DNA from: Arthrobacter sp. SW1
Lineage (GTDB): Bacteria > Actinomycetota > Actinomycetes > Actinomycetales > Micrococcaceae
DNA length: 64,000 bases
Reading direction: 5' to 3'
NCBI RefSeq assembly: GCF_001766675.1
Contig: NZ_MJLT01000067.1
Span: 1 to 64,000 of the forward strand
A program made the position numbers and the translations under genes. Below are positions 1 to 64,000 of this stretch, in pieces (positions within the stretch are counted from its first letter, which is position 1; each line of letters opens with the position of its first letter). The notes beneath the pieces are model-generated. The model did not search any database. It saw nothing but the letters and a program-made list of their open reading frames with translations, and was not told the DNA's origin.

Positions 1-122
1 GTTCCCAACCAACAACACCACGGCACCAAACCGTCAGGGAACCAACACAACAAAATACAGAACCAGCAAGCACCTGGTAACCACAAAGACTTCCCACCCC
101 ACACACGGGGACGGGTACAAGG
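1..122. other. presumed 23S-5S rRNA spacer
   Basis: No coding frame is visible. The stretch lies immediately before the 5S gene and holds a short inverted repeat (GTTCCC at 1-6, GGGAAC at 37-42), as expected of a processing stem in an rRNA spacer. The end of a 23S gene was not recognised, so its placement upstream of the window is inferred. Confidence 0.45.
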
Positions 123-241
123 GTTACGGCGGTCATAGCGTGGGGGAAACGCCCGGTCCCATTCCGAACCCGGAAGCTAAGACCCACAGCGCCGATGGTA
201 CTGCACCCGGGAGGGTGTGGGAGAGTAGGACACCGCCGGAC
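123..241 (+). rRNA. rrf: 5S ribosomal RNA
   Basis: The 119-base sequence has the conserved 5S core CCCATTCCGAACCCGGAAG at about 158-176. The 5' end GTTACGGCGG (123-132) pairs with the 3' end CCGCCGGAC (233-241) to form helix I. The sequence is typical of Micrococcaceae 5S RNA. It is the last gene of an rRNA operon read on the plus strand and is followed directly by a strong hairpin. The ends are set by helix pairing and may be off by one or two bases. Confidence 0.95.
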
Positions 242-254
242 AACCATTAGGTCG

Positions 255-284
255 AGGCCCCCAAACCACACGGTTTGGGGGCCT
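255..284 (+). terminator. rRNA operon terminator hairpin
   Basis: A perfect 13-bp stem (255-267 with 272-284) closes a 4-base loop 13 bases after the 5S gene. The tail lacks a real T run (CCCACATTT), but the position and stem strength fit termination of the rRNA operon. Confidence 0.8.
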
Positions 285-547
285 CCCACATTTAACCCAC
301 AACACCACCAACAAGCAGCTGCCCGGCCATCCGGCGTCGGGCATCAAGGCAAATGCGCCCAGGGGCACGGTACCCGGAGGTGGCCGGAACCCCCGAAACC
401 GGCCGAAAACCCGTGAATTTGGTCAAAAAAGCGCGGAAACACGCGGAATTTGCTGGCCGTGTCGGTCCAAGCTGGTAAGTTTTCGAACAGTGGCTCGTGC
501 GCATACCGTGCGGGAGCTCCAGAAACGTACAGTCCAGGAGGACAACA

Positions 548-832
548 ATGGCTAAGAACCGTAGCGAACTGGTTGCAGAGGTTGCTGGCAAGGCTGGCAC
601 CAGCCAGGCTGCCGTGAACGGCGTGCTCGACGCCCTCTTCGAGGTCTTCGAAGCTTCCGTCGCCGCCGGCGAGAAGATCACCATCCCGGGCTGGCTGGCC
701 ATCGAGCGCACCGACCGCGCTGCACGCACCGGCCGCAACCCGCAGACCGGCGAGACCATCCAGATTGCAGCAGGCCACAGCGTCAAGCTGACCGCCGGCT
801 CCAAGCTGAAGGCCGCTGTCGCCAAGAAGTAA
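548..832 (+). CDS. hup: HU family nucleoid-associated DNA-binding protein
   Basis: This 94-residue protein is a complete HU/IHF-fold protein. It binds DNA without strong sequence preference, as a dimer, and bends and compacts the chromosome. Residues 1-44 form the helical dimerisation part. The beta arm RTGRNPQTGETIQI spans about 60-73, and Pro65 is the intercalating proline. The usual GFG before the arm is GWL here. The protein ends in AAVAKK and lacks the long Lys/Ala-rich tail of mycobacterial HupB, so it is the short HU form. The ATG at 548 follows AGGAGG (536-541) at 6 bases; an in-frame ATG at 497 has no such site. It is monocistronic, ended by the hairpin at 854-882. Confidence 0.96.
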   Translation: MAKNRSELVAEVAGKAGTSQAAVNGVLDALFEVFEASVAAGEKITIPGWLAIERTDRAARTGRNPQTGETIQIAAGHSVKLTAGSKLKAAVAKK

Positions 833-853
833 GACACTTCGGCGAACGCCCTG

Positions 854-882
854 AAGGCGGCAGGCATCATGCCTGCCGCCTT
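854..882 (+). terminator. hup terminator
   Basis: A 12-bp perfect stem (854-865 with 871-882) with a 5-base loop starts 21 bases after the hup stop codon and is followed by CTGCGTTT. Confidence 0.85.
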
Positions 883-971
883 CTGCGTTTAAGCGGTGCG
901 TTTGCCGACGGCCCGCTACTGCGGCAGGGCGCCGATTCGCGGCCCCGGCGGCCTTGGCGGACAATGGATAG

Positions 972-3167
972 GTGCCACAAGCAAGAACTTCCGCCACAGC
1001 CCCCCAGCCCACCCCGAAGGCAGGGGCCGGTGCGGGGACGGCAAACGGCGTCGGGCTTGCCTGGCAGCTGGCCGGCATCGCCCTCTTGCTGTTGACGCTG
1101 GCCGGGGCACTGCTCTTCTCCGGCGCCGCAGGCGCCCGGCAGGTGTCCGATCCCGGCGCCTTGGTGCGCTGGGGACTGCCCATGGCCAAGGCCATCCACA
1201 ACGTCGCCCTGGCGACCGTGGTGGGCGGACTCATCTTCGCCGTCGGGATCCTTCCGCGGAACCTTCCCGGCCACCGGAGCAAGGACGGCGAGGAGGCCCC
1301 GGAGCACCCCCTGTTCACCCGCGCGCTGTCCGTCGCGGCTGCCGCCGGTGCCGTCTGGACCCTTTCTTCGGTTGCCGTCCTGGTGTTCAGCTACGCAGAC
1401 ATCGCGGGGCAGTCCGTCTCGGGCGACTCCGAGTTCACGCGTTCCCTGGTCTACTTCATGACCGACATCGAAACCGGCAAGGCCTGGCTCGCCGTCACGA
1501 TCATCGCCGCCGTGGTGACCACCATCCTCTTCGGCGTCCGCTCCCTGGCCGGCCTCGCCTGCACCCTGGTCCTGGCGTTGTGCGGCATGGTGCCCACGGC
1601 GCTGATCGGGCACTCCTCGAGTTCCAGCGACCACGGCGGCGCCATCAACTCGCTCGGCCTGCACCTGGTGGGTGTTTCCTCATGGGTGGGCGGCATCATC
1701 ATGCTGGCTGTCCTCTCGGGCATCCTGGGCGGCAAGGCCGCCGGCAAGGACCTCACCGAGCAGACCCTGCGCCGCTTCTCCAGCCTGGCCGGCTTCGCGT
1801 TCTTCCTGGTCTTCGCCTCCGGCGTGATCAACGCCAGCATCCGCGTGACCACCTTCGAGGAACTCACCGGATCCGCCTACGGGCAGCTGATCCTGGCCAA
1901 GGCCTTCGCCACGCTGCTCCTGGGCGGCATCGGCTTCATGCACCGGCAGTGGGTCATCCCGCAGCTCGGCCGCGGCGGCATGTCCGCCCGCCGGGTGCTG
2001 TGGCAGCTGATCCTCGTCGAGCTGCTCGTGATGGGCGCGACGTCGGGACTCGCCGTGGCGCTGGGCCGTTCGGCACCGCCGGAGCCGACGACGTACGCGC
2101 CGGACGCGTCGCCGTCGTTCATCCTGTCCGGTTACGAGCTGCCGCCGGAACTGACGCCGGAGCGCATGCTCACTGAATGGCGCTTCGACTGGATCTGGGT
2201 GACCGTGGCCGTCTTCGCCGCCGTGTCCTACCTGCTGGGCGTGGCCAAGCTGCGCCGACGCGGCGACTCCTGGCCGTGGCTGCGCACCGTGGTGTGGCTC
2301 CTGGGCCTCGTGGTCCTGACGTACATCACCTCGGGCCCCCTGGCGGTGTATGGCATGGTGCTGTTCTCCGTGCACATGGTGGACCACATGGCCCTCACCA
2401 TGGTGGCCCCGCTGTTCCTGGTGCTCGGCGCGCCGGTGACCCTGGCCCTGCGTGCGCTGCCGTCGCGTGGTGAAGGCGCCCGCGGGGACGGCTCCCGCGG
2501 CCTGCGTGAATGGCTGCTGGTGTTCGTGCACTCGAAGTTCTCGCAGCTGGTGACGCACCCGCTGTTCGCCGCCGCGAACTTCGCCGGCTCGATCGTGCTG
2601 TTCTACTACTCGGATGCTTTCGGCTGGGCCATGCGGGAGCACGTTGGCCACGAACTAATGAACCTGCACTTCCTGCTCACCGGCTACATCTTCGTGCTGA
2701 CGATGATCGGCACGGACCCGCTGCCGCGCCGGGCACCGTACCCGATGCGCCTCCTGCTGCTCCTGGCCACCATGGGCTTCCACGCGTTCTTCGGCGTGTC
2801 GATCATGGGCGGCACCGGGCTGCTGGCCGCGGACTACTTCGGCAACCTTGGCCGCACGTGGGGCGGCTCGGCGATCGCGGACCAGCAGCTGGGCGGCGCC
2901 GTGGCGTGGGGCATCGGCGAGGTTCCGACGCTCCTGGTGGCGATCGGCGTCGCGATCATGTGGTCCCGCTCCGATGAGCGAGAGACCCGCCGCAAGGACC
3001 GGGCGGCCGAGCGGAATAACGACGCCGAGCTGAACGCTTACAACGACATGTTTGCGCGGCTGGCCGACCGCGATGCCAGACTTGCACAGACCGAACGTGC
3101 ACAGAACCACCCGGGGCACAGGGCTGCGAAGCAGGCCGACCCCGGCACGACACTGGAAGGACGCTGA
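972..3167 (+). CDS. CopD / CtaG(caa3) fusion membrane protein
   Basis: This 731-residue polytopic membrane protein joins two families. The N-terminal half (about 25-380) has many membrane helices and a CopD-like copper-uptake domain, including the segment near 205-250 with GHSSSSSDHGG. The C-terminal half (about 395-680) is a CtaG domain of the caa3 oxidase-assembly type, with the HMVDHM metal-ligand motif at about 467-472. Such fusions are usual in Actinobacteria and are thought to move or handle copper for cytochrome oxidase maturation. The charged tail after about 690 is probably cytoplasmic. The start is a GTG at 972. The stop overlaps the next start (TGATG at 3165-3169), so the thioredoxin-NHL gene is translationally coupled. 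Confidence 0.9.
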   Translation: MPQARTSATAPQPTPKAGAGAGTANGVGLAWQLAGIALLLLTLAGALLFSGAAGARQVSDPGALVRWGLPMAKAIHNVALATVVGGLIFAVGILPRNLPGHRSKDGEEAPEHPLFTRALSVAAAAGAVWTLSSVAVLVFSYADIAGQSVSGDSEFTRSLVYFMTDIETGKAWLAVTIIAAVVTTILFGVRSLAGLACTLVLALCGMVPTALIGHSSSSSDHGGAINSLGLHLVGVSSWVGGIIMLAVLSGILGGKAAGKDLTEQTLRRFSSLAGFAFFLVFASGVINASIRVTTFEELTGSAYGQLILAKAFATLLLGGIGFMHRQWVIPQLGRGGMSARRVLWQLILVELLVMGATSGLAVALGRSAPPEPTTYAPDASPSFILSGYELPPELTPERMLTEWRFDWIWVTVAVFAAVSYLLGVAKLRRRGDSWPWLRTVVWLLGLVVLTYITSGPLAVYGMVLFSVHMVDHMALTMVAPLFLVLGAPVTLALRALPSRGEGARGDGSRGLREWLLVFVHSKFSQLVTHPLFAAANFAGSIVLFYYSDAFGWAMREHVGHELMNLHFLLTGYIFVLTMIGTDPLPRRAPYPMRLLLLLATMGFHAFFGVSIMGGTGLLAADYFGNLGRTWGGSAIADQQLGGAVAWGIGEVPTLLVAIGVAIMWSRSDERETRRKDRAAERNNDAELNAYNDMFARLADRDARLAQTERAQNHPGHRAAKQADPGTTLEGR

Positions 3168-5152
3168 TGAGCGAATCCGTACGCACCCAACACCGGGTCC
3201 GGGCCTCCGAACTGGTGGGCCGCGGCTGGCTCAACACCGGCGGCAAGGACCTGGACCTGGAAGCCCTGCGCGGCAAGATCGTGCTGCTGGATTTCTGGAC
3301 CTTCTGCTGCATCAACTGCCTCCACGTGTTGGATGAGCTGCGCCCGCTCGAAGAGAAGTACTCGGACGTGCTGGTGACCGTGGGCGTGCACTCGCCCAAG
3401 TTCGAGCACGAGGCCGATCCCGTGGCCCTGGCCGCCGCCGTGGAACGCTACGAAATCCACCATCCCGTGCTGGACGACCCGGAGCTGGCCACCTGGAAGG
3501 CCTACACGGCCCGTGCCTGGCCCACCCTGGTGGTCATCGACCCCGAGGGCTACATCGTGGCGCACCTCTCCGGCGAAGGACACTCCGGCGGCCTGGCCGT
3601 GCTCCTCGAGGAACTCGTGGCCGAACACGAAACCAAGGGCACCCTGCACCGCGGCGACGGCCCCTACGTGGCTCCCGTGCCGACGTCGGGAACCCTGCGC
3701 TTCCCGGGCAAGGCGACCGCGCTGGAGAACGGCAACTACCTGGTGGTCGACTCCGGCCACCACCGCCTGGTGGAACTGCGCCCCGACCTTGAGACCGTGG
3801 AGCGGGTGATCGGCTCCGGCACCAAGGGCTACCTGGACGGCCAGGCCGAGCTCGCCCAGTTCAACGAGCCGCAGGGCGTGGCCGTGCTGCCGTCCGAGCT
3901 TGCCTGGAAGCTGGGCTACGACGCCGTTGTGGCGGACACCGTGAACCACCGCCTGCGCGGCGTGACCCTGAGCTCCGGCTACGTCCAGACCGTTGCCGGC
4001 AACGGCATCCAGCGGTTGCTCGACGCCGGCCCCGCCCGGGTGACGGATACTGGCGCCGGGGAATGGGCTGCTTCCGCCGCTTCCGAACACCACGAGGGCC
4101 CCGCTGACTTCGCGGGCGACGCCGTGGACGTGGGCCTCCTGGGCCTCGGCACAGAGGTCTCCCTGTCCTCCCCGTGGGACGTGGTGTGGAGCGACAAGCT
4201 GCAGCGCGTGGTCATCGCCATGGCGGGCACGCACCAGATCTTCGCTTTCGATCCCGTGTCCGGTGAGGTGTCCATCCTGGCCGGTTCCGGCCTCGAAGGG
4301 CTCCTGGACGGCCGTGCCGAGGAAGCCTGGTTCGCCCAGCCCTCCGGCCTGGCCATCGACGCCGCCGGCGACATCTGGGTTGCCGACTCCGAAACCTCGG
4401 CCCTTCGCCGCCTGGTGCTTTCGGACGGCGGCGTGACCGTGGAATCCGCGATCGGCAAGGGCCTGTTCGACTTCGGCTTCCGTGACGGCGAAGCCGCCGA
4501 AGCCCGCCTGCAGCACCCGCTTGGCGTCACGGTCCTGCCCGACGGTTCCGTGGCCATCGCGGACACCTACAACGGCGCGGTGCGCCGCTACGACCCCGCG
4601 GCGAAGTCCGTGTCCACCCTGGCGCGCGGCCTCGCCGAGCCGAGCGACGTCGTCGTGGTCCATCCCGACGGCGGTGAACCGCTCCTGGTGGTGGTGGAGT
4701 CCAACAAGCACCAGCTGGTCCTGGTTCCGATTCCGAAGGAAGCGCAGCAGGTGGACGAGGGCGCCTCGCAGACGCAGCGGCCCAAGAGCCCGGTTGCTCC
4801 TGGGACACTGGAACTGACCGTGCGCTTCACGGCGCCGACCGGCCAGAAGCTGGACGACCGCTGGGGCGATCCCACGCAGCTGAAGATCTCTTCCACCCCG
4901 CCGGAACTCCTGGTGTCCGGCGGCGGGACCTCCGTAGGCCTGCTCCGCACGCTGGAGCTGTCCTCCGAGGTGCCCGAGGGCGTCCTGCATATCACCGCCC
5001 GCGCCGCGGCCTGCGACGGCCCCGAGACCGAGGACGGCGAGATCCCGGACCACGCCGCCTGCCACCTGTACCAGCAGGACTGGGGCATCCCCGTGGTCCT
5101 GCAGGCCGACGGCGACAGCGAACTGGTGCTGGACCTGCGCGGCATGGACTGA
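3167..5152 (+). CDS. thioredoxin-like / NHL-repeat protein (NHLRC2 type)
   Basis: This 661-residue protein begins with a thioredoxin/TlpA-type domain (about 15-155) whose active site is CINC (Cys48 and Cys51), within WTFCCINCLH. NHL repeats follow, forming a beta-propeller from about 170 to 490. Examples are FNEPQGVAV, FAQPSGLAIDAAGDIWVADS and LQHPLGVTVLPDGSVAIADT. A beta-rich C-terminal domain (about 545-661) holds several cysteines. This matches the NHLRC2 architecture, whose substrate is not firmly known. No signal peptide is visible, so it appears cytoplasmic. Coupling to the CopD/CtaG gene suggests, by inference only, a redox or metal-handling role. It is followed at once by a strong bidirectional hairpin. 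Confidence 0.88.
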   Translation: MSESVRTQHRVRASELVGRGWLNTGGKDLDLEALRGKIVLLDFWTFCCINCLHVLDELRPLEEKYSDVLVTVGVHSPKFEHEADPVALAAAVERYEIHHPVLDDPELATWKAYTARAWPTLVVIDPEGYIVAHLSGEGHSGGLAVLLEELVAEHETKGTLHRGDGPYVAPVPTSGTLRFPGKATALENGNYLVVDSGHHRLVELRPDLETVERVIGSGTKGYLDGQAELAQFNEPQGVAVLPSELAWKLGYDAVVADTVNHRLRGVTLSSGYVQTVAGNGIQRLLDAGPARVTDTGAGEWAASAASEHHEGPADFAGDAVDVGLLGLGTEVSLSSPWDVVWSDKLQRVVIAMAGTHQIFAFDPVSGEVSILAGSGLEGLLDGRAEEAWFAQPSGLAIDAAGDIWVADSETSALRRLVLSDGGVTVESAIGKGLFDFGFRDGEAAEARLQHPLGVTVLPDGSVAIADTYNGAVRRYDPAAKSVSTLARGLAEPSDVVVVHPDGGEPLLVVVESNKHQLVLVPIPKEAQQVDEGASQTQRPKSPVAPGTLELTVRFTAPTGQKLDDRWGDPTQLKISSTPPELLVSGGGTSVGLLRTLELSSEVPEGVLHITARAAACDGPETEDGEIPDHAACHLYQQDWGIPVVLQADGDSELVLDLRGMD

Positions 5153-5170
5153 CGCTTTAGGCACAAAAGA

Positions 5171-5200
5171 GGGCGGTCCGGGAATGCTCCCGGACCGCCC
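5171..5200. terminator. bidirectional terminator
   Basis: A perfect 13-bp stem (5171-5183 with 5188-5200) has a 4-base loop, with ACAAAAGA on the left and ACTTTTGTTTG on the right. It therefore carries a T run in both directions. It lies between two convergent genes (stops at 5152 and 5218). Confidence 0.9.
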
Positions 5201-5217
5201 ACTTTTGTTTGTGCCTG

Positions 5218-6504
5218 CTATCCGACGGGACCCGAGGCGCCGGGCTGGGCCGGCGGTACCGGCGGAGCCGGGGGAGGAGTCGGCGCCGCGGGCGGCTGCT
5301 TGTTCTCCAGCTTCTGCAGGGTGCGGGCTGCGGCCTCGCGGCCGCCCAGGCCGAAGGCGAGGGCGGCGGCCAGCGCGCCGCCGATAACCACCGCGCCGAA
5401 GGCCATGTTGATGATGGAATCCGCCAGGCCCATGTACTTCAGGCCCATGGCGACGAACAGGGCGATCGTGGCCCAGCGGACCACGGTGCCGGCCGTACCC
5501 GGGCCAAGGATCGAAGCCACGATGTTGGCGATCAGGAAGCCGGCCGCGATGATCAGGCCGCCGAAGAGCACGCTGCCGCCCAAGGCCAGGATCTGGTTGA
5601 GGATGGCCGTGACTTCCGGCAGGTTCAGCTGCCGTGCCGCCATGATGCCGAAGAACAGCATGATGGCGATCTTCACCAGCAGCGCGACGATGCTCGAAGC
5701 GCTCTGGTCTGCGGGCAGGATCCGCCACTTGTGCGCGAGGGAATCGGCACCGACGCCCTGCAGGGTGCTTTCAAGGATGGTGCCGATGAATTTGGCGATC
5801 ACATAACCAAGTGCGAGCAGGATCAGCGCCGCGATGATCTGCGGGATCGCATTCATGATCATGGTCAGCATCTGCTGCGCGGGATCGGAAATGGCGGCGA
5901 TGCCCAGCACCTGCAGGGCGCTGATACCCACCACGATGATGATGACCGCGAAGAGGAGGTTACCGATGATCGAGACGATCCTGGCGTTCTGTTCCTGCGC
6001 GCTGGCCTGGCCCGGTGCAGCGTGGCCCGGTACGGCCTGGCCTGGTGTGGCTGCGGCGTGGCCTTCTGCGGTTTCTCCGCGCCTGAACCTGGCCGTGAGC
6101 TTGCTGAAGTCCACCGTGCCCAGGGCCGTGGTGACCAGCTGCCGCACGATCTTGGCGATCATGTAGCCGATGAAGAAGATGATGCCCGCGCCGATGAGGT
6201 TCGGGATGAAGCCCATGACCTTGCCGAGCAGGTCCTGCACCGGGGCCAGGACCGCGGACAGTGCGAAGACCTGCAGAATGGCCACGAGGCCGAAGAGCCA
6301 GACGATCAGTGCCGCGACTTTACCGAGGGAGTCCCCCAGCTGTTGCCCGTCGCTCCCTTGGCGCTGCAGGGCTTTGAACCGGCCCACGAGCTTTGAGATG
6401 GCCCACTTGATCACTTTGGCGAGGAGCCAGGTCAGTATGAGGATGATCAGGGCGATGGCAACCTTCTGTGCCATGCCCGCCCAGTCGAAACTTTCAATGT
6501 TCAT
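5218..6504 (-). CDS. conserved TM-helix repeat membrane protein (mechanosensitive-channel-like)
   Basis: The 428-residue protein contains repeated hydrophobic units of the conserved-TM-helix family (PF05552 type), near 12-35, 83-125, 180-260 and 300-375. Each is followed by a pattern such as GYVIAKFIGTILEST. This family is related to small-conductance mechanosensitive channels, but no MscS beta domain is seen, so channel activity is unproven. The C-terminus (about 400-428) is a Pro/Ala tail. The ATG at 6504 is preceded by AAGGAGTT on the coding strand, which fixes the start. It is likely monocistronic: the gene behind it, at 7645-6647, is separated by 142 bases holding repeats (6590-6640). 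Confidence 0.8.
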   Translation of the reverse strand: MNIESFDWAGMAQKVAIALIILILTWLLAKVIKWAISKLVGRFKALQRQGSDGQQLGDSLGKVAALIVWLFGLVAILQVFALSAVLAPVQDLLGKVMGFIPNLIGAGIIFFIGYMIAKIVRQLVTTALGTVDFSKLTARFRRGETAEGHAAATPGQAVPGHAAPGQASAQEQNARIVSIIGNLLFAVIIIVVGISALQVLGIAAISDPAQQMLTMIMNAIPQIIAALILLALGYVIAKFIGTILESTLQGVGADSLAHKWRILPADQSASSIVALLVKIAIMLFFGIMAARQLNLPEVTAILNQILALGGSVLFGGLIIAAGFLIANIVASILGPGTAGTVVRWATIALFVAMGLKYMGLADSIINMAFGAVVIGGALAAALAFGLGGREAAARTLQKLENKQPPAAPTPPPAPPVPPAQPGASGPVG

Positions 6505-6589
6505 GACAACTCCTTCACTGGAAAAGTCTTTCCTGCGAACTGCTGTTGTCCCCTGTTACAGCAAAACATGGTTTGTCATGCCCAAACAA

Positions 6590-6640
6590 CCAATTTGTTG
6601 AATTGGAAATTGTCTTTCTTGGGGCTAAATTGTCTTTCTT
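6590..6640. repeat. inverted plus direct repeats upstream of the TM-helix gene
   Basis: CCAATT (6590-6595) and AATTGG (6601-6606) form an inverted repeat. Two identical 14-base direct repeats AAATTGTCTTTCTT follow at 6607-6620 and 6627-6640, with a 20-base period. The block is AT-rich against its surroundings and lies 86-136 bases upstream of the start at 6504. A regulatory site is possible but not shown. Confidence 0.5.
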
Positions 6641-6646
6641 TTGGCT

Positions 6647-7645
6647 TTAGTAGCTCACCTGCGGGACCACCGTGATGCTGTTCTCGCCGATGTCGAGGCG
6701 GGTGGTGAAGCTGAAGTCCTGCACCTCATTGAGCGTGCTGACCTGGCCCGTGAACAGATCGATCTGCTTTGCCGTCACGCGCGCCTTGCCGTTGAGCGGC
6801 GCCACTTCCCAGCCGCCGTCGAAGGGTTCGATGCTGATCTTCGGGTATTCGGTGACCTGCCACTTGATGGTGCCCGGCTCGATGGGCGTGTTGGTCACGT
6901 GGTAGAACGGGCAGTCCGGTTGCAGCCGCTGCTGCTTGGTGGCCTCGGCGGCGCAGTTGTCCAGGTACTGCTTGATCTTCCCCGCCACGGCTTCGTTCAT
7001 GGTGTCCGTGGTGCGGGTCAGCAGGTTGAGCGGGGTCTGGCTGGAGTGGTCGCCGGTAACCGAGGTGCGTACCGGGATGGCGGTGAAGAATTCTTCGCTG
7101 AGGCTGGCCTCGTACTGGCCCGGGTAGAAGACCGCGAAGCTGTTCCGGCCGTCCGGAAGGTTCACCGGAACGCCGTTGAGGTTGGCTTCGCTGGCGTTCA
7201 CCACGGTGACATCGATGGTCGGTAGCGAGGACGGCACGAATTCCCAGTGGCCGAAGAACAACCATTCCGTGCCTGTGCGTTCGAGCAGGAACTCGGTGTG
7301 CAGCTGGTTGCCGTCGATCGTGTAGTCGACCGGCACCATGACACGCTTTCCGCCGCGTGGTTCGTGGTCGCCGACCTTGACATCGGAGATCTTCGACGCC
7401 GCGGTCTGCAGCGCCGTGCCGTCCAGCATCGCGGCATTTCCGCCCGGAACGGAAGCGTTCAGCAGGCCCAGCGCCGCGCCGCCGTCGCCCCTTTTGAGGG
7501 CCGCCAGATAGTCGCGCACAGGCTGCTGCGGGCTTGCCACGGTGCTGCTCACCAGGTTGATGGCAACAATGCATGCGGCCACGGCAAGCATCAGACCGAG
7601 CAGCCATCCGGCTGCGGTCTTGACGAAGGCTTGGCTGAGCTGCAC
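6647..7645 (-). CDS. hypothetical membrane-anchored extracellular protein
   Basis: I do not recognise a named family in this 332-residue protein. It has an N-terminal membrane anchor at about 10-33 (WLLGLMLAVAACIVAINLV). A region follows that resembles small NTF2/Lumazine-like stalk domains (VRDYLAALKRGDGGAALGLL), then beta-rich sequence with YTIDG and TEWLFFGHWEF. Such proteins usually sit outside the membrane. Two cysteines near 235-250 could pair. The start is a GTG at 7645 with AAGGG only 2 bases upstream, so the start is moderately uncertain. It may form a unit with the ATPase gene upstream on the same strand, but a strong hairpin (7723-7772) separates them. Confidence 0.7.
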   Translation of the reverse strand: MQLSQAFVKTAAGWLLGLMLAVAACIVAINLVSSTVASPQQPVRDYLAALKRGDGGAALGLLNASVPGGNAAMLDGTALQTAASKISDVKVGDHEPRGGKRVMVPVDYTIDGNQLHTEFLLERTGTEWLFFGHWEFVPSSLPTIDVTVVNASEANLNGVPVNLPDGRNSFAVFYPGQYEASLSEEFFTAIPVRTSVTGDHSSQTPLNLLTRTTDTMNEAVAGKIKQYLDNCAAEATKQQRLQPDCPFYHVTNTPIEPGTIKWQVTEYPKISIEPFDGGWEVAPLNGKARVTAKQIDLFTGQVSTLNEVQDFSFTTRLDIGENSITVVPQVSY

Positions 7646-7722
7646 GTCCCTTACGTTACCTGCCGGGGCGCCGATACCCGGGAAACGTTCCCCGTGCGCG
7701 GCTCCCGGAAGACGGAAAAAGA

Positions 7723-7772
7723 AGCGCCCGACGGCGGCGGGCAGCGTGTGCCGTCTGCCGCCGTCGGGCGCT
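7723..7772 (-). terminator. terminator after the HerA-like ATPase gene
   Basis: A 16-bp perfect stem (7723-7738 with 7757-7772) starts 16 bases beyond the stop of the minus-strand gene ending at 7788. Read on the minus strand it is followed by TTCTTTTTCC, a T-rich tail. Confidence 0.85.
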
Positions 7773-7787
7773 GGCGAAGCGCTACGC

Positions 7788-9491
7788 TCAGCGCCGCCGG
7801 CGCGAAGAATTACCGAAAATGCCGCGCATCAGCTCGCGGCCGAGCTGGGTTCCGATGGAGCGCACCATGCTCTTCAGGCCGCCGCCGAGCGCGCCGCCCA
7901 GGGCCCCGGCAATGTCTCCCAGCCCGCCGCCGTCGTTCTGTCCTCCGGAACCCTGCGGAACCGGGGCCGGTGCCGGTGGCAGGTCGGCGGGCGGCGCCTG
8001 CGGGGCGGGGCGGCTGCTGGGCCGGCCGAGGATTTCCTCTTCGATGCGGCGGGCCTCGGCGTCGATGACGTTGGGATCGCTGCTGGCCGGTACCGGTGGC
8101 TGCCCGGGCGCGGCGTCTCCCGTGGGGGCCGCGGCCTGGCCGTTGAGTTTCTCGTAGGCAGAGAGGTTGTCCACGGCCGTGCCGTACTTGACCAGCAGGG
8201 ACGAGGAGCCCACGGTGCTGCGGACGAGTTCCTCGGCGCTGGGGCCCATGACGGACTCGGGGGCGCGCAGGCGGGTCAGGGCCACCGGGGTGGGCGCGCC
8301 TTTTTCGTTCATCACGGTGATGACGGCCTCGCCGATGCCGGCGGAGGTGAGGGTTTCTTCGAGGTCATAGTCGCTCACCGGGAAGGTGGACACGGTGGCC
8401 TTCAGGGCCTTGGCGTCCTCCGGGGTGAAGGCGCGCAGGGCGTGCTGGATGCGGTTGGCCAGCTGGCCCAGGACGTCGGCGGGCACGTCCTTGGGGGTCT
8501 GGGTGACGAAGAAGATGCCCACGCCCTTGGAGCGGATGAGCCGGACCGTGGTGGTGATGGCCTCCAGGAACGCCTTGGATGCGCCGTTGAACAGCAGGTG
8601 TGCTTCGTCCAGGAAGAAGACGAGCTTGGGCTTGTCCAGGTCCCCGGCCTCGGGCAGGTCCTCGAACAGGTCCGCGAGCAGCCACATCAGGAACGTGGAG
8701 AAGAGCATGGGCTTGGACTGCAGCGTGGGAAGCTCCAGGCAGCTGATGACGCCGCGGCCGTCCGGTGCGGTGCGGAGGAGTTCTGCGGTATCGAACTCCG
8801 GCTCGCCGAAGAACTTCTCCAGGCCCTGGGCTTCAAGGCCCACCAGTTCACGCAGGATGACGCCGGCGGTGGCCTTGGAAAGACCGCCCAGCTGCTCGAG
8901 CTCGGACTTGCCTTCGTCCGAGGTGAGGAACTGGATGACGGCGCGCAGGTCCTTGAGGTCGATCAGCTCCAGGTTCTTCTGGTCCGCGAAATGGAAGATC
9001 AGCTGCAGGCTGGATTCCTGGGTGTCGTTGAGCTCCATGATGCGGGACAGCAGGATGGGACCGAAGGAAGTCACGGTGGCGCGGACGGGAATGCCGTTGC
9101 CGTCTCCGCCGAGGGCCAGGAATTCCACGGGGAAGTTCTTGGCGGACCACTGCTGGCCCAGGCTCTCCGTGCGGGCCGTGAGTTTTTCGCTGGCGGTGGC
9201 CGCGGTGGCCAGGCCGGAGAGATCGCCCTTGATGTCCGCGAGGAACACGGGGACGCCTGCCGTGGACAGTTGCTCCGCCATCATGTGCAGCGTGACGGTC
9301 TTGCCCGTACCGGTGGCGCCGGCCACCAGGCCGTGGCGGTTCATCATCGACAGCGGGAGCCGGACCTGTGCTTCCTTGCGGACTTCACCGTCCACGATGG
9401 CTGCACCGAGTTCGATGGTGGCGCCTTCAAGGGTGTAACCCTGCTGGATGGTGGCGATTTTCTCTTCTGCGGTTTTGTTGGCCATGCGCAT
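7788..9491 (-). CDS. HerA/FtsK-like ATPase, DUF853 family (YjgR type)
   Basis: This 567-residue P-loop ATPase has Walker A GATGTGKT at 58-65 and Walker B LVFFLDEAH at 290-298. The DUF853 signature segments FLADIKGDLSGLA (83-95) and TQTPKDVPADVLGQL are also present. The family is related to HerA helicases but has no established substrate; E. coli YjgR is the known relative. The C-terminus after about 440 is Pro/Gly-rich and ends RRRR. Two ATGs six bases apart (9491 and 9485) are possible starts; AGGG lies about 8 bases before the first. The gene is divergent from the sugar isomerase gene at 9556 and shares its 64-base intergenic region. Confidence 0.85.
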   Translation of the reverse strand: MRMANKTAEEKIATIQQGYTLEGATIELGAAIVDGEVRKEAQVRLPLSMMNRHGLVAGATGTGKTVTLHMMAEQLSTAGVPVFLADIKGDLSGLATAATASEKLTARTESLGQQWSAKNFPVEFLALGGDGNGIPVRATVTSFGPILLSRIMELNDTQESSLQLIFHFADQKNLELIDLKDLRAVIQFLTSDEGKSELEQLGGLSKATAGVILRELVGLEAQGLEKFFGEPEFDTAELLRTAPDGRGVISCLELPTLQSKPMLFSTFLMWLLADLFEDLPEAGDLDKPKLVFFLDEAHLLFNGASKAFLEAITTTVRLIRSKGVGIFFVTQTPKDVPADVLGQLANRIQHALRAFTPEDAKALKATVSTFPVSDYDLEETLTSAGIGEAVITVMNEKGAPTPVALTRLRAPESVMGPSAEELVRSTVGSSSLLVKYGTAVDNLSAYEKLNGQAAAPTGDAAPGQPPVPASSDPNVIDAEARRIEEEILGRPSSRPAPQAPPADLPPAPAPVPQGSGGQNDGGGLGDIAGALGGALGGGLKSMVRSIGTQLGRELMRGIFGNSSRRRR

Positions 9492-9524
9492 AGCTTAGCC
9501 CTGCGCAGTGACGGCCGGGATTGC

Positions 9525-9542
9525 TTGGAAAGCGCATTCCAA
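9525..9542. promoter_or_regulatory. LacI-type operator upstream of the isomerase gene
   Basis: TTGGAAAGCGCATTCCAA is an 18-base palindrome with 16 symmetric positions and a central GCGC typical of LacI-family sites. It lies 13 bases before the ATG at 9556. Nearly the same site occurs at 13962-13977 and 14010-14025 beside the LacI gene, so that repressor probably controls all three. Confidence 0.75.
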
Positions 9543-9555
9543 TTAGCGTGGTCGC

Positions 9556-10299
9556 ATGACATTGAATCCCGGCCTGTGTTCAGTGACGCTGCGCTCGCGC
9601 AGCATTGACGAGGTGGTGGCCATTGCGGCGGACGCCGGGCTGGCCGGCATCGAATGGGGCGGCGACGTCCACGTGCCGGAAGCCGCCGCTGCCGCCCGGG
9701 CCAAAGCGGCCTGCGCCGAAGCGCAGCTGCGGATCTTCTCGCTGGGCTCCTACTACCGCGCCGGTACCTTCGGGGAGTTCGAGCCGGTCCTGGACGTGGC
9801 CTCCGCACTGGGTGCACCTCGCGTCCGCATCTGGGCGGGCAGCGTGGAACCGCACGAGGCCGACGCCGGGACCTGGGACGCGGTGGTCGAAGACACCCGG
9901 CGGATCGCCGCACTCGCGGCCGGGCGGGGCGTGGACCTCGCCTTCGAATTCCACAACCGCTCCCTGACCGCCACCGTCGACGGCACCCTCGAACTCTTGG
10001 ATCGCGTGGACCGGCCGAACGTGGGCACCTACTGGCAGCCCGCCGTCGGGGTTTCCGATACGGAGGCGCTCGACGCACTGCGGAGCCTGCTTGGCCGGTT
10101 GATGGGCATCCACTGTTTTTCCTGGTGGCCGCACGGCGAGCGGCTGCCGCTCGATGCCCGTTCGGCGCTGTGGGAGGGAGTGCTGGAAACCGCGCGCGGC
10201 AGTGAGCGGGACCTCGACGTGATGCTCGAATTCGTGGCCGATGACCTTCCGGAGAACCTGCTCCGCGACGCGGCGACCCTGCGGGGCTGGCTCGGCTAA
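9556..10299 (+). CDS. sugar phosphate isomerase/epimerase (xylose-isomerase-like TIM barrel)
   Basis: This 247-residue protein has the AP-endonuclease-2/xylose-isomerase TIM-barrel pattern. It includes AADAGLAGIEWGGDVHVP, metal-ligand-type acidic and His residues in LAFEFHNRS, and a late MGIHCFSWWP strand. Family members isomerise or epimerise sugars or keto-sugars using a divalent metal; the substrate here is unknown. The operator at 9525-9542 matches the sites at the LacI gene, so it probably belongs to the same catabolic regulon as the genes at 14077-17293. Its stop overlaps the convergent kinase gene stop by 4 bases. The ATG at 9556 is the first in frame after the operator; no clear ribosome site was seen. 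Confidence 0.85.
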   Translation: MTLNPGLCSVTLRSRSIDEVVAIAADAGLAGIEWGGDVHVPEAAAAARAKAACAEAQLRIFSLGSYYRAGTFGEFEPVLDVASALGAPRVRIWAGSVEPHEADAGTWDAVVEDTRRIAALAAGRGVDLAFEFHNRSLTATVDGTLELLDRVDRPNVGTYWQPAVGVSDTEALDALRSLLGRLMGIHCFSWWPHGERLPLDARSALWEGVLETARGSERDLDVMLEFVADDLPENLLRDAATLRGWLG

Positions 10300-11419
10300 G
10301 GAGCCGGCAGCCGCACGGTCGCCAGGAGCCCGCCTGCCGGGAGCGCGTCGAGCGTGAGCGTTCCGCGGTGGGCGGTGACGATGCTCTTGACGATTGCCAG
10401 TCCGAGGCCCGCTCCCGCATGCCCATCTCCCGTATGCCCGGTCCGGACCCGTTCGTTGCCGCGGCGGAACGGCTCGGTGAGAGTCGGCAGTATCTCCGGG
10501 GCGAGCTGCGGGCCGGTGTTTTCGACGGCGAGCACCGCGCCGCCCGGCACCACATGCGTGCTGATCCGGACAGTACCGTGGTCAGGCAGGTTGTGGACGA
10601 TCGCGTTGTGCGTGAGGTTCGTGACCATCTGCAGCAGCAGTGCCTGGGAGCCGGCGACGGCGGCCACCTCGCCTGAGACCTCGAGCCCGACGCCGCGTTG
10701 TTCGGCCAGGGGGAGCAGGGTTTCGGCGGCTTCCTCCGCGAGGAGCGACAGGTCGACGCGCTCCGGCGTGAAGGAACGCTGGCCGGCCCGGCTGAGCAGG
10801 AGCAAGGCCTCCGTGAGCTCGATGGCGCGGGAATTGACGGTATGGAGGCGGGCGATGAGCTCATCGGTATCCGTGTCCGGATCGTTGCGGGCCACCTCCA
10901 GGAGGGACTGCGTGATGGCCAACGGCGTGCGCAGTTCATGGGAGGCGTTGGCGGCGAATCGCCGCTGCTCGCCGACGTGGGCCTCGAGCCGCTCAAGCAT
11001 CGTGTCGAAGGCATCGGCCAGTTCGCGGAATTCGTCCTGCCCGCCTGGCATCCCGATCCTGTGCGAGAGTGATCCTCCTGCGGCCTGGCGGGTGGCTGCC
11101 GTGATTTTCGTCAGGGGCGCAAGCATCCGGCCGGCCAGGAACCAGCCGCCCGCCAGGCCGAACACCAACAGGAAGACCATCGCCCACACAGCACGCGGGA
11201 CGAAGGCCTTCTCGAGGTCGCTGCGGCTTGGGACAGGGAGGCCGTACAGGTCGACCAGCGCCGACGAGTCCGGGACGTAGCGCAGCAGGAACAACCAGAC
11301 GACGGCGAGCAGCAGCACGCCGGCGACCATGAGGAAGCCCGCATAGCTGAGCGTGAGTTTGATGCGGACGCTCAGGCCGGGCGGCCTCGCTGTACCTGGC
11401 CTCGCTGTACCTCGCGTGT

Positions 11420-11423
<4 letters not shown>
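10296..11423 (-). CDS. sensor histidine kinase
   Basis: This 375-residue kinase has membrane helices at about 24-47 and 80-97 with a very short outer loop. A HAMP segment lies at about 98-150, the HisKA phosphoacceptor His162 is in NASHELRTPLA, and HATPase_c motifs include NLTHNAIVHN and GAGLGLAIVKS. The short loop suggests sensing at or within the membrane. The ATG at 11423 overlaps the stop of the response-regulator gene by 4 bases (11420-11423), and this is why longer in-frame starts were rejected. It forms an operon with that regulator and lies near a VanY-like carboxypeptidase, so cell-wall sensing is a reasonable inference. Confidence 0.93.
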
Positions 11424-12088
<665 letters not shown>

Positions 12089-12177
12089 AGTGCCTCCATG
12101 CTAGGCGTCGGCGCATATCGCGGGTGTATGGAAATCCGCATACGCCCTGGCAACACGGCACGGCCTTGACTGCTTCC

Positions 12178-12849
12178 ATGCCGTATTTACACCAAACGCA
12201 CAAGCCCCGCCGCAGGTGGATACCCGCGCTCCTCGCCGCGGGAGCGGTGGCGGCCGCGCTCGCTGCTGCCCAGCCTTTGGCCGCATCCCTCGCGTCGCCG
12301 TCTATGTCTGCACCGGCCGAGAGCTCGGAGGCCAGCGGTTCGCCGGTGATCGAGGTTCCAGGTGTCCAGGGGCGGGAAGCTGACCCGCCGGGCCGCCCGC
12401 AGCCCCACGGTGGCGTGTTCGACGACGGCGCAGTGTTCGACGACGGCGCTCCCGCCGTCGCGAATTTGGACGCCGCCTTGCTCGGCGCGCTGCGGGAGGC
12501 TGCCGCGGCTGCCGCAGCGGACGGCGTGGAGTTCCAGATGACCAGTGGATGGCGCTCCGCGGAGGAACAGCAGCGGCTGCTCGACGACGCCGTCGCCCGC
12601 TATGGGTCCGAGGAGGAAGCCCGGCGCTGGGTGGCCACCCCGGAGACATCCAGCCACGTGTCGGGGAACGCCGTGGATATCGGCAAGGCGGATGCGACGG
12701 CCTGGTTGTCGCGGCACGGCGCGGCGTACGGCCTGTGCCAGATTTACGCCAACGAACCCTGGCACTATGAGCTGCGCCCCGAAGCCGTTACCGCCGGCTG
12801 TCCCGGAATGTACGCCGACCCGACCCAGGATCCGCGGATGCAGCAGTAA
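12178..12849 (+). CDS. D-alanyl-D-alanine carboxypeptidase, VanY family
   Basis: The 223-residue protein has an N-terminal signal or anchor (about 13-40, after RRR) and a Pro-rich linker with a small internal duplication (VFDDGAVFDDG). The zinc peptidase domain spans about 95-215. Zinc ligands and catalytic residues are visible: His160 and Asp167 in SSHVSGNAVDIG, Glu193 and His196 in NEPWHYEL. The family removes terminal D-Ala from peptidoglycan stems outside the cell. The start is uncertain: ATG 12178 is preferred, but a GTG at 12124 is in frame and neither has a clear ribosome site. It is divergent from a two-component system. The stop abuts the convergent LacI stop. Confidence 0.87.
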   Translation: MPYLHQTHKPRRRWIPALLAAGAVAAALAAAQPLAASLASPSMSAPAESSEASGSPVIEVPGVQGREADPPGRPQPHGGVFDDGAVFDDGAPAVANLDAALLGALREAAAAAAADGVEFQMTSGWRSAEEQQRLLDDAVARYGSEEEARRWVATPETSSHVSGNAVDIGKADATAWLSRHGAAYGLCQIYANEPWHYELRPEAVTAGCPGMYADPTQDPRMQQ

Positions 12850-13905
12850 CTATGCCCGCGCCGTGCTGCGCCGCAGACGCACTGTGCCGCTGATCCCGGC
12901 GGAGGCGGCGCCGTCGGGGTCTGCCCCGGAATCCAAGAGCGCGCCGAGCGTCACCTGCCGGCCGATGTCCTCCAGCGGCAGGCCCACCGTGGAGAGCTCG
13001 GGCTGGAGGTCCCGGAGCCATTCAATGTCGTCGAAGCCGGCCAGAGCGGCGTCTTCCGGGACTGAAAGACCGTCCCCGCGCAGGGCGGCGGCGACGCCGA
13101 TCGCCATCACATCGTTCCCCGCAAAAATGCAGGGCCGCGCGCTCTCTGCCCGCAAGCGTGCGGCGAGCCGGGAGCCGGCGTCGAATCCGCCGTCGCGGTT
13201 GAAGGCTGCGTGCAGTACCTCCGCGGCAGGCCGCCCGGCGTCCGCCAGTCCGCGCTGGAAGCCGCGAACGCGCTCGTCCGAGGTGGCCAGGCCGTCCGGT
13301 CCCGCCGCGATCACGAACGGGCCATCGTGGCCGGCGGCGAGTTCCGTGGCCAGCTGCCGGGCGAGTTCCTCGTTGGGGACGGGCAGCGTGCTGTAGCCGT
13401 CAATTTCCGGCAAGCCGATGATTCCCTGCCCGACGACGCCGAGCCGGCCGCCGTTGCGGCAGTACCGTTCGAGCTCGGCGGCGAGGTCCTGGTTGGCGGC
13501 GGCGTCTTCGGCCCGGTGCGAGCGGGAGCCGGCGATGACGATCGCGTCCGCGCGGCGCGCGGCGAAGGCCGCGGCGGCCTCCTTCTCTCCGGCGGGCGTG
13601 CCATCCGTGGTGGCCAACAGGACCATGCGCCGCTTCTGGTGTGCCGCCTCCTGGACGCCGCGGGCGATGGCCGAGAAGTAGGGGTCGGCGATGTCATGGA
13701 CGATCAATCCGATGAGGCCGGTGCTGGATTTCGCGAGGGCCTGGGCCTGGAGGTTGGGTACGTAGCCGAGGGATTCGGCGGCCTTTCGGACGCGTTCGGC
13801 GATGCCTGCCCCGGGCGTCCGGGCCGAGCCGTTGAGCACCCGGGAAGCGGTGGCGGGGGAGACGCCCGCGAGCTTGGCTACCTCGGCCAGCGTGCTTGCA
13901 GCCAC
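12850..13905 (-). CDS. LacI-family transcriptional repressor
   Basis: This 351-residue regulator has an N-terminal helix-turn-helix (TLAEVAKLAGVSPATASRVLNG, about 4-25). The hinge helix follows near 45-58 and a periplasmic-binding-protein-like sugar-sensing domain comes after it. The GTG at 13905 is chosen because AAGGAAA lies just upstream and the HTH begins four residues in; longer forms start inside the operator region. Its gene is divergent from the dehydrogenase operon. Operators at 13962-13977 and 14010-14025 lie between them and a third at 9525-9542, so it most likely represses itself, the 14077-17293 operon and the 9556 gene until an unknown sugar-derived ligand binds. Confidence 0.93.
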   Translation of the reverse strand: MAASTLAEVAKLAGVSPATASRVLNGSARTPGAGIAERVRKAAESLGYVPNLQAQALAKSSTGLIGLIVHDIADPYFSAIARGVQEAAHQKRRMVLLATTDGTPAGEKEAAAAFAARRADAIVIAGSRSHRAEDAAANQDLAAELERYCRNGGRLGVVGQGIIGLPEIDGYSTLPVPNEELARQLATELAAGHDGPFVIAAGPDGLATSDERVRGFQRGLADAGRPAAEVLHAAFNRDGGFDAGSRLAARLRAESARPCIFAGNDVMAIGVAAALRGDGLSVPEDAALAGFDDIEWLRDLQPELSTVGLPLEDIGRQVTLGALLDSGADPDGAASAGISGTVRLRRSTARA

Positions 13906-13961
13906 GGATTTCCTTTCCCTTGTGCGGTCTCCGCCCATTATGGCAGCTTGCGGGAAAGTTC

Positions 13962-13977
13962 TGGAAAGCGCTTGCCA
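13962..13977. promoter_or_regulatory. LacI-type operator 1 of the divergent region
   Basis: TGGAAAGCGCTTGCCA is a near-perfect palindrome (14 of 16 positions symmetric) located 57 bases upstream of the LacI GTG. It matches the site at 9525-9542. Confidence 0.75.
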
Positions 13978-14009
13978 AGGTGGATGCCGACGTGCACACT
14001 GGAGCAAAT

Positions 14010-14025
14010 GGGAATGCGCTTTCCA
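14010..14025. promoter_or_regulatory. LacI-type operator 2 of the divergent region
   Basis: GGGAATGCGCTTTCCA differs by one base from the reverse complement of the core of the 9525 site. It lies 52 bases before the dehydrogenase ATG. The two sites are 48 bp apart centre to centre. Confidence 0.75.
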
Positions 14026-14076
14026 TCAATCCGCACAACGACTGGCCGGGCACTCGCCCGGGACCTTGGAGGACAC

Positions 14077-15246
14077 ATGGGCTTCGAAACAAAGACGATC
14101 CGGATCGCCATGAACGGCATCACCGGCCGCATGGGCTACCGCCAGCACCTGCTGCGCTCCATCCTGCCCATCCGCGACGCCGGCGGCTTCACCCTGGAGG
14201 ACGGCACCCGGGTGCAGGTGGAGCCCATCCTGGTGGGCCGCAACGAGGCCAAGATCCGGGAGCTGGCCGAAAAGCACAAGGTGGCCGAATGGACCACGGA
14301 CCTGGACGCCGTCATCAACGATCCCTCGGTGGACATCATCTTCGACGCCTCCATGACCAGCCTCCGTGCCGCGACCCTCAAAAAGGCCATGCAGGCCGGC
14401 AAGCACATCTTCACCGAAAAACCCACGGCGGAAACCCTCGAAGAAGCCGTGGAGCTGGCGAGGATCGGCAAGGAAGCCGGGGTCACCGCCGGCGTCGTGC
14501 ATGACAAGCTCTACCTCCCCGGCCTGGTGAAGTTGCGCCGCCTGGTGGACGAAGGTTTCTTCGGCCGCATCCTCTCCATCCGCGGCGAGTTCGGCTACTG
14601 GGTCTTCGAAGGCGACATCCAGGCTGCGCAGCGCCCGTCCTGGAACTACCGCAAGGAAGACGGCGGCGGCATGACCACGGACATGTTCTGCCACTGGAAC
14701 TACGTGCTGGAAGGCATCATCGGCAGGGTCCGGAGCGTCAACGCAAAGACCGCCACGCACATCCCGGTCCGCTGGGACGAAACCGGCAAGGAATACCAGG
14801 CCACCGCGGACGACGCCTCCTACGGCATCTTCGAACTCGAGACCCCGGGCGGCGATCCCGTGATCGGCCAGATCAACTCCTCCTGGGCCGTGCGCGTCTA
14901 CCGCGACGAACTGGTGGAATTCCAGGTGGACGGTACGCACGGCTCCGCCGTCGCCGGCCTGAACAAGTGCGTCGCCCAGCAGCGCGCCCACACGCCCAAA
15001 CCCGTCTGGAACCCGGACCTGCCGGTCACCGAATCCTTCCGTGACCAGTGGCAGGACGTCCCGGCCAACGCCGAACTGGACAACGGCTTCAAGCTGCAGT
15101 GGGAGGAATTCCTGCGGGACGTCGTCGCCGGCCGCGAGCACCGTTTCGGCCTGCTCTCCGCCGCCCGCGGCGTCCAGCTCGCCGAGCTCGGCCTGCAGTC
15201 CTCGGCCGAACGCCGCACCATCGATATCCCGGAGATCGTGCTCTGA
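14077..15246 (+). CDS. Gfo/Idh/MocA-family NAD(P)-dependent sugar oxidoreductase
   Basis: The 389-residue protein opens with a Rossmann motif (IRIAMNGITGRMGYRQ) and has the family EKP motif at 114-116 (FTEKPTAETLEEA). A C-terminal alpha/beta substrate domain follows. Family members oxidise a sugar or inositol hydroxyl, often at C3, with NAD(P). The ATG at 14077 follows TTGGAGGA, which settles the start. It is the first gene of a tight three-gene operon (TGATG then ATGA junctions) under LacI control. It probably produces the keto-sugar that the DUF993 and TIM-barrel proteins process; the sugar itself cannot be read from sequence. Confidence 0.9.
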   Translation: MGFETKTIRIAMNGITGRMGYRQHLLRSILPIRDAGGFTLEDGTRVQVEPILVGRNEAKIRELAEKHKVAEWTTDLDAVINDPSVDIIFDASMTSLRAATLKKAMQAGKHIFTEKPTAETLEEAVELARIGKEAGVTAGVVHDKLYLPGLVKLRRLVDEGFFGRILSIRGEFGYWVFEGDIQAAQRPSWNYRKEDGGGMTTDMFCHWNYVLEGIIGRVRSVNAKTATHIPVRWDETGKEYQATADDASYGIFELETPGGDPVIGQINSSWAVRVYRDELVEFQVDGTHGSAVAGLNKCVAQQRAHTPKPVWNPDLPVTESFRDQWQDVPANAELDNGFKLQWEEFLRDVVAGREHRFGLLSAARGVQLAELGLQSSAERRTIDIPEIVL

Positions 15247-16460
15247 TGGCGGCCCTCCTTCTCCCGAGCCCCGACGGCGGCACGCGCCCTTACGCCCTCC
15301 GCCCCGCGACGTCCTGGGCCAAGCCGTCCGCGCCTTTGACGTCGCGCCGCGCCTACGCTGCCGCCCACGTCATCCCGCTCACGACAGCGGACAACACCCC
15401 GGCTGCCCCGGCTTCCCTCGACTGGGACAACACCCTGGCCTACCGCCACGAGCTCTGGTCTTACGGCCTCGGCGTGGCGGACGCGATGGACACCGCCCAG
15501 CGCGGCATGGGCTTGGACTGGGCCGCCACGCAGGAGCTGATCCGCCGCAGCGCGAAGGAGGCGGCCGCCGTCGCCGGTTCCTCACAGCCGGCGACGGCGG
15601 ACATGTCCGTCCGTGACCTCCTCGCCTGCGGTGCCGGAACCGACCAGCTGGACCTTGGGTCCCTGCCGTCCGGGGCCGCCGGCCTGGCGGCCGTGATCGA
15701 GGCGTACCGCGAGCAGATCGCCGTGGTCAGCGGTGCCGGCGCCAAAGTGATCCTCATGGCCTCGCGCGCTTTGGCCCGCGTGGCAAGCGGCCCCGAGGAC
15801 TACCTGCACGTCTACTCCACCTTGCTGCAGGAGGTGTCCGAGCCGGTCATCCTGCACTGGCTGGGCACCATGTTCGACCCCGTGCTCGCCGGGTATTGGG
15901 GTTCGGACGACGTTGAGCAGGCCACGGAGACGTTCCTTTCCCTTATCCGCGAGCATGCGGACAAGGTGGACGGCGTGAAGGTCTCGCTCCTGGACGCCGC
16001 GCACGAGGTGGCGCTGCGCGCGGCGCTGCCCGCCGGCGTCAGGCTCTACACCGGGGACGATTTCAACTACCCGGAACTGATCGACGGCGATGGCACCCAC
16101 CACTCGGACGCGCTGCTGGGCATCTTCGCTGCCATCTACCCGGCGGCCTCGGCGGCGCTGCAGAAATACGACGCCGGCAACCCGGCCGAGGCGCGGGCCA
16201 TCCTGGACTCCACCCGTGAGCTCGGCAAGCACATCTTCAGCGCACCGACCTTCTACTACAAGACCGGAATCGCGTTCCTGTCCTGGCTCAACGGCAAGCA
16301 GCCGGGCTTCCAGATGGTGGGCGGGCTGCACTCCGGGCGTTCCGTGCTCCACCTGGCCCGCACCTTCGAACTGGCGGACCAGGCAGGGCTGCTGTTGGAT
16401 CCCTCGCTGGCGGAGTTCCGCATGGCCGGTTTCCTGCGGGTGAACGGGGTGGGAGCATGA
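15246..16460 (+). CDS. DUF993 (dihydrodipicolinate-synthase/aldolase-like) protein
   Basis: This 404-residue protein matches DUF993, a TIM-barrel family placed near DapA-type aldolases. Recognisable segments are IPLTTADNTPAAPASLDWDN, VILHWLGTMFDPVLAGYWG, DGVKVSLLDAAHE with a candidate Schiff-base lysine, and LYTGDDFNYPELI. Activity is not established for the family; aldol or retro-aldol cleavage of a sugar acid is the best guess. Its ATG overlaps the previous stop (15246) and its stop overlaps the next ATG, so the three gene products are probably made together. Confidence 0.85.
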   Translation: MAALLLPSPDGGTRPYALRPATSWAKPSAPLTSRRAYAAAHVIPLTTADNTPAAPASLDWDNTLAYRHELWSYGLGVADAMDTAQRGMGLDWAATQELIRRSAKEAAAVAGSSQPATADMSVRDLLACGAGTDQLDLGSLPSGAAGLAAVIEAYREQIAVVSGAGAKVILMASRALARVASGPEDYLHVYSTLLQEVSEPVILHWLGTMFDPVLAGYWGSDDVEQATETFLSLIREHADKVDGVKVSLLDAAHEVALRAALPAGVRLYTGDDFNYPELIDGDGTHHSDALLGIFAAIYPAASAALQKYDAGNPAEARAILDSTRELGKHIFSAPTFYYKTGIAFLSWLNGKQPGFQMVGGLHSGRSVLHLARTFELADQAGLLLDPSLAEFRMAGFLRVNGVGA

Positions 16461-17293
16461 GTTTCGATCGGCTGTCCCTCAACACCGCCACCACCAAGAA
16501 GTGGACCCTCGCCGAGGCCGTGGAGGGCTGCGTCCGCGCCGGGATTCCCGCGATCAGTCCGTGGCGGGACCGTGTGCACGAGGCCGGGCTGGACAAGGCC
16601 GCGCGGATGATCCGCGAGGCCGGCCTGCGCGTCTCTTCGCTCTGCCGCGGCGGTTTCCTCACCGCGCCCGACGCCGACGGGCAGGCCGCCGCGCTCGCCG
16701 ACAACTTCGAGGCGGTCCGCGAAGCCGTGGCGCTGGAGACGCGGGAACTGTTCCTCGTCGTCGGCGGCCTCGCCCCCGGCGAGAAGGACGTGGTGGCTGC
16801 CCGGCAGCGCGTGGCGGACCGCCTGGAGGAACTGGTGCCGTTCGCCGTTGAGAACGGCGTGCGCTTGGTGTTGGAACCGCTGCACCCGATGTACGCCGCG
16901 GACCGGGCGTTGATCTCCACGCTGGGGCAGGCGCTGGACCTCGCGGCACCCTACCCGGCGGACGCCGTCGGGGTGGCCGTGGATACCTTCCACGTGTGGT
17001 GGGATCCGGAGCTGAAGGCGCAGATCCAGCGGGCGGGGCGGGAAAGCCGGCTCGCCTCGTACCAGGTATGCGATTTCAACCTCCCGATCGCCTCTGACGC
17101 CCTGCTGTCCCGCGGCATGATGGGCGACGGCGTGATCGACTTCGCGACCATCGGCGGCTGGGTGCGCGACGCCGGATACACGGGCGATATCGAGGTGGAA
17201 ATCTTCAACCAGGAAATCTGGGACGCCGACGGAAATGCCGTGCTGGAGACCATGAAAAAACGGTACGCGGAACTGATTTTGCCCTACGCCTGA
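16457..17293 (+). CDS. sugar phosphate isomerase/epimerase (TIM barrel)
   Basis: The 278-residue protein belongs to the xylose-isomerase-like TIM-barrel family. Metal-site-type residues are seen in LVLEPLHPMYAADRA, AVDTFHVWWDP and YQVCDFNLP, with a late DIEVEIFNQEIW. It acts on a keto-sugar or derivative as an isomerase, epimerase or lyase. Its ATG overlaps the DUF993 stop by 4 bases. It is a distant relative of the 9556 protein, so the regulon holds two enzymes of this fold. The operon ends in the strong hairpin at 17306. Confidence 0.88.
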   Translation: MSFDRLSLNTATTKKWTLAEAVEGCVRAGIPAISPWRDRVHEAGLDKAARMIREAGLRVSSLCRGGFLTAPDADGQAAALADNFEAVREAVALETRELFLVVGGLAPGEKDVVAARQRVADRLEELVPFAVENGVRLVLEPLHPMYAADRALISTLGQALDLAAPYPADAVGVAVDTFHVWWDPELKAQIQRAGRESRLASYQVCDFNLPIASDALLSRGMMGDGVIDFATIGGWVRDAGYTGDIEVEIFNQEIWDADGNAVLETMKKRYAELILPYA

Positions 17294-17305
17294 GGCTGTG
17301 ACAAA

Positions 17306-17346
17306 GGCCTCCCTCCGGCGCCCTTGACGGCCGCCGGAGGGAGGCC
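17306..17346 (+). terminator. terminator of the sugar operon
   Basis: A 15-bp perfect GC-rich stem (17306-17320 with 17332-17346) with an 11-base loop begins 13 bases after the stop at 17293. No T run follows. Confidence 0.8.
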
Positions 17347-17404
17347 CGAGCATTGAGCGTAGCGTTCGGTTCTCGGACGTTTTTTCATGTGTTTTTGGCC
17401 GGAA

Positions 17405-17845
17405 ATGGGCTCGTTTATGGGACTGTGGTTGGACGTCGCCGGATGGACCGGTGCTGTGCTGATGCTCGCTTCGTACCTCTCTGTTTCCATGGGCTGGCTA
17501 CGGGCCGGCCGGCGCTTCCAGATAGCGAACCTCATCGGCTCCACGGCCTTCATCCTCAACGGTGCCTACTACGGCGCGTGGCCGTCCGTGGTGACCAATG
17601 TGGCCTGGTTCCTGATCTCGGCCGTGGCCCTGGTCCGGATGCGGCAGGGTTCCGCTGCGGACGAGTCTGTCCCGGCCGGTCCGGAAGCCGGGGTGCCCGA
17701 CGCCGAAGCAGCCTCCGCGGCAGTGTCGGCCGTAGTGACGGCGGCCGTTCCCGTGGTCACCGCAGCGGTGCCGATCGTGACCGGCGCTGTGCCCGTGGTG
17801 CCCCGAGCCGCCGCCTACGGTTCACCGGTTCCCGCGGAGGGGTAG
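17405..17845 (+). CDS. small membrane protein, CBU_0592-like
   Basis: The protein (146 residues from ATG 17405) has about three membrane helices in its first 80 residues. They start at LDVAGWTGAVLMLASYLSV and include IANLIGSTAFILNGAYYG and a tryptophan-rich third helix. This fits the CBU_0592 family, whose function is unknown. The C-terminal half is low-complexity Val/Ala/Pro repeats (VVTAAVP units). In-frame ATGs at 17387, 17405 and 17417 are all possible starts and none has a strong ribosome site; 17417 fits family length best. It stands alone between the sugar operon terminator and a palindromic repeat. Confidence 0.65.
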   Translation: MGSFMGLWLDVAGWTGAVLMLASYLSVSMGWLRAGRRFQIANLIGSTAFILNGAYYGAWPSVVTNVAWFLISAVALVRMRQGSAADESVPAGPEAGVPDAEAASAAVSAVVTAAVPVVTAAVPIVTGAVPVVPRAAAYGSPVPAEG

Positions 17846-17854
17846 TGCCTGGAA

Positions 17855-17912
17855 TCGATGGTTCCCTTCCGAATCGATGATGGGCACCATCGACTGTGAA
17901 GGGAACCATCGA
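17855..17912. repeat. palindromic interspersed element, copy 1
   Basis: Outer arms TCGATGGTTCCCTT (17855-17868) and AAGGGAACCATCGA (17899-17912) pair perfectly over 14 bp. The inner part (17875-17892) is an imperfect CGATG...CATCG palindrome. It lies 9 bases after a stop codon and 35 bases before the next ATG. Related copies are at 54923 and 58730. Confidence 0.85.
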
Positions 17913-17947
17913 AACGGCGGGCCCGGCCCCTTTGGCACACTGATCCC

Positions 17948-18337
17948 ATGGCGCAATTCAAGATCTACGGCAACGCGGAATCATTGGCAGGCAAACAACA
18001 GCAGATTTCGGACGTGCTGCACCAGGCATCCGTGGGCGTGCTCGGCTTGCCCGCAGACAAGCGTTTCCACCGCTTCATTCCCCTGGATCCGGAGTCGTTC
18101 ATTTACCCGGACTCGCGGAGCAGCAGCTACACGATCATCGAAGGCATCCTCTTCGAAGGCCGCGAGGTGGCGACCAAGAAACGCTTCTACCGTGCCCTCT
18201 TCGACGGGTTCCGGGACACGCTTGGCATCGAGCCGAACGACCTCGAGATCGTGCTCATCGAAACCCCGCGCCACGACTGGGGAATCCGCGGCCTGCCCGC
18301 CGACGAACTGAACCTCGACTACAAGGTGCGAACGTAG
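17948..18337 (+). CDS. tautomerase-family protein
   Basis: The 129-residue protein resembles the longer (about 130-residue) tautomerase-superfamily proteins. It has FHRFIPLDPESFIYPDSRS, YTIIEGILFEGRE and a C-terminal IVLIETPRHDWGIRGLPADEL. Classical members use an N-terminal proline as base. Here the second residue is Ala and no Pro lies in the first residues, so a normal Pro1 mechanism is doubtful from this start. The ATG at 17948 follows the palindromic repeat closely and no ribosome site is clear. It appears monocistronic. Confidence 0.75.
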   Translation: MAQFKIYGNAESLAGKQQQISDVLHQASVGVLGLPADKRFHRFIPLDPESFIYPDSRSSSYTIIEGILFEGREVATKKRFYRALFDGFRDTLGIEPNDLEIVLIETPRHDWGIRGLPADELNLDYKVRT

Positions 18338-18382
18338 GCGCGGCACATCAACTTGGATTCCAGGGCAGCCGGTTCTGCTGGA

Positions 18383-18787
18383 TCAGCCTCCCAGGGTGCG
18401 ACGCTTGGCGGCGCTGAATTCTTCGTCAGAGAGTGCGCCTTTGGCGTGGAGCTCCGCAAGAAGAGCCAGTTCTGCCGCCACGGGCTTTCTGCCCCGCAAC
18501 TTCCGAAGCACTGTCCGCGGCACGCCCGCGTGGGTGTCTGCTGACGGTACTTCCCGCGCCTGCTGTCCCGACGAGCGCTTGCCGGCAAATGCGACGGCGA
18601 GGGTAATCACGAGAACGCCTAACGCGATTCCCAGCGGGATCCGAAAGGGCTCCGCCGCGCTCGCCACGGCCGCAATAACCACCCCAGCTACAACCGCGTA
18701 CAACACCGCAATCCGAAGCCACTTCCGGTTCATGCTGAACACCAGCATGTATCCGCCGGGGCCGGTGGAAACCGCATGTTCGTTCAT
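18383..18787 (-). CDS. SHOCT-domain membrane protein
   Basis: The protein (134 residues from ATG 18787) has two membrane segments (about 20-45 and 50-68) around a short EPFRIP turn. A basic linker follows, then a C-terminal SHOCT-type motif (ELALLAELHAKGALSDEEFSAAKRRTLG). SHOCT tails are short helical modules of unclear function, often on small membrane proteins. A longer start at 18823 is in frame. GGGAG lies right against the ATG at 18787, so the start is uncertain. No operon partner is visible. Confidence 0.7.
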   Translation of the reverse strand: MNEHAVSTGPGGYMLVFSMNRKWLRIAVLYAVVAGVVIAAVASAAEPFRIPLGIALGVLVITLAVAFAGKRSSGQQAREVPSADTHAGVPRTVLRKLRGRKPVAAELALLAELHAKGALSDEEFSAAKRRTLGG

Positions 18788-18854
18788 CTCCCGAGGATAG
18801 CCCCGCGCATCTTCGCTGACCATCCCAGGCCGCTGCGCCTACATGAAGCCGGGC

Positions 18855-18992
18855 TTACTGGTGAAAGGGAAGCACTGAGCCTTGGGGGAAAGGCAACACT
18901 CCTTGCGCGGGGGTCATGGTGAACCACTTGCCTTCCTGCTTGCTCGCAACAATGATGACTCTCTGACTGGTGCCGAGCGGGATGGTGCGCAC
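18855..18992 (-). pseudogene. 45-codon coding-like remnant behind the RibD-like gene
   Basis: In the same frame as the upstream RibD-like gene and directly after its TAG, a GTG at 18992 opens 45 codons to a TAA at 18855. The peptide contains SQRVIIVASKQEGKWFTMTP and ends PQGSVLPFHQ, and it reads like the end of a folded protein rather than random sequence. I recognise no family. It may be a small gene translated by reinitiation or the 3' remnant of a lost gene. Confidence 0.35.
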
Positions 18993-19547
18993 CTAGCGGT
19001 TCCGGTAACTGAGGTACACCACGCCGTTGCCGAAGCGGCGCTCTTCCAGCTGTTCGAGGTTGAGCCCGACGCCGTCCGGCAGGAACCGCTTGCCGGCCCC
19101 CACCGTCACGGGGCTGAGGAAGAAACGGAACTCGTCCACCAGGCCCGCCTTGATGGCTTCCGCCGCCAAGGCGGCCCCGCCGATGGAGAGGTCCCGCCCG
19201 GCTGAAGCCTTCAATGCCCGGACGGCACCGGCGTCGAACGTTCTTTCAAGGCGCGTCCGCGCGGTGACGGGCTCCGTCAGGGAGGTGGAATAGACGATCT
19301 TGTCCGCCGCGTGCCAGATGTCCGCGTAGTCCTTGATGACCTGGGGCTCGCTGCTGGTGTCCAGGTCCTCCCACCACCCCATGACCTCGTACATGCGGCG
19401 GCCGAGCAGGTAGGTTCCGGCTTGCCGCTCGAGCTCGTTGACGAAGGCATGGACCTCCTCGTCCGGGGCGCTCCAGTCGAAGTTGCCCTCGGCGTCGGCG
19501 ATGTATCCGTCCAAAGACGTGATGGCTGTGTAGATCAGCTTGGCCAT
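18993..19547 (-). CDS. dihydrofolate-reductase-like protein (RibD C-terminal family)
   Basis: The 184-residue protein has the RibD_C/DHFR-like fold. It starts AKLIYTAITSLDGYIADAEGNFDW and has TYLLGRRMYEVM, IGGAALAAEAI and VDEFRFFLSPVTVGAGKRF. Family members bind NADPH; most stand-alone copies in Actinobacteria have no assigned substrate. It is complete, with ATG at 19547. A second, more distant paralogue lies at 25604-26218. The 45-codon frame after its stop is listed separately. Confidence 0.88.
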   Translation of the reverse strand: MAKLIYTAITSLDGYIADAEGNFDWSAPDEEVHAFVNELERQAGTYLLGRRMYEVMGWWEDLDTSSEPQVIKDYADIWHAADKIVYSTSLTEPVTARTRLERTFDAGAVRALKASAGRDLSIGGAALAAEAIKAGLVDEFRFFLSPVTVGAGKRFLPDGVGLNLEQLEERRFGNGVVYLSYRNR

Positions 19548-19565
19548 GCTCCGAGGGTACGCCTG

Positions 19566-21260
19566 TCAGCTGCGATGCAGGCTGTGCCAGAGCAGCGCGA
19601 CCGAGAGGGAGGTCCTGGATTCGGCGTTGTCCAGCGGGAAACCGAGCCGGTGTTCCAGCCTGCGGATGCGCGCGTACAGGGCCTGGCGGCTGATGTTCCG
19701 GGCCCGTGACAGGGAGGACATGTTGCCTGCGTGCTCCAAGTACGCGGCCAGGAGCTCCAAGCCTTCCCGGTCCAGCGGCTCCAGCAGCGGCCCCAGCTCT
19801 GCCTGCGCGAAGGATTTCACCCGGGGATCCCCGCCCAGGAGGGACAACAGTCCCCGGAGGCGGACGTCCCCGAAGCGGTAGAACGGACGGTTCCGCGAAC
19901 CCAGGGTGGCGGCGGTCTCGGCCACCTGGTCGGCGTCGTCCAGGCCGCGGGCGGCCCGGAGCAGCGAACGGTCAGCCTTCCCCACGCCGATGGTGCAGCC
20001 CACGCCGGAACTCCGGGCCCCGGCAGCCAGGCGGTGCAGCATGGAATCCTCAAGTTCCAAGGCCGCCAGGGGAAGCAGGATGGCCACGGATCCCGCGCGC
20101 AGGCTGGCGGCAAGAATCGACTGCCGCTCCTGCCGCGACCAGTCCTGCAGGGCATCCAGGAACGCGCGCTCGCGGAGCTGCACGGCTGTGGCATCCGAAG
20201 GATCGGTTCCTCCTTCCCGGCCGGCAACGTCCAGCCGCGCAACGACGGGAACACACGCGGCCGCGGAGGACAGGCCCAGTGCACCCGCCCGGGCCACGGC
20301 TTCCGCTTCGCTGGGCGGCGACGCCTGGCGGAGGTCCTGCACCAGGCCGGCCCGCGCCTGGAACAGCAGCTCGCGCCGGTCCCGTCCGGCCATGCGGGCC
20401 ATGGTGAGCGCCTGGCCCGCGCGCTCAAGGACCTGGAGGGCGTCCTCGAAATCCCAGCCAGGGGCATCCCCGGTGTCCGTTGCGGGCGCTGCCAGGGCGG
20501 GGGCCACGAGCCGGCCCCAGCGCTGCCCTTTCAGGCCCACAGGGGTCTGGAGCCAGCGCTCGCCGCCGGTCCCGAAACCGGTGTGGTTGAGGTAGCCGAC
20601 AAAGCGGGAACGTTCGGCCCACTCATCCAGCAGCTTGATGGGGTTTTCCTGCACGGCGGCGTAGCTGAGCACCAGGTGGGCGGGGTCCTCGAACACCACG
20701 GGGCTGCCCAGCAGTTCCGCGGTGGTCCGCACGATGTCGGCCTCCGCGGCATTTTCCAGGCCCAGTGCGGTGAACACTTCGTGGACCTGCCGTGCCCGTT
20801 CCAGCCGGATTACCTGCCGGTCCATGAGCGCTTTGTGCGCGGCTTCGGTGACCTGGACAAAGCGGGTCCGGCGCGTGAGGAGGATCAGCGGCGCCGCTGC
20901 CACGGACTGCGCTGCCCCGCGCAAAACGTCGATGGCCGCGGTGTCCGGGGCGCCGTCGTCGTCCACCAGTTCGACGACGACGGCGGCCGCGCCGGCCGTG
21001 CGGAAACGCGCCAGGAACGCGGCGGTCAGTTCAGGGGAGTGGCGGAAGGCGAGCCCGGTGGTGAGGACCAGTTCGCCGCCTTCCAGTAGCGCGCTGGTGT
21101 CCGCTTCCTCGGCGATGTGGACCCAGCGGACCGGCCGGTCGAGCTCCGCCTCGCCGGCGAGGATCTCCGGGGAACCGGCCAGCAGCGGCGGCAGGGCGAG
21201 GGCGTCCCGGACGGTCAGCGGGCGCTGGGCGGCGGGCGAAAGCATCGACGGCGACGGCAT
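19566..21260 (-). CDS. PucR-family transcriptional regulator
   Basis: The 564-residue protein has an N-terminal PucR ligand-sensing domain (about 12-135, TVRDALALPPLLAGSPEILAG). A middle GGDEF-like/linker region follows, then a C-terminal PucR helix-turn-helix (about 505-564, NMSSLSRARNISRQALYARIRRL split by a turn). PucR proteins activate purine, pyrimidine or amino-acid catabolic genes when substrate is present. It is divergent from the methylmalonate-semialdehyde dehydrogenase gene, its likely target. The ATG at 21260 precedes the conserved domain; a longer start at 21329 would run into the divergent promoter region, and no ribosome site is obvious. Confidence 0.9.
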   Translation of the reverse strand: MPSPSMLSPAAQRPLTVRDALALPPLLAGSPEILAGEAELDRPVRWVHIAEEADTSALLEGGELVLTTGLAFRHSPELTAAFLARFRTAGAAAVVVELVDDDGAPDTAAIDVLRGAAQSVAAAPLILLTRRTRFVQVTEAAHKALMDRQVIRLERARQVHEVFTALGLENAAEADIVRTTAELLGSPVVFEDPAHLVLSYAAVQENPIKLLDEWAERSRFVGYLNHTGFGTGGERWLQTPVGLKGQRWGRLVAPALAAPATDTGDAPGWDFEDALQVLERAGQALTMARMAGRDRRELLFQARAGLVQDLRQASPPSEAEAVARAGALGLSSAAACVPVVARLDVAGREGGTDPSDATAVQLRERAFLDALQDWSRQERQSILAASLRAGSVAILLPLAALELEDSMLHRLAAGARSSGVGCTIGVGKADRSLLRAARGLDDADQVAETAATLGSRNRPFYRFGDVRLRGLLSLLGGDPRVKSFAQAELGPLLEPLDREGLELLAAYLEHAGNMSSLSRARNISRQALYARIRRLEHRLGFPLDNAESRTSLSVALLWHSLHRS

Positions 21261-21364
21261 GGACACAGTGTAAATCTGATCTTGGAATTGGGTACAACAT
21301 GTCAGGTGCGCGCGGGATTGCCGGGGCACACCATGGAGTCAGCACACTTCGTGAAAGGACTCCC

Positions 21365-22870
21365 ATGCAGACCACCTCCTTGCAGACCATCGGGCACTGG
21401 ATCAACGGCACCACCACCGCGGGCGACGGCGGCCGCTTTGCCGACGTCACCAATCCCGCCACCGGCAAGGTGACCTCCCGCGTCGCCCTGGCCAGCAAGG
21501 CCACCACCGAGGAAGGCATCGCCGCCGCTGCCGCCGCCTTCCCGGGCTGGCGGGACACCTCCCTGGCCCGCCGTGTCCAGATCCTCTTCGCGTTCCGTGA
21601 GCTGCTGAACGCCCGCAAGGGCGAGCTCGCCGCCATCATCACCGCCGAACATGGCAAGGTGCTGGACGACGCCCTCGGCGAGATCGCCCGCGGCCAGGAA
21701 GTGGTGGAGTTCGCCTGCGGCATCCCGCACCTGATCAAGGGCGGCTACACGGAGAACGCCTCCACCAAGGTGGACGTGCACTCCGTCCGCCAGCCGCTGG
21801 GCGTCGCTGCCATCATCTCGCCCTTCAACTTCCCGGCCATGGTGCCCATGTGGTTCTTCCCCGTGGCACTGGCCGCCGGCAACACGATCGTCCTCAAGCC
21901 CAGCGAGAAGGACCCCACCGCCGCCAACTGGCTGGCCGCCCTGTGGAAGGAAGCGGGCCTGCCGGACGGCGTCTTCAACGTGGTCCACGGCGACAAGGAA
22001 TCCGTGGACACCATCCTGGACTCCCCGGAGGTTTCCAGCGTCTCGTTCGTGGGATCCACCCCCATCGCCAAGTACGTCTACGAGCGCGGCACCGCCAGCG
22101 GCAAGCGCGTCCAGGCCCTGGGCGGCGCCAAGAACCACATGCTCGTGCTGCCGGACGCGGACCTGGACCTGGCCGCCGACGCCGCCGTCAACGCGGGCTT
22201 CGGTGCCGCGGGTGAACGCTGCATGGCCATCTCCGCCTTGATCGCCGTCGACTCCATCGCGGACGAACTGGTGGCCAAGATCGCCGAACGCACCCACACC
22301 CTGCGCATCGGCGACGGCACCCGCGGCTGCGACATGGGCCCGCTCATCACCGCAGCCCACCGGGACAAGGTGGCCGGGTACATCGACGCCGGCATCGAAT
22401 CCGGCGCCACTGTGGTGATCGACGGCCGCAAGCCCAACCCGGACGCGGAGGGCGAAGGCTTCTTCCTCAACCCCACCCTCTTCGACAACGTCACCCCGGA
22501 GATGAGCATCTACCAGGACGAGATCTTCGGCCCGGTCCTCTCCGTGGTGCGCGTGGACGGCTTCGACGAAGGCATGAAACTGATCAACTCCAACCCCTAC
22601 GGCAACGGCACCGCCATCTTCACCAACGACGGCGGCGCGGCCCGCCGCTTCGAGAACGAGGTCACCGTGGGCATGGTGGGCATCAACGTGCCCATCCCCG
22701 TACCCATGGCCTACTACTCCTTCGGCGGCTGGAAGAACTCCCTCTTCGGGGACACCCACGCCTACGGCAGCGAGGGGGTGCACTTCTTCACCCGCGGCAA
22801 GGTGGTCACTTCCCGCTGGCTGGACCCCAGCCACGGCGGCCTGAACCTCGGCTTCCCCACCAACTCCTGA
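21365..22870 (+). CDS. mmsA: CoA-acylating methylmalonate-semialdehyde dehydrogenase
   Basis: The 501-residue aldehyde dehydrogenase has catalytic Cys286 in GAAGERCMAIS, the KPSEKDPTA cofactor-binding segment and FPAMVPMWFFPVALAAGN. These are typical of MmsA/IolA enzymes, which convert malonate or methylmalonate semialdehyde to acetyl- or propionyl-CoA with NAD and CoA. Start ATG 21365 follows GAAAGGA. The next gene on the strand is a class III aminotransferase, so together they can turn a beta-amino acid into the semialdehyde and then acyl-CoA. PucR divergently upstream is the probable activator. Confidence 0.93.
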   Translation: MQTTSLQTIGHWINGTTTAGDGGRFADVTNPATGKVTSRVALASKATTEEGIAAAAAAFPGWRDTSLARRVQILFAFRELLNARKGELAAIITAEHGKVLDDALGEIARGQEVVEFACGIPHLIKGGYTENASTKVDVHSVRQPLGVAAIISPFNFPAMVPMWFFPVALAAGNTIVLKPSEKDPTAANWLAALWKEAGLPDGVFNVVHGDKESVDTILDSPEVSSVSFVGSTPIAKYVYERGTASGKRVQALGGAKNHMLVLPDADLDLAADAAVNAGFGAAGERCMAISALIAVDSIADELVAKIAERTHTLRIGDGTRGCDMGPLITAAHRDKVAGYIDAGIESGATVVIDGRKPNPDAEGEGFFLNPTLFDNVTPEMSIYQDEIFGPVLSVVRVDGFDEGMKLINSNPYGNGTAIFTNDGGAARRFENEVTVGMVGINVPIPVPMAYYSFGGWKNSLFGDTHAYGSEGVHFFTRGKVVTSRWLDPSHGGLNLGFPTNS

Positions 22871-22880
22871 ACCTAAGGAT

Positions 22881-22905
22881 CGACGGCGGCCGCCGCCCGC
22901 CGTCG
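22881..22905 (+). terminator. hairpin between mmsA and the aminotransferase gene
   Basis: A 9-bp stem (22881-22889 with 22897-22905) lies 10 bases after the mmsA stop. It has no T run and may attenuate rather than stop transcription into the next gene. Confidence 0.45.
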
Positions 22906-22947
22906 TCGTCCTCCCTCCCGCTTCACCAGACAGAAAAGGTGTCACCC

Positions 22948-24333
22948 ATGAGCATCGAGACGCTCCCCGGCGTGGAAACCATCCCGCCCACCGCCGAAGA
23001 GATCGAAGCCGGCCGCCGGGCCCACGAACTGGACCGGGCCCACGTCTTCCACTCCTGGTCCGCCCAGGACACCCTCAACCCGATGACCATCCTCAAGGCC
23101 GCCGGCTCCGAGGTGTGGGACGGCGAGGGCCGGCGCTTCATCGACCTGTCCAGCCAGCTGGTCAACACCAACATCGGGCACCAGCACCCGCGCGTGGTCG
23201 CCGCGATCCATGCCCAGGCGGGCAAGCTCTGCACCATCGCGCCGCAGCACGTCAACGGCGCCCGTTCCGAGGCCGCCCGGCTCATTGCCGGCCTGGCGCC
23301 GGAAGGCCTGAACCACGTGTTCTTCACCAACGGCGGCGCGGACGCCAACGAGCACGCCATCCGCATGGCGCGCTTGCACACCGGCCGCCGCAAGGTGTTC
23401 TCCGCGTACCGCAGCTACCACGGCGGCACGGACCTGGCGATCAACGTCACCGGCGACCCGCGCCGCATTCCGAACGACGCGGGCGACGCCGGCGTGGTCC
23501 ACTTCCTGCCCGCCTACCTGTACCGCTCTTACTTCGGCTCCACCACCGAGGCAGAGGAAACCGAACGCGCACTCAAGCACCTCGAGGACATGATCGTCCT
23601 GGAGGGTGCCGCGAACGTGGCCGCCGTGATCCTCGAATCCGTGCCCGGCACCGCCGGAATCTACGCCCCGCCCGCCGGCTACCTGCAAGGCGTGCGCGAA
23701 CTGACCCGCAAGCACGGCATCATGTACATCGCGGACGAGGTCATGGCCGGATTCGGCCGCACCGGCGAATGGTTCGCCTTCGACCGCTGGGGCGTCACCC
23801 CGGACCTGGTGACCTTCGCCAAGGGCGTGAACTCCGGCTACGTTCCGCTGGGCGGCGTGGTCATGTCCGACGACATCTTCGACACCTTCCGCCAGCGCGT
23901 CTATCCGGGCGGCCTGACCTACTCCGGCCACCCGCTGGCCTGTGCCGCCGCCGTCGCCACCATTGAAACCATGCGCGAGGAACGGCTGGTGGAGAACGCC
24001 CGCCGCCTGGGCGAGGAAATCATCGGCCCGGCCCTGGAGGCTTTCAAGGAGAAGCACCCGAGCGTGGGGGACGTCCGTGGCTCCGGCGTCTTCTGGGCGA
24101 TCGAACTGGTGAAGGATCGGGAAACCCGCGAGCCGCTGGCGGCCTACGGCGGGTCCAGCCCCGAAATGAACGCGGTGATCGCGGAGATCAAGGCCGGCGG
24201 GGTGCTGCCGTTCGCCAACTTCAACCGCATCCACGTGGCACCGCCGTTGAACATCCCGGACGAACTGCTCCGCGAGGCGCTCGCGGTGATCGACCGCGCG
24301 CTGGATGTGGCCGACGCGGCCGTGGCGGCCTAG
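22948..24333 (+). CDS. class III pyridoxal-phosphate aminotransferase (omega/beta-alanine type)
   Basis: The 461-residue enzyme has Asp263 in YIADEVMAGFGRTG for the cofactor pyridine nitrogen and Schiff-base Lys292 in FAKGVNSGYVPLGG. The GGADANEHAIRMAR motif of class III aminotransferases is also present. It likely moves the amino group of beta-alanine, 3-aminoisobutyrate or a similar omega-amino acid to pyruvate or 2-oxoglutarate. The ATG at 22948 has AAAAGG about 8 bases upstream; an in-frame GTG 9 bases earlier is less likely. It lies 77 bases behind mmsA and probably shares its promoter. Confidence 0.9.
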   Translation: MSIETLPGVETIPPTAEEIEAGRRAHELDRAHVFHSWSAQDTLNPMTILKAAGSEVWDGEGRRFIDLSSQLVNTNIGHQHPRVVAAIHAQAGKLCTIAPQHVNGARSEAARLIAGLAPEGLNHVFFTNGGADANEHAIRMARLHTGRRKVFSAYRSYHGGTDLAINVTGDPRRIPNDAGDAGVVHFLPAYLYRSYFGSTTEAEETERALKHLEDMIVLEGAANVAAVILESVPGTAGIYAPPAGYLQGVRELTRKHGIMYIADEVMAGFGRTGEWFAFDRWGVTPDLVTFAKGVNSGYVPLGGVVMSDDIFDTFRQRVYPGGLTYSGHPLACAAAVATIETMREERLVENARRLGEEIIGPALEAFKEKHPSVGDVRGSGVFWAIELVKDRETREPLAAYGGSSPEMNAVIAEIKAGGVLPFANFNRIHVAPPLNIPDELLREALAVIDRALDVADAAVAA

Positions 24334-24373
24334 CGGCCGCGCTTTACTTCCGGGGCCGCTTCCGGCGCTGGCG

Positions 24374-24406
24374 CCCTATCGCGGGGCCGCTTCGCCTGCG
24401 ATAGGG
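24374..24406 (+). repeat. inverted repeat in the dinB leader
   Basis: CCCTATCGC (24374-24382) and GCGATAGGG (24398-24406) can form a 9-bp stem ending 7 bases before the ATG at 24414. It could end transcription of the aminotransferase operon or hide the start region of the next gene. Confidence 0.5.
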
Positions 24407-24413
24407 TGCCGCC

Positions 24414-25037
24414 ATGAATGAGAAAGCCACCCTGCACCGCTATCTGGCCGAGCGGCGGAAGGAACTGCTGGCAAAGCTGGACGGGCTCAACGAATACGAC
24501 GTCCGGCGGCCCATGACGCCCACCGGAACCAACCTGCTGGGCCTGGTGAAGCACGTGGCCAGCGTGCAGCTTGACTACTTCGGCGAGGTGTTTGGCAGGC
24601 CCAGCGGCCGCGAGCTCCCGTGGCTGGCGGACGGTGCAGAGCCCGACGCCGACCTCTGGGTTCCAGCCGAAGAGAGCCTTGAGAGCGTGGTGGAGTTGCA
24701 CCACTTCTCCGCCGCCCACAGCGACGCCACCATCGACGAGTTGCCGCTTGACGCACCCGGAGTGGTGCCGTGGTGGTCCGAGGAGAAACGGAACGTCACC
24801 TTGCACAGGATCCTGGTGCACATGCTCTCCGAAACGGCGCAGCACCTGGGGCATGCGGATATCCTGCGCGAACTGATCGACGGCTCGGCGGGCAAGGGCC
24901 CGGACGATCCCAACCTCAGCGGGCGCAGCACGGAGGAGTGGGCGCTGCACCGCGCGCGGATCGAGAATTCGGCGCGGGTGAGGGCAGCGGAGGAGAGCCC
25001 GGCGCGGCAGGACCCGGTGCGGGACCCCGGAAAGTAA
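24414..25037 (+). CDS. DinB-family (DUF664) protein
   Basis: The 207-residue protein is a DinB-like four-helix-bundle protein. It has ATLHRYLAERRKELLAKLDG, the metal-type His in GLVKHVASVQLDYFGEVFG and a second pair in LVHMLSETAQHLGHADILRE. The family includes metal-dependent thiol-transferases and many uncharacterised members. The last 30 residues are charged and look disordered. The ATG at 24414 is the only reasonable start; a hairpin sits just before it. Confidence 0.88.
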   Translation: MNEKATLHRYLAERRKELLAKLDGLNEYDVRRPMTPTGTNLLGLVKHVASVQLDYFGEVFGRPSGRELPWLADGAEPDADLWVPAEESLESVVELHHFSAAHSDATIDELPLDAPGVVPWWSEEKRNVTLHRILVHMLSETAQHLGHADILRELIDGSAGKGPDDPNLSGRSTEEWALHRARIENSARVRAAEESPARQDPVRDPGK

Positions 25038-25124
25038 GCATGCTGTCTACCCTCTGGTTTGCCTTGTGCTCTTGGGCTTTACTGAAACTGTCCATACAGC
25101 CCAAGAAGGAAGAGGGAAGTTTCG

Positions 25125-25589
25125 ATGGACACAACCACAGTTCTTTGGATTGTCGTCGGGGCAGTCGCCCTGCTCGTTGTCGTGGGATTGGTGGTCTTCC
25201 TCGCCCGCAAACGCAGGGAAGAACACCAACGCGCCCAGCGACTCGAAGACCAAAGGCGCGCTGCCGAAATGCGGAAGCAGGCCGAAGAAGCCGATCTGAG
25301 TGCCCGCGAATCGGAAGTCCAGGCAGCCAAGGCCAAAGCAGAAGCCGAGCAAGCCATGGTTGACGCCGAACGGCTCCGCAAGGAGGCCGAACAGCAACAG
25401 GCCGATGCCAGCAAGCTCCACCGGGAGTCCGCGGACCAGATGCAGCACGCCGATGCCGTTGATCCGGAGGTCGACACCGATGCGACAGCTGCCGACCGGC
25501 CGGGCGCAGAGAACCGCGCGACGGCCGAAAACCCCGGGCAGGAGGATGCCCGCCGGCCGGATGACCCGCACCGGCAGAGCGGTACTTAG
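25125..25589 (+). CDS. hypothetical membrane-anchored coiled-coil protein
   Basis: No family is recognised. The 154-residue protein has one membrane helix at about 6-28 (VLWIVVGAVALLVVVGLVVFL) followed by RKRR, so the rest is probably cytoplasmic. Residues 35-105 are a charged Glu/Lys/Ala/Gln coiled coil. The last 45 residues are acidic and low-complexity. A strong AAGGAAGAGGGAAG site precedes the ATG. The leader holds an 8-bp inverted repeat (25071-25078 with 25098-25105). Small proteins of this plan are common in Arthrobacter-type genomes. Confidence 0.75.
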   Translation: MDTTTVLWIVVGAVALLVVVGLVVFLARKRREEHQRAQRLEDQRRAAEMRKQAEEADLSARESEVQAAKAKAEAEQAMVDAERLRKEAEQQQADASKLHRESADQMQHADAVDPEVDTDATAADRPGAENRATAENPGQEDARRPDDPHRQSGT

Positions 25590-25603
25590 GGACCATCCGG
25601 CGC

Positions 25604-26218
25604 CTAAACCACTTCGGACATGTCGCCCGTGGCCGGTGTCCCCTCCAGGAGCTCGTACCGCTGCATCACGGCGCCGTTCGGCGAGGCGACCACCGGCTCA
25701 ATGAGCTTCAGGTTCGTCGGTACCGCGCCGCCGTCGAACACTTTCTTTCCCTCCCCAAGCAGGATCGGGTACACCCACAGGTTCAGCCGGTCGAAGAGTT
25801 TCTCCGTGAGGAGCGTCTGCACGAAGTCGAGGCTGCCGATCACGTGGACGTTGTTGTGCCGTTCGCGCAGCTCCCGTACGGCGGCCGGCACGTCGGCGCC
25901 GAGCAGCGAGGAGCCGGCCCATTCCAGCTCCAGGTCCTGGCGCGAGGCGACGTACTTCGGGATGCGGTTGAACAAGTCCGCGATGAAGCCGTCCTGCTTT
26001 GGCCAGTAGTTGGCGAAGATGTCGTAGGTTTTGCGTCCCAGCAGCAGCGCGTCCATGCCTTCCATGCCGCCGGCGATCTGCCCGCCGACCACATCGTCGA
26101 TGAGCGGCGCCTGCCAGCCGCCGAACGCGAAGCCGTTGTCCGTGTCCTCCTCCGGTCCGCCCGGAGCCTGCGCCACGCCGTCCAGCGTGGTGAACAAGTC
26201 GATGTGGATGAGTCCCAT
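25604..26218 (-). CDS. dihydrofolate-reductase-like protein (RibD C-terminal family)
   Basis: The 204-residue protein has the DHFR-like RibD_C pattern. It has MGLIHIDLFTTLDGVAQAPG at the start, ALLLGRKTYDIFANYWP, NVHVIGSLDFVQTLL and LNLWVYPILLGEGKKVFDGG. NADPH binding is expected, but the substrate is unknown. AAGGAGC just before ATG 26218 fixes the start against a longer in-frame possibility. It is divergent from the acetyltransferase gene at 26374. Confidence 0.88.
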   Translation of the reverse strand: MGLIHIDLFTTLDGVAQAPGGPEEDTDNGFAFGGWQAPLIDDVVGGQIAGGMEGMDALLLGRKTYDIFANYWPKQDGFIADLFNRIPKYVASRQDLELEWAGSSLLGADVPAAVRELRERHNNVHVIGSLDFVQTLLTEKLFDRLNLWVYPILLGEGKKVFDGGAVPTNLKLIEPVVASPNGAVMQRYELLEGTPATGDMSEVV

Positions 26219-26373
26219 GCCGTGCTCCTTCGCAAGAGTTTGCGGTGGTTCCGCCGGTCCGGCGGGACCACTTCGAGGCTGGCACAGAAGCGCCTCCGAA
26301 ACAACGGTGGAACGGTGGGTAGAGTGATCCCGCCACCCGAACCACGGGACACCGACCACCCCGGGAGAACAAC

Positions 26374-26976
26374 GTGCCCACAGGCAATCCTCCAAAGCTG
26401 CAGTTGCCCTTCGACCTTGGAACCCTGGCCCCGATCCGCACGGGGCGGCTCCTGATCGATCCGCTCAGGGACAGCGACGCCGAGGACGTCTTCGCGTACC
26501 AGCAGCGGCCCGACGTCGTCGCGTACCTTCCCTGGCCCGTCCGGGACCGCGCGGCGAGCCTGGCGCACACGCAGCTCCGCGCGGGGCAACGCGTCCTGGC
26601 CAACGACGGCGGCGCCGTGGCGCTCGCTGTCCGCCTGCCCGGCGAGCCGAGCCTGTCCGGTGCGGGGGACCGGGTGATCGGCGACCTCACGATCATCCTG
26701 AACAAGGCCGCCAACGCCCACGTTTCGGTCGGCTGGGTCATCCACCCCGATTTCCAGGGCCGCGCCTTCGCCCGGGAAGCGGCCACGGCGTTGCTGGAGC
26801 TGTGCTTCGGGATCGGGGCGCACCGCATCACCGCCAGCGTGGACACGGACAACTCCCGCTCCATGGCGCTTTGCGAACGCCTCGGCATGGAGCTTGAAGC
26901 CACGCACCGCGAGGACCGCTACGAAGACGGCCGCTGGTGCGACACCCACATCTACGCCATCCGCCGCCGGGGCTGA
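26374..26976 (+). CDS. GNAT N-acetyltransferase (RimJ/RimL type)
   Basis: This 200-residue acetyltransferase has the RimL-like start IRTGRLLIDPLRDSDAEDVFAYQ. The acetyl-CoA-binding segment is HPDFQGRAFAREAATALLELCF (split here as FQGRAFAREA), and it ends ALCERLGMELEATHRED. Targets may be a protein N-terminus or a small molecule. The start is a GTG at 26374 after GGGAGAA. It is convergent with the next acetyltransferase gene, 18 bases away. Confidence 0.87.
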   Translation: MPTGNPPKLQLPFDLGTLAPIRTGRLLIDPLRDSDAEDVFAYQQRPDVVAYLPWPVRDRAASLAHTQLRAGQRVLANDGGAVALAVRLPGEPSLSGAGDRVIGDLTIILNKAANAHVSVGWVIHPDFQGRAFAREAATALLELCFGIGAHRITASVDTDNSRSMALCERLGMELEATHREDRYEDGRWCDTHIYAIRRRG

Positions 26977-26994
26977 GTGCTCACCCCAGCTTCT

Positions 26995-27501
26995 TCACTG
27001 GACCAATTTCTTCACGAACGCGAGGTGCTTGATCTCCTCGGGGTCGGCGTCGAGGTCGAACTGCGGCGCGTACCCGGTGGCGAGGTAGAGGTTTTTCGCC
27101 TCGGGCTGGCGCGGGCCGGTGGTCAGGTAGATCCGGCGGTAGCCGCGGCGGACGGCCTCGGCCTCCAACTCGGCCAGGACCAGCCGGGCCAGTCCGCGGC
27201 GACGGTGCGCCGAATGCGTCCAGATCCGCTTGAGCTCCGCGGTGTGTGAGTCGTAGCGGCGGAACGCCCCGCCGGCCACCGATTCGCCGTCCTCCTGCAG
27301 GATCAGCAGGGCGCCGTGCGGCGGGGCGAACTCTTCGGCCGGGTAGCGCCGCAGCTCGTCCTGGACGTTGCCGAACAGGTCCCCGTACCGCGTGGAGTAT
27401 TCGATGGCGAGTTCGTCCAGGAGCGGTTTGACCCGGGGATCGTGCATGGGCAGGTTGAGGACCTTGATGCCCGACGTCGGCCGGGTGGGCGTGGCGGTCA
27501 T
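26995..27501 (-). CDS. GNAT N-acetyltransferase
   Basis: The 168-residue acetyltransferase has the GNAT motif A segment HRRRGLARLVLAELEAEA and motif B AKNLYLATGYAP. It lies 24 bases behind the FAD-dependent gene (27526-29463) on the same strand, so it is probably the second gene of that operon. In B. subtilis organosulfur operons, an N-acetyltransferase acetylates S-modified cysteine before flavin monooxygenases act. A similar role here is an inference from context. The start ATG 27501 follows AAAGGTAACC. Confidence 0.87.
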   Translation of the reverse strand: MTATPTRPTSGIKVLNLPMHDPRVKPLLDELAIEYSTRYGDLFGNVQDELRRYPAEEFAPPHGALLILQEDGESVAGGAFRRYDSHTAELKRIWTHSAHRRRGLARLVLAELEAEAVRRGYRRIYLTTGPRQPEAKNLYLATGYAPQFDLDADPEEIKHLAFVKKLVQ

Positions 27502-27525
27502 GGTTACCTTTCGTGCGGGCTTGGG

Positions 27526-29463
27526 CTAGCTGGCGGGAACGGGGACTCGGGCGGCGAGTTCGGCGAGGATGCGGCGCGCCAAGGCATCATTCTCCCGGAA
27601 CGGGGCGGCGTTCGTGTTGGGCCGGGCGAAGGCGCCGGCACCCCACCCCGAGGTCCACGGGCCCACCGCGAACAGGCCGGGCTGCGGGCCGCCGTCGGGC
27701 GCCAATACCTCAAAGGAAGCGGAGACGAGCAGCTTCCCCGTGGAGTGCGGGCCGTCCGCGGTGAGCAGGCGCTGTTCGGTGCCGTGGCCGCTCGCGTGGA
27801 GCTCCGCCAGGGCCGGGTTCGCCGAACGCTCCACCGACGGCGACGGCAGCCGCGCCTCGATGTACGCCGCGGCATCCACCAGCACGGGCGACTGGAAGGA
27901 CCCGGCCACGAAACGGCCGGTGGCCTCGTCCGGTCGCACCCAGGTGCCGGGGCCGAGGAAGTGCAGCAGCCCGGCGTCGTGCAGGGCCAGGATTTCGCGC
28001 AGGCGGTGCGGCGGCGGACCGGAATCCACGTAGCTGAAGAAGCCGTGCCACCAACCGTGCACCGCCTGCTGCGAGCGGGAGTTCAGCCGCTCCTGCGGAA
28101 CCAGCCGGCCCAGCTCCATGTACACCTTGAGCAGCGCCATGAACAGGGCCAGGGTTTCGGAATGGTCCGGGCTGGTCCGCAGGGCGAGGTCCCGCCGGAT
28201 GTAGTTGGCCACGGCCCGCTGCACCGCAGCATGGTCCGCGAAGGCGCAGCCGCTGAAGGGCTGGTCCAGGGCCTCGAGATCCAGCCGCAGCGCAGGGTCC
28301 GGGACGGTTTGGGCAACGAGTTCTTCGCGGCCCGGGCTGTACCAGTCCAGGAGTTCGAAGCGGGCCTCGAACTCCTCCCAGCTGCCCGTGACCCGCTCCG
28401 GGTAGGCGAAGAGTTCGCGGTAGTAGGCGTGGCCGGCGTCCTTCGCGATGAGCGGCCAGAGCTGCGTCCGGAAGTCCAGCTCATCGTGTTCCGCAAGCAG
28501 GGCGCCGACGTCGGCGGCCGTGAAGTAGCGCGGCGCCCCCGTCGCTTCGCCGCGGAAGGTGGAGGAAATCTTGGAGTGGTACGGCACCCCGCGCCGCGAA
28601 CCCGCCCAGATCCGCGGTTCGGCGCCGGACGGCACATAGCGGAGTCCGCCGTCGGGCTGATCCTCGAAACGGCCGCCGCGGCCCTCGAACAGCAGCACCA
28701 GCAGGTCCACGAATGCCAGACCCATACCGGCAACAATCACGTCCTGGCCTGGGGCGATGGCTGAGTAGTCGACGTCGGTGGTGTAGGACGGCGCGGCATG
28801 GAAGGCGCCGTGCCGGGCCGCGAAGTCCGCCAGCCGCGCGGTCTCGGCGTCCGGCCGCGAATCGGTATGCCCCAACGAGTACACCACCAGCTCTGCCTCC
28901 AGCACCGCCCCGGAGGCGAGGTGCACGCGGTGGCGGGTTCCGCCGTCGGGATCCTTCTCAACGGGCTCGACGCCGGTGGCCGTGTCCCGGTGGACCGTCA
29001 CCGTGGCGCCCGGCGCGCCGTCGGTGGTGCGGAGGGCCGCGACGGCCCGGCGGAAGAACCACTCCAGGTACTTGCCCTGCAATTGCCGGGTGGGGAAAGT
29101 GGCCGGTCCCAGAGCGCGGAGCTGCTCCAAGAGGTGCGGCTCCAGCGGAGGCACGTCGCGGATGGAGCCGTCCAGCACTCCGGCGGCCCAGCCCGTGAGG
29201 CCCGGGCCGTCCTCGGCGGGACCTTCGCAGTCCACGGAACCGTCGGTGAACATCGTGATGTCCGCAGCCATCGAGTTGAGCAGCAGCCCGGGGCCCTGGT
29301 CATAGCGCCAGATCCTCCCGGAGCCGGGCTCGTGCGGCTCCACCACATGGATGTCCAGCGGTCCGTCGAAGAGCGCCGGCCGGTTGGCCGCGAGCCGCTC
29401 CAGGACGCCCGCGGTGCGCGGACCGCCGCCGATGAAGACGATCGCGGGGGTATCTGCGGGCAT
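27526..29463 (-). CDS. FAD/NAD(P)-binding protein (PF13454 type)
   Basis: The 645-residue protein begins with a dinucleotide-binding motif (IVFIGGGPRTAGVLERL, about 9-25). It has the HVVEPHEPGSGRIW segment typical of the FAD-NAD(P)-binding PF13454 family, and a second nucleotide motif near DVIVAGMGLAFVDLLVLL. Members are probable flavin-dependent oxidoreductases or monooxygenases. It is divergent from the amino-acid ABC/LLM monooxygenase operon across 309 bases, with a GNAT gene behind it. It therefore probably takes part in the same oxidative catabolism. The ATG at 29463 follows AGGAGTTTCC, which supports the start. Confidence 0.85.
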   Translation of the reverse strand: MPADTPAIVFIGGGPRTAGVLERLAANRPALFDGPLDIHVVEPHEPGSGRIWRYDQGPGLLLNSMAADITMFTDGSVDCEGPAEDGPGLTGWAAGVLDGSIRDVPPLEPHLLEQLRALGPATFPTRQLQGKYLEWFFRRAVAALRTTDGAPGATVTVHRDTATGVEPVEKDPDGGTRHRVHLASGAVLEAELVVYSLGHTDSRPDAETARLADFAARHGAFHAAPSYTTDVDYSAIAPGQDVIVAGMGLAFVDLLVLLFEGRGGRFEDQPDGGLRYVPSGAEPRIWAGSRRGVPYHSKISSTFRGEATGAPRYFTAADVGALLAEHDELDFRTQLWPLIAKDAGHAYYRELFAYPERVTGSWEEFEARFELLDWYSPGREELVAQTVPDPALRLDLEALDQPFSGCAFADHAAVQRAVANYIRRDLALRTSPDHSETLALFMALLKVYMELGRLVPQERLNSRSQQAVHGWWHGFFSYVDSGPPPHRLREILALHDAGLLHFLGPGTWVRPDEATGRFVAGSFQSPVLVDAAAYIEARLPSPSVERSANPALAELHASGHGTEQRLLTADGPHSTGKLLVSASFEVLAPDGGPQPGLFAVGPWTSGWGAGAFARPNTNAAPFRENDALARRILAELAARVPVPAS

Positions 29464-29772
29464 GGAAACTCCTGAAAACGGACGGAAAAACGGGCCCGGT
29501 CGGGCTGGAATGACCCGAGCCTAGGGAGCAGCTGCGGGAGCCGTCGAGGGGCGGGTCACGGCCGTTCACCGCACGTCACGGTGCGTCAAAAGAGGGCCCC
29601 TGCGGCACGTCAAAGAGCGCAACAGAGCACGTCCGTATGGCGCTTTGTGACAGGCCGTGAAGCGGCGGGAAGTCCCGTGAAGAAGTGCAAAAAACCGCCT
29701 TGCAGGCGTTTCCGGGGCGCCCCTAGATTGGCAGCCATTCCCCAGCCAGACCAACCCGAAGCGAGGTGGCGC
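29464..29772. promoter_or_regulatory. divergent intergenic region with promoter for the ABC operon
   Basis: No gene is seen in these 309 bases. A sigma-70-like promoter fits at -35 TTGCAG (29700-29705) and -10 TAGATT (29724-29729) with an 18-base spacer, 44 bases before the ATG at 29773. Farther left, CACCG/CGGTG (29567-29571 and 29579-29583) and two CGTCAAA-containing repeats (near 29584 and 29608) could be binding sites for the shared regulator, which is not in the window. Confidence 0.45.
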
Positions 29773-30840
29773 ATGAGTTCTACAGCAACTCCGGTTTCTG
29801 TAGCGGGCGCAGCGGCGCAGTCCGCACCGTCAACAGGCAGGCCGGCGTCCGCCGGCGCTCTGGAAAATCAAGCACCGGAAAGCACTCCGGAAAGCACCGC
29901 AGAGACCCCGACGGCGGGACCTCCCGCCGTCGACTATTCCGGCTACAAGGTGGTCCCGGCCAAGCATCCGGGCCGCTGGGTGGGCACCGTACTGGTGGCG
30001 CTCGGCGTGGCCGCGGTGCTGTGGTCCCTGGCCACCAACCCGCGCTGGGAGTGGGGCGTGGTGGCGCAGTGGTTCACCGCGCAGTCGGTGGTGAACGGGC
30101 TGGTGGAAACCCTCAAGCTCACGGCGATTTCCGGAGCACTGGGCTTTGTTCTCGGCTTCGTGCTGGCGCTGATGCGGCTTTCGGCGTCGCCGCTGCTGGT
30201 GGGAGTGTCCTGGACGTTCTCCTGGATCTTCCGCTCCACCCCGCTGCTGGTCCAGCTCCTGCTTTGGTACAACCTGGGCTACCTGTACGAGAAGATCAGC
30301 CTCGGCATCCCGTTCACGGACGTCCGCTTCTTCGAGGTGCAGACCACCACGCTCATCAGCCAGTTCGCCGCCGCCGTGCTGGGCCTGACCCTGAACCAGG
30401 CCGCGTATTCGGCCGAGATCATCCGCGGCGGCATCCTGTCCGTGGACCAGGGCCAGCTGGAGGCCGCGGCCGCGCTGGGCATCCCGGCCTGGCGGCGCTC
30501 CACCCGGATCATCCTGCCGCAGGCTATGCGGGCCATCCTGCCCACGGCGTTCAACGAGATCATCGGCCTGGTGAAGGGCACCTCGATCGTCTACGTGCTG
30601 GCCTATTCGGAGCTGTTCTACACCGTGCAGGTCATCTACAACCGCACCCAGCAAGTGCTGCCGCTGCTGCTCGTGGCCACCCTTTGGTACGTAGTGATCA
30701 CCTCGGTGCTGAGCGTCTTCCAGTACTACATCGAACGCCACTACTCAAAGGGCGCCGTCCGGAACCTGCCACTGACACCGCTGCAGAAGGTCCGCCGCTT
30801 CTTCGCCACCCACGCCGTCCTCGAGAGGAAGAGCCGATGA
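29773..30840 (+). CDS. amino-acid ABC transporter permease
   Basis: The 355-residue protein has an N-terminal soluble extension of about 75 residues rich in Ala/Pro/Thr. A HisM/GlnP-type permease follows with about five helices and the EAA loop (EAAAALGIPAWRRSTRIILPQ split near 230-250). It forms the membrane channel of a polar-amino-acid importer. ATG 29773 follows GAGGTGG. The next gene, its ATPase, overlaps by 4 bases (30837-30840). Only one permease gene is present, so it probably works as a homodimer. Confidence 0.93.
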   Translation: MSSTATPVSVAGAAAQSAPSTGRPASAGALENQAPESTPESTAETPTAGPPAVDYSGYKVVPAKHPGRWVGTVLVALGVAAVLWSLATNPRWEWGVVAQWFTAQSVVNGLVETLKLTAISGALGFVLGFVLALMRLSASPLLVGVSWTFSWIFRSTPLLVQLLLWYNLGYLYEKISLGIPFTDVRFFEVQTTTLISQFAAAVLGLTLNQAAYSAEIIRGGILSVDQGQLEAAAALGIPAWRRSTRIILPQAMRAILPTAFNEIIGLVKGTSIVYVLAYSELFYTVQVIYNRTQQVLPLLLVATLWYVVITSVLSVFQYYIERHYSKGAVRNLPLTPLQKVRRFFATHAVLERKSR

Positions 30841-31619
30841 GCACGGGCCACGTTGAAATCACCGATGTCCGCAAGAGCTTCGGCACCACCGAAGTCCTGA
30901 AAGGCGTATCCCTCACCGTGCCGCCCGGCGGCGTGGCCGTGATCCTGGGCCCCTCCGGCTCCGGCAAGTCCACGCTGCTGCGCACCATCAACCATCTGGA
31001 AAAGGTGGACAGCGGCAACATCACCATCGACGGCGAACTGGTGGGCTACCAGCTCCGCGGCAACAAGCTGCACGAGCTGCGCGAAAAGGACATCCTCAAG
31101 CAGCGCACCCACATCGGCATGGTGTTCCAGAATTTCAACCTGTTCCCGCACCTCACCGCACTGGAAAACGTGGCGGAAGCACCCGTCGTCGCGCAGGGCA
31201 GGTCCAAGGAGGAAGCCCGGGCGCGGGCGCTGGAACTCCTGGACCGCGTGGGGCTCAAGGACCGTGCCGATGCCTACCCGCGGCAGCTCTCCGGCGGCCA
31301 GCAGCAACGCGTGGCCATCGCCCGGGCGCTTGCCCTGAACCCGAAGATCCTGCTGTTCGACGAGCCCACCTCCGCCCTGGACCCCGAACTGGTCAACGAA
31401 GTGCTGGACGTCATCCGCGAACTCGCCACCTCCGGCACCACCCTGATCATCGTCACGCACGAGATGGGCTTCGCCCGGGACGTCGCGGACACCGTGGTGT
31501 TCATGGACCAGGGCCAGATCGTGGAACAGGGCAGCCCGCAGGAGGTCTTCACCAGCCCGCGCGAACCCCGCACCCGCAGCTTCTTCTCCAAAGTCATCGA
31601 ACCGGCTTTCAACATCTGA
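30837..31619 (+). CDS. amino-acid ABC transporter ATP-binding protein
   Basis: The 260-residue ATPase has Walker A GPSGSGKST at 38-46, signature LSGGQQQR at 151-158, Walker B ILLFDEPTSALDPE and the switch His in IVTHEMGFARDV. It matches the GlnQ/HisP/TcyN group of polar-amino-acid transporters. It powers uptake with the permease at 29773 and the lipoprotein at 31631. Start ATG 30837 overlaps the permease stop and is preceded by GAGAGGAAG. Confidence 0.95.
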   Translation: MSTGHVEITDVRKSFGTTEVLKGVSLTVPPGGVAVILGPSGSGKSTLLRTINHLEKVDSGNITIDGELVGYQLRGNKLHELREKDILKQRTHIGMVFQNFNLFPHLTALENVAEAPVVAQGRSKEEARARALELLDRVGLKDRADAYPRQLSGGQQQRVAIARALALNPKILLFDEPTSALDPELVNEVLDVIRELATSGTTLIIVTHEMGFARDVADTVVFMDQGQIVEQGSPQEVFTSPREPRTRSFFSKVIEPAFNI

Positions 31620-31630
31620 GGACCCGCCAC

Positions 31631-32629
31631 ATGCTTCGCATCAACCGCACCAAAACCAAACTCCTGGCGCTCGCCGTGCTGCCCGCCGTCGTCGTGCCTG
31701 TCCTGGCCGGCTGCTCGGATCCGGGCGCTTCCGCAAGCAGCGGCTCCGGCGCTTCATCGGGTGCTGCCCGCAACGGCGTCACCTACAACACCTCGCCCGA
31801 GCAGAACCGCATCCGTGCGGAGAAGGATCCGGCCGCGGCGGCCAAGGTGCCGCAGCTGATCGGCAAGGACGGCAAGCTCACGGTGGCCACGACTGCCGGC
31901 ACCATCCCGTTGTCCTTCCACGCCACGGATGACAAGACGCCCGTGGGCAGCGAGCTGGACATCGCCCAACTGGTGGCGGACAAGCTGGGGCTTGAGCTCG
32001 ACATCCAGGTGACCTCCTGGGAGAACTGGCCGCTGAAGACCCAGTCCGGGGATATCGAGGCCGTGTTCTCCAATGTGGGCATCAACAAGGACCGCGTGAA
32101 GCTGTTCGACTTCTCCAGCTACCGGGCGGCGTTCATGGGCTTCGAAGCCAAGAAGTCCTCGAACTACACCATCAAGGGCGCGGACGATATCTCCGGGCTG
32201 AAGGTCTCCGTGGGCTCGGGAACCAACCAGGAGAAGATCCTCTTGGCCTGGAACAAGGACCTGGAAGCGCGCGGCAAGGCGCCGGCCACCCTGCAGTACT
32301 ACTCCTCCGAGGCGGACACCATCCTCGCCCTGTCCTCGGGGCGCATAGACCTGAACATCGGTCCCTACCCCTCCGCAACGTACCGGGAAAACACCCGCGA
32401 CGACCTCAAGGTGGTGGGCAAGGTCAACGCCGGCTGGCCGTCCGAAACCTTGGTCGCAGCCACCACGTTGAAGGGCAACGGACTGGCCCCGGCCATCACC
32501 GACGCCCTGAACTCGGCCATCAAGGACGGCTCCTACGCCAAGGTGCTGGAGCGCTGGGGCCTGTCCGAGGAAGCCCTGCCGGAATCGAAGACCATCACCG
32601 AGGCAAACTTTGGGACTGGCACCAAATGA
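31631..32629 (+). CDS. amino-acid ABC transporter substrate-binding lipoprotein
   Basis: The 332-residue protein has a lipoprotein signal with lipobox LAGC (Cys28) and a Ser/Gly linker. A family 3 solute-binding domain follows, with KLTVATTAGTIPLSF, VGSGTNQEKILLAW and RWGLSEEALPES. It captures the substrate outside the membrane for the permease/ATPase. A close paralogue without transporter partners is at 48449-49462. The stop overlaps the next ATG (32626-32629), so the monooxygenase gene is coupled to uptake. The substrate is probably a sulfur-containing or modified amino acid, judged only from context. Confidence 0.92.
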   Translation: MLRINRTKTKLLALAVLPAVVVPVLAGCSDPGASASSGSGASSGAARNGVTYNTSPEQNRIRAEKDPAAAAKVPQLIGKDGKLTVATTAGTIPLSFHATDDKTPVGSELDIAQLVADKLGLELDIQVTSWENWPLKTQSGDIEAVFSNVGINKDRVKLFDFSSYRAAFMGFEAKKSSNYTIKGADDISGLKVSVGSGTNQEKILLAWNKDLEARGKAPATLQYYSSEADTILALSSGRIDLNIGPYPSATYRENTRDDLKVVGKVNAGWPSETLVAATTLKGNGLAPAITDALNSAIKDGSYAKVLERWGLSEEALPESKTITEANFGTGTK

Positions 32630-33786
32630 AGTTCCAGGTCCTGGACATCATCCCGCACCTGAAGAATCCGCTCACGGGACAGATCGTCTCGACGGCGGAG
32701 CGCCTCAACCAGGTGGTGGAAACCGCCCGCGCGGCCGAATCACTCGGGTACGACAGCTTCTCCGTAGGGGAGCGGCATGCCGGCGAGTTCATCTCCTCCT
32801 CCCCGACGACGGTCCTTGCCGCGATCGCGGCCGTCACCAGGCGCATCCGGCTGCAAAGCGGCGTCACCGTGCTCTCCGTGCTGGACCCTGTGCGGGTGGC
32901 CGAGGATTACGCCACGATCGACCAGCTCAGCCGGGGCCGGCTGGAACTGGTGATCGGCAAGGGCAACGAGGTGTTGCAGTACCCCTTGTTCGGGCTGTCC
33001 CTTGATGACCAATGGGAGCTGCTCGCCGAGAAGTACGGCCTGCTGCGGAGGCTGTGGCGCGAAGAAAACGTCACGTGGTCCGGGCGTTTCCGGCCCGCGC
33101 TGACGGAGGAAACCACCACCACGCCGCGTCCCTTCGCGGGAGCGCCCCGGATTTGGCACGGCTCGGCTACAACGCTGACCTCTGCCGCGCTGGCAGCGCA
33201 ATGGGGCGATCCCCTGTTCACTGCCAACGCCATCCAGCCCCGGGAGAACTACAAGGTCCTCATCGACCACTACCGGGAAGAATACGAGCGTCACGGCCAC
33301 GATCCACGGCACCAGTACCTCGGCTCAGGCAGCGGCGCGGGTGGAGTGTTCGTGGCCGACACCACGCAGGAGGCGAAGCGGCAGTTTGGCCCGGTCTACG
33401 AAGCGCTGACCGCAGGCCGGAACGTGCCCGGCAACAACTCGCCGTTCCGGGACATCGACCACGCCGTTGCCGAGGGACCCGCCCTGGTGGGCAGCCCCGA
33501 GCAGGTGATCGACAAGATCCTCAGCTACCACGAGCTCTACGGCCACGACCTGCAGTCCATCTCCTTGCCCACCACGCTGCCGTTCGCCCAGCAGCTGGAC
33601 ATCCTGGAACGCTTCGCCACCGACGTCATCCCGGCCGTGCGCGCCGCGGCACCCACCACCCTCTGGGAAGCCGCGGACCCGTACGGGCGGCGCCCGGCTT
33701 TCGCCGACGCCCTTGAACCCGACGCGGCGGCCGCCGTCGAACGAGACCACACCCTTCATAGGAGCAACCATGCCCTCGCCCACTGA
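32626..33786 (+). CDS. LLM-class (luciferase-like) flavin-dependent oxidoreductase
   Basis: The 386-residue protein has the bacterial-luciferase-like TIM-barrel pattern: ETARAAESLGYDSFSVGERHAGEF, RIRLQSGVTVLSVLDPVRVAEDYATIDQLS (given here in parts) and GRLELVIGKGNE. Such enzymes use FMNH2 and oxygen, supplied by a separate reductase, to oxidise C-S, C-N or other bonds. It begins within the stop of the binding-protein gene. It is the first of three flavin monooxygenase genes in the operon; no obvious flavin reductase is in the window. Confidence 0.9.
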   Translation: MKFQVLDIIPHLKNPLTGQIVSTAERLNQVVETARAAESLGYDSFSVGERHAGEFISSSPTTVLAAIAAVTRRIRLQSGVTVLSVLDPVRVAEDYATIDQLSRGRLELVIGKGNEVLQYPLFGLSLDDQWELLAEKYGLLRRLWREENVTWSGRFRPALTEETTTTPRPFAGAPRIWHGSATTLTSAALAAQWGDPLFTANAIQPRENYKVLIDHYREEYERHGHDPRHQYLGSGSGAGGVFVADTTQEAKRQFGPVYEALTAGRNVPGNNSPFRDIDHAVAEGPALVGSPEQVIDKILSYHELYGHDLQSISLPTTLPFAQQLDILERFATDVIPAVRAAAPTTLWEAADPYGRRPAFADALEPDAAAAVERDHTLHRSNHALAH

Positions 33787-34615
33787 CACTTTGACCGCCG
33801 CCGCCACCAGCCCGGCGTTCGCCGCCGAATGGGCCGAATGGCACGCCGCGCACGAGCGGCACCGCGCGGACCCGCACGGCTTCCTGGCCGTCACCCACCT
33901 GCACTGGCTGGACGCTACCCCGCGGCAGCTCGACGGCGTCCCGGGAACCTGGAGCGCGGAGAACGACGTCGTCACCGTGGCTCTTGAGTCCGGCGAAAGC
34001 CTGCGCCGCGACGGCCGTGAGCTTGGTTCGGACGCCGGCACGACCCTCCGCTTCGGCCCCATCGCCGAACGCGCGGGCATCAACCTGCAAGCGGAGGACA
34101 TCGTCGTGGAACTGGCCAAGCGCGGCGGCGAATACATCGTGCGCCCGCGGGATCCGCGGCACCCGCTGGTCAACGAATACCGCGGCACTCCGGCATACGA
34201 GCCGGACGCAGCCTTCGCCGTAAAGGGCCGCTTTGTTCCCTTCGCGGAACCGCGCACCACCACGGTGGGTGCCGCGGTCGAGGGTATCCAGCACGTGTAC
34301 GAAGCGCCGGGTGAAATCCGCTTCAGCCTCGGCGGCCAGGAACTGTCCCTCACCGCGTTCAACGGCCACACGCCGGGCACGCTCTCGGTGCTGTTCACCG
34401 ATGAGACCTCGGGGAAAACCACCTACGCTGCCAACCGTTCCCTTACCGTCGCCCCTGGGGAGGACGGGTCCGTGCTGCTCGACTTCAACCGCGCGGTCAA
34501 CCTGCCCTGCGCCTACACGGACCTGGCCACCTGCCCGCTGCCGCCGGCCGAAAACCGGCTGCCCGTGGCCATCGAAGCAGGCGAAAAGATCCCCTACGAA
34601 AGGCAGGCACAGTGA
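33770..34615 (+). CDS. DUF1684 domain protein
   Basis: The 281-residue protein is a DUF1684 member. It starts with EWAEWHAAHERHRADPHGFLAVTHLHWLD, written here in parts (EWHAAHERHR and FLAVTHLHWLD). It later has IQHVYEAPGEIRFSLGG and the C-terminal LDFNRAVNLPCAYTDLATCP signature with two cysteines. Function is unknown for the family. ATG 33770 follows AGGAGCAACC and overlaps the preceding gene by 17 bases. Its tight packing between flavin monooxygenase genes suggests it handles a product of their reaction. Confidence 0.88.
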   Translation: MPSPTDTLTAAATSPAFAAEWAEWHAAHERHRADPHGFLAVTHLHWLDATPRQLDGVPGTWSAENDVVTVALESGESLRRDGRELGSDAGTTLRFGPIAERAGINLQAEDIVVELAKRGGEYIVRPRDPRHPLVNEYRGTPAYEPDAAFAVKGRFVPFAEPRTTTVGAAVEGIQHVYEAPGEIRFSLGGQELSLTAFNGHTPGTLSVLFTDETSGKTTYAANRSLTVAPGEDGSVLLDFNRAVNLPCAYTDLATCPLPPAENRLPVAIEAGEKIPYERQAQ

Positions 34616-35790
34616 GCCGCACCTCCACTCCCGGCTTCCTCGCCCTTGAGCTCGACGGCGACGGCGCCCACCCGGCTGCCGCTCGCCAGGCCCGGCGCGC
34701 GCCGGGCGGGCTGCTGAACGGCGCGCCCCTCTCCGGCGACCGCATCCGTGCGACCGTCCTGGCCGCCGAATCCGCCGGCTTCCACGTGGCCACCTTCAGG
34801 GACGGGCCACGGCCCGAAGGTGCCGACGGCCGCCTGAACGCCCTGCAGCGCGCGGCGTTTGCCGGGCCGATCACCACCTCCATTGCGCTGGTTCCGGAGG
34901 TCGACACCGTCTACACCGAGCCCTTCCACATCGCGACCCAGCTGGCCAGTCTCGACTATGTCTCGCAGGGCCGCGCCGGCTGGCTCGTCAAGGCGAGCGA
35001 TTCCGCGGAGGAGGCTGCCGCCGTCGGGCGTTCCCATGCCTCCGGTGCGGCGCTGGCGCACGAAGCCGCCGCGTCCGTGGAGGTGGGCCGCCGGCTCTGG
35101 GATTCCTGGGAGGACGGCGCCGTGATCCGCGACGTCGCCACCGGGCGGTACCTGGACGTGGACAAGCTGCACTATGCCGATTTTGAAACCCCGCCGGACT
35201 TTCCGGGCGAGGCGTATTCGGTGAAGGGGCCGTCCATCATTCCGCGCCCCTTGCAGGGGCAGTTGCCCGTGTTGGCGCCGGCGTCATTGCTGTCCGTGGA
35301 CGGGCCACTGCGTCCGGACGCCGTGGACGCCGTGCTGGTTTCGGCCCCGACACCGGAACTCCTGGCCGCGGAAGCCGCCGACATCCGGGCCGGATTTGGG
35401 GGCGGCCCGGATGGATCCGGCCCGGCGGTGATTGCCGAGCTCGACGTCGTCCTGGACGCGCGCGGTCAGTCCGCCGCCGCGCGGCTCGCCGAGCTCGACG
35501 CCCTGGAGCCGTGGCAGGGCCGGCGGGCGCGTTTCGTGGGGACCGCCGCGGAGCTGGCGGACTTCCTCGCGGAGCTGCTGGCCGCCGTCGACGGCGTGCG
35601 GCTGCACCCGGCGGTGCTGGACGTCGAGCTGGAGGAACTGGGGCAGTTGGTGCTGCCGGAACTGCGCCGCCGCGGCGCTCTGCGGCCGGCTGGTGCGGGG
35701 GCCGGTTTCCGCGGGCTGCTTGGCCTGGAACGGCCGGAGAACCGCTACATTTCAGCGTCTGTCAACGCAACGATTGGGGAGCCGGCATGA
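34612..35790 (+). CDS. LLM-class flavin-dependent oxidoreductase
   Basis: The 392-residue protein has the LLM TIM-barrel pattern: GFLALELDGDGAHPAA near the start, STSIALVPEVDTVYTEPFHIATQLASLD in part, and YVSQGRAGWLVKASDS. This is the FMNH2-dependent monooxygenase subgroup found beside NtaA/SnaA-type enzymes. The start is a GTG at 34612 overlapping the DUF1684 stop. The region around 290-360 is rich in Asp/Ala/Leu and less conserved. It probably acts with the NtaA-type protein encoded next. Confidence 0.88.
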   Translation: MSRTSTPGFLALELDGDGAHPAAARQARRAPGGLLNGAPLSGDRIRATVLAAESAGFHVATFRDGPRPEGADGRLNALQRAAFAGPITTSIALVPEVDTVYTEPFHIATQLASLDYVSQGRAGWLVKASDSAEEAAAVGRSHASGAALAHEAAASVEVGRRLWDSWEDGAVIRDVATGRYLDVDKLHYADFETPPDFPGEAYSVKGPSIIPRPLQGQLPVLAPASLLSVDGPLRPDAVDAVLVSAPTPELLAAEAADIRAGFGGGPDGSGPAVIAELDVVLDARGQSAAARLAELDALEPWQGRRARFVGTAAELADFLAELLAAVDGVRLHPAVLDVELEELGQLVLPELRRRGALRPAGAGAGFRGLLGLERPENRYISASVNATIGEPA

Positions 35791-37175
35791 GCCAGGAAGA
35801 TTCAATTCAGCACAACCGTGCTACATTCCGTCCGTCGGGCAGGATCCAGTTCGGCGTCTTCTTCCAGGGCGTGAATTCCGGGACCATCTGGAAGGCCCCG
35901 GAATCCGGCTCGCAGACCGATTTCGAGTCCTTCCGCAGGATCGCCCAGACCGCCGAACGCGGCCTGTTCGCGGCGTTCTTCCTGGGCGAGGGGCTGCGCC
36001 TGCGCGAGCACCTCGGACGGCCACATGCTTTGGATGTGGCGGGCCGCCCGGACGCACAGACCATGCTGGCGGCGCTGGCCTCGGTGACGCGGAACATCGG
36101 GCTGGTGGCCACGCAGAACACCACGTACAACGATCCCGCGGATCTGGCGCACCGGCTGGCCTCGCTGGACCTGCTCTCCGGCGGGCGTGCGGCGTGGAAC
36201 GTGGTCACCACGGACAACGCCTGGACCGGCGCCAACTTCCGGCGCGGCGGCTACCTGGACCATGCGGACCGCTACGTGCACGCGGAGGCGTTCGTGCGTA
36301 CGGCCAAGCGGATCTGGGATTCGTGGAACGGCGCGTCGGGGGAGGGGGCTGCGTGGGAGCGGGTGCTCCACGAAGGGCAGCACTACACCGTGGACGTGAC
36401 TCCGCGCCTGCCGCGCAGCGCCCAGTACCGGCCCGTGCTGTTCCAGGCCGGCGATTCCCCGGAAGGCCGTGACTTCGCGGCCCGCCAGGCGGACGTCATC
36501 TTCTCGGCCCATCCGAAGTTCGAGGCCGCGGTGACGTTCCGCGAGGACATCGTGGCCCGGACCGTGGCGGCCGGCCGCGGCGCCAACGAGGTGCAGATCT
36601 TCCCCGCCAGCGAGTTCATCCTCTCCGCCACGGATGAGGAAGCGCGCGAGAAGAAGGAGTGGGTGCGGAGCCTGCAGATCGGGCCGCAGCAGGCCATCGC
36701 GTACCTGGAGCAGTTCTGGGGCCGCGAGCTGTCCTCCTACGATCCGGACGGACCCCTGCCGGAGATCGATCCAGTGGTGGAGGAGACGTCGGAGACACGG
36801 GGTAGCGGCTTCCATGGTGCCAAGGCCCGTGAGCTCGCCGATCAGTGGCGTGCCGAGGCCGCGGAGAAGGGCTGGTCCATCCGGCAGTTCGTGAGTTCCC
36901 GGACCGCACGGATCGACTCCACGTTCACCGGGTCCTACAGTTCGGTGGCTGACACCCTGGCCGAATACGCCCGCGTTGGCGCCGTGGATGGCTTCAACAT
37001 CTCGCCGTGGATCATCCCGAGCGGCCTGGACGACATCGTGAACCACCTGGTCCCCGAGTTGCAGGAACGCGGCGTGTATCCCACGGAATACGCCGGATCC
37101 ACGCTCCGCGAGAACCTTGGGCTGGCGGTGCCGGTCCTCGAGGCGGGGCTGGTTCCGGCCGGGGGCGTTCGGTGA
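35787..37175 (+). CDS. NtaA/SnaA/DmoA-family FMN-dependent monooxygenase
   Basis: The 462-residue protein is a clear NtaA/SnaA/DmoA-type monooxygenase. It has FGVFFQGVNSGTIWK, LVATQNTTYNDPADLAHRLA, LSGGRAAWNVVTTDNAW and LFQAGDSPEGRDFAARQAD. Relatives oxidise nitrilotriacetate, dimethylsulfide or N-acetylated S-modified cysteines with reduced FMN from a partner reductase. The ATG at 35787 overlaps the previous stop. A GTG of a 42-residue frame overlaps its own stop. With the upstream importer it forms an uptake-and-cleavage operon; the divergent GNAT fits a pathway through an N-acetylated intermediate. Confidence 0.92.
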   Translation: MSQEDSIQHNRATFRPSGRIQFGVFFQGVNSGTIWKAPESGSQTDFESFRRIAQTAERGLFAAFFLGEGLRLREHLGRPHALDVAGRPDAQTMLAALASVTRNIGLVATQNTTYNDPADLAHRLASLDLLSGGRAAWNVVTTDNAWTGANFRRGGYLDHADRYVHAEAFVRTAKRIWDSWNGASGEGAAWERVLHEGQHYTVDVTPRLPRSAQYRPVLFQAGDSPEGRDFAARQADVIFSAHPKFEAAVTFREDIVARTVAAGRGANEVQIFPASEFILSATDEEAREKKEWVRSLQIGPQQAIAYLEQFWGRELSSYDPDGPLPEIDPVVEETSETRGSGFHGAKARELADQWRAEAAEKGWSIRQFVSSRTARIDSTFTGSYSSVADTLAEYARVGAVDGFNISPWIIPSGLDDIVNHLVPELQERGVYPTEYAGSTLRENLGLAVPVLEAGLVPAGGVR

Positions 37176-37300
37176 GCCGCGCCTGGGTGCGCCGCGCTGC
37201 GGTGAGCCGCGCGCCCAAGGAGGAGTCCGACGTCGGCGATTCCGTTTGGAGCGAGGAGGCGGTGAGGCTGCAGCTGACTGTGTGGGAGCAGTGGCTGTAG
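37172..37300 (+). CDS. possible 42-residue peptide coupled to the monooxygenase gene
   Basis: A GTG at 37172 overlaps the preceding stop as GTGA, the junction style used through this operon. It opens 42 codons ending at 37300, just before the terminator hairpin. The peptide starts MSRAWVRRAAVSRAPKEE and ends LTVWEQWL. No family or motif is seen, and the repeated GTGAGCCGCGC sequence makes chance likely. Confidence 0.25.
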   Translation: MSRAWVRRAAVSRAPKEESDVGDSVWSEEAVRLQLTVWEQWL

Positions 37301-37316
37301 GGCGCGCATAGCGATA

Positions 37317-37352
37317 GCGAAGGCGCGGGTCGAAGGCGGCCCGCGCCTTCGC
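37317..37352 (+). terminator. terminator of the ABC/monooxygenase operon
   Basis: A 13-bp perfect stem (37317-37329 with 37340-37352) has a 10-base loop and no T run. It lies between the operon end and the convergent small gene at 37362. Confidence 0.75.
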
Positions 37353-37361
37353 CGTGCTGAG

Positions 37362-37517
37362 TCAGATTCCCGGCCAGAGTGACAGCCGGTGCCTCCGGAA
37401 TTCTTCTACGGCGGAGAGGCTGTCCGTTTCCTTGTTGCCGTCCAAGCCCGGAACCAATGCGGCCCTTGTGGGGTCGGCCGGTTCCTCAAGTTCGTTGGCT
37501 TCGTCGGTGAAATCCAC
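37362..37517 (-). CDS. possible 51-residue acidic protein
   Basis: A GTG at 37517 with AAGGAAA about 9 bases upstream opens 51 codons. The product begins MDFTDEANELEEPADPTRAA and ends RLSLWPGI, with an acidic first third and basic end. It follows the 75-residue gene at 37759-37532 by 14 bases, so the two may be one transcript. A CTG at 37535 is an alternative start. No family is recognised. Confidence 0.4.
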   Translation of the reverse strand: MDFTDEANELEEPADPTRAALVPGLDGNKETDSLSAVEEFRRHRLSLWPGI

Positions 37518-37531
37518 GTAGACGGTTTCCT

Positions 37532-37759
37532 TCAGCTTTCTATCCCTTCTCTTCGCTGGCGTTTGAGCATGGAAAAACCAGAAAGTGATCGTGCCGTAAC
37601 GGCCGCAATATGGCCTTCGCGCATTGGTGCGGAATGAGCCCGGATCGTGTCGCGAATGTCCACGCATTCTTTTGAAGGCCCGGGGCCGAGGCGGATCGGC
37701 GTCCAGGCCCGTGCGATCCGGAAACGGCCATTTACAACTTGTGGCGTCAAAGCCCTCAT
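37532..37759 (-). CDS. hypothetical 75-residue basic protein
   Basis: The ATG at 37759 is preceded by a strong AAGGAGGG ribosome site, better than most in the window, which argues for real translation. The 75-residue product is basic (MRALTPQVVNGRFRIARAW at the start, KRQRREGIES at the end) with a single cysteine and no membrane segment. No family is recognised. It is divergent from the GT2 gene across about 124 AT-richer bases and precedes a second small frame. Confidence 0.5.
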   Translation of the reverse strand: MRALTPQVVNGRFRIARAWTPIRLGPGPSKECVDIRDTIRAHSAPMREGHIAAVTARSLSGFSMLKRQRREGIES

Positions 37760-37883
37760 CGTGACGCCCTCCTTCGAATAAATCTTTTCGAGTGATTAAT
37801 TCTGTTTTCCTGCGTCACTTTTCTGTCCGCGCGGCCACCTTGATGGGCGACATGGTCATGGCCAGCGGACAGGAGGCAGTCGC

Positions 37884-38999
37884 GTGTGTGCCCATCTTTT
37901 GCGCCCGGAGGTATCGGGCGCGGTTTCTGTGCAGCGTCCGGGCGGCGCGGAAGTTACGGTCCTTATCCCGGCCCATAATGAGGCGGCAGGGATCGGCGAG
38001 ACGATTTTTTCCTTGCAGTGCCAGTCACTGTTGCCGCGTCGGATCATTGTTGTCGCGGACAATTGCGATGACGGTACCGAGGACATAGCCCGCCGGTACG
38101 GGGTGGAAGTCCTCGTCACGGCAAACAATGCGGACAAGAAGGCCGGCGCGCTGAATTTCGCATTGGAAAGAATCCTTCCGGAGCTTGCCCCGGAGGACGT
38201 GGTCCTGGTTCAGGATGCCGATTCCCAGCTGGACCGGGATTTCCTTGAGCGCGCGGCCGGGTACTTGGCCGCGGACCGGCGCCTGGGCGCGGTGGGCGGT
38301 GTGTTCCGCGGTGGTTCCGGAGGCGGCCTTGTCGGGCATCTCCAACGTAACGAGTATGCCCGCTATGCCCGTGATATCCAGCGCTTGAACGGCAAGTGCC
38401 TGGTGGTGACCGGGACCGCTGCACTGTTCAGGGTGAGGACGCTGCGTGAGGTGTCCGAGGCAAGGCTTGCCGGGATCTTGCCGCCGGGCAACGGCCGCGG
38501 AGGGGTGTATGACACCTCGGTCCTGACAGAAGACAACGAGCTGTCGTTTGCCTTGTTGAGCCTGCGGTACCGGATCCTTTCCCCCGTTGACTGCGGCCTG
38601 GTCACCGAGGTCATGCCGTCCTGGCGCGAACTGTGGTCCCAGCGGCTGCGGTGGAAACGCGGCGCGGTGGAGAACTGTTTTCAATACGGCTGGAGCGATG
38701 TCACCAGGCCCTATTGGGGCAGGCAGCTTCTTTCGTTGCTCGGCGTGGTGGTGACCTTTGCCTATCTGGGGACGGTGGCGTTTGCACTGGCCACGGGTGC
38801 CGGACTTCGGATCCATCCGTTCTGGCTCGCCGTGACCGGTGTCTTCGTGATCGAACGTGCCGTGACGGTGCGGCTGCGGGGCTGGAGGTACATGGTGGCC
38901 GCGGCCACCATGTACGAACTGCTTTTCGATGTGTTCCTGCAGCTGGTATTCGCGAAGGCCTATCTCGATGCAGCCCTTCACAAAAAGAAAGTCTGGTAA
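37884..38999 (+). CDS. GT2 family membrane glycosyltransferase
   Basis: This 371-residue processive-type glycosyltransferase has VTVLIPAHNEAAGIGETI, the DNCDDGT loop, the DXD-like VQDADSQLD, the TED-type acidic region LTEDNELSFAL and QRLRWKRG (QxxRW). These are as in hyaluronan/cellulose/poly-GlcNAc synthases. Two to three membrane helices follow near 285-355. The enzyme probably builds or extrudes a surface polysaccharide from a nucleotide sugar. The GTG at 37884 follows AGGAGG by 7 bases. A 51-residue membrane microprotein gene follows after 6 bases, so the two are co-transcribed. Confidence 0.9.
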   Translation: MCAHLLRPEVSGAVSVQRPGGAEVTVLIPAHNEAAGIGETIFSLQCQSLLPRRIIVVADNCDDGTEDIARRYGVEVLVTANNADKKAGALNFALERILPELAPEDVVLVQDADSQLDRDFLERAAGYLAADRRLGAVGGVFRGGSGGGLVGHLQRNEYARYARDIQRLNGKCLVVTGTAALFRVRTLREVSEARLAGILPPGNGRGGVYDTSVLTEDNELSFALLSLRYRILSPVDCGLVTEVMPSWRELWSQRLRWKRGAVENCFQYGWSDVTRPYWGRQLLSLLGVVVTFAYLGTVAFALATGAGLRIHPFWLAVTGVFVIERAVTVRLRGWRYMVAAATMYELLFDVFLQLVFAKAYLDAALHKKKVW

Positions 39000-39005
39000 C
39001 AAAAC

Positions 39006-39161
39006 ATGTACGACAACATTGCAGCTCCCGCAGCCGCCGGCGTCGGATCGGGAACCCTGGCCATGACCGGGGCAGGGGACCTCTTCTGGGTTGGCCTGGC
39101 GGCTTTTGCCCTGATGGCCATGGGTATGGCCGTCAAGCGGATCCTGCCCGCGCGCCGATAA
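39006..39161 (+). CDS. 51-residue microprotein with LAMTG sorting-signal-like tail
   Basis: The product is only 51 residues: a short Ala/Gly-rich start, LAMTG at 18-22, a hydrophobic helix at about 25-43 and a basic end (KRILPARR). LAxTG, helix and positive tail is the layout of a class E sortase sorting signal. No signal peptide precedes it, so true sorting is uncertain and it may simply be a small membrane partner. The ATG lies 6 bases after the GT2 stop, so the microprotein and glycosyltransferase are likely made together. A second protein with LAETG is at 60524. Confidence 0.7.
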   Translation: MYDNIAAPAAAGVGSGTLAMTGAGDLFWVGLAAFALMAMGMAVKRILPARR

Positions 39162-39357
39162 CTGTCGATAAAAGTCCGTTCCTTGCCGTCACGATCCTGC
39201 GAATGACGCTACTTATCGGCAGCCCGATGCTCCGATACTCCAGCCGGACTAGTGCGAGTAGTCCCTGCCGGAAACGGAGAAGACGACGCCCGGGCTGGTC
39301 ACTGTCAAACCCCCGGCGGCAGTGGCCGGGCCTGCCGATGAGAACCGGCGGGCCGGG

Positions 39358-39393
39358 CGGCCGGCCGCACCACCCCCGAGGTGCGGCCGGCCG
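39358..39393. terminator. hairpin between convergent genes
   Basis: A 14-bp perfect GC stem (39358-39371 with 39380-39393) lies between the microprotein gene and the convergent sigma-factor gene. The rest of 39162-39430 shows no gene. Confidence 0.7.
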
Positions 39394-39430
39394 TCCGTAC
39401 CTCGCGGTGGTGCTCAGGGGAACGCGCCGC

Positions 39431-41038
39431 TCAGGGGAAGCTGTGCCGGAACGGCACGTGATCCTGGCCGCCACCGGTGAAGAGGGAGTACAGGGTGGCG
39501 TGCTCGCCGGTTTCAAGGCCGGAAATGCCCAGGGTGAAGGCCATCTCAGGAGCCGGGATGGTGCTGGAGGTACAGCTGATTCGTCTCCCGTCCGGGTCCT
39601 CGGTACAGGCCCAGTTCTCCGGTGCCTGTACTTTTCCGGGGATGAAGTGGACCTCGGAGGAGAGCTCGAAGGAGACCGTCACGCTCTGTGGGTTGTAGCC
39701 ATCCCGCAGGCGGAAGACCGGGCGCAACTCCTTTTGGGACGCCACAGGATCATCAATCATCGTGAAGTCCGCCCTTACCAAGGCCTCTGCCGGCGGGGTG
39801 ACGGGCGGACTGGTGGTTTCAGGGGTCGGGCTTGTTGACGGGATTGGAGTGCTTTCCGGGCTGTGGCTCGGCGTCGTTGGACGCGGCAGGACAGGCGCCG
39901 CCGTCTGCGGGTTGCGGGGGCTCTGCTCCTGCGGCGTTGGCAGCGGATCCGGGACCGTAATCGGGGGCAGCGGGATCTGCGGGGCGGGGTCGACCGGGGC
40001 TGGAGTGCCTGTCGGTGAGGGGCGGTTCGGGGGGCTCCCTGGCGGCTGGGTCTGGAAGAGTGATTCCGGAAGTGGTGCCGTGACCGTTGGAGCGGACGAC
40101 GGCGGCACCCCGCCTGCGGTGGAAAGAAGAGTCGTGGCTGTCAGGGCTGCGCTGCCCAGGACGAGTGCCGCGGCGGCGGCCTTTATGGACATCGGCACTG
40201 CCCAGGGGAGCACGCTGCTTGCGGTGGCTGGCGCCGAAGCAAGCGGAATGACTCCCGAGCGTTGCGCGGTATCCACGGCCAGGCCCGTGAGCAGAGGGAG
40301 GATCGCTGCCCGCATGCTGCTTTGAATGTCGCTGAGGTCGGCAAGGAGGGCGGTGCATTTCGCACAGCCGGCCAGGTGCGCTTCGAGTTTCACGGCGGCC
40401 GAGCGGCTGAGTTTGTTTCGGGCGTATTTGCCCAGTTGTTTCGCGTACCCGGCGCAAGGGTCGGTGTCAGAGACCGTGATGTGGTGCTGGAGGTACGCCT
40501 GGCGAAGGCCTTCACGGGCTCGCAGCAGCAGCGATGAGGCGCCGTTGGCGCTGCTCCCGATCAGGGCGGCCACCGCTGCGGGCTTCATCTGTTCAACGTC
40601 CATGTACCAGAGCACTGCCTGCCAGCGTTCGGGCAGGGTTTTGAATGCTTTGGCCATGGTGGTGGATTCAAAGGCGCTGACCACCGGGTCTGTTTGGTCG
40701 ATCGCGGCGTCGAGGTCGCCGTCGTGTCCGGGTATGGTGCAGGCCGCTTGCCTGTTGCGCAGGTGCGCCATCCGCCGCACCACTGTCAGCAGGTAGGCGC
40801 GGAAGAATTCGTCTGGCCCTTTGCCCTCCTTCAGGGAGCTGAAGACGGCGGCGAAGGCCTCGGCCACAACGTCGTCTGCGTCGCTGGCGTTGTCCGTCTG
40901 AGCCGTTGCCACTGCAAGGGCGATACCCCTGTGCCTGCGGTAGAGATCGTCAAAAGCGCCGACATTGCCTGCCCGCACCTCGGCGATCAGATGCGGGTCC
41001 CCCACGGTCGGGCTGAGTTCTGATTGGTGTGCCCCCAT
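39431..41038 (-). CDS. ECF sigma factor fused to zinc-finger anti-sigma-like and extracellular region
   Basis: The 535-residue protein carries sigma2 (about 27-85, FDDLYRRHRGIALAVA and ASDADDVVAEAFAAVF) and sigma4 (about 135-182, LPERWQAVLWYMDVEQMKP) regions. An anti-sigma zinc-finger motif follows (His221, Cys225, Cys228 in HLAGCAKC), then a membrane helix at about 283-305. A Pro/Thr/Ser-rich spacer spans about 310-425 and an outer beta-type domain about 425-535. Sigma, anti-sigma-like and sensor parts are thus one chain, probably released or relaxed by an outside signal. ATG 41038 lacks a strong ribosome site; an in-frame start 90 bases earlier is less likely. Its neighbour is a surface-polysaccharide-type gene. 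Confidence 0.85.
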   Translation of the reverse strand: MGAHQSELSPTVGDPHLIAEVRAGNVGAFDDLYRRHRGIALAVATAQTDNASDADDVVAEAFAAVFSSLKEGKGPDEFFRAYLLTVVRRMAHLRNRQAACTIPGHDGDLDAAIDQTDPVVSAFESTTMAKAFKTLPERWQAVLWYMDVEQMKPAAVAALIGSSANGASSLLLRAREGLRQAYLQHHITVSDTDPCAGYAKQLGKYARNKLSRSAAVKLEAHLAGCAKCTALLADLSDIQSSMRAAILPLLTGLAVDTAQRSGVIPLASAPATASSVLPWAVPMSIKAAAAALVLGSAALTATTLLSTAGGVPPSSAPTVTAPLPESLFQTQPPGSPPNRPSPTGTPAPVDPAPQIPLPPITVPDPLPTPQEQSPRNPQTAAPVLPRPTTPSHSPESTPIPSTSPTPETTSPPVTPPAEALVRADFTMIDDPVASQKELRPVFRLRDGYNPQSVTVSFELSSEVHFIPGKVQAPENWACTEDPDGRRISCTSSTIPAPEMAFTLGISGLETGEHATLYSLFTGGGQDHVPFRHSFP

Positions 41039-41131
41039 ACCGATACGTGCACGCTTGCACAGGATCGTGTCGCAATAATGTGGTGAATTTTTCCATTCTT
41101 TGGAGGGGCGTCTCTTTGGACGAGCCACTGA

Positions 41132-41575
41132 TCAGCGCGGCGGCGCCACCATGAACACGTCCACGGGGTCTTCGCTTTCCAGCACGAAGCCGTGGCGTTC
41201 GTAGAGCCGGCGGGCGGCGCTGCCTTGCAGCACGTTGAGGCGGAACGGGCGATCCTTTTGCGCCCCGTCCTGCGGCGCGGACATGACGTGCCTGAGTGCG
41301 GCCGCGCCGATTCCCCTGCCTTGGAATTCAGGGGCGAGGTAGAAGTGCTCGATCCAGACGGCGTCCGGTTCCGGACGCGCGGCGATGAGTCCGGCGTCGC
41401 GTCCATCCACCACGATCACCAAGCTGTGTTCGGGCCGGAAGCCGTTGAGGAAACGCTCCCGGACCCGCACGGGGTCCCAGCGGCCAAGCCGTTCGAGGTC
41501 CGGCCGCATGACGACGGCGCGCAGCTCGGCGATCCAGCCGGCGTCGTCGTGGCGTGCGGGGCGGAAGCTTGGCAC
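41132..41575 (-). CDS. GNAT N-acetyltransferase
   Basis: The 147-residue protein has the GNAT acetyl-CoA-binding segment LAPEFQGRGIGAAALRHVM and the C-terminal ARRLYERHGFVLESEDP pattern of single-domain acetyltransferases. The substrate is unknown. It starts with a GTG at 41575, one base before the stop codon of the upstream hydroxyacid dehydrogenase gene on the same strand. The two are therefore very likely co-transcribed. Confidence 0.87.
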   Translation of the reverse strand: MPSFRPARHDDAGWIAELRAVVMRPDLERLGRWDPVRVRERFLNGFRPEHSLVIVVDGRDAGLIAARPEPDAVWIEHFYLAPEFQGRGIGAAALRHVMSAPQDGAQKDRPFRLNVLQGSAARRLYERHGFVLESEDPVDVFMVAPPR

Positions 41576-41576
41576 G

Positions 41577-42530
41577 CTACAGCACCCGCACCGGATTGCC
41601 CTGCGCCCAGGCGCGGACGTCCTCGAAGGCCTCGCCGTAGTAGCGGGTGTAGCTTTCGGCGGTGACGTAGCCGAGGTGCGGGGTCAGCACGGTGCGCGGC
41701 GCGTCGAGGAGGGGATGGTCCGCGGGGAGGGGCTCGACGTCGTACACGTCCAGCGCCGCGCCGCCCAGCCAGCCTTCGTTCAGCCCGCGCAGCAGCGCGT
41801 CCCCGTCCACGAGCGGTCCGCGGGCCGTGTTCACAAGGAGGCCGTTCGGGCCGAGCAGCCGGAGTTCCTCCTCTCCGACCACCCCGCGTGAGCGGTCGGA
41901 GAGCCGCACGTGGACGCTTACGACGTCGGCCTCCCGGAAGAGGGCGTCCTTGCTCACCTTGCGGACGCCCGCCGCAGCTGCGGTTTCCTCGCGCAGGTTG
42001 GGGCTCCAAGCGATGACGTCCATGCCGAAGGCCTGCGCGTAGCCGGCCACTTTGCTGCCGATTTTGCCGAGGCCGAGGATGCCGAGGGTCTTGCCGGCGA
42101 GTTCGAAGCCGACGGTGCTTTGCAGGCGGCCGGCGCGCATGGCGTTGCCTTCGAACTGCAGGTTCCGCGCGGCGGCCAGGAGCAGTGCCCAGGTCAATTC
42201 CGGTGCTGCGGTGGCGGAGCCGCCGGTGCCGCAGACGGTGATTCCTTGCTCCTTGGCGGCGTCGATGTCGATGGACGGGTTGGCCATTCCCGTGGTGACC
42301 AGCAGTTTCAGCTTCGGCAGCTGGTGAATGGTGGAGGCCGGGAACGGTGTGCGCTCTCGCATGGCGACGATGGCGCTGAACTCGCGCAGCGCCTGGACCA
42401 GGTCCTCTTCGTCCGCGAAGGGCTCGCTGAAGACGGTGACGTCGATACCGTCCGCGGCGAGCTGGTCCCACGACGCGTAGTCGTAGGCGACACCCTGGTA
42501 GTCATCGAGGATTGCGAGGCGCTGGCGCAT
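41577..42530 (-). CDS. D-2-hydroxyacid dehydrogenase family protein
   Basis: The 317-residue enzyme has the NAD-binding motif LGILGLGKIGSKVAGYAQAF, the catalytic Arg in NTARGPLVDGDALL, a Glu in the following helix region and the catalytic His in LTPHLGYVTAES. It reduces or oxidises a 2-keto/2-hydroxy acid with NAD(P). ATG 42530 follows AAGGAGCCCC. It heads a two-gene unit with the GNAT gene. It marks the left border of the lower-GC island at 42.5-48.4 kb. Confidence 0.9.
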   Translation of the reverse strand: MRQRLAILDDYQGVAYDYASWDQLAADGIDVTVFSEPFADEEDLVQALREFSAIVAMRERTPFPASTIHQLPKLKLLVTTGMANPSIDIDAAKEQGITVCGTGGSATAAPELTWALLLAAARNLQFEGNAMRAGRLQSTVGFELAGKTLGILGLGKIGSKVAGYAQAFGMDVIAWSPNLREETAAAAGVRKVSKDALFREADVVSVHVRLSDRSRGVVGEEELRLLGPNGLLVNTARGPLVDGDALLRGLNEGWLGGAALDVYDVEPLPADHPLLDAPRTVLTPHLGYVTAESYTRYYGEAFEDVRAWAQGNPVRVL

Positions 42531-42887
42531 GGGGCTCCTTCTGCTTGGGGCGTTGGAGTCCACGATAGTGCGGGGTTGGGTTGGAGGCTCAACACGTGTG
42601 TGGGTCCAATGGCCTGCGGGGACAGAGCGTGATCCGCGGCGACGGGCATCAAAGACCACGGCACCTGCGGTTTGGTTTCGAGCAATGACGCCATAGCCGC
42701 GCGGCCGCGCTGTTCAGGTGCCCGCGGGCTACATCCCCTCCTTGGTGTTATTGGTGCCACACCGGGTTGTATTATCTGGTCGAGCCCCATAAGGTTGGGA
42801 ACAACATATCCCCCACGCCTCGGGCCTTCACAGGTACTGCGCAAATTGGGGGATCTTTCATTCCCCGGACATTGTGAGGGGAGCCGC
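42531..42887. other. intergenic region at the left edge of the low-GC island
   Basis: No gene is seen in these 357 bases. Base composition shifts toward AT from about 42740 on. A weak promoter for the Abi gene may lie at TTGTAT (42767-42772) and TAAGGT (42790-42795) with 17 bases between. No tRNA, attachment repeat or integrase was recognised. Confidence 0.4.
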
Positions 42888-43895
42888 ATGCGCTATGAAA
42901 AGCCTGCGTTGAGCCTGGCCCAGCAACTAGAGCAGTTGCGATCGCGCGGCCTGCGTATAGACGATGACGAAAAGGCCCTGCGGTATCTGGCCCGGATCGG
43001 CTACTACCGCCTGTCGCCCTACATGATTCCGCACCAGCTCCCGGGAGGAACCCATCGCTTTCGCAGCGGCGCCGACTTTGACGGCGTTCTGCGACTTTAC
43101 ATCTTCGACCGACGATTGCGGTTGTTGGTTATGGACGCCCTTGAACGTTTCGAAGTTGCCCTGCGGGCCACCCTGTCAAACCACATGTCCCTGAAGAGCG
43201 CAGACCCCTTTTGGTATCTGGACTCGTCGCATTTTCAACGCCAAGGCGATCATGACCGCCTCCTGCAGGATCTGACGAAAGCCAGAGACGATGAGCAGCA
43301 CCGTTTGGATCAAGACCTCAGACGGCTGCAGGTGCGACCGCCTAAGAATCTCGAACGGGCAACCGAGGACGCAAGAAAGCAGTCATTCTTGCGGCACTAC
43401 CTTTCGGCGTACGATGAGCCGTCCCTGCCCCCGTCATGGATGATGATCGAAATGCTGTCCTTCGGTGATCTCATGTACTTGTATAGGAACCTCGCTGACC
43501 GCGAAGATCGGAAAGAAGTCGCCCGAGAGCTCGGAATCACGGACGAGCTCCTAAGCTCCTGGCTCGGCACCTTCCAATACACACGCAACCTCTGCGCGCA
43601 CCATGGCCGGGTGTGGAACCGGCAATTCGGCGTGGCACCGAGGATCCCGCGCTCGCCGGGAGTTGCGTGGTTGGCGGATACTGAAACCTTCCGCGGCAAA
43701 GGAAGCTACCGCCGGTCGCGCGTATTCCCCGTAATTGTCGCGCTCCAAACCGTGTTGGGCGCGATCAGCCCCGGTTCTCAGTGGGCCAATCGCTTGAACG
43801 ACCTTCTTGGAGAATTCAGCGCTGTCCCTTTGAACCCCATGGGCTTCCCAAAGGAATGGCGTGCAGATGAATTTTGGCAGCCCTACTTTCAATAG
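42888..43895 (+). CDS. Abi_2 family (AbiD/AbiF-like) abortive-infection protein
   Basis: The 335-residue protein matches the Abi_2 family. It has LAQQLEQLRSRGLRIDDDE at the start, LARIGYYRLSPYMIPHQ, LYIFDRRLRLLVMDALERFE and MMIEMLSFGDLMYLYRNL. The HEPN-type Rx4H motif RNLCAH (Arg233-His238) is present. HEPN proteins of this group are probable RNases that stop growth on phage infection. The ATG at 42888 follows GAGGGGAG. Codon use is less GC-rich than in flanking genes, and the next gene is a large putative defence protein. Together this suggests transfer as a defence island. Confidence 0.88.
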   Translation: MRYEKPALSLAQQLEQLRSRGLRIDDDEKALRYLARIGYYRLSPYMIPHQLPGGTHRFRSGADFDGVLRLYIFDRRLRLLVMDALERFEVALRATLSNHMSLKSADPFWYLDSSHFQRQGDHDRLLQDLTKARDDEQHRLDQDLRRLQVRPPKNLERATEDARKQSFLRHYLSAYDEPSLPPSWMMIEMLSFGDLMYLYRNLADREDRKEVARELGITDELLSSWLGTFQYTRNLCAHHGRVWNRQFGVAPRIPRSPGVAWLADTETFRGKGSYRRSRVFPVIVALQTVLGAISPGSQWANRLNDLLGEFSAVPLNPMGFPKEWRADEFWQPYFQ

Positions 43896-44010
43896 GAACC
43901 CTGCCTGTGAGGATGAGCTGCCGGCCTGGGATGACTCCCCGAATAGCTGCCCTCAAGTTGTTGAACGTGAGAACCCATATCCTAGGTATTCGGTAGAAAA
44001 GGATGGATGA

Positions 44011-47000
44011 ATGGTCACCCGTGTGGAAACCGAGGCGTTCATTCGCTTCCAGTTGGATCAGCTCGGCGCGCAAAATCGACACCACGAGTTCGAGAACATT
44101 TGCTTCCGCATTGCTCAACGTAGGATCAGCAGTAACGTGCTCCCGGCCACTGGACCAGTGAGCAGCGGTGGGGACCAAGGGCGGGATGGAGAAACATTCT
44201 TCTCCGCTCTTCCCGAAGAGCTTCCCAGAGCAGGTGGATTCGTCGGCCGGGCCACGAAAGAACCTCTCGTCCTTGCCTGCACGATTCAGCGCACTGACCT
44301 GAACACTAAGATCAAAGGTGATCTTGAAAAGATCACATCCCAAGGCCAGCCCGTCGCCAGGGTCGCCTACTTTATGGCACAGAACCTGCCCGTGAGCATC
44401 CGGCACGACCTTCAACAGTATGCGCGCCAACAGCATGGCCTCGATCTTGAGATTTTTGATGCGATGGCAATAGCGACACTTCTGGCCGAGCCTGATCTGG
44501 TGTGGGTCGCCGAGAAGATGCTCGATTTGCCCTCGAACCTCGTGCCGACGAATGACCCGGACGTTCCCCAGTGGTACCAGGACCTGCTCCGCCGGGTCAG
44601 GACCTCCGACGGAGCCCTTACCACGGCTGGCGATTTTGCTGTTGTCAGGGCCGGGCTCCGCCACGCAGTACAAAGCCCCGAAGCACAGAACGACTTGGCT
44701 GAGTGGCTTCAATGCACGCGCTCTTTCATCAGTTCGGACCCGGAAAGCACCGTTTCCGAGGAGGTACAGATGAAAGCTCGATACGAAATCGTTGTTGCGA
44801 CTCTACGCGGGATGGAAACCCTTGCGAACGTGGAAGTGTATATCGATGAGTTCATTGACTACGCGGCCGAGAGTTCCGCATCAAGTGACCTGACTGACGC
44901 CAGCGTCCTCATCTCATATTGGCAAGGCGCGTGGGCCCGTGGAATCTCCTCGACCACTTCAGACCACCTAATGACCCAACTTCGGCGAATTTTGGACCGT
45001 GTCGATGCGCTGATAGCGGAAACCGATCCTGATGTTTACCCCAACGCCACGGCGCATCTTCTTGCGGCTCGCGCGCATATCCTGTTCCACCCTGACGTCA
45101 CCGGTATGGTGCGAAATCCAAATGCCCCTGCCATGATCGTGGGTACGGAGGACATGACCCTGCAGGAGATCCTTGGCAAAGCGGGATCGGCTGAAGCAGT
45201 GAACATCCGGCTGGATCCGCTGATGACCACACTTGGAGACCTTGCTGAGCTCCTGCCTATCGCACGCGCCTTTCCTGTACAGACCACCTGCGACCTTTTT
45301 GAGGCTTACAGCCCGGTTCTCGTAGCCCACGAACAATACGAGAAGGTCAGGAATGCGCTGGATAAAGCGATCTGCTCGGTTGAAGGCGACAACGCAGTCG
45401 CCGAGCGCTGCAGAAGCAGAGCCTTGACCTTTATCAAGTCCGAGAAGCCTCTCCTGGCTCTGCGGGAGTTTCACAAAGCTAAAATCAACTGGTTCCACGG
45501 CGACACAATGCGAGGTTCAGTTCTGGCCATGCTCACGATCGCAAGTGTGTATTCCGATCTGAAGCTCCCTCACGCCGCCAAGAAGTACGCCTTAAATGCC
45601 GCGTCCATCGCAGTTTCTTCTTCAGATTCAGACGTGATCGATTTGGTCGGCGACAGCCTTATTCAGGCGTTTCATCATTGCTACGCGGCAGGCGCGTGGT
45701 TGGACGCCACCGCTTTGAGCCAAGTGGCAATACAAGCACATGGTATATACGCAGAGGATGCCTTTGATCGTGAGCAACACCCGGATCTAGCCGGGATGGA
45801 CTTTCACCAGAGTATGATCTGCATGACCGCTAGAAAGTTCAGGCCGGAGCTGGTTGGAATACTCACGGACATTCTGTCGCAAACGGACTACGACAAGATG
45901 ATCTGGCAGTTAGTTGACCAGGTTGAGGGTTCCTTTGCATACGACGAGGCGAGTCTTGCGAGAGTTTCCGTGGAACAGCTTGGGGCTCGCCCGTTCAGCG
46001 ATACCGGGCCGACGCGTTCATTGAGCTTCTCGGCGCTTGGCACACACTGGAACATAAGCTGCCCAAATGACAGAGCAACGGTACTTGCCGCTGAAAGGTT
46101 TGCAGCGGCTGCCCAGATTCTTCTGTGCGAACTTGCAACAGAGGATCCGGTTCTCCTGGATGAAAACGTCTCGGTAGAAGTCCGACTGGCAGGTTCCGAG
46201 TATGAGGAACGAGTGGAGTTCAAACCTGACAACCACCAGCTCAAGGCACTCGTGACCCTCCTGCCTTACACGGACCATGCAGATGCTGACGCGCTAGAAC
46301 ATGAAATCTTAGGTGCAGTAGGCGTGCTTCTCATACGCCTGAGCGCCCTGTCGCAAGAACAAATCATGGACATGCTCGATGACGCCTTCGCCAGAGGTTT
46401 CCTCAACCAAATCTCGTTCGGCCGGCCTTACGACGAAACATCCGGACTGCTCGACGATAGCCACTACAGCCAAGCGGCTATGGTCGGCAACCATATTATC
46501 GGTAGCGGGGATTGCGTTACTTCGACAAGCCGCGCTTTGGAACAACCATCATCGTACGGTCCTGGTTTCTCGGAGACCGAATGGCGGAAAATGATTGAAG
46601 AACGCTATGAGGTTTCTACTCTCGTGAGCTTCACCCTGGCCCGGATATTGCGCAACAAGACGTGCCACAGGATTCTTTCCGAACTTCGAGAAGAGGGCTG
46701 GCTGGACTGGCACCTGCTATTGGCCATATTTAATGTGGCGACAAACTATCGCATTCGGTGCGAGCTCGGCCGGGACAGTTCGTCCCCGGAGATGCTGCGA
46801 AAGGTCACTCCGGATTTTCTTCACAGACGCGAAACGTCCGACACTCCAAACATTCCCCTCCACCATTTCTCAAAGGAAGGCCTGCGTGATGCCTTTGACC
46901 TCGCAACCCTTAGCGTCGCCAAACGTCTAGGACTTCACATAGACCGTGACACTCCGAACATCAGTGGGGTACGGCGGCTGCTGGATCGAAGATACGGATT

Positions 47001-47043
47001 CATGGAGGACGTGCCCCACTCCGACCTCCTATCACCTCAGTAA
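44011..47043 (+). CDS. large putative defence protein with nuclease-like N-terminus and helical-repeat body
   Basis: I know no name for this 1010-residue protein. Residues about 5-175 resemble an N-terminal domain common in actinobacterial multidomain proteins. It has EFENICFRIAQRRI, ATGPVSSGGDQGRDGE (Asp55, Asp59, Glu61), LACTIQRTD (Gln93) and LEIFDAMAIATLLAEPDLVW. This pattern fits a PD-(D/E)xK/Mrr-like nuclease in which the usual Lys is replaced by Arg94; that reading is inference. The body is mostly alpha-helical, with TPR-like stretches near 455-610. No P-loop is seen. AAAAGGATGG precedes ATG 44011. GC is visibly lower than in flanking genes. Adjacent Abi_2 supports phage defence. Confidence 0.75.
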   Translation: MVTRVETEAFIRFQLDQLGAQNRHHEFENICFRIAQRRISSNVLPATGPVSSGGDQGRDGETFFSALPEELPRAGGFVGRATKEPLVLACTIQRTDLNTKIKGDLEKITSQGQPVARVAYFMAQNLPVSIRHDLQQYARQQHGLDLEIFDAMAIATLLAEPDLVWVAEKMLDLPSNLVPTNDPDVPQWYQDLLRRVRTSDGALTTAGDFAVVRAGLRHAVQSPEAQNDLAEWLQCTRSFISSDPESTVSEEVQMKARYEIVVATLRGMETLANVEVYIDEFIDYAAESSASSDLTDASVLISYWQGAWARGISSTTSDHLMTQLRRILDRVDALIAETDPDVYPNATAHLLAARAHILFHPDVTGMVRNPNAPAMIVGTEDMTLQEILGKAGSAEAVNIRLDPLMTTLGDLAELLPIARAFPVQTTCDLFEAYSPVLVAHEQYEKVRNALDKAICSVEGDNAVAERCRSRALTFIKSEKPLLALREFHKAKINWFHGDTMRGSVLAMLTIASVYSDLKLPHAAKKYALNAASIAVSSSDSDVIDLVGDSLIQAFHHCYAAGAWLDATALSQVAIQAHGIYAEDAFDREQHPDLAGMDFHQSMICMTARKFRPELVGILTDILSQTDYDKMIWQLVDQVEGSFAYDEASLARVSVEQLGARPFSDTGPTRSLSFSALGTHWNISCPNDRATVLAAERFAAAAQILLCELATEDPVLLDENVSVEVRLAGSEYEERVEFKPDNHQLKALVTLLPYTDHADADALEHEILGAVGVLLIRLSALSQEQIMDMLDDAFARGFLNQISFGRPYDETSGLLDDSHYSQAAMVGNHIIGSGDCVTSTSRALEQPSSYGPGFSETEWRKMIEERYEVSTLVSFTLARILRNKTCHRILSELREEGWLDWHLLLAIFNVATNYRIRCELGRDSSSPEMLRKVTPDFLHRRETSDTPNIPLHHFSKEGLRDAFDLATLSVAKRLGLHIDRDTPNISGVRRLLDRRYGFMEDVPHSDLLSPQ

Positions 47044-47078
47044 CGGTTCGACAACCGGGTTCGCTTCCTCTGTGGGCA

Positions 47079-47339
47079 TTAGGTGCGGATAGTCGCACGC
47101 ATTGGATGATCGTTTCCAAAGAAGTCGGTCCACGTCACCAAGCAGTCGACGGCATTTGGGGAGCCGATTGCCAGCAAGAGCGGGAACTGTGCCTCCTGTC
47201 TTGGCGGGATTGTGCCGAGCGAGCCGTCGTCCCGAACTACTCTATAAAGTCGGTATCTCGCAGTCCCACGAAGTGAAGTCAACACTGGAGGCGCCCGCCC
47301 GGGTCGGTCCTGAGCAAGACCAGGCAGAGCCACTGGCAA
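47079..47339 (-). pseudogene. C-terminal fragment of an unidentified protein
   Basis: The frame opens with a TTG and has no ribosome site. Its last 60 codons read like a folded beta domain (YRLYRVVRDDGSLGTIPP, LVTWTDFFGNDHPMRATIRT). This looks like the 3' remnant of a longer gene whose front has been lost. The rest of 47044-47450 shows no gene. Confidence 0.4.
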
Positions 47340-47450
47340 ACAGCGACAGCCGACATCGCTACGACCTCTTATGTAGCTTCAATTTGAGGCCTTGTGCGCC
47401 GGCTGCATCATGTTCACGAGAGTGGATACGAATGACGCATGCGGTGGTGG

Positions 47451-48044
47451 CTACGCCGGGGCCAATTCCACTGCCAGACCGTGCCGGAGGGCCTTCGCGA
47501 TTCTCTGATAGTCCCCTTCTTCTATGGCGCGGTACTCATCAATGTTTTCCAGCAATGGGTTGGCGCCGGCATCGAGTATGTAGTGGACTTCGAATCCCTT
47601 GCCGTTGACCACCCATTGCCCGTCTTCAGGGTCCGGATCGGCATCCTCAATGGGAACAAACAAGTTTGGAACGTTGATCCCCCGGGGGTTGACCTGCCTC
47701 AGATTGGGGTCCATTAGGAGTGCCGGTTCATCGAGAGTGAGCACAACGTGCCCTAAATTGTCATCGTCGCTGAGAGCGTTACCCTGCAGCGTTTCATGTT
47801 GTTCCGGCGTCAGGCTTGCCCAAATTTTTCGACCCATGCAGATGCTTCCGCCGGAAACTGTGTCATTGACTCCGACTGAAACAGGCCGCAGCTTGAGGTC
47901 ATAGCCAAGATGCTTGGCGATGCCCTGAAGCATTACTGCCGCCTCGACGCATGCAGTGTTCGTGCCAAACCTTTGTCCCACAAGCTCGAAAGCTCGGTGA
48001 AGGGTCTCTAGTGAAGCTTTCGGTAGAGGCTCCCGCCGCTTCAT
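47451..48044 (-). CDS. hypothetical protein with transglutaminase-like Cys-His-Asp residues
   Basis: No firm family is recognised. The 197-residue protein has Cys32 at a helix start (GTNTACVEAAVMLQGIAKHL), then His99 (LGHVVLTLD) and Asp112 (LMDPNLRQV). This order and spacing are seen in transglutaminase/papain-like cysteine enzymes. If real, it would be a protease, amidase or acyltransferase. AAAGGAAG about 9 bases before ATG 48044 makes this start better than one 60 bases earlier. It is the last recognisable gene of the low-GC island and is read against the large defence-like gene. Confidence 0.6.
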   Translation of the reverse strand: MKRREPLPKASLETLHRAFELVGQRFGTNTACVEAAVMLQGIAKHLGYDLKLRPVSVGVNDTVSGGSICMGRKIWASLTPEQHETLQGNALSDDDNLGHVVLTLDEPALLMDPNLRQVNPRGINVPNLFVPIEDADPDPEDGQWVVNGKGFEVHYILDAGANPLLENIDEYRAIEEGDYQRIAKALRHGLAVELAPA

Positions 48045-48448
48045 CTTATTTCGGCTTCCTTTGCCCACAATTCCCCTCTGCAGTGCCACTTGTTGTGCAA
48101 GCATCTTGTCACAGAATGGGGGCCGCCAGTGCCAATAGGGTAAGCATCAGACTACGATCCCTCGGGGATCAATAAAAAGGGAACCGTCCCAGTCGGCAGA
48201 ATTCGAGGTTGTATCCACCTCGCTCGGATTAGACGACCTAACGAGGTTGGCGCACGGCTTTTCGGGGTGTCTGACGACCTTTGGGGATACGACCCGCTGC
48301 CCACTGACCTTCGTCAGCTAGGTTGAAATAATCTTCGCCATCGGTGATCGCCGAATGAACTACAACCAGCCCCGGCAAGCGCAGGACAGTCCCGCGCCGC
48401 CAGGCCCGCTTGCCGTCGCCAGGACCACCCCGCCCCCAAACCAAGAAC
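48045..48448. other. right edge of the low-GC island
   Basis: No convincing gene is seen in these 404 bases. A 68-codon minus-strand frame at 48238-48444 has some protein-like sequence (SAITDGEDYFNLADEGQW) but no good start and may be a remnant. A short hairpin GATCCC/GGGATC lies at 48156-48170. Composition returns to high GC near 48360. Confidence 0.35.
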
Positions 48449-49462
48449 CTACTTCTTCGGCAACCCCGGCGGGTTCAGCTCCGACTTTGCAATAGCCTCC
48501 GAAGAAAGCCCCCACCGGTCCAGGATCTTCCCGTACGTCCCGTTCTTGATCAGCGAGTTAAGAGCAGCCTGCGCCGCCACCGCGAGCCCGTTCCCCTTCT
48601 TCGTGGTGAAAGCGATGTCGGCCTTCAGCGGCCAGCCGCCGTTCACCGTGCCCACCTGCTTGGTCTTGCCGTCCTTCGCCGCCTTGTACGCGGCCCCCGC
48701 GTTGGGACCGAAAGTAAGGTCCGCACGCCCGGACTGCAGAGCCAGCGACGAGGCCGAGTCGTCGTCGTAATACTGGAACTCAACCGGCGGCAAACCCGCC
48801 GCCCGGTTCTCCTCGTCCCAGCGCACCAGGATCGCCTCCTGGTTGGTGCCCGAGCCCACGATCACCCGCTTGCCCGCCACATCCTTCGCTTCCTTGACCT
48901 CGCCGATGTCCGAGTCGCTCTTCGCATAGAAGCCCAGGAGGTCGGTCCGGTAGCTGGCGAAGTCGAACTTCTCCTTGCGCTCCTCCGTGACCGTCACGTT
49001 GGACAGCACGGCCTCGTACTTGCCGGACGCCACGCCCAGCGGCCAGTCCGCCCACGCCACCGGCAGCACCTCCACCTGCAGGCCCAGCGTCTCGCCCACC
49101 GCGTACGCCAGGTCCACCTCGTTGCCGATCAGCGTCTTGTTGTCCGTGGCGAACAGGCTCAGTGGCGCGGTGCCGCCCGTGGTGACCACGGTCAGCTTGC
49201 CGTCCGCCTTGATGGCCTCGGGCACCAAGGCCGCGGCGGCGTCGTCCTTCGTGACCGGGAAGCGGTCCTGCTGGGGGCTGAGGTTGAACGTCTTCTCGCC
49301 GATGGTCGCAGCGGACGACGACGGCGCTGCCGCACCCTGGGAGCCCTGTGTTGACTGACCTTGGGCTGCGGTTGCGCCCGGGTCGGAGCAGGCGGTGAGA
49401 CCGAGTGCCGCAGCCGCCACCAGCGCTAACGCCGTGCCTGTCTTTGAAGCCGAAATTGCCAT
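48449..49462 (-). CDS. orphan amino-acid ABC substrate-binding lipoprotein
   Basis: The 337-residue protein has lipobox LTAC (Cys25), a Gln/Ser/Ala-rich linker and a family 3 binding domain. Its sequence is strikingly like the 31631 protein: KLTVVTTGGTAPLSL, VGSGTNQEAILVRW, GNGLAVAAQAALNS and DRWGLSSEAI all have counterparts there. It sits alone, with no permease or ATPase gene nearby, so it probably feeds the 29773-31619 transporter or one outside the window. ATG 49462 is preceded by GGGG; an in-frame start 45 bases earlier would lengthen the signal unnaturally. Confidence 0.9.
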   Translation of the reverse strand: MAISASKTGTALALVAAAALGLTACSDPGATAAQGQSTQGSQGAAAPSSSAATIGEKTFNLSPQQDRFPVTKDDAAAALVPEAIKADGKLTVVTTGGTAPLSLFATDNKTLIGNEVDLAYAVGETLGLQVEVLPVAWADWPLGVASGKYEAVLSNVTVTEERKEKFDFASYRTDLLGFYAKSDSDIGEVKEAKDVAGKRVIVGSGTNQEAILVRWDEENRAAGLPPVEFQYYDDDSASSLALQSGRADLTFGPNAGAAYKAAKDGKTKQVGTVNGGWPLKADIAFTTKKGNGLAVAAQAALNSLIKNGTYGKILDRWGLSSEAIAKSELNPPGLPKK

Positions 49463-49622
49463 GGAAATACCCCTGAATTCTGCTGAACGGTGTGCTTGTG
49501 GCAGCAACTATCCGGCAGCGAAAACAGGGCGGTCAAAGCGCACCGAAACGCTTGGATACAGTGCGAAACCGGGCTTAACCGCGGGTCCGGGAACGTCATA
49601 TTCCGGGCCGTGGAAACCAGCG

Positions 49623-49649
49623 AACAAGTAGCGCGGCGCAATATTTCCC
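49623..49649. repeat. 27-base repeat, copy 1
   Basis: This segment (AACAAGTAGCGCGGCGCA at 49623-49640, then ATATTTCCC) matches 51712-51738 at 25 of 27 positions. It lies 14 bases beyond the stop of the proline dehydrogenase gene. Confidence 0.7.
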
Positions 49650-49662
49650 TGCGGGCGCGCTT

Positions 49663-50619
49663 TCAGGAAGCCGCGTCCACCACAGCCTGGAAAAGCCGCT
49701 GGGGATCTTCGGCCAGCCGGTTGCAGACGTAGAGCCACCATTCGGTGCCGAAGACGACGTATTCACGCGTGGGGTGGCCCTTTGCCGCCATGGCGTCCAG
49801 ATGATCCGGTCCGAGCCCCATCAAGGTTTCGAACTCCCACGGCGCGGAGTCGCTTGCCTGCGCGTCGAGGTATTGATCGATGTGCCGGATGAGGTTCCAG
49901 TCGTGGGTGGCGAAGGAGCAACGGTGCCCTGCGTCCAGCAGTTCCTTCGCGTAGCTGAGGTAGGCGTCGGCCAGGGCCGGGTCTTCACGTGTGTACGCGA
50001 TGCTTTCGGGCTCAAGGAAGGCACCTTTCACCAGGCGGATGCGTCCGGGGCGTTGGAGGAGTTTCTTGAGGTCGCCGGCCGTCCGGTGCAGACGGGCCTG
50101 GATGGTGATGCCGACGTGCTCGAAGCGTGCGGACAAGGTCCGGTGGAGGGCCAGGACGGCGTCGGTGCGATCGGACCCTTCCGCCGAAATCATCATTTCC
50201 CTGCCGCTGCCGGCCGTAGCCTCGGCAATCCTGGTGGCGTTGGCAAGGGCCAACTCGGGATCGATGGCAAGGCCGATATGCGAAAGGTCCAGGGAAATGG
50301 AGCACTCCGCCGGCATGGTTTTCGCAGCCTCGAGGAACACCTCGGTTTCGGTGTCAGCCAGGTGCGGGTCGCGGCAGCTTTCGCCCATGTATTCGACATT
50401 CGCGCGGTGGCCGCGGGCCAGGACGTCTTCCACCCGTTGTGCGGCCTCGGACAGGCTTTCGCCGGCGACAAAGCGCCCGGCAACCTTCCGGGCCAAAGGG
50501 CCAAGCACGGGATCTGTCGGGATGGTTTGTTTCAGCTGCTCGTCGAGGGCGAGTTTCCGCAGCACCTGGGCGGCCCGCGCCGGGAGTGGGGTGGTCATCA
50601 AGGATTGATCGTTGGTCAT
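49663..50619 (-). CDS. proline dehydrogenase family protein
   Basis: The 318-residue flavoprotein fits single-domain proline dehydrogenases, which oxidise proline to pyrroline-5-carboxylate with FAD. It has SISLDLSHIGLAID, IRLVKGAFLEPESIAY, SFATHDWNLIRHID, FETLMGLGPDHLDAM and the C-terminal EYVVFGTEWWLYVCNRLAEDP, near the family Tyr/Arg-rich end. The usual double Arg of the active site (RRxAE) is NRLAE here, so substrate preference may differ. The start ATG 50619 is one of two in-frame ATGs (50598 is the other) without strong ribosome sites. It is divergent from a GlxA-type activator. Confidence 0.85.
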   Translation of the reverse strand: MTNDQSLMTTPLPARAAQVLRKLALDEQLKQTIPTDPVLGPLARKVAGRFVAGESLSEAAQRVEDVLARGHRANVEYMGESCRDPHLADTETEVFLEAAKTMPAECSISLDLSHIGLAIDPELALANATRIAEATAGSGREMMISAEGSDRTDAVLALHRTLSARFEHVGITIQARLHRTAGDLKKLLQRPGRIRLVKGAFLEPESIAYTREDPALADAYLSYAKELLDAGHRCSFATHDWNLIRHIDQYLDAQASDSAPWEFETLMGLGPDHLDAMAAKGHPTREYVVFGTEWWLYVCNRLAEDPQRLFQAVVDAAS

Positions 50620-50744
50620 TGGAGCCTGTCTTTGAGGGGCGTGGTGTCTTTCCTTCCAAGAATTCCAGCGACGGACGGGAAGGTGGGAGTGGCAGATATG
50701 CCAGGTAGGCTGAAATTCCTGCCAGCTCGACGAACCGGGAACTG

Positions 50745-51704
50745 ATGAGTCTGAATGTCGCCGTTTTGCTCCTCGAAGGAAGCCACGCTTTCGAACTGGG
50801 GGTGTTCTGCGAGGTCTTCGGCATCGACCGCAGCGACGACGGATTAGCGAGCCACGACTTTTCCCTGGTGTCGCTGAACCCGGGCAGTGTGCCCACCCGG
50901 CACGGCTTCGACATCGTGGCACCCCACGGGCTTGAGCGGCTCTCAGCGGCCGAGCTCATCTGCGTGCCTGCCTACGATTTCCACCGCCGGCAAGCAGACC
51001 GCGTCCTGGAAGAACTGAATTCTGCGGTTGAGCGCGGAGCCCGGGTCCTGAGCATTTGTACCGGCGCGTTCCTGCTGGGCGAAGCCGGATTGCTCGACGG
51101 GCGGCGGTGCACAACGCACTGGCGCTACACGGACGAACTCGCCCGCCGTCATCCGCGCGCCGAGGTGGAACAGGACGTGCTGTACGTCGACGACGATCCG
51201 GTCATCACCGGCGCCGGTACCGCTGCCGGCGTCGATACTTGCCTCCACTTCGTCCGGCAGCGTTACGGCAGCAAGGCCGCCAACCTCATCGCCCGGCGCA
51301 TGGTGACGGCGCCCCACCGGGAAGGCGGGCAGCGCCAGTTCCGGGAACGCCCGCAGCCCTTGGACGGTGTCACTTCCATGGCACCCGTCAGGGAATGGGC
51401 GGAGGCGAACCTCGACCAGGAGCTGAGCGTCGAGGCAATGGCCCGCCAGGCCCACCTGTCCCAACGCACGTTCGCCCGCAGGTTTGTGCAGGAGACCGGA
51501 ACCTCGCCGCTGCAATGGGTGACCGGGCAACGAGTCCTGCTCGCCCAACAACTCCTCGAAACCACGGATGCCCCGATCGCGGCCATTGCGCGGCGGACGG
51601 GTTTTGGAACCATCGATAACCTTCGGCACCATTTCACCCGGCGCGTAGGAGTCACCCCTCAGCAGTACAGGCGAAGTTTCCACGCCATTGAAGGAAATAG
51701 CTAA
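50745..51704 (+). CDS. GlxA-family transcriptional regulator (DJ-1/PfpI + AraC)
   Basis: The 319-residue protein has an N-terminal DJ-1/PfpI-like amidotransferase-fold domain (about 1-190, LSICTGAFLLGEAGLLDG). A C-terminal AraC helix-turn-helix pair follows (about 215-315, LSVEAMARQAHLSQRTFARR and IAAIARRTGFGTIDNLRHHF). GlxA regulators control amino-acid and amine catabolism in many bacteria. It is divergent from proline dehydrogenase across 125 bases and is the likely regulator of that gene. ATG 50745 fits the start of the DJ-1 fold. Confidence 0.9.
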   Translation: MSLNVAVLLLEGSHAFELGVFCEVFGIDRSDDGLASHDFSLVSLNPGSVPTRHGFDIVAPHGLERLSAAELICVPAYDFHRRQADRVLEELNSAVERGARVLSICTGAFLLGEAGLLDGRRCTTHWRYTDELARRHPRAEVEQDVLYVDDDPVITGAGTAAGVDTCLHFVRQRYGSKAANLIARRMVTAPHREGGQRQFRERPQPLDGVTSMAPVREWAEANLDQELSVEAMARQAHLSQRTFARRFVQETGTSPLQWVTGQRVLLAQQLLETTDAPIAAIARRTGFGTIDNLRHHFTRRVGVTPQQYRRSFHAIEGNS

Positions 51705-51711
51705 AACGCAA

Positions 51712-51768
51712 AACAAGTAGCGCTGCGCAGTATTTCCCGGAAAAGACGAGTACCCGCCCGGAAAAGAC
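51712..51768. repeat. 27-base repeat copy 2 and adjoining direct repeats
   Basis: Positions 51712-51738 match 49623-49649 at 25 of 27 bases. CCCGGAAAAGAC then occurs at 51736-51747 and 51757-51768, with a period of 21 bases (two helical turns). The block lies between the GlxA gene and the secreted protein gene and may be a regulator-binding region. Confidence 0.65.
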
Positions 51769-51864
51769 AAGTGGGAATTACGCGTGTGGCTCCCATACCC
51801 GCGGACCTACCGTGGGACCACGCTGCGGCCGCGGGGGCCGGAGCCACATGGGGAGGCACTCACA

Positions 51865-53661
51865 ATGGAACAGCCAGCTGCTTGTCAGAAAGTCCCGCCA
51901 AGGCGGGAAAACTCAAGGAAAACAGGTCTCAAGGCAGGGGCAGCACTGGCTGCAGGCGCCTTGCTCCTGGCCACCGCCGGAGCCGCCGGCGCAGACGTCA
52001 TTTACAACAATCTGGACGGCACCGTCGATGCAGTCGCCGAGGTCATGCCGCTGAACGCCGGAGGCCCAACGGGCGGTACCGTGCTGGCCGTCCAGCCCGC
52101 CAACGGGGACGGAAAACAGGGCTGCAACCTCACGGGATCCAACGTGCTGGAACTCAGCATCAGCTCGAGCCAGCCGTCGGTGGCCACCGTCAGCCCGGGC
52201 ACCGTCCTGTTCACGTCCTGCAGCGACACCAAACAGCTCACCGTCACGCCGCTGAGCAACGGGTCCACGACCATCAGCGCCAGTGTGGTCAGCAACACCT
52301 CGGGCGGCAGCTTCAACCTCGGCCCGGCAACGTTCCAGGCGGATGTGACCACCCCGGCGCCGGCCAACACCGCGCCCACCTTGACCATCACCGGCGTCAC
52401 CGCCGGAGCCGCATATGCCAAAGGCTCCGTGCCCGCTGCGCTTTGCGAGGTGACGGACACCGAAGACGGTCCCAGCACTTTCCCGGCCACGCTGGGAGCG
52501 CTCAGCGGAGCGGACGCTGCCACCGGCGTCGGGACCCAAACGGCCAACTGCGACTACACGGACCTCGGCGGCCTGCACGCCTCCGCGTCCCTGAGCTACA
52601 GCATTGTGGACGCCACGGCGCCGGAGATCAGCTACACCCTGACGCCCGCCGTGCCTGACGGAACCAACGGCTGGTACCGCAGCGAGGTCTACCTGGACTG
52701 GACGGTCACTGAAGGCGATTCGCCCAGCACCTTGTCAGTGACGGGCTGCACGGATGAACTCATCAGCCTCGACCAGCTGCCCACCGACTACAGCTGCGCG
52801 GCGTCCAGCAGCGGCGGCGCCGCCGGGCCCGTGACGGTCCCGATCAAGAAGGACGGAACCGCGCCGGACGTCGCCTACACCAGTGCTAGCGGCACCGCGG
52901 GCAGCAACGGCTGGTACACCTCCGACGTCACCACAACGTTCACGGCAACGGACGCGACGTCGGGCCCGGCCTCCGCGACGCAGACCGCCACCAGCAGCGG
53001 CGAGGGGTCCGCCGTCGTCGTGCAGAGCCCGGCGTTCACCGACAACGCGGGCAACGTGACCGCCGCCGGTGCGGCGAGCCACAGTTTCAAGGTGGACAAG
53101 GGCGACCCGACGGCGGCCTTCGACTCGGTGCTCGGCGACGCGTACTTCGGCTTCCTGGCGCCGGCGCCCGGCTGCACCGCCTCCGACGACGTCTCCGGAC
53201 CGGCGGGCTGCGTGGTCACCGGATACTCGACGGCGGTCGGCACCCACACGCTCACGGCGATCGCCACGGACAATGCCGGCCGCACTGCCACCGCGCAGCA
53301 GAGCTACACGGTGATGGCCTGGACGCTCAAGGGCTTCTACCAGCCGGTGGACATGAACGGCGTGCTGAATACCGTGAAGGGCGGCAGCACTGTTCCGGCG
53401 AAGTTCGAGGTATTCGCGGGAAGCACGGAGCTGACGGACCCGGCACTGGTGGCTCTGAGCGCCGCGAGGATCACGTGCTCGCTGAGCGCCCTGGATGACA
53501 TCGAGCTCACGGCCACGGGCAGCACCTCGCTCCGGTATGACTCGGTCAGTGGCCAGTTCATCTACAACTGGAAGACCCCGGCCACCCCGGGATCCTGCTA
53601 CAAACTGACCATGACGGCGGCGGATGGCTCCAGCATCTATGCGAACTTCAAGATGAAGTAG
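51865..53661 (+). CDS. secreted PxKF-domain surface protein
   Basis: The 598-residue protein has a basic N-terminus and a signal helix (about 25-45, AGAALAAGALLLATAGAAGA) with a likely cut after GAAGA. Beta-rich, Ig-like repeats follow (APTLTITGVTAGAAYAKGS, APEISYTLTPAVPDGTNGWY, APDVAYTSASGTAGSNGWYT). The protein ends in a PxKF-type domain (GFYQPVDMNGVLNTVKGGST and VPAKFEVFAGS). Two repeats share the NGWY motif. Such proteins are exported and often bind or coat the cell surface; no sorting signal is seen. ATG 51865 follows GGGGAGGC. A terminator follows at 53677. Confidence 0.85.
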   Translation: MEQPAACQKVPPRRENSRKTGLKAGAALAAGALLLATAGAAGADVIYNNLDGTVDAVAEVMPLNAGGPTGGTVLAVQPANGDGKQGCNLTGSNVLELSISSSQPSVATVSPGTVLFTSCSDTKQLTVTPLSNGSTTISASVVSNTSGGSFNLGPATFQADVTTPAPANTAPTLTITGVTAGAAYAKGSVPAALCEVTDTEDGPSTFPATLGALSGADAATGVGTQTANCDYTDLGGLHASASLSYSIVDATAPEISYTLTPAVPDGTNGWYRSEVYLDWTVTEGDSPSTLSVTGCTDELISLDQLPTDYSCAASSSGGAAGPVTVPIKKDGTAPDVAYTSASGTAGSNGWYTSDVTTTFTATDATSGPASATQTATSSGEGSAVVVQSPAFTDNAGNVTAAGAASHSFKVDKGDPTAAFDSVLGDAYFGFLAPAPGCTASDDVSGPAGCVVTGYSTAVGTHTLTAIATDNAGRTATAQQSYTVMAWTLKGFYQPVDMNGVLNTVKGGSTVPAKFEVFAGSTELTDPALVALSAARITCSLSALDDIELTATGSTSLRYDSVSGQFIYNWKTPATPGSCYKLTMTAADGSSIYANFKMK

Positions 53662-53676
53662 GCGTTCGCACGGGAG

Positions 53677-53700
53677 GCCCGGGCGGTGGTCCGGGCTTTT
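53677..53700 (+). terminator. terminator of the PxKF protein gene
   Basis: GCCCGG (53677-53682) pairs with CCGGGC (53691-53696) and is followed directly by TTTT. It lies 15 bases after the stop. Confidence 0.85.
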
Positions 53701-53741
53701 CGTGTGGGGCTTCTACAACTGCTGTCCGAGGGGGTTGGGGC

Positions 53742-53930
53742 ATGGAACTAGCGAGCCTGTTGACACTTCTAAGTACCGTTCTGCTTGCGGTATCTCTCAT
53801 CTACTTCACGAAGTACCCGCTTGCCAAGGGCGAACCCTTTACCAGGACACAGAAACTCATGATGATGCCAACGTTCCTGAGTGCTTGTTGCTTGCTTGTT
53901 GCAGGCGCTTTCATGTTCGGCCGTCCTTGA
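53742..53930 (+). CDS. 62-residue two-helix membrane protein
   Basis: The product has two membrane segments (about 5-23, LLTLLSTVLLAVSLIYF, and about 41-58, PTFLSACCLLVAGAFMFG) joined by a loop with KYPLAKGEPFTRTQ. It is complete from ATG 53742, with GGGGTTGGGG upstream, to the TGA at 53930. No family is recognised. The next two coding segments also encode small membrane proteins, so this may be a cluster of related membrane genes. Confidence 0.6.
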   Translation: MELASLLTLLSTVLLAVSLIYFTKYPLAKGEPFTRTQKLMMMPTFLSACCLLVAGAFMFGRP

Positions 53931-53990
53931 GGGACGACGCCGGCTCTGGCGCTCGTTGGCAAGCACACCGTCGAAGGAGCCACTGAGGCC

Positions 53991-54596
53991 ATGGCACCCA
54001 AAGAGACTGACGCCAGGATCCGGATCCCTCTCGCCTTCGTAACCTCGGCCCTCGCCGTCGCTGCGCTCTTTACGATCTGGAGCCCGGAGAACGAGCTGTG
54101 GTTCAAGATCGGCGGGACCCTGATGTGCGCCATCTTGCTTACCTAGGCCGCCTTCATGGTCGGAAAGACCAAATCCGGCAGGCTGCTCCTGACCCGACGA
54201 CGTTGGAAGTACTTCTCCATCCTCGGTGCTGTTGTGGCTGCAGGCATCACACTTGTAGATATCGTCATCGTCGCGGCACGGCCGGATAGTTACGATCCGG
54301 TGCTGTCGTCGTTGTTCCCGTTGTTCCTGGCTTGGGTTGCTGCCTATCTGTACGAGCCCGGCGGCCCTCCCGTATTCAAGGCACCGGAGCTAAACGACCG
54401 TGCGGCAAAAGCCTGGAAGAGGAACGCCCTTGCATCAGCAATTATCGGGACCAGTCTCGGGGCCATCGCCATCATCTTCGGAGTGAGCGGTAACCTCTTG
54501 GCGCTGGCAGTCCTTTCGCCGATCGTTGTTTCTCTCTTGGTCACCGCCGCCATCCTTTGGGCGATGCTCAGGACGGGAAACAGGGCGAACCCGTAA
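53991..54596 (+). pseudogene. membrane protein gene split by an in-frame amber codon
   Basis: An open frame from ATG 53991 (GAAGGAG upstream) runs 51 codons to TAG at 54144-54146. It then continues in the same frame, with no further stop, to 54596. The second part can restart at ATG 54156 (146 residues). The stop falls inside an apparent membrane helix (GGTLMCAILLT, stop, AAFMVGKTKSG), so the two parts look like one original protein of about 201 residues with five to six helices. A single-base nonsense mutation, or a sequencing error, is the simplest reading. The family is not recognised. Confidence 0.65.
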
Positions 54597-54656
54597 TCAA
54601 ATTGGACGAAGGCTTCGTCCGGCACCTCGCCGGGAGCAGCCCTACTGGAGTACTAA

Positions 54657-54950
54657 ATGAAGCCTGAACACAAGAAGATGCAACGGGAGATCCGGCGTGC
54701 CTTCTTTGCGTGCGACGTCGTGGAAATCGGTGGGAGCGGGGTATGGCTCCCCGAGGACGAGTACGACACCGAAGCAGACCGTGCCATGTCCATGTTGGTC
54801 AAGGGGGTGGCTGCGGACGAGGTGGCTGCCAGGATCACCGAGATCATCGAACGGGACTGGGGCGTGCGCATCAGCAGCCGGAAGCGGCAGTTGCTCGCCG
54901 ACGCCCTCGCTCGGTACGCCCGAATCGATGGTTCCCTTCAGGATCGATGA
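54657..54950 (+). CDS. hypothetical 97-residue protein
   Basis: The protein begins MKPEHKKMQREIRRAFFACD and has an acidic middle (LPEDEYDTEADRAMS) and a helical end (VAARITEIIERDWGVRIS). No family is recognised; the second half looks like a small helical regulator or antitoxin-type fold, which is a guess. The last 9 residues (IDGSLQDR region) and the TGA stop lie within a palindromic repeat element, so insertion of that element probably reset the C-terminus. Confidence 0.6.
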   Translation: MKPEHKKMQREIRRAFFACDVVEIGGSGVWLPEDEYDTEADRAMSMLVKGVAADEVAARITEIIERDWGVRISSRKRQLLADALARYARIDGSLQDR

Positions 54951-54984
54951 TGCGTACCATCGTTTCCAGAGCTAAACATCGAAA
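54923..54984. repeat. palindromic interspersed element, copy 2
   Basis: The left arm AATCGATGGTTCCCTT matches copy 1 exactly. The inner CGATG...CATCG palindrome lies near 54945-54962, while the right arm (about 54974-54984) is degenerate. It overlaps the end of the 97-residue gene. Confidence 0.8.
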
Positions 54985-55014
54985 TGGGCGCGGCTTGCCA
55001 ACACCGGCCGCCAA

Positions 55015-55425
55015 CTACCCCCACGCCGCCAGCAACGCCGCGCAAGCCTCCTCGCAGCGCCGGCATTCTTCGGCGCAGATCCTGCAGTGGGCGTGGTCGG
55101 CTGCGTGCTCGCGGCATTCCTGGGCGCAGGCGTCGCAGGCTACCCGGCAGGCTTCCAGCGCCGCCCGGACCAGCCGCTCATCGGGCGAGGTCCGCCGCGA
55201 CAACACGGCACTGGTGGCGTGGCAGATATCTGCGCAGTCGAGGTCCGTCCGGATGCATCCGGCCAGCTCGGCCACCATGGGTTCGGCCAGGCAGGCGTCG
55301 GCGCAGGCGGTGCAGGTCTGGCTGCATTCAAGGCACGCCGTGATGCATTCTTCGAGGGCCGCGTCGTAGCTTTCTTCGCGCGTGCCCGGATGGGCTACGA
55401 GCATTTCAAGTACCCGGTTGGTCAT
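55015..55425 (-). CDS. four-helix-bundle cysteine-rich copper-binding protein
   Basis: The 136-residue protein has about 18 cysteines on helical faces (ECITACLECSQTCTACADAC, CIRTDLDCADICH, CRVACDACAQECREHAADH and HCRICAEECRRCEEAC). This is the pattern of copper-storage (Csp/DUF326) four-helix bundles, which hold Cu(I) inside the bundle. No signal peptide is present, so it is cytosolic. AGGAGCC upstream of ATG 55425 settles the start against a longer frame. It lies behind the copper ATPase gene on the same strand, with a terminator between them, so it completes a copper-detoxification module. Confidence 0.9.
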   Translation of the reverse strand: MTNRVLEMLVAHPGTREESYDAALEECITACLECSQTCTACADACLAEPMVAELAGCIRTDLDCADICHATSAVLSRRTSPDERLVRAALEACRVACDACAQECREHAADHAHCRICAEECRRCEEACAALLAAWG

Positions 55426-55512
55426 TGTTCCGGCTCCTGTCATCAGGGACGTAGGCAGCCGGCCGTCGCCAGCCGCTACTTCCACCGTAGACCCGGGCCG
55501 GGCAGATGCCGA

Positions 55513-55541
55513 GGGGGTGCGGGCAAAACGCCCGCACCCCC
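55513..55541 (-). terminator. hairpin between the copper ATPase and Csp-like genes
   Basis: A 12-bp stem (55513-55524 with 55530-55541) with a 5-base loop lies 27 bases after the copper ATPase stop on the minus strand. No T run follows, so some read-through to the Csp-like gene is possible. Confidence 0.65.
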
Positions 55542-55567
55542 GAAGCCCCACGCCAAGCGAGCCCTAC

Positions 55568-57679
55568 TCAGCGAACCGTGGCCGGATTCAGCTTCACCCG
55601 CCGCAGCAGCTGCGCATTCAGGGCAACCACGATTGTCGACGCCGACATCAGCACCGCGCCCGCTGCCGGCGAAAGCACCACCCCGGCGAAGGCCAGGACG
55701 CCTGCCGCCAACGGCACGGACAGGATGTTGTACCCCGTGGCCCAGATGAGGTTCTGCCACATCTTCCGGTAGCTGGCGCGGGAGAGATCGACCATGGACA
55801 GCACGGCCCGCGGATCGTTGCCCGCCAGCACCACGCCCGCCGTTTCGACCGCCACATCCGTGCCGCCGCCGATCGCGATCCCCACCTCGGCCCGGGCCAG
55901 GGCGGGGGAGTCGTTGACGCCGTCGCCCACCATCGCCACCTTCAGGCCGCGTGCCTGGAGTTCGGCCACCTTCTTGTCCTTGTCGGCCGGGAGGACTTCG
56001 GCAAAGACCTCATCGATTCCCAGCTCCTCCGCCACCGCCGCAGCAACCTGCCGGGCGTCGCCGGTGATCATGCCCACCTTGATGCCCCTCGCCTGCAGGG
56101 CGGCAACAGCCTGCTTGGACTCCGGCCGCACCGCATCCTCCAGGCTGACCGCGCCAAGGATCCTGCCGCCGTCGAGCACGTGCAGCACAGCCGCTCCGCG
56201 CTCGACCCACGCACCGGTGGTTGCGGCCAGACCGGCCGGCTCCTCGACGTCGAGCTCCCGCAGCAGGGCCGGTCCGCCTAGCTGGAGGGTCCGGCCGTCC
56301 ACGGTGGCCCGCACGCCGCGGCCCATCAGGGCGGTGAAGCCGTCCGCGCGCGGCACGTCCAGGCCGCGCTCCCGCGCTGCCCGGACGATCGCCCGGGCCA
56401 CGGGGTGCTCGCTGTCCGATTCGACCGCGGCCGCAAGGGCCAACAGCCGGTCCGTGGCCACGCCCTCGACGGCGGCAATGTCCTTCAGCTCGGGCTCACC
56501 CTTGGTGAGGGTTCCGGTCTTGTCGAAGAGGACCACGTCCACGGTGCGCATCCGTTCGAGCGCCATGCGGTTCTTGATCAGGACGCCGGCGCGGGCTGCC
56601 CGTTCGGTGGAAATGGCGATCACGAGCGGGATGGCCAGGCCGAGAGCATGCGGGCAGGCGATGACCAGGACCGTCACGGTGCGTGTCACCGCTTCCGGAA
56701 CACTGCCCAGCAAGGTCCACGCGATGAAGGTGATGACGCCGGCGGCCGTGGCGAAGTAGAACAGGAACGCCGCGGCGCGGTCCGCCAGCGCCTGCGCCTT
56801 CGATGACGACGCCTGCGCTTCGGCCACCAGCCGCTGGATCCCGGCCAGGGCCGTGTCATTCCCGACGGCGGTGATCCGCACCCGCACGGTGTTGTCCGTG
56901 GCGACCGTCCCGGCCACGACGGCGTCGCCCGGGGTGCGCGTGACCGTGCGGGATTCGCCGGTGATCATGGATTCGTCGAACTCGGCCCGGCCTTCGGTGA
57001 TGGTTCCGTCGGCGGGCATCCGGCCGCCGGAACGGACCAGGACGACGTCGCCGGCCCGCAGTTCGGACACACTGACGGTTTCGGTGCCGGAATCGGTAAT
57101 GCGTTCTGCCTCGTCCGGCAGCAGGGCCGCGAGGGCGTCAAGGGCGCCGCGCGCCGAGCCCAGGGCGCGCATTTCGATCCAGTGGCCCAGCAGCATGATC
57201 GCTACCAGCAGGGACAGCTCCCACCAGAAGTCCAGGTCGAAACCGCCCAGGCCCAGGCTCGTCACCCAGGAGGCGACGAAGGCCACGGTGATGGCCATGC
57301 CGATCAGCAGCATCATGCCGGGGCGCCGGGCCTTCAGTTCCTGGAGTCCGCCCGCCAGGAAGGGTTGGCCGCCGTAGACGAAGATGACCGTGCCGAGGAC
57401 CGGCGGAATCCAGGCCGAGCCCGGGAACGACGGCGGCATGTAGCCGAGGAGGTGCCCCACCATCGGGCTGAAGAAGACCACCGGAACAGTCAGGGCCAGG
57501 GTCAGCCAAAAGCGGTTCTTGAACATCGCGGTGCTGTGGCCTGCGTGTTGCCCGTGGCTGTGGACGTGGTGTTCGTCGTCCACCACCGGGGCGGGCGTAG
57601 TGCCGGGAGCGGTGGCCGGGTGGGCCATGGTCCCGGTGTGCGAATGGTGCTCGTGATGGTGCTGGCTATGGTCTTCCAT
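55568..57679 (-). CDS. copB: copper-translocating P1B-type ATPase, CopB type
   Basis: The 703-residue pump has a His-rich N-terminus (DHSQHHHEHHSHTG and HHVHSHGQHAGH) in place of a classical MXCXXC metal-binding domain. It also has the CPH transmembrane motif at 342-344, TGES at 240-243, phosphorylated Asp386 in DKTGTLT and the SEHP motif. His-rich start plus CPH marks CopB-type (P1B-3) copper exporters rather than CopA. ATG 57679 follows GGAGGAATC; the longer frame begins across the operator. The CsoR-like palindrome at 57714-57730 lies 35-51 bases upstream, so expression is probably relieved by copper; no csoR gene is in the window. Confidence 0.93.
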   Translation of the reverse strand: MEDHSQHHHEHHSHTGTMAHPATAPGTTPAPVVDDEHHVHSHGQHAGHSTAMFKNRFWLTLALTVPVVFFSPMVGHLLGYMPPSFPGSAWIPPVLGTVIFVYGGQPFLAGGLQELKARRPGMMLLIGMAITVAFVASWVTSLGLGGFDLDFWWELSLLVAIMLLGHWIEMRALGSARGALDALAALLPDEAERITDSGTETVSVSELRAGDVVLVRSGGRMPADGTITEGRAEFDESMITGESRTVTRTPGDAVVAGTVATDNTVRVRITAVGNDTALAGIQRLVAEAQASSSKAQALADRAAAFLFYFATAAGVITFIAWTLLGSVPEAVTRTVTVLVIACPHALGLAIPLVIAISTERAARAGVLIKNRMALERMRTVDVVLFDKTGTLTKGEPELKDIAAVEGVATDRLLALAAAVESDSEHPVARAIVRAARERGLDVPRADGFTALMGRGVRATVDGRTLQLGGPALLRELDVEEPAGLAATTGAWVERGAAVLHVLDGGRILGAVSLEDAVRPESKQAVAALQARGIKVGMITGDARQVAAAVAEELGIDEVFAEVLPADKDKKVAELQARGLKVAMVGDGVNDSPALARAEVGIAIGGGTDVAVETAGVVLAGNDPRAVLSMVDLSRASYRKMWQNLIWATGYNILSVPLAAGVLAFAGVVLSPAAGAVLMSASTIVVALNAQLLRRVKLNPATVR

Positions 57680-57713
57680 GATTCCTCCACGTTCTCTTGC
57701 AACACCCGAAAAT

Positions 57714-57730
57714 ATACCCCCGGGGGGTAT
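57714..57730. promoter_or_regulatory. CsoR-like copper operator
   Basis: ATACCCCCGGGGGGTAT resembles the TACCCnnnnGGGTA-type boxes bound by CsoR-family repressors, which release DNA when Cu(I) binds. It lies just upstream of copB and 55 bases before the divergent gene at 57785, so it could act on both. Confidence 0.7.
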
Positions 57731-57784
57731 GGTCTGCAAGAGATTCCGATGAGATCCCGGCCACGCCGGCGCTAGAGTGCGGGG

Positions 57785-58321
57785 ATGAGGTATTCGCTGG
57801 TCCAGTGGCTGGTGTTCCGAGGGGTGCGCCGTGGACTGATCTGGCAGTCGGAGTATGAGTCAAAGGACGAACGCGATACGGACCGCGTCTTGGTCGACGA
57901 CGGCGGGCGGATCGTCTGGATACGCACGCCCGCGGAGTTGGTGGAGCTTGAGCGGCAGTACGGGATCACGCTCGAAGAGGAAGTGCCGGAGCTCGTGGTG
58001 CTGGACGGTCTGGAGGAGCTCCTGGCGTTGCCGGTCTCGGATGACATCTGCAATCAGCTGATCAACGCCTGGAACCTCTTGGGTGATATCGCCCGGAGCG
58101 TCGGGGCCAGCCTGGATGACCACAGCGAGGACAAGGACCGCTGCTACGACAAGCTCTTCGCCGGCTTGAACATGAAGTGCATTACCCCGCCCGGAGAGCA
58201 TTACTCCCCGCACTTCAACAAGTCCGAGAAGCGTTTGATCAGGGAAGTGCTCAACCGTGGCCGGATCATCCTCGACGCCCGGCTGCAGGAGTGCACGCCG
58301 GCGGAGGACGAGGCGCTATGA
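57785..58321 (+). CDS. hypothetical 178-residue protein, first of a coupled pair
   Basis: No family is recognised with confidence. The acidic, soluble protein starts MRYSLVQWLVFRGVRRGLIW and has LVDDGGRIVWIRTPAEL. Its second half, NQLINAWNLLGDIARSVGA then YDKLFAGLNMKCITPPGEHY, resembles small immunity-type proteins, which is a guess. It overlaps the next gene by 4 bases (ATGA at 58318-58321). It is divergent from copB but shows no metal motif beyond two cysteines. Confidence 0.6.
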   Translation: MRYSLVQWLVFRGVRRGLIWQSEYESKDERDTDRVLVDDGGRIVWIRTPAELVELERQYGITLEEEVPELVVLDGLEELLALPVSDDICNQLINAWNLLGDIARSVGASLDDHSEDKDRCYDKLFAGLNMKCITPPGEHYSPHFNKSEKRLIREVLNRGRIILDARLQECTPAEDEAL

Positions 58322-58719
58322 CGGTGCCCAAGTTTTTGGAGCGGTGGCGGGCGCGAAGGAGATGCCTAGCGGAGTTGAGGCGGCTCGCTGACTATTTGGA
58401 TGCCCTCTACACGGGAACGCCTATGGACATCGAAACTCCTGACGGCCCGCTCTCGGACGAAACCGGCGGCGAGCAGTTGTTGGACGACATGTACATGATC
58501 CAGGAAGAGCTCATCGGAGGCTTGTCCTTTTGGCCTAAGCTCCACGTGGAATCGCTTTTGGCTCCGGTAATCGTGAAAGCGGAGGGAATCCTCGCTGCGC
58601 TTCCACTGGAGTACCCGCTGACCCGGGCAGGCTTCGAGGAATTCATTCAGTCGGCGCGGGAAACAGAAATCCGCTGCTCCGAGCTGTACGCGGTCGGCTT
58701 CGGCGCGCCCGGGCGGTAG
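58318..58719 (+). CDS. hypothetical 133-residue protein, second of a coupled pair
   Basis: The protein begins [20 protein letters not shown], has an acidic middle ([18 protein letters not shown] type region) and helical segments ([31 protein letters not shown]). No family or catalytic motif is recognised. Its ATG overlaps the stop of the preceding gene, so the two are translationally coupled and probably work together. A palindromic repeat element starts 10 bases after its stop. Confidence 0.6.
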
Positions 58720-58729
58720 CGGGCACCCA

Positions 58730-58791
58730 AATCGATGGTTCGTCTTGGAAACGATGGTGCGCACCATCGTTTCGGAAGGGAACCATCGATT
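58730..58791. repeat. palindromic interspersed element, copy 3
   Basis: Outer arms AATCGATGGTTC (58730-58741) and GAACCATCGATT (58780-58791) pair perfectly. Positions 58748-58773 form a perfect 26-base palindrome centred on GCGC. It lies after the coupled pair ending at 58719 and before the LLM gene at 58935. Confidence 0.88.
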
Positions 58792-58934
58792 CGGAGGGGC
58801 ACGCCCCCCGTGAGCTTCTTCACGCAAGCCCCCGCAATGCCAGCCTTGAGGAATTTCCCGGCCGGCCGCCGTCGTTGTCCCCAATGCGGCCGGAATCGCG
58901 GCCGCCTGGACGCAATCGAAAGGCCGGCACCGAC

Positions 58935-59924
58935 GTGACTGTTCCCCTCTCCATCCTCGACCTGGCAATTATCGGCAAGGGCCAGACGGCGGCGGAGAGT
59001 TTCGCGGGCAGCGTCGCCATGGCGCAACTGGCTGAGCGGCTCGGTTACCGGCGCATTTGGTACGCCGAGCACCACAACATGGCGTCCATCGCATCTTCGG
59101 CCACGAGCGTGCTGATCGCACACATCGCCGCGCACACCGAATCCATCCGCCTCGGCGCGGGCGGGATCATGCTGCCGAACCATTCGCCGCTGACCATCGC
59201 CGAGCAGTTCGGAACCCTCGAAACCCTGCACCCCGGGCGGATCGACCTCGGCCTGGGCCGCGCGCCCGGCAGCGATCAGAACACCATGCGCGCGCTCCGC
59301 AGGGACCCGACGGCGGCAGACACCTTCCCGCAGGACGTCCTGGAATTGCAGGGCTACTTGAGCGGTCCCACCAGGATCCAGGGGGTGGAGGCGACGCCGG
59401 GACGCGGCACGAACGTACCGCTTTACATCCTCGGGTCCTCGCTGTTCGGCGCCCGGCTCGCTGCCCAGTTGGGACTTCCGTACGCCTTCGCGTCCCATTT
59501 CGCACCCGCGGCGCTGCAGGACGCCGTCGCGCTTTACCGCCGGGAGTTCAAGCCCTCGGAGCAGCTTGCTGAACCGTACGTGATTGCCGGGGTGAACGTG
59601 GTTGCGGCGGATTCGGCGTCTGAGGCACAGCAGATCCTCCTCGACGTCAAGCGCGCCCGGATCTCCACGTTCTTCGGCAACGACCGAGTGTTCACGGATG
59701 AGGAAGCGGACCTGATCCTCGACTCGGTCCAGGGCCAGCACGTGGCGCAGATGATGCAGTATTCGGCGGTGGGAACGCCCGCGGCTGTGCGCGAATACCT
59801 GGACGAATTCGCCAAGCATGCGGATGCCGACGAGCTGATTGTCGCGCACCAAAGCAACGGCACGGCGGGCCGTCTGCGGTCCGTGGAACTCACCGCCCAG
59901 GCCATGGGGCTGGTGCCGGCGTAG
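58935..59924 (+). CDS. LLM-class flavin-dependent oxidoreductase (MsnO8-like)
   Basis: The 329-residue protein has the LLM/luciferase TIM-barrel pattern of the MsnO8-like group: [49 protein letters not shown] and [18 protein letters not shown]-dependent oxidation or reduction is expected; the substrate is unknown. The GTG at 58935 (TVPLSILDL start) is chosen over a longer frame from 58875 because family members begin just there, with AAAGG upstream. It is not linked to the monooxygenase operon at 32-37 kb. Confidence 0.88.
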
Positions 59925-59951
59925 CCTTGTGCGCCGCCGGTCGACGCCGGC

Positions 59952-60341
59952 TCAACGGATGCCAGTGTCGCAGGGCACCGTGACCCTTGCGTATTCTGCC
60001 GTCGCCACCGTGACGTCCATGAGTTCGCACGACATGCCCGCCTCTGCGGTGACGACGTACTTTCCCGGCGCTATATCGATCCGGAAGGCCCCCTTCGCAT
60101 CGGTGGCGGTCCGGGCCACTTCCCGCCCGGGGGCGTAGAGCTCTCCGGGGAGCTGTTCGGACACGATCACCGGCACGCCCTCCGGCGGCTCGGACGGGCA
60201 GGGTACGCCCTCCTGTTCGACCGGGCACTGCGGACCCAGAATCACCACGCCCTCGATGCCGGATCCGGGAGACGCGCCCGGTTCCGCGCTGCCGCATCCG
60301 GCGGTTGCACAGAGAACGAGGAAGAGGCCGAGCGCCCGCAT
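59952..60341 (-). CDS. small lipoprotein with carboxypeptidase-regulatory-like fold
   Basis: The 129-residue protein has a lipoprotein signal (LFLVLCATAGCGSAEPG, lipobox ending in Cys16). A beta domain follows with SGIEGVVILGPQCP, VARTATDAKGAFRIDIAPGK and YVVTAEAG. This is the pattern of carboxypeptidase-regulatory/prealbumin-like domains, which often bind or scaffold at the cell surface. Two Cys pairs (CP..PC) could be disulfides. It is divergent from the LAETG surface protein gene, which has similar repeats, so the two may share regulation. Confidence 0.75.
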   Translation of the reverse strand: MRALGLFLVLCATAGCGSAEPGASPGSGIEGVVILGPQCPVEQEGVPCPSEPPEGVPVIVSEQLPGELYAPGREVARTATDAKGAFRIDIAPGKYVVTAEAGMSCELMDVTVATAEYARVTVPCDTGIR

Positions 60342-60381
60342 GTCATGTGAACGATCCGCTCAATCCCGCGGTTCCGGGGCG

Positions 60382-60402
60382 TGTTTTCTGTGTCACAAAA
60401 CA
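60382..60402. promoter_or_regulatory. 21-base palindrome between divergent surface-protein genes
   Basis: The site reads TGTTTTCTGTGTCACAAAAC plus A, with symmetry TGTTTTnTG...CAnAAAACA. It lies about 41 bases before the lipoprotein start and 122 bases before the LAETG gene. A repressor or activator site is plausible. Confidence 0.45.
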
Positions 60403-60523
60403 TACCCTCGGACTTTTACTAGCTGCGGGCTTGGCGAGGGGTTCATCCGGGCCATAGAGTTCTCCTCATCCGGCGTGGGGGGCGCCGGTCATTCGCATCT
60501 ATTCATGAATATTTGGGGGCAAA

Positions 60524-62347
60524 ATGGCGCGCGCCATCTCCAGGGCGCGGACGCGCCTTGCACTCCTGCTGAGCCTGATGTTCGGTTTGGTATTCGTTGG
60601 CCTGGTGCCGGCGCATGCCGCCGGCACGGCCAGCATTTCCGGCACTGTCACGGTCCCTGCGGGCGTGGATGTCACGCAGGCGACTGTTACCCTCATGGTG
60701 AATTCGCCTGAGTGGCTCACCACGCCCGTTTCGGAGACCAGTCCCGATGCCGCGGGCGCGTACAGCTTCAGCGGGCTGGAACCGGGGCAGTACAAACTCA
60801 TGTTCAGTCATTCGGCGACTACTCCGGCTTGGAACGGCGGCTCGCCCATCGAGGCGACCGCTCCTTGGATCGAGCTCGCGGATGCCCAGGAGGTGACGGG
60901 CCAGGACGCCTCGATGTTCATCCCGGGATCCATTTCGGGAAAGGTGATTTTTCCTGATGGTGCGGCCCCGGAGCTGATTTTCGTTTCTGCATCGCTATCT
61001 TCGGGCGAGTTTGCGATCGCAGCGACGACAACTGACGCAGACGGAAACTACCTCCTTGGGAACCTTCCGCCCGGCTCCTACAAATTGAATTTCGACAGCA
61101 GCACAGGTGACTACTTCCCGGTCTGGAACGGCGGCAGCATGAACCAGCAGGACGCGCCGGAGATCGCGTTGGCCGAGGGTGCAACGCTCAGCGGTGAGGA
61201 CGTTGCGTTGACGCCGGTTACAGAAGGCGGCGGCATTTCCGGGACCATCAGCCGGCTTGGCGGCGGGGAAACGGAAGGCGCAATGGTCCAGCTCTTCGAC
61301 GCCTCGGGTGAGCCCCTGTACACGACGACCGCGGCGGCGGATGGCAGCTACGAATTGTCCGGAATCACGGCGGGCAGCTATAAGGTGGCCGTCCTTCCGA
61401 CCCGTTCAGGCGATCTGCCGGTGTGGTTTGGCGGTACCGACGAGGGGACAGCGGCACTGATTGAGGTCGCAGCCGGAGAACTCGTCACCGGGATAGACAT
61501 CGTTCTGCCGGCGGCGGGAAGCTTGCACGGCACGGTAAGCGGGTATGCCGGCGACGGGGGAGTGCTTGTCCAGGTTTTCCCGGCTTTGAACCCGGAGCCC
61601 GACTTCCCCACGTCCTTGGGATCGGCCTGGGTGAAGCCTGACGGCAGCTACTCGGTGACCGGTCTGCCCGCAGGACAGGTCATAGTCCGGCTCGTGGGAC
61701 GACCGGGAGGATATGCGGATCAGTGGTATGGCGGCACCTTCGCCTCAGCGACGCCCGTCAGCATCGTGGAGGGGCAGGCAACCTTGGGAATCGACTTCAC
61801 CGTCTACCGGCAAGCCATGATCCAAGGCCAAGTGAAAGCTCCCCTGGATCCGAGTTCGACCCGTATCAGGGTTCTGGACGCGGCCGGCAACGAAGCTGGC
61901 GCGGGTTTTGCGCTGCAAGACGGAAGCTACGCCGTGGACGGGCTCATGCCCGGGTCCTACAAGGTTGAGTTCATGGCTACTGCTCCGGGCCAAGTAACCA
62001 CTTGGTACGGCGGGAAGACCTTGGCTACGGCGGCAGTTCTTACACTTGCTGCCGGGCAAACCCTCACCGGCGTCGACAGCGACGTGATAATTGCCCCGTC
62101 GCCTTCGCCTTCACCGAAGCCGACGCCCACCGACAAGCCGACCCCCACGGAGAAGCCGACGCCGAAGCCTACCGTGAGCGATAAGCCCGCCATCCAGCCG
62201 GCCGGCAACGTCACCGCCACGGACAGTGGTGAGCTTGCCGAAACCGGCGCCCCGGCCAGCCTGGCCCCGCTGGGACTGGCTGGCGGAGTGCTTGGCGCCG
62301 TCGGCGTCGTACTTCTCGTGGCAACGCGGCTGCGCACGCGCCGCTAA
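60524..62347 (+). CDS. LAETG-anchored surface protein with repeated carboxypeptidase-regulatory-like domains
   Basis: The 607-residue protein has a signal peptide (about 8-35, ending VPAHAA). About six beta repeats follow with GxY/PGSYKxxF motifs (for example NLPPGSYKLNFDSSTGDYF and SGITAGSYKVAVLP), several with W(N/F/Y)GG after them. A Pro/Lys/Thr spacer (about 520-545), LAETG at 571-575, a hydrophobic helix and RLRTRR complete it. LAETG fits the LAxTG signal of class E sortases, so it is probably linked to the wall. The repeats resemble CarboxypepD_reg/SdrD-B domains. ATG 60524 follows GGGGGC. Confidence 0.88.
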   Translation: MARAISRARTRLALLLSLMFGLVFVGLVPAHAAGTASISGTVTVPAGVDVTQATVTLMVNSPEWLTTPVSETSPDAAGAYSFSGLEPGQYKLMFSHSATTPAWNGGSPIEATAPWIELADAQEVTGQDASMFIPGSISGKVIFPDGAAPELIFVSASLSSGEFAIAATTTDADGNYLLGNLPPGSYKLNFDSSTGDYFPVWNGGSMNQQDAPEIALAEGATLSGEDVALTPVTEGGGISGTISRLGGGETEGAMVQLFDASGEPLYTTTAAADGSYELSGITAGSYKVAVLPTRSGDLPVWFGGTDEGTAALIEVAAGELVTGIDIVLPAAGSLHGTVSGYAGDGGVLVQVFPALNPEPDFPTSLGSAWVKPDGSYSVTGLPAGQVIVRLVGRPGGYADQWYGGTFASATPVSIVEGQATLGIDFTVYRQAMIQGQVKAPLDPSSTRIRVLDAAGNEAGAGFALQDGSYAVDGLMPGSYKVEFMATAPGQVTTWYGGKTLATAAVLTLAAGQTLTGVDSDVIIAPSPSPSPKPTPTDKPTPTEKPTPKPTVSDKPAIQPAGNVTATDSGELAETGAPASLAPLGLAGGVLGAVGVVLLVATRLRTRR

Positions 62348-62372
62348 CGCAGCACGCACCGCTAAACACCGA

Positions 62373-62414
62373 GGCTGAGGGCCCGGGAACCGCATGGTTC
62401 CCGGGCCCTCAGCC
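62373..62414. terminator. bidirectional terminator between convergent genes
   Basis: A perfect 19-bp stem (62373-62391 with 62396-62414) has a 4-base GCAT loop. It serves the LAETG gene on plus and overlaps the last codons and stop of the LysR gene on minus. Confidence 0.85.
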
Positions 62415-63290
62415 GTTTCCGGTTACCTCCCCGACCAGCCCCGTAAACGCCCGCGCCGCGGGGCTCGGGTTGAGGCGGTCCCAGATCAGATATTCGTGCC
62501 GCGCCGTCTCCTCCTTGAGCGGCACCACCACCACGCCTGCCAGCCGCGCGGCGTGGCGGCTGGGCAGCAGCGTGACCGCGAGTCCGTTGACGATCAGTTC
62601 GCGGGTCAGTTCGATCGAGCCCAACTCGTACGCCACCTGGCGCTCGACGCCGGCCCGGGCGAACGCGGCGTCGCTCTGCTTGCGCCCGGCGGACGTCCGC
62701 GGGAAGTCGGCAAACGCCTCGTCCGCCAAGTCCTTCAAGGAGAGCCTCTTCCGCCGGGCCAAGGGGTGCTCCTCGTGCAGGACGGCGGCCAGTGTGTCCC
62801 GGTTCAGTTCGCGGACCGCCACGCCCTCCACCGGCGTCCCGTGCAGCAGCCCCAGGAACGCCACATCCAAGGTGCCGCCCCGGACCTCCTGGATCATCTC
62901 CTCGCTGTTCGACACTCGCGCCTCGAGCGTCAGCTCCGGGAAGCGGCTGCGGCATTCACGCAGCAGGGCAGGAAGGTCGACGGCGGTCAGCGTGGGGATG
63001 AAGCCGATCCGCAGTTTCCCGCGCACGGCTCCGTCCGCGGCTGCGGCTTCGTCCCGTGCCCGGTCCGCCGCCTCGAGCGCTGCACGGGCGTGGGGCAAGA
63101 ACGCCTCCCCGGCCTTGGTCAGTTGCACTTGACGGCTGGAGCGCACGAACAGCTTCACGCCAAGCTCCCGCTCCAGTGCCGCCACCTGATGGCTCAACGC
63201 CGACTGCACCACGAAGTTCCTGGCCGCAGCCCGCGTGAAGCTGCCGGTCTCGGCGATCGCCACCACGTAACGCATCTGCTGCAGATCCAT
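62409..63290 (-). CDS. LysR-family transcriptional regulator
   Basis: The 293-residue protein has a LysR helix-turn-helix (MDLQQMRYVVAIAETGSF and AAARNFVVQSALSHQVAALE) and a two-lobed effector-binding domain (LRIGFIPTLTAVDLPALL). It is divergent from the EamA transporter gene across 74 bases and probably activates it in response to the transported compound. ATG 63290 fits the family start; an ATG at 63419 would cover the divergent start. Its last codons form one arm of the terminator hairpin. Confidence 0.92.
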   Translation of the reverse strand: MDLQQMRYVVAIAETGSFTRAAARNFVVQSALSHQVAALERELGVKLFVRSSRQVQLTKAGEAFLPHARAALEAADRARDEAAAADGAVRGKLRIGFIPTLTAVDLPALLRECRSRFPELTLEARVSNSEEMIQEVRGGTLDVAFLGLLHGTPVEGVAVRELNRDTLAAVLHEEHPLARRKRLSLKDLADEAFADFPRTSAGRKQSDAAFARAGVERQVAYELGSIELTRELIVNGLAVTLLPSRHAARLAGVVVVPLKEETARHEYLIWDRLNPSPAARAFTGLVGEVTGNG

Positions 63291-63364
63291 GCATCTATTC
63301 TTCTCATGATTCGAATGAAATCTATGTGTTGGACTCATCCTTTGTTCCGTAGGACCGTTGAAGC

Positions 63365-64000
63365 ATGACCCTCCAAACAGCACCCCTCGGGACACAACCG
63401 GCCGCCCGCCGTCGCGCACTCCCGCTCGCCGCGGTCACCGCGCTGGCCGCGTTCGCCCCGCTCGTCTGGGGCACCACCTACGTGGTCACCACCGACTTCC
63501 TGCCCGCCGGGCACCCATTGTTCGCCGGACTCGCCCGGGCACTGCCCGCGGGACTCGTGGCGCTCGCCCTGGGAGGTACCCTGCCCCGCGGCACGTGGCT
63601 GTTCCGCTCGGTGGTGCTGGGCCTGTTGAACATCGGTTTTTTCTTCCCGCTGCTCTTCATCTCCGCCGAGCACCTGCCCGGCGGGGTCGCCGCAACGCTG
63701 GGCGCCGCGCAGCCGCTCCTGGTGGCGTTCCTGGCGGCGGCGGTGCTGGGGGAACGGATCGTGCTGTGGCGCTTGGCGTGGGCCGTGGTCGGTGCCGTGG
63801 GCGTGGGCTTTGTGGTGCTCGGGCGCTCGGCGGGCATGGATCTGATCGGAGTGCTGGCCGGGCTGGGCGGCACCGCATCCATGGGCCTCGGCGTGGTCCT
63901 CACCAAGAAATGGGGCCGGCCCGAGGGCGTCCGCCCCATCTCCATGGTCGGCTGGCAGCTCACCGCCGGCGGCCTCTTCCTGCTCCCGGTAACGCTCCTG
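63365..64000 (+). CDS. EamA/RhaT-family drug/metabolite transporter (partial, cut by the window end)
   Basis: 212 codons are present without a stop and the frame runs off the window. The membrane protein has helices every 20-25 residues, with PLVWGTTYVVTTDFLPAGHP, ISAEHLPGGVAATLGAAQPL and LLVAFLAAAVLGERI. This is the EamA pattern of DMT-family exporters. The ATG at 63365 follows GTTGAAGC; no strong ribosome site is seen. It is divergent from a LysR regulator, the usual arrangement for an inducible exporter. The full protein should have about ten helices, so nearly half is missing here. Confidence 0.88.
   Translation, partial: MTLQTAPLGTQPAARRRALPLAAVTALAAFAPLVWGTTYVVTTDFLPAGHPLFAGLARALPAGLVALALGGTLPRGTWLFRSVVLGLLNIGFFFPLLFISAEHLPGGVAATLGAAQPLLVAFLAAAVLGERIVLWRLAWAVVGAVGVGFVVLGRSAGMDLIGVLAGLGGTASMGLGVVLTKKWGRPEGVRPISMVGWQLTAGGLFLLPVTLL

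Follow-up and report, generated by a model that had tools for sequence, protein, structure and literature searches.

A probable single-gene defence protein with a predicted PD-(D/E)xK-type nuclease domain and an NTPase-free sensor body in Arthrobacter sp. SW1

The window, a 64,000-nucleotide stretch of the genome of Arthrobacter sp. SW1, carries a gene for a 1010-residue protein, which is probably a single-gene, NTPase-free defence protein made up of an N-terminal PD-(D/E)xK (Mrr/Avs4-like) nuclease and a sensor body of about 830 residues. The defence reading is supported by the effector fold with its invariant residue set, by the recurrence of effector and body, each independently, in other proteins, by mobility and by defence-rich neighbourhoods. 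The family is apparently undescribed, travels with mobile DNA and exchanges parts with bacterial immune proteins, and therefore it most likely represents a one-gene alarm-and-kill defence. In the resting state, the body would keep the nuclease off, probably within an oligomer. Once the body binds an invader component, the complex would rearrange and nucleic acid, most likely DNA, would be cleaved in a metal-dependent manner, leaving the infected cell killed or arrested (abortive infection). Phage sensing and nucleic-acid cutting by this protein, both proposed earlier from the letters of the sequence, are inferences.

The gene and the inserted block

41577-42545, minus strand: dehydrogenase gene, left flank of the block
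42533..48447, no strand: inserted block of about 5.9 kb with the Abi_2 gene, the 1010-residue gene and a 217-residue ORF, defined by the ends of nucleotide homology and by empty sites
42888..43895, plus strand: Abi_2/AbiD-type gene (Pfam PF07751, 1.2e-51; PADLOC AbiD, 2.1e-65)
44011..47043, plus strand: gene of the putative 1010-residue effector-sensor protein (P0001), ATG start
48449-49507, minus strand: ABC substrate-binding protein gene, right flank of the block

A plausible ribosome-binding stretch, AAAAGGATGG, lies just 5' of the 1010-residue ORF. Full-length homologues with 73-83% identity were found in four other genomes, and dN/dS along the gene is 0.07-0.16 (0.07 for residues 1-180 and 0.10-0.16 elsewhere), which indicates purifying selection over the entire gene. 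Because of these full-length homologues and the low dN/dS, the ORF is a real gene. Its GC content is 55.7%, compared with 67.2% in the 10 kb to the left and 65.7% in the 10 kb to the right, and the lowest-GC 3-kb intervals of the 64 kb all start within 43.8-45.3 kb. The low GC against the neighbours noted in the sequence-only reading (flanks at 66-67%) is therefore borne out, as is the Abi_2 gene that it placed directly upstream.

In at least four congeners (G053, G011, G021 and G042), the two genes flanking the block lie side by side, with gaps of about 60-130 bp, and the nucleotide homology of congeners with the window ends at about 42532 and returns at about 48448. Consequently, the block of about 5.9 kb, with a GC content of 56.8%, is an insertion. 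The 1010-residue gene is carried by 4 of the 99 relatives (its own genome counted) and by 3 of the 396 genomes of the order. A housekeeping protein, acting perhaps in DNA repair or regulation, would agree with purifying selection over the whole gene, but the absence from most relatives, the insertion with its empty sites, the occurrence on plasmids and the domain swapping described below make this extremely improbable. A housekeeping role was rejected for a gene that is patchy, inserted and mobile.

The 217-residue ORF inside the insertion (47451-48104, minus strand) has a sub-threshold transglutaminase-like match in Pfam (0.11) and falls into no other family. Very similar serine-recombinase-like genes (GYVRVSTLDQNEKRQLEGQVLDRVF) are located 3' of the gene at two other loci (L022, 11851-12429, plus strand; L006, 14914-15534, minus strand), and these could possibly belong to a carrier element.

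The putative N-terminal nuclease domain

44011..44550, plus strand: residues 1-180, predicted PD-(D/E)xK-type nuclease effector domain (invariant residues, AF2 model, structural matches)
44092..44310, plus strand: codons of the invariant putative active-site set E28, D55, D59, E61 and K100 (N-domain alignment)

Residues 1-180 are, according to the AF2 model, a PD-(D/E)xK-type domain, and sequence comparison adds a putative invariant acidic/lysine set. Two alignments were used, one of ten full-length sequences and another of the N-domain, likewise of ten sequences, which includes the sister types of Nostoc and of a phage scaffold. The invariant residues are F27, E28, T47, G48, P49, G53, G54, D55, D59, E61 and K100, and the GGDQGRDGE cluster pointed out earlier indeed reads so at G53-E61. 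The slot of the canonical (D/E)xK lysine is occupied here by Q93, within T91-x-Q93. Among relatives, residue 93 is Q, N or E, with K in the sister type, whereas K100 never varies. The residues Q93-R94 had been read as replacing an Mrr-type Q-x-K motif; the residues themselves are as described, but the comparison is off because the invariant lysine is K100 and the slot is variable.

The AF2 model of residues 1-188 (pLDDT 75.8, pTM 0.74) is of moderate confidence and has the helix and strand order of PD-(D/E)xK nucleases, with an alpha-beta-beta-beta-alpha-beta core. In this model, K100 is positioned near the start of the helix that follows the canonical-slot strand, and it could provide the lysine from there, while the loop with D55 and D59 has a pLDDT below 50. 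Foldseek gave modest E-values of 2e-3 to 5e-3 for the N-domain model, with MspJI as the best match (2.2e-3) and Avs4 at 3.5e-3 (probability 1.00). In the VIA comparison, the Avs4 effector ranked first (8dgf_B, Z 10.5, 151 residues aligned, 12% identity), followed by AspBHI (Z 9.2), MspJI (Z 8.8) and then the nuclease domains of EcoT38I, FokI, Shedu and Card1. The nuclease core supposed from the sequence is thus present in the model. The BFVD search returned only weak matches, which were RPB5-like and restriction-endonuclease-like.

At the sequence level, searches of PDB gave nothing credible, whether with the 1010-residue protein or with profiles of the N-domain and of the body, and the Pfam, NCBIfam, PADLOC and PHROGs matches of the whole protein were sub-threshold and probably due to chance. 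No nuclease relative was recovered by sequence in the PDB and family searches, and the PDB profile search with the N-domain gave no match to Avs4.

Improbably, the N-domain might bind nucleic acid and not cut it, so that the protein would be a DNA- or RNA-binding regulator or blocker. The Q93 in the canonical lysine slot and the poorly modelled active-site loop would suit such a protein, but four acidic residues and K100 are invariant even in distant sequences, K100 may act from the following helix, and the domain's swap partner on homologous bodies belongs to a known nuclease family. A cutting nuclease is the reading kept here.

In two homologues, the nuclease domain is broken while the body remains open. 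In Pseudarthrobacter sp. H3Y2-7 (L006, 10001-13027), codon 33 is an in-frame TGA that interrupts the domain, and in Bradyrhizobium sp. 27S5 (L011, 7971-10915), the split falls within the domain and the two annotated ORFs overlap by 4 bp. A costly effector or a sequencing error would fit these breaks. Another protein, of 736 residues in G142 (L077, 8029-10239, plus strand), weakly matches an Mrr-like motif (SPGGDGGRDAELYSP) and, judged from that match, may be one more fusion protein with a related nuclease domain.

The sensor body and the exchange of parts

44551..45933, plus strand: residues 181-641, TPR-like helical superhelix of the body (low-confidence model, TPR fold matches)
46003..46350, plus strand: residues 665-780, alpha/beta module (modelled secondary structure) conserved in all body homologues
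46351..47040, plus strand: residues 781-1010, helical C-terminal part, the fastest-evolving (ortholog divergence)

The full-length AF2 model of the 1010-residue protein is weak (pLDDT 51.6), so it is used for the fold class only and for no inter-domain claims. In this low-confidence model, helices 187-641 resemble TPR superhelices, including LGN (Z 15.4) and a STAND protein with a TPR sensor (Z 14.3), matches that are taken as fold class only since helical repeats score high by default. Between close orthologues, residues 1-180 are 86.4% identical (dN/dS 0.07) and residues 781-1010 are 69.8% identical (dN/dS 0.16), which fits the C-terminal part as a candidate variable recognition end. No solved chain has detectable sequence similarity to the body. 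As stated from the sequence earlier, the protein has no P-loop; the motif scan ([GA]x4GK[ST]) found none in it or in 13 body homologues, and Pfam gave neither an NTPase family match nor a SIR2 match for it.

Homologues of the protein were found in Actinomycetota and Alphaproteobacteria, many of them on plasmids or beside defence genes. The tblastn search against plasmids recovered full-length or near-full-length homologues with 27-35% identity in Streptomyces, Mycobacterium, Bradyrhizobium, Blastomonas, Agrobacterium and Ensifer. The full-length scan of the viral_contigs set with the 1010-residue protein found no relative, and scans of the same set with the N-domain and sister-body profiles did find relatives.

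The N-domain is present on four kinds of bodies. Besides the window type, there is a sister type of about 1060-1120 residues, found in Nostoc, Cohnella, Cupriavidus and viral contigs; its body shows distant homology to the window-type body (hhalign 98.4%, E 6e-15, 482 columns). The third kind is the STAND-TPR protein, which occurs as an NB-ARC protein of 843 residues in G627 (NB-ARC, 1.5e-8) and as an AAA protein of 1103 residues in G944 (P-loop GMGGTGKS; AAA_16, 9.5e-8; TPR_12, 5e-45). The fourth is a protein of 1045 residues in G958 (L076, 8491-11628, plus strand), for the body of which Pfam gives no match and BLAST no similarity to the window-type body; it represents a third kind of non-STAND sensor. 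In the other direction, a Cap4/DUF4297- or LmuA-like nuclease precedes a window-type body in Hymenobacter and Fibrella; the Pfam values are 4.9e-8 and, just short of the cut-off, 2.2e-5, and those of PADLOC LmuA are 1.6e-7 to 2e-4. Two nucleases exchanged at one position, one of which is also used on STAND proteins, are as expected of an effector-plus-sensor immune protein, and this two-way swapping is the main evidence for an immune role.

Tentatively, the body may belong to an undescribed, NTPase-independent sensor superfamily with two sister types of about 830-900 residues, which swaps at least two nucleases and shares one of them with NLR-like (STAND) proteins, as a parallel 'NLR without the motor'. 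Such a superfamily would range over Actinomycetota, Pseudomonadota, Bacteroidota, Bacillota, cyanobacteria and phage contigs. If the effector-sensor reading is right, one nuclease effector works under both NTP-driven NLR-like switches and an NTPase-free body, and a direct comparison of the two could show how the NTPase contributes to immune signalling. Plasmids of soil-dwelling and plant-associated bacteria, as well as phage contigs, would then carry a compact single-gene defence family that the libraries used do not recognise.

Avs4 (AVAST type 4) is a STAND NTPase with an N-terminal nuclease, and the 1010-residue protein resembles it in the effector fold and, going by the TPR-like body of the low-confidence model, may resemble it in the large helical C-terminal sensor. 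The N-domain also occurs on other STAND proteins (G627 and G944). However, the 1010-residue protein lacks the NTPase and the P-loop, and membership in Avs was rejected for want of an NTPase. The nucleases of Avs1-Avs4 cut the genomes of both phage and host and thereby kill (PMC12931631). DSR2, which has an N-terminal SIR2 NADase and a helical sensor, works without an NTPase and is triggered by the phage tail tube protein (PMC11087589). As one protein with an N-terminal enzyme, a long helical body and no NTPase, it may be the closest working analogue, although the effector here is PD-(D/E)xK-like and not SIR2. With MspJI and AspBHI, which are Mrr-like and modification-dependent, the N-domain shares the nuclease-domain fold (Z 8.5-9.2), but no modified-base reader domain was identified in the 1010-residue protein and its lysine is displaced (K100). 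Cap4/LmuA (DUF4297) replaces the N-domain on homologous bodies in Bacteroidota, whereas the N-domain of the window has no match to those models, and neither an LmuB SMC partner nor a CBASS cyclase adjoins it. Membership in Cap4/LmuA was rejected, as Pfam and PADLOC gave no such domain match in the 1010-residue protein. No description of this architecture was found in the open literature searched; DefensePredictor gives 13 validated PD-(D/E)XK systems (PMC13092281), among which this family may already figure.

Neighbouring genes

42809..42854, plus strand: candidate abiF RNA (RF03085; 30.6 bits, E 0.017, under the gathering score of 37)

The candidate abiF RNA lies 33 bp 5' of Abi_2 in three Actinomycetota loci, namely the window, L006 (8841-8886) and L023 (12391-12436). 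The sub-threshold score suggests an actinobacterial variant of the RNA antitoxin. The neighbour gene thus has both the Abi_2 domain and, with its score below gathering, the upstream abiF RNA motif, and the likeness to AbiF/Abi_2 with abiF RNA belongs to this gene and not to the 1010-residue gene. In Clostridioides difficile, AbiF is a toxin that makes up a self-contained pair with its RNA antitoxin (PMC12373285).

One could suppose that Abi_2 and the 1010-residue gene form a single obligate two-gene system, with Abi_2 for example as a second effector or regulator. The pair is directly adjacent in the window, in G022 (Abi_2 86% identical) and in L006 (77%), where the two genes are co-inherited, and a different Abi_2 (27.5%) is divergently upstream of the homologue in G041. 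Nevertheless, no Abi_2 was found within 10 kb of the L005 homologue or of the distant homologues tested, and at all three loci Abi_2 has its own candidate abiF RNA, the counterpart of a pair that is self-contained in C. difficile, which leaves the two-gene system quite improbable. An obligate unit was rejected, as the pairing is not kept in most homologues. Because Abi_2 is missing near most homologues, has a candidate RNA partner of its own and resembles the C. difficile pair, it is treated as separate and is probably an independent module. The one-gene reading proposed from the sequence is accordingly favoured.

Defence genes surround many homologues. In G041, the neighbours are Lamassu LmuA and LmuB and a second AbiD, in G192 the PADLOC candidate PDC-S06, and in M. 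gordonae Shedu. The Streptomyces homologue is accompanied by CHAT, HEPN and restriction-endonuclease genes, the Blastomonas homologue by ABC-three-component and reverse-transcriptase genes, and the Fibrella homologue by CBASS and AbiE genes. Among 52 neighbour ORFs of five homologues, the matches were two AbiD, LmuA, LmuB, PDC-S06, UzuA and RT_UG29, plus RecD-like and PDC-S68; the control of 57 ORFs, from one other region in each of the same five genomes, gave mainly UvrD-helicase models. This comparison is a small sample of five loci, with matches counted per set and not assigned to single ORFs, and within it the family is associated with defence genes and mobile DNA. The homologue contexts are mobile or defence settings, not core metabolism, as the sequence-only reading had anticipated.

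The same contexts bear on what is sensed. Plasmids, several of them conjugative, carry many homologues of both body types, and phage contigs carry some, which would suit inter-element competition, with the sensor turning its nuclease chiefly on plasmids or other mobile elements and not on phages. This target is unlikely, since the neighbours are largely anti-phage (Lamassu, Shedu, AbiD) and the effector is also found on Avs-type STAND proteins, a class that recognises phage proteins (PMC12931631).

Furthermore, Ser/Thr protein kinase genes adjoin three homologues, in Agrobacterium (L016, 6722-7882, plus strand), in a viral contig (L028, 9248-10690, minus strand) and in Cupriavidus (L084, 8780-10087, plus strand), and they may be either a recurrent partner or only defence-island neighbours.
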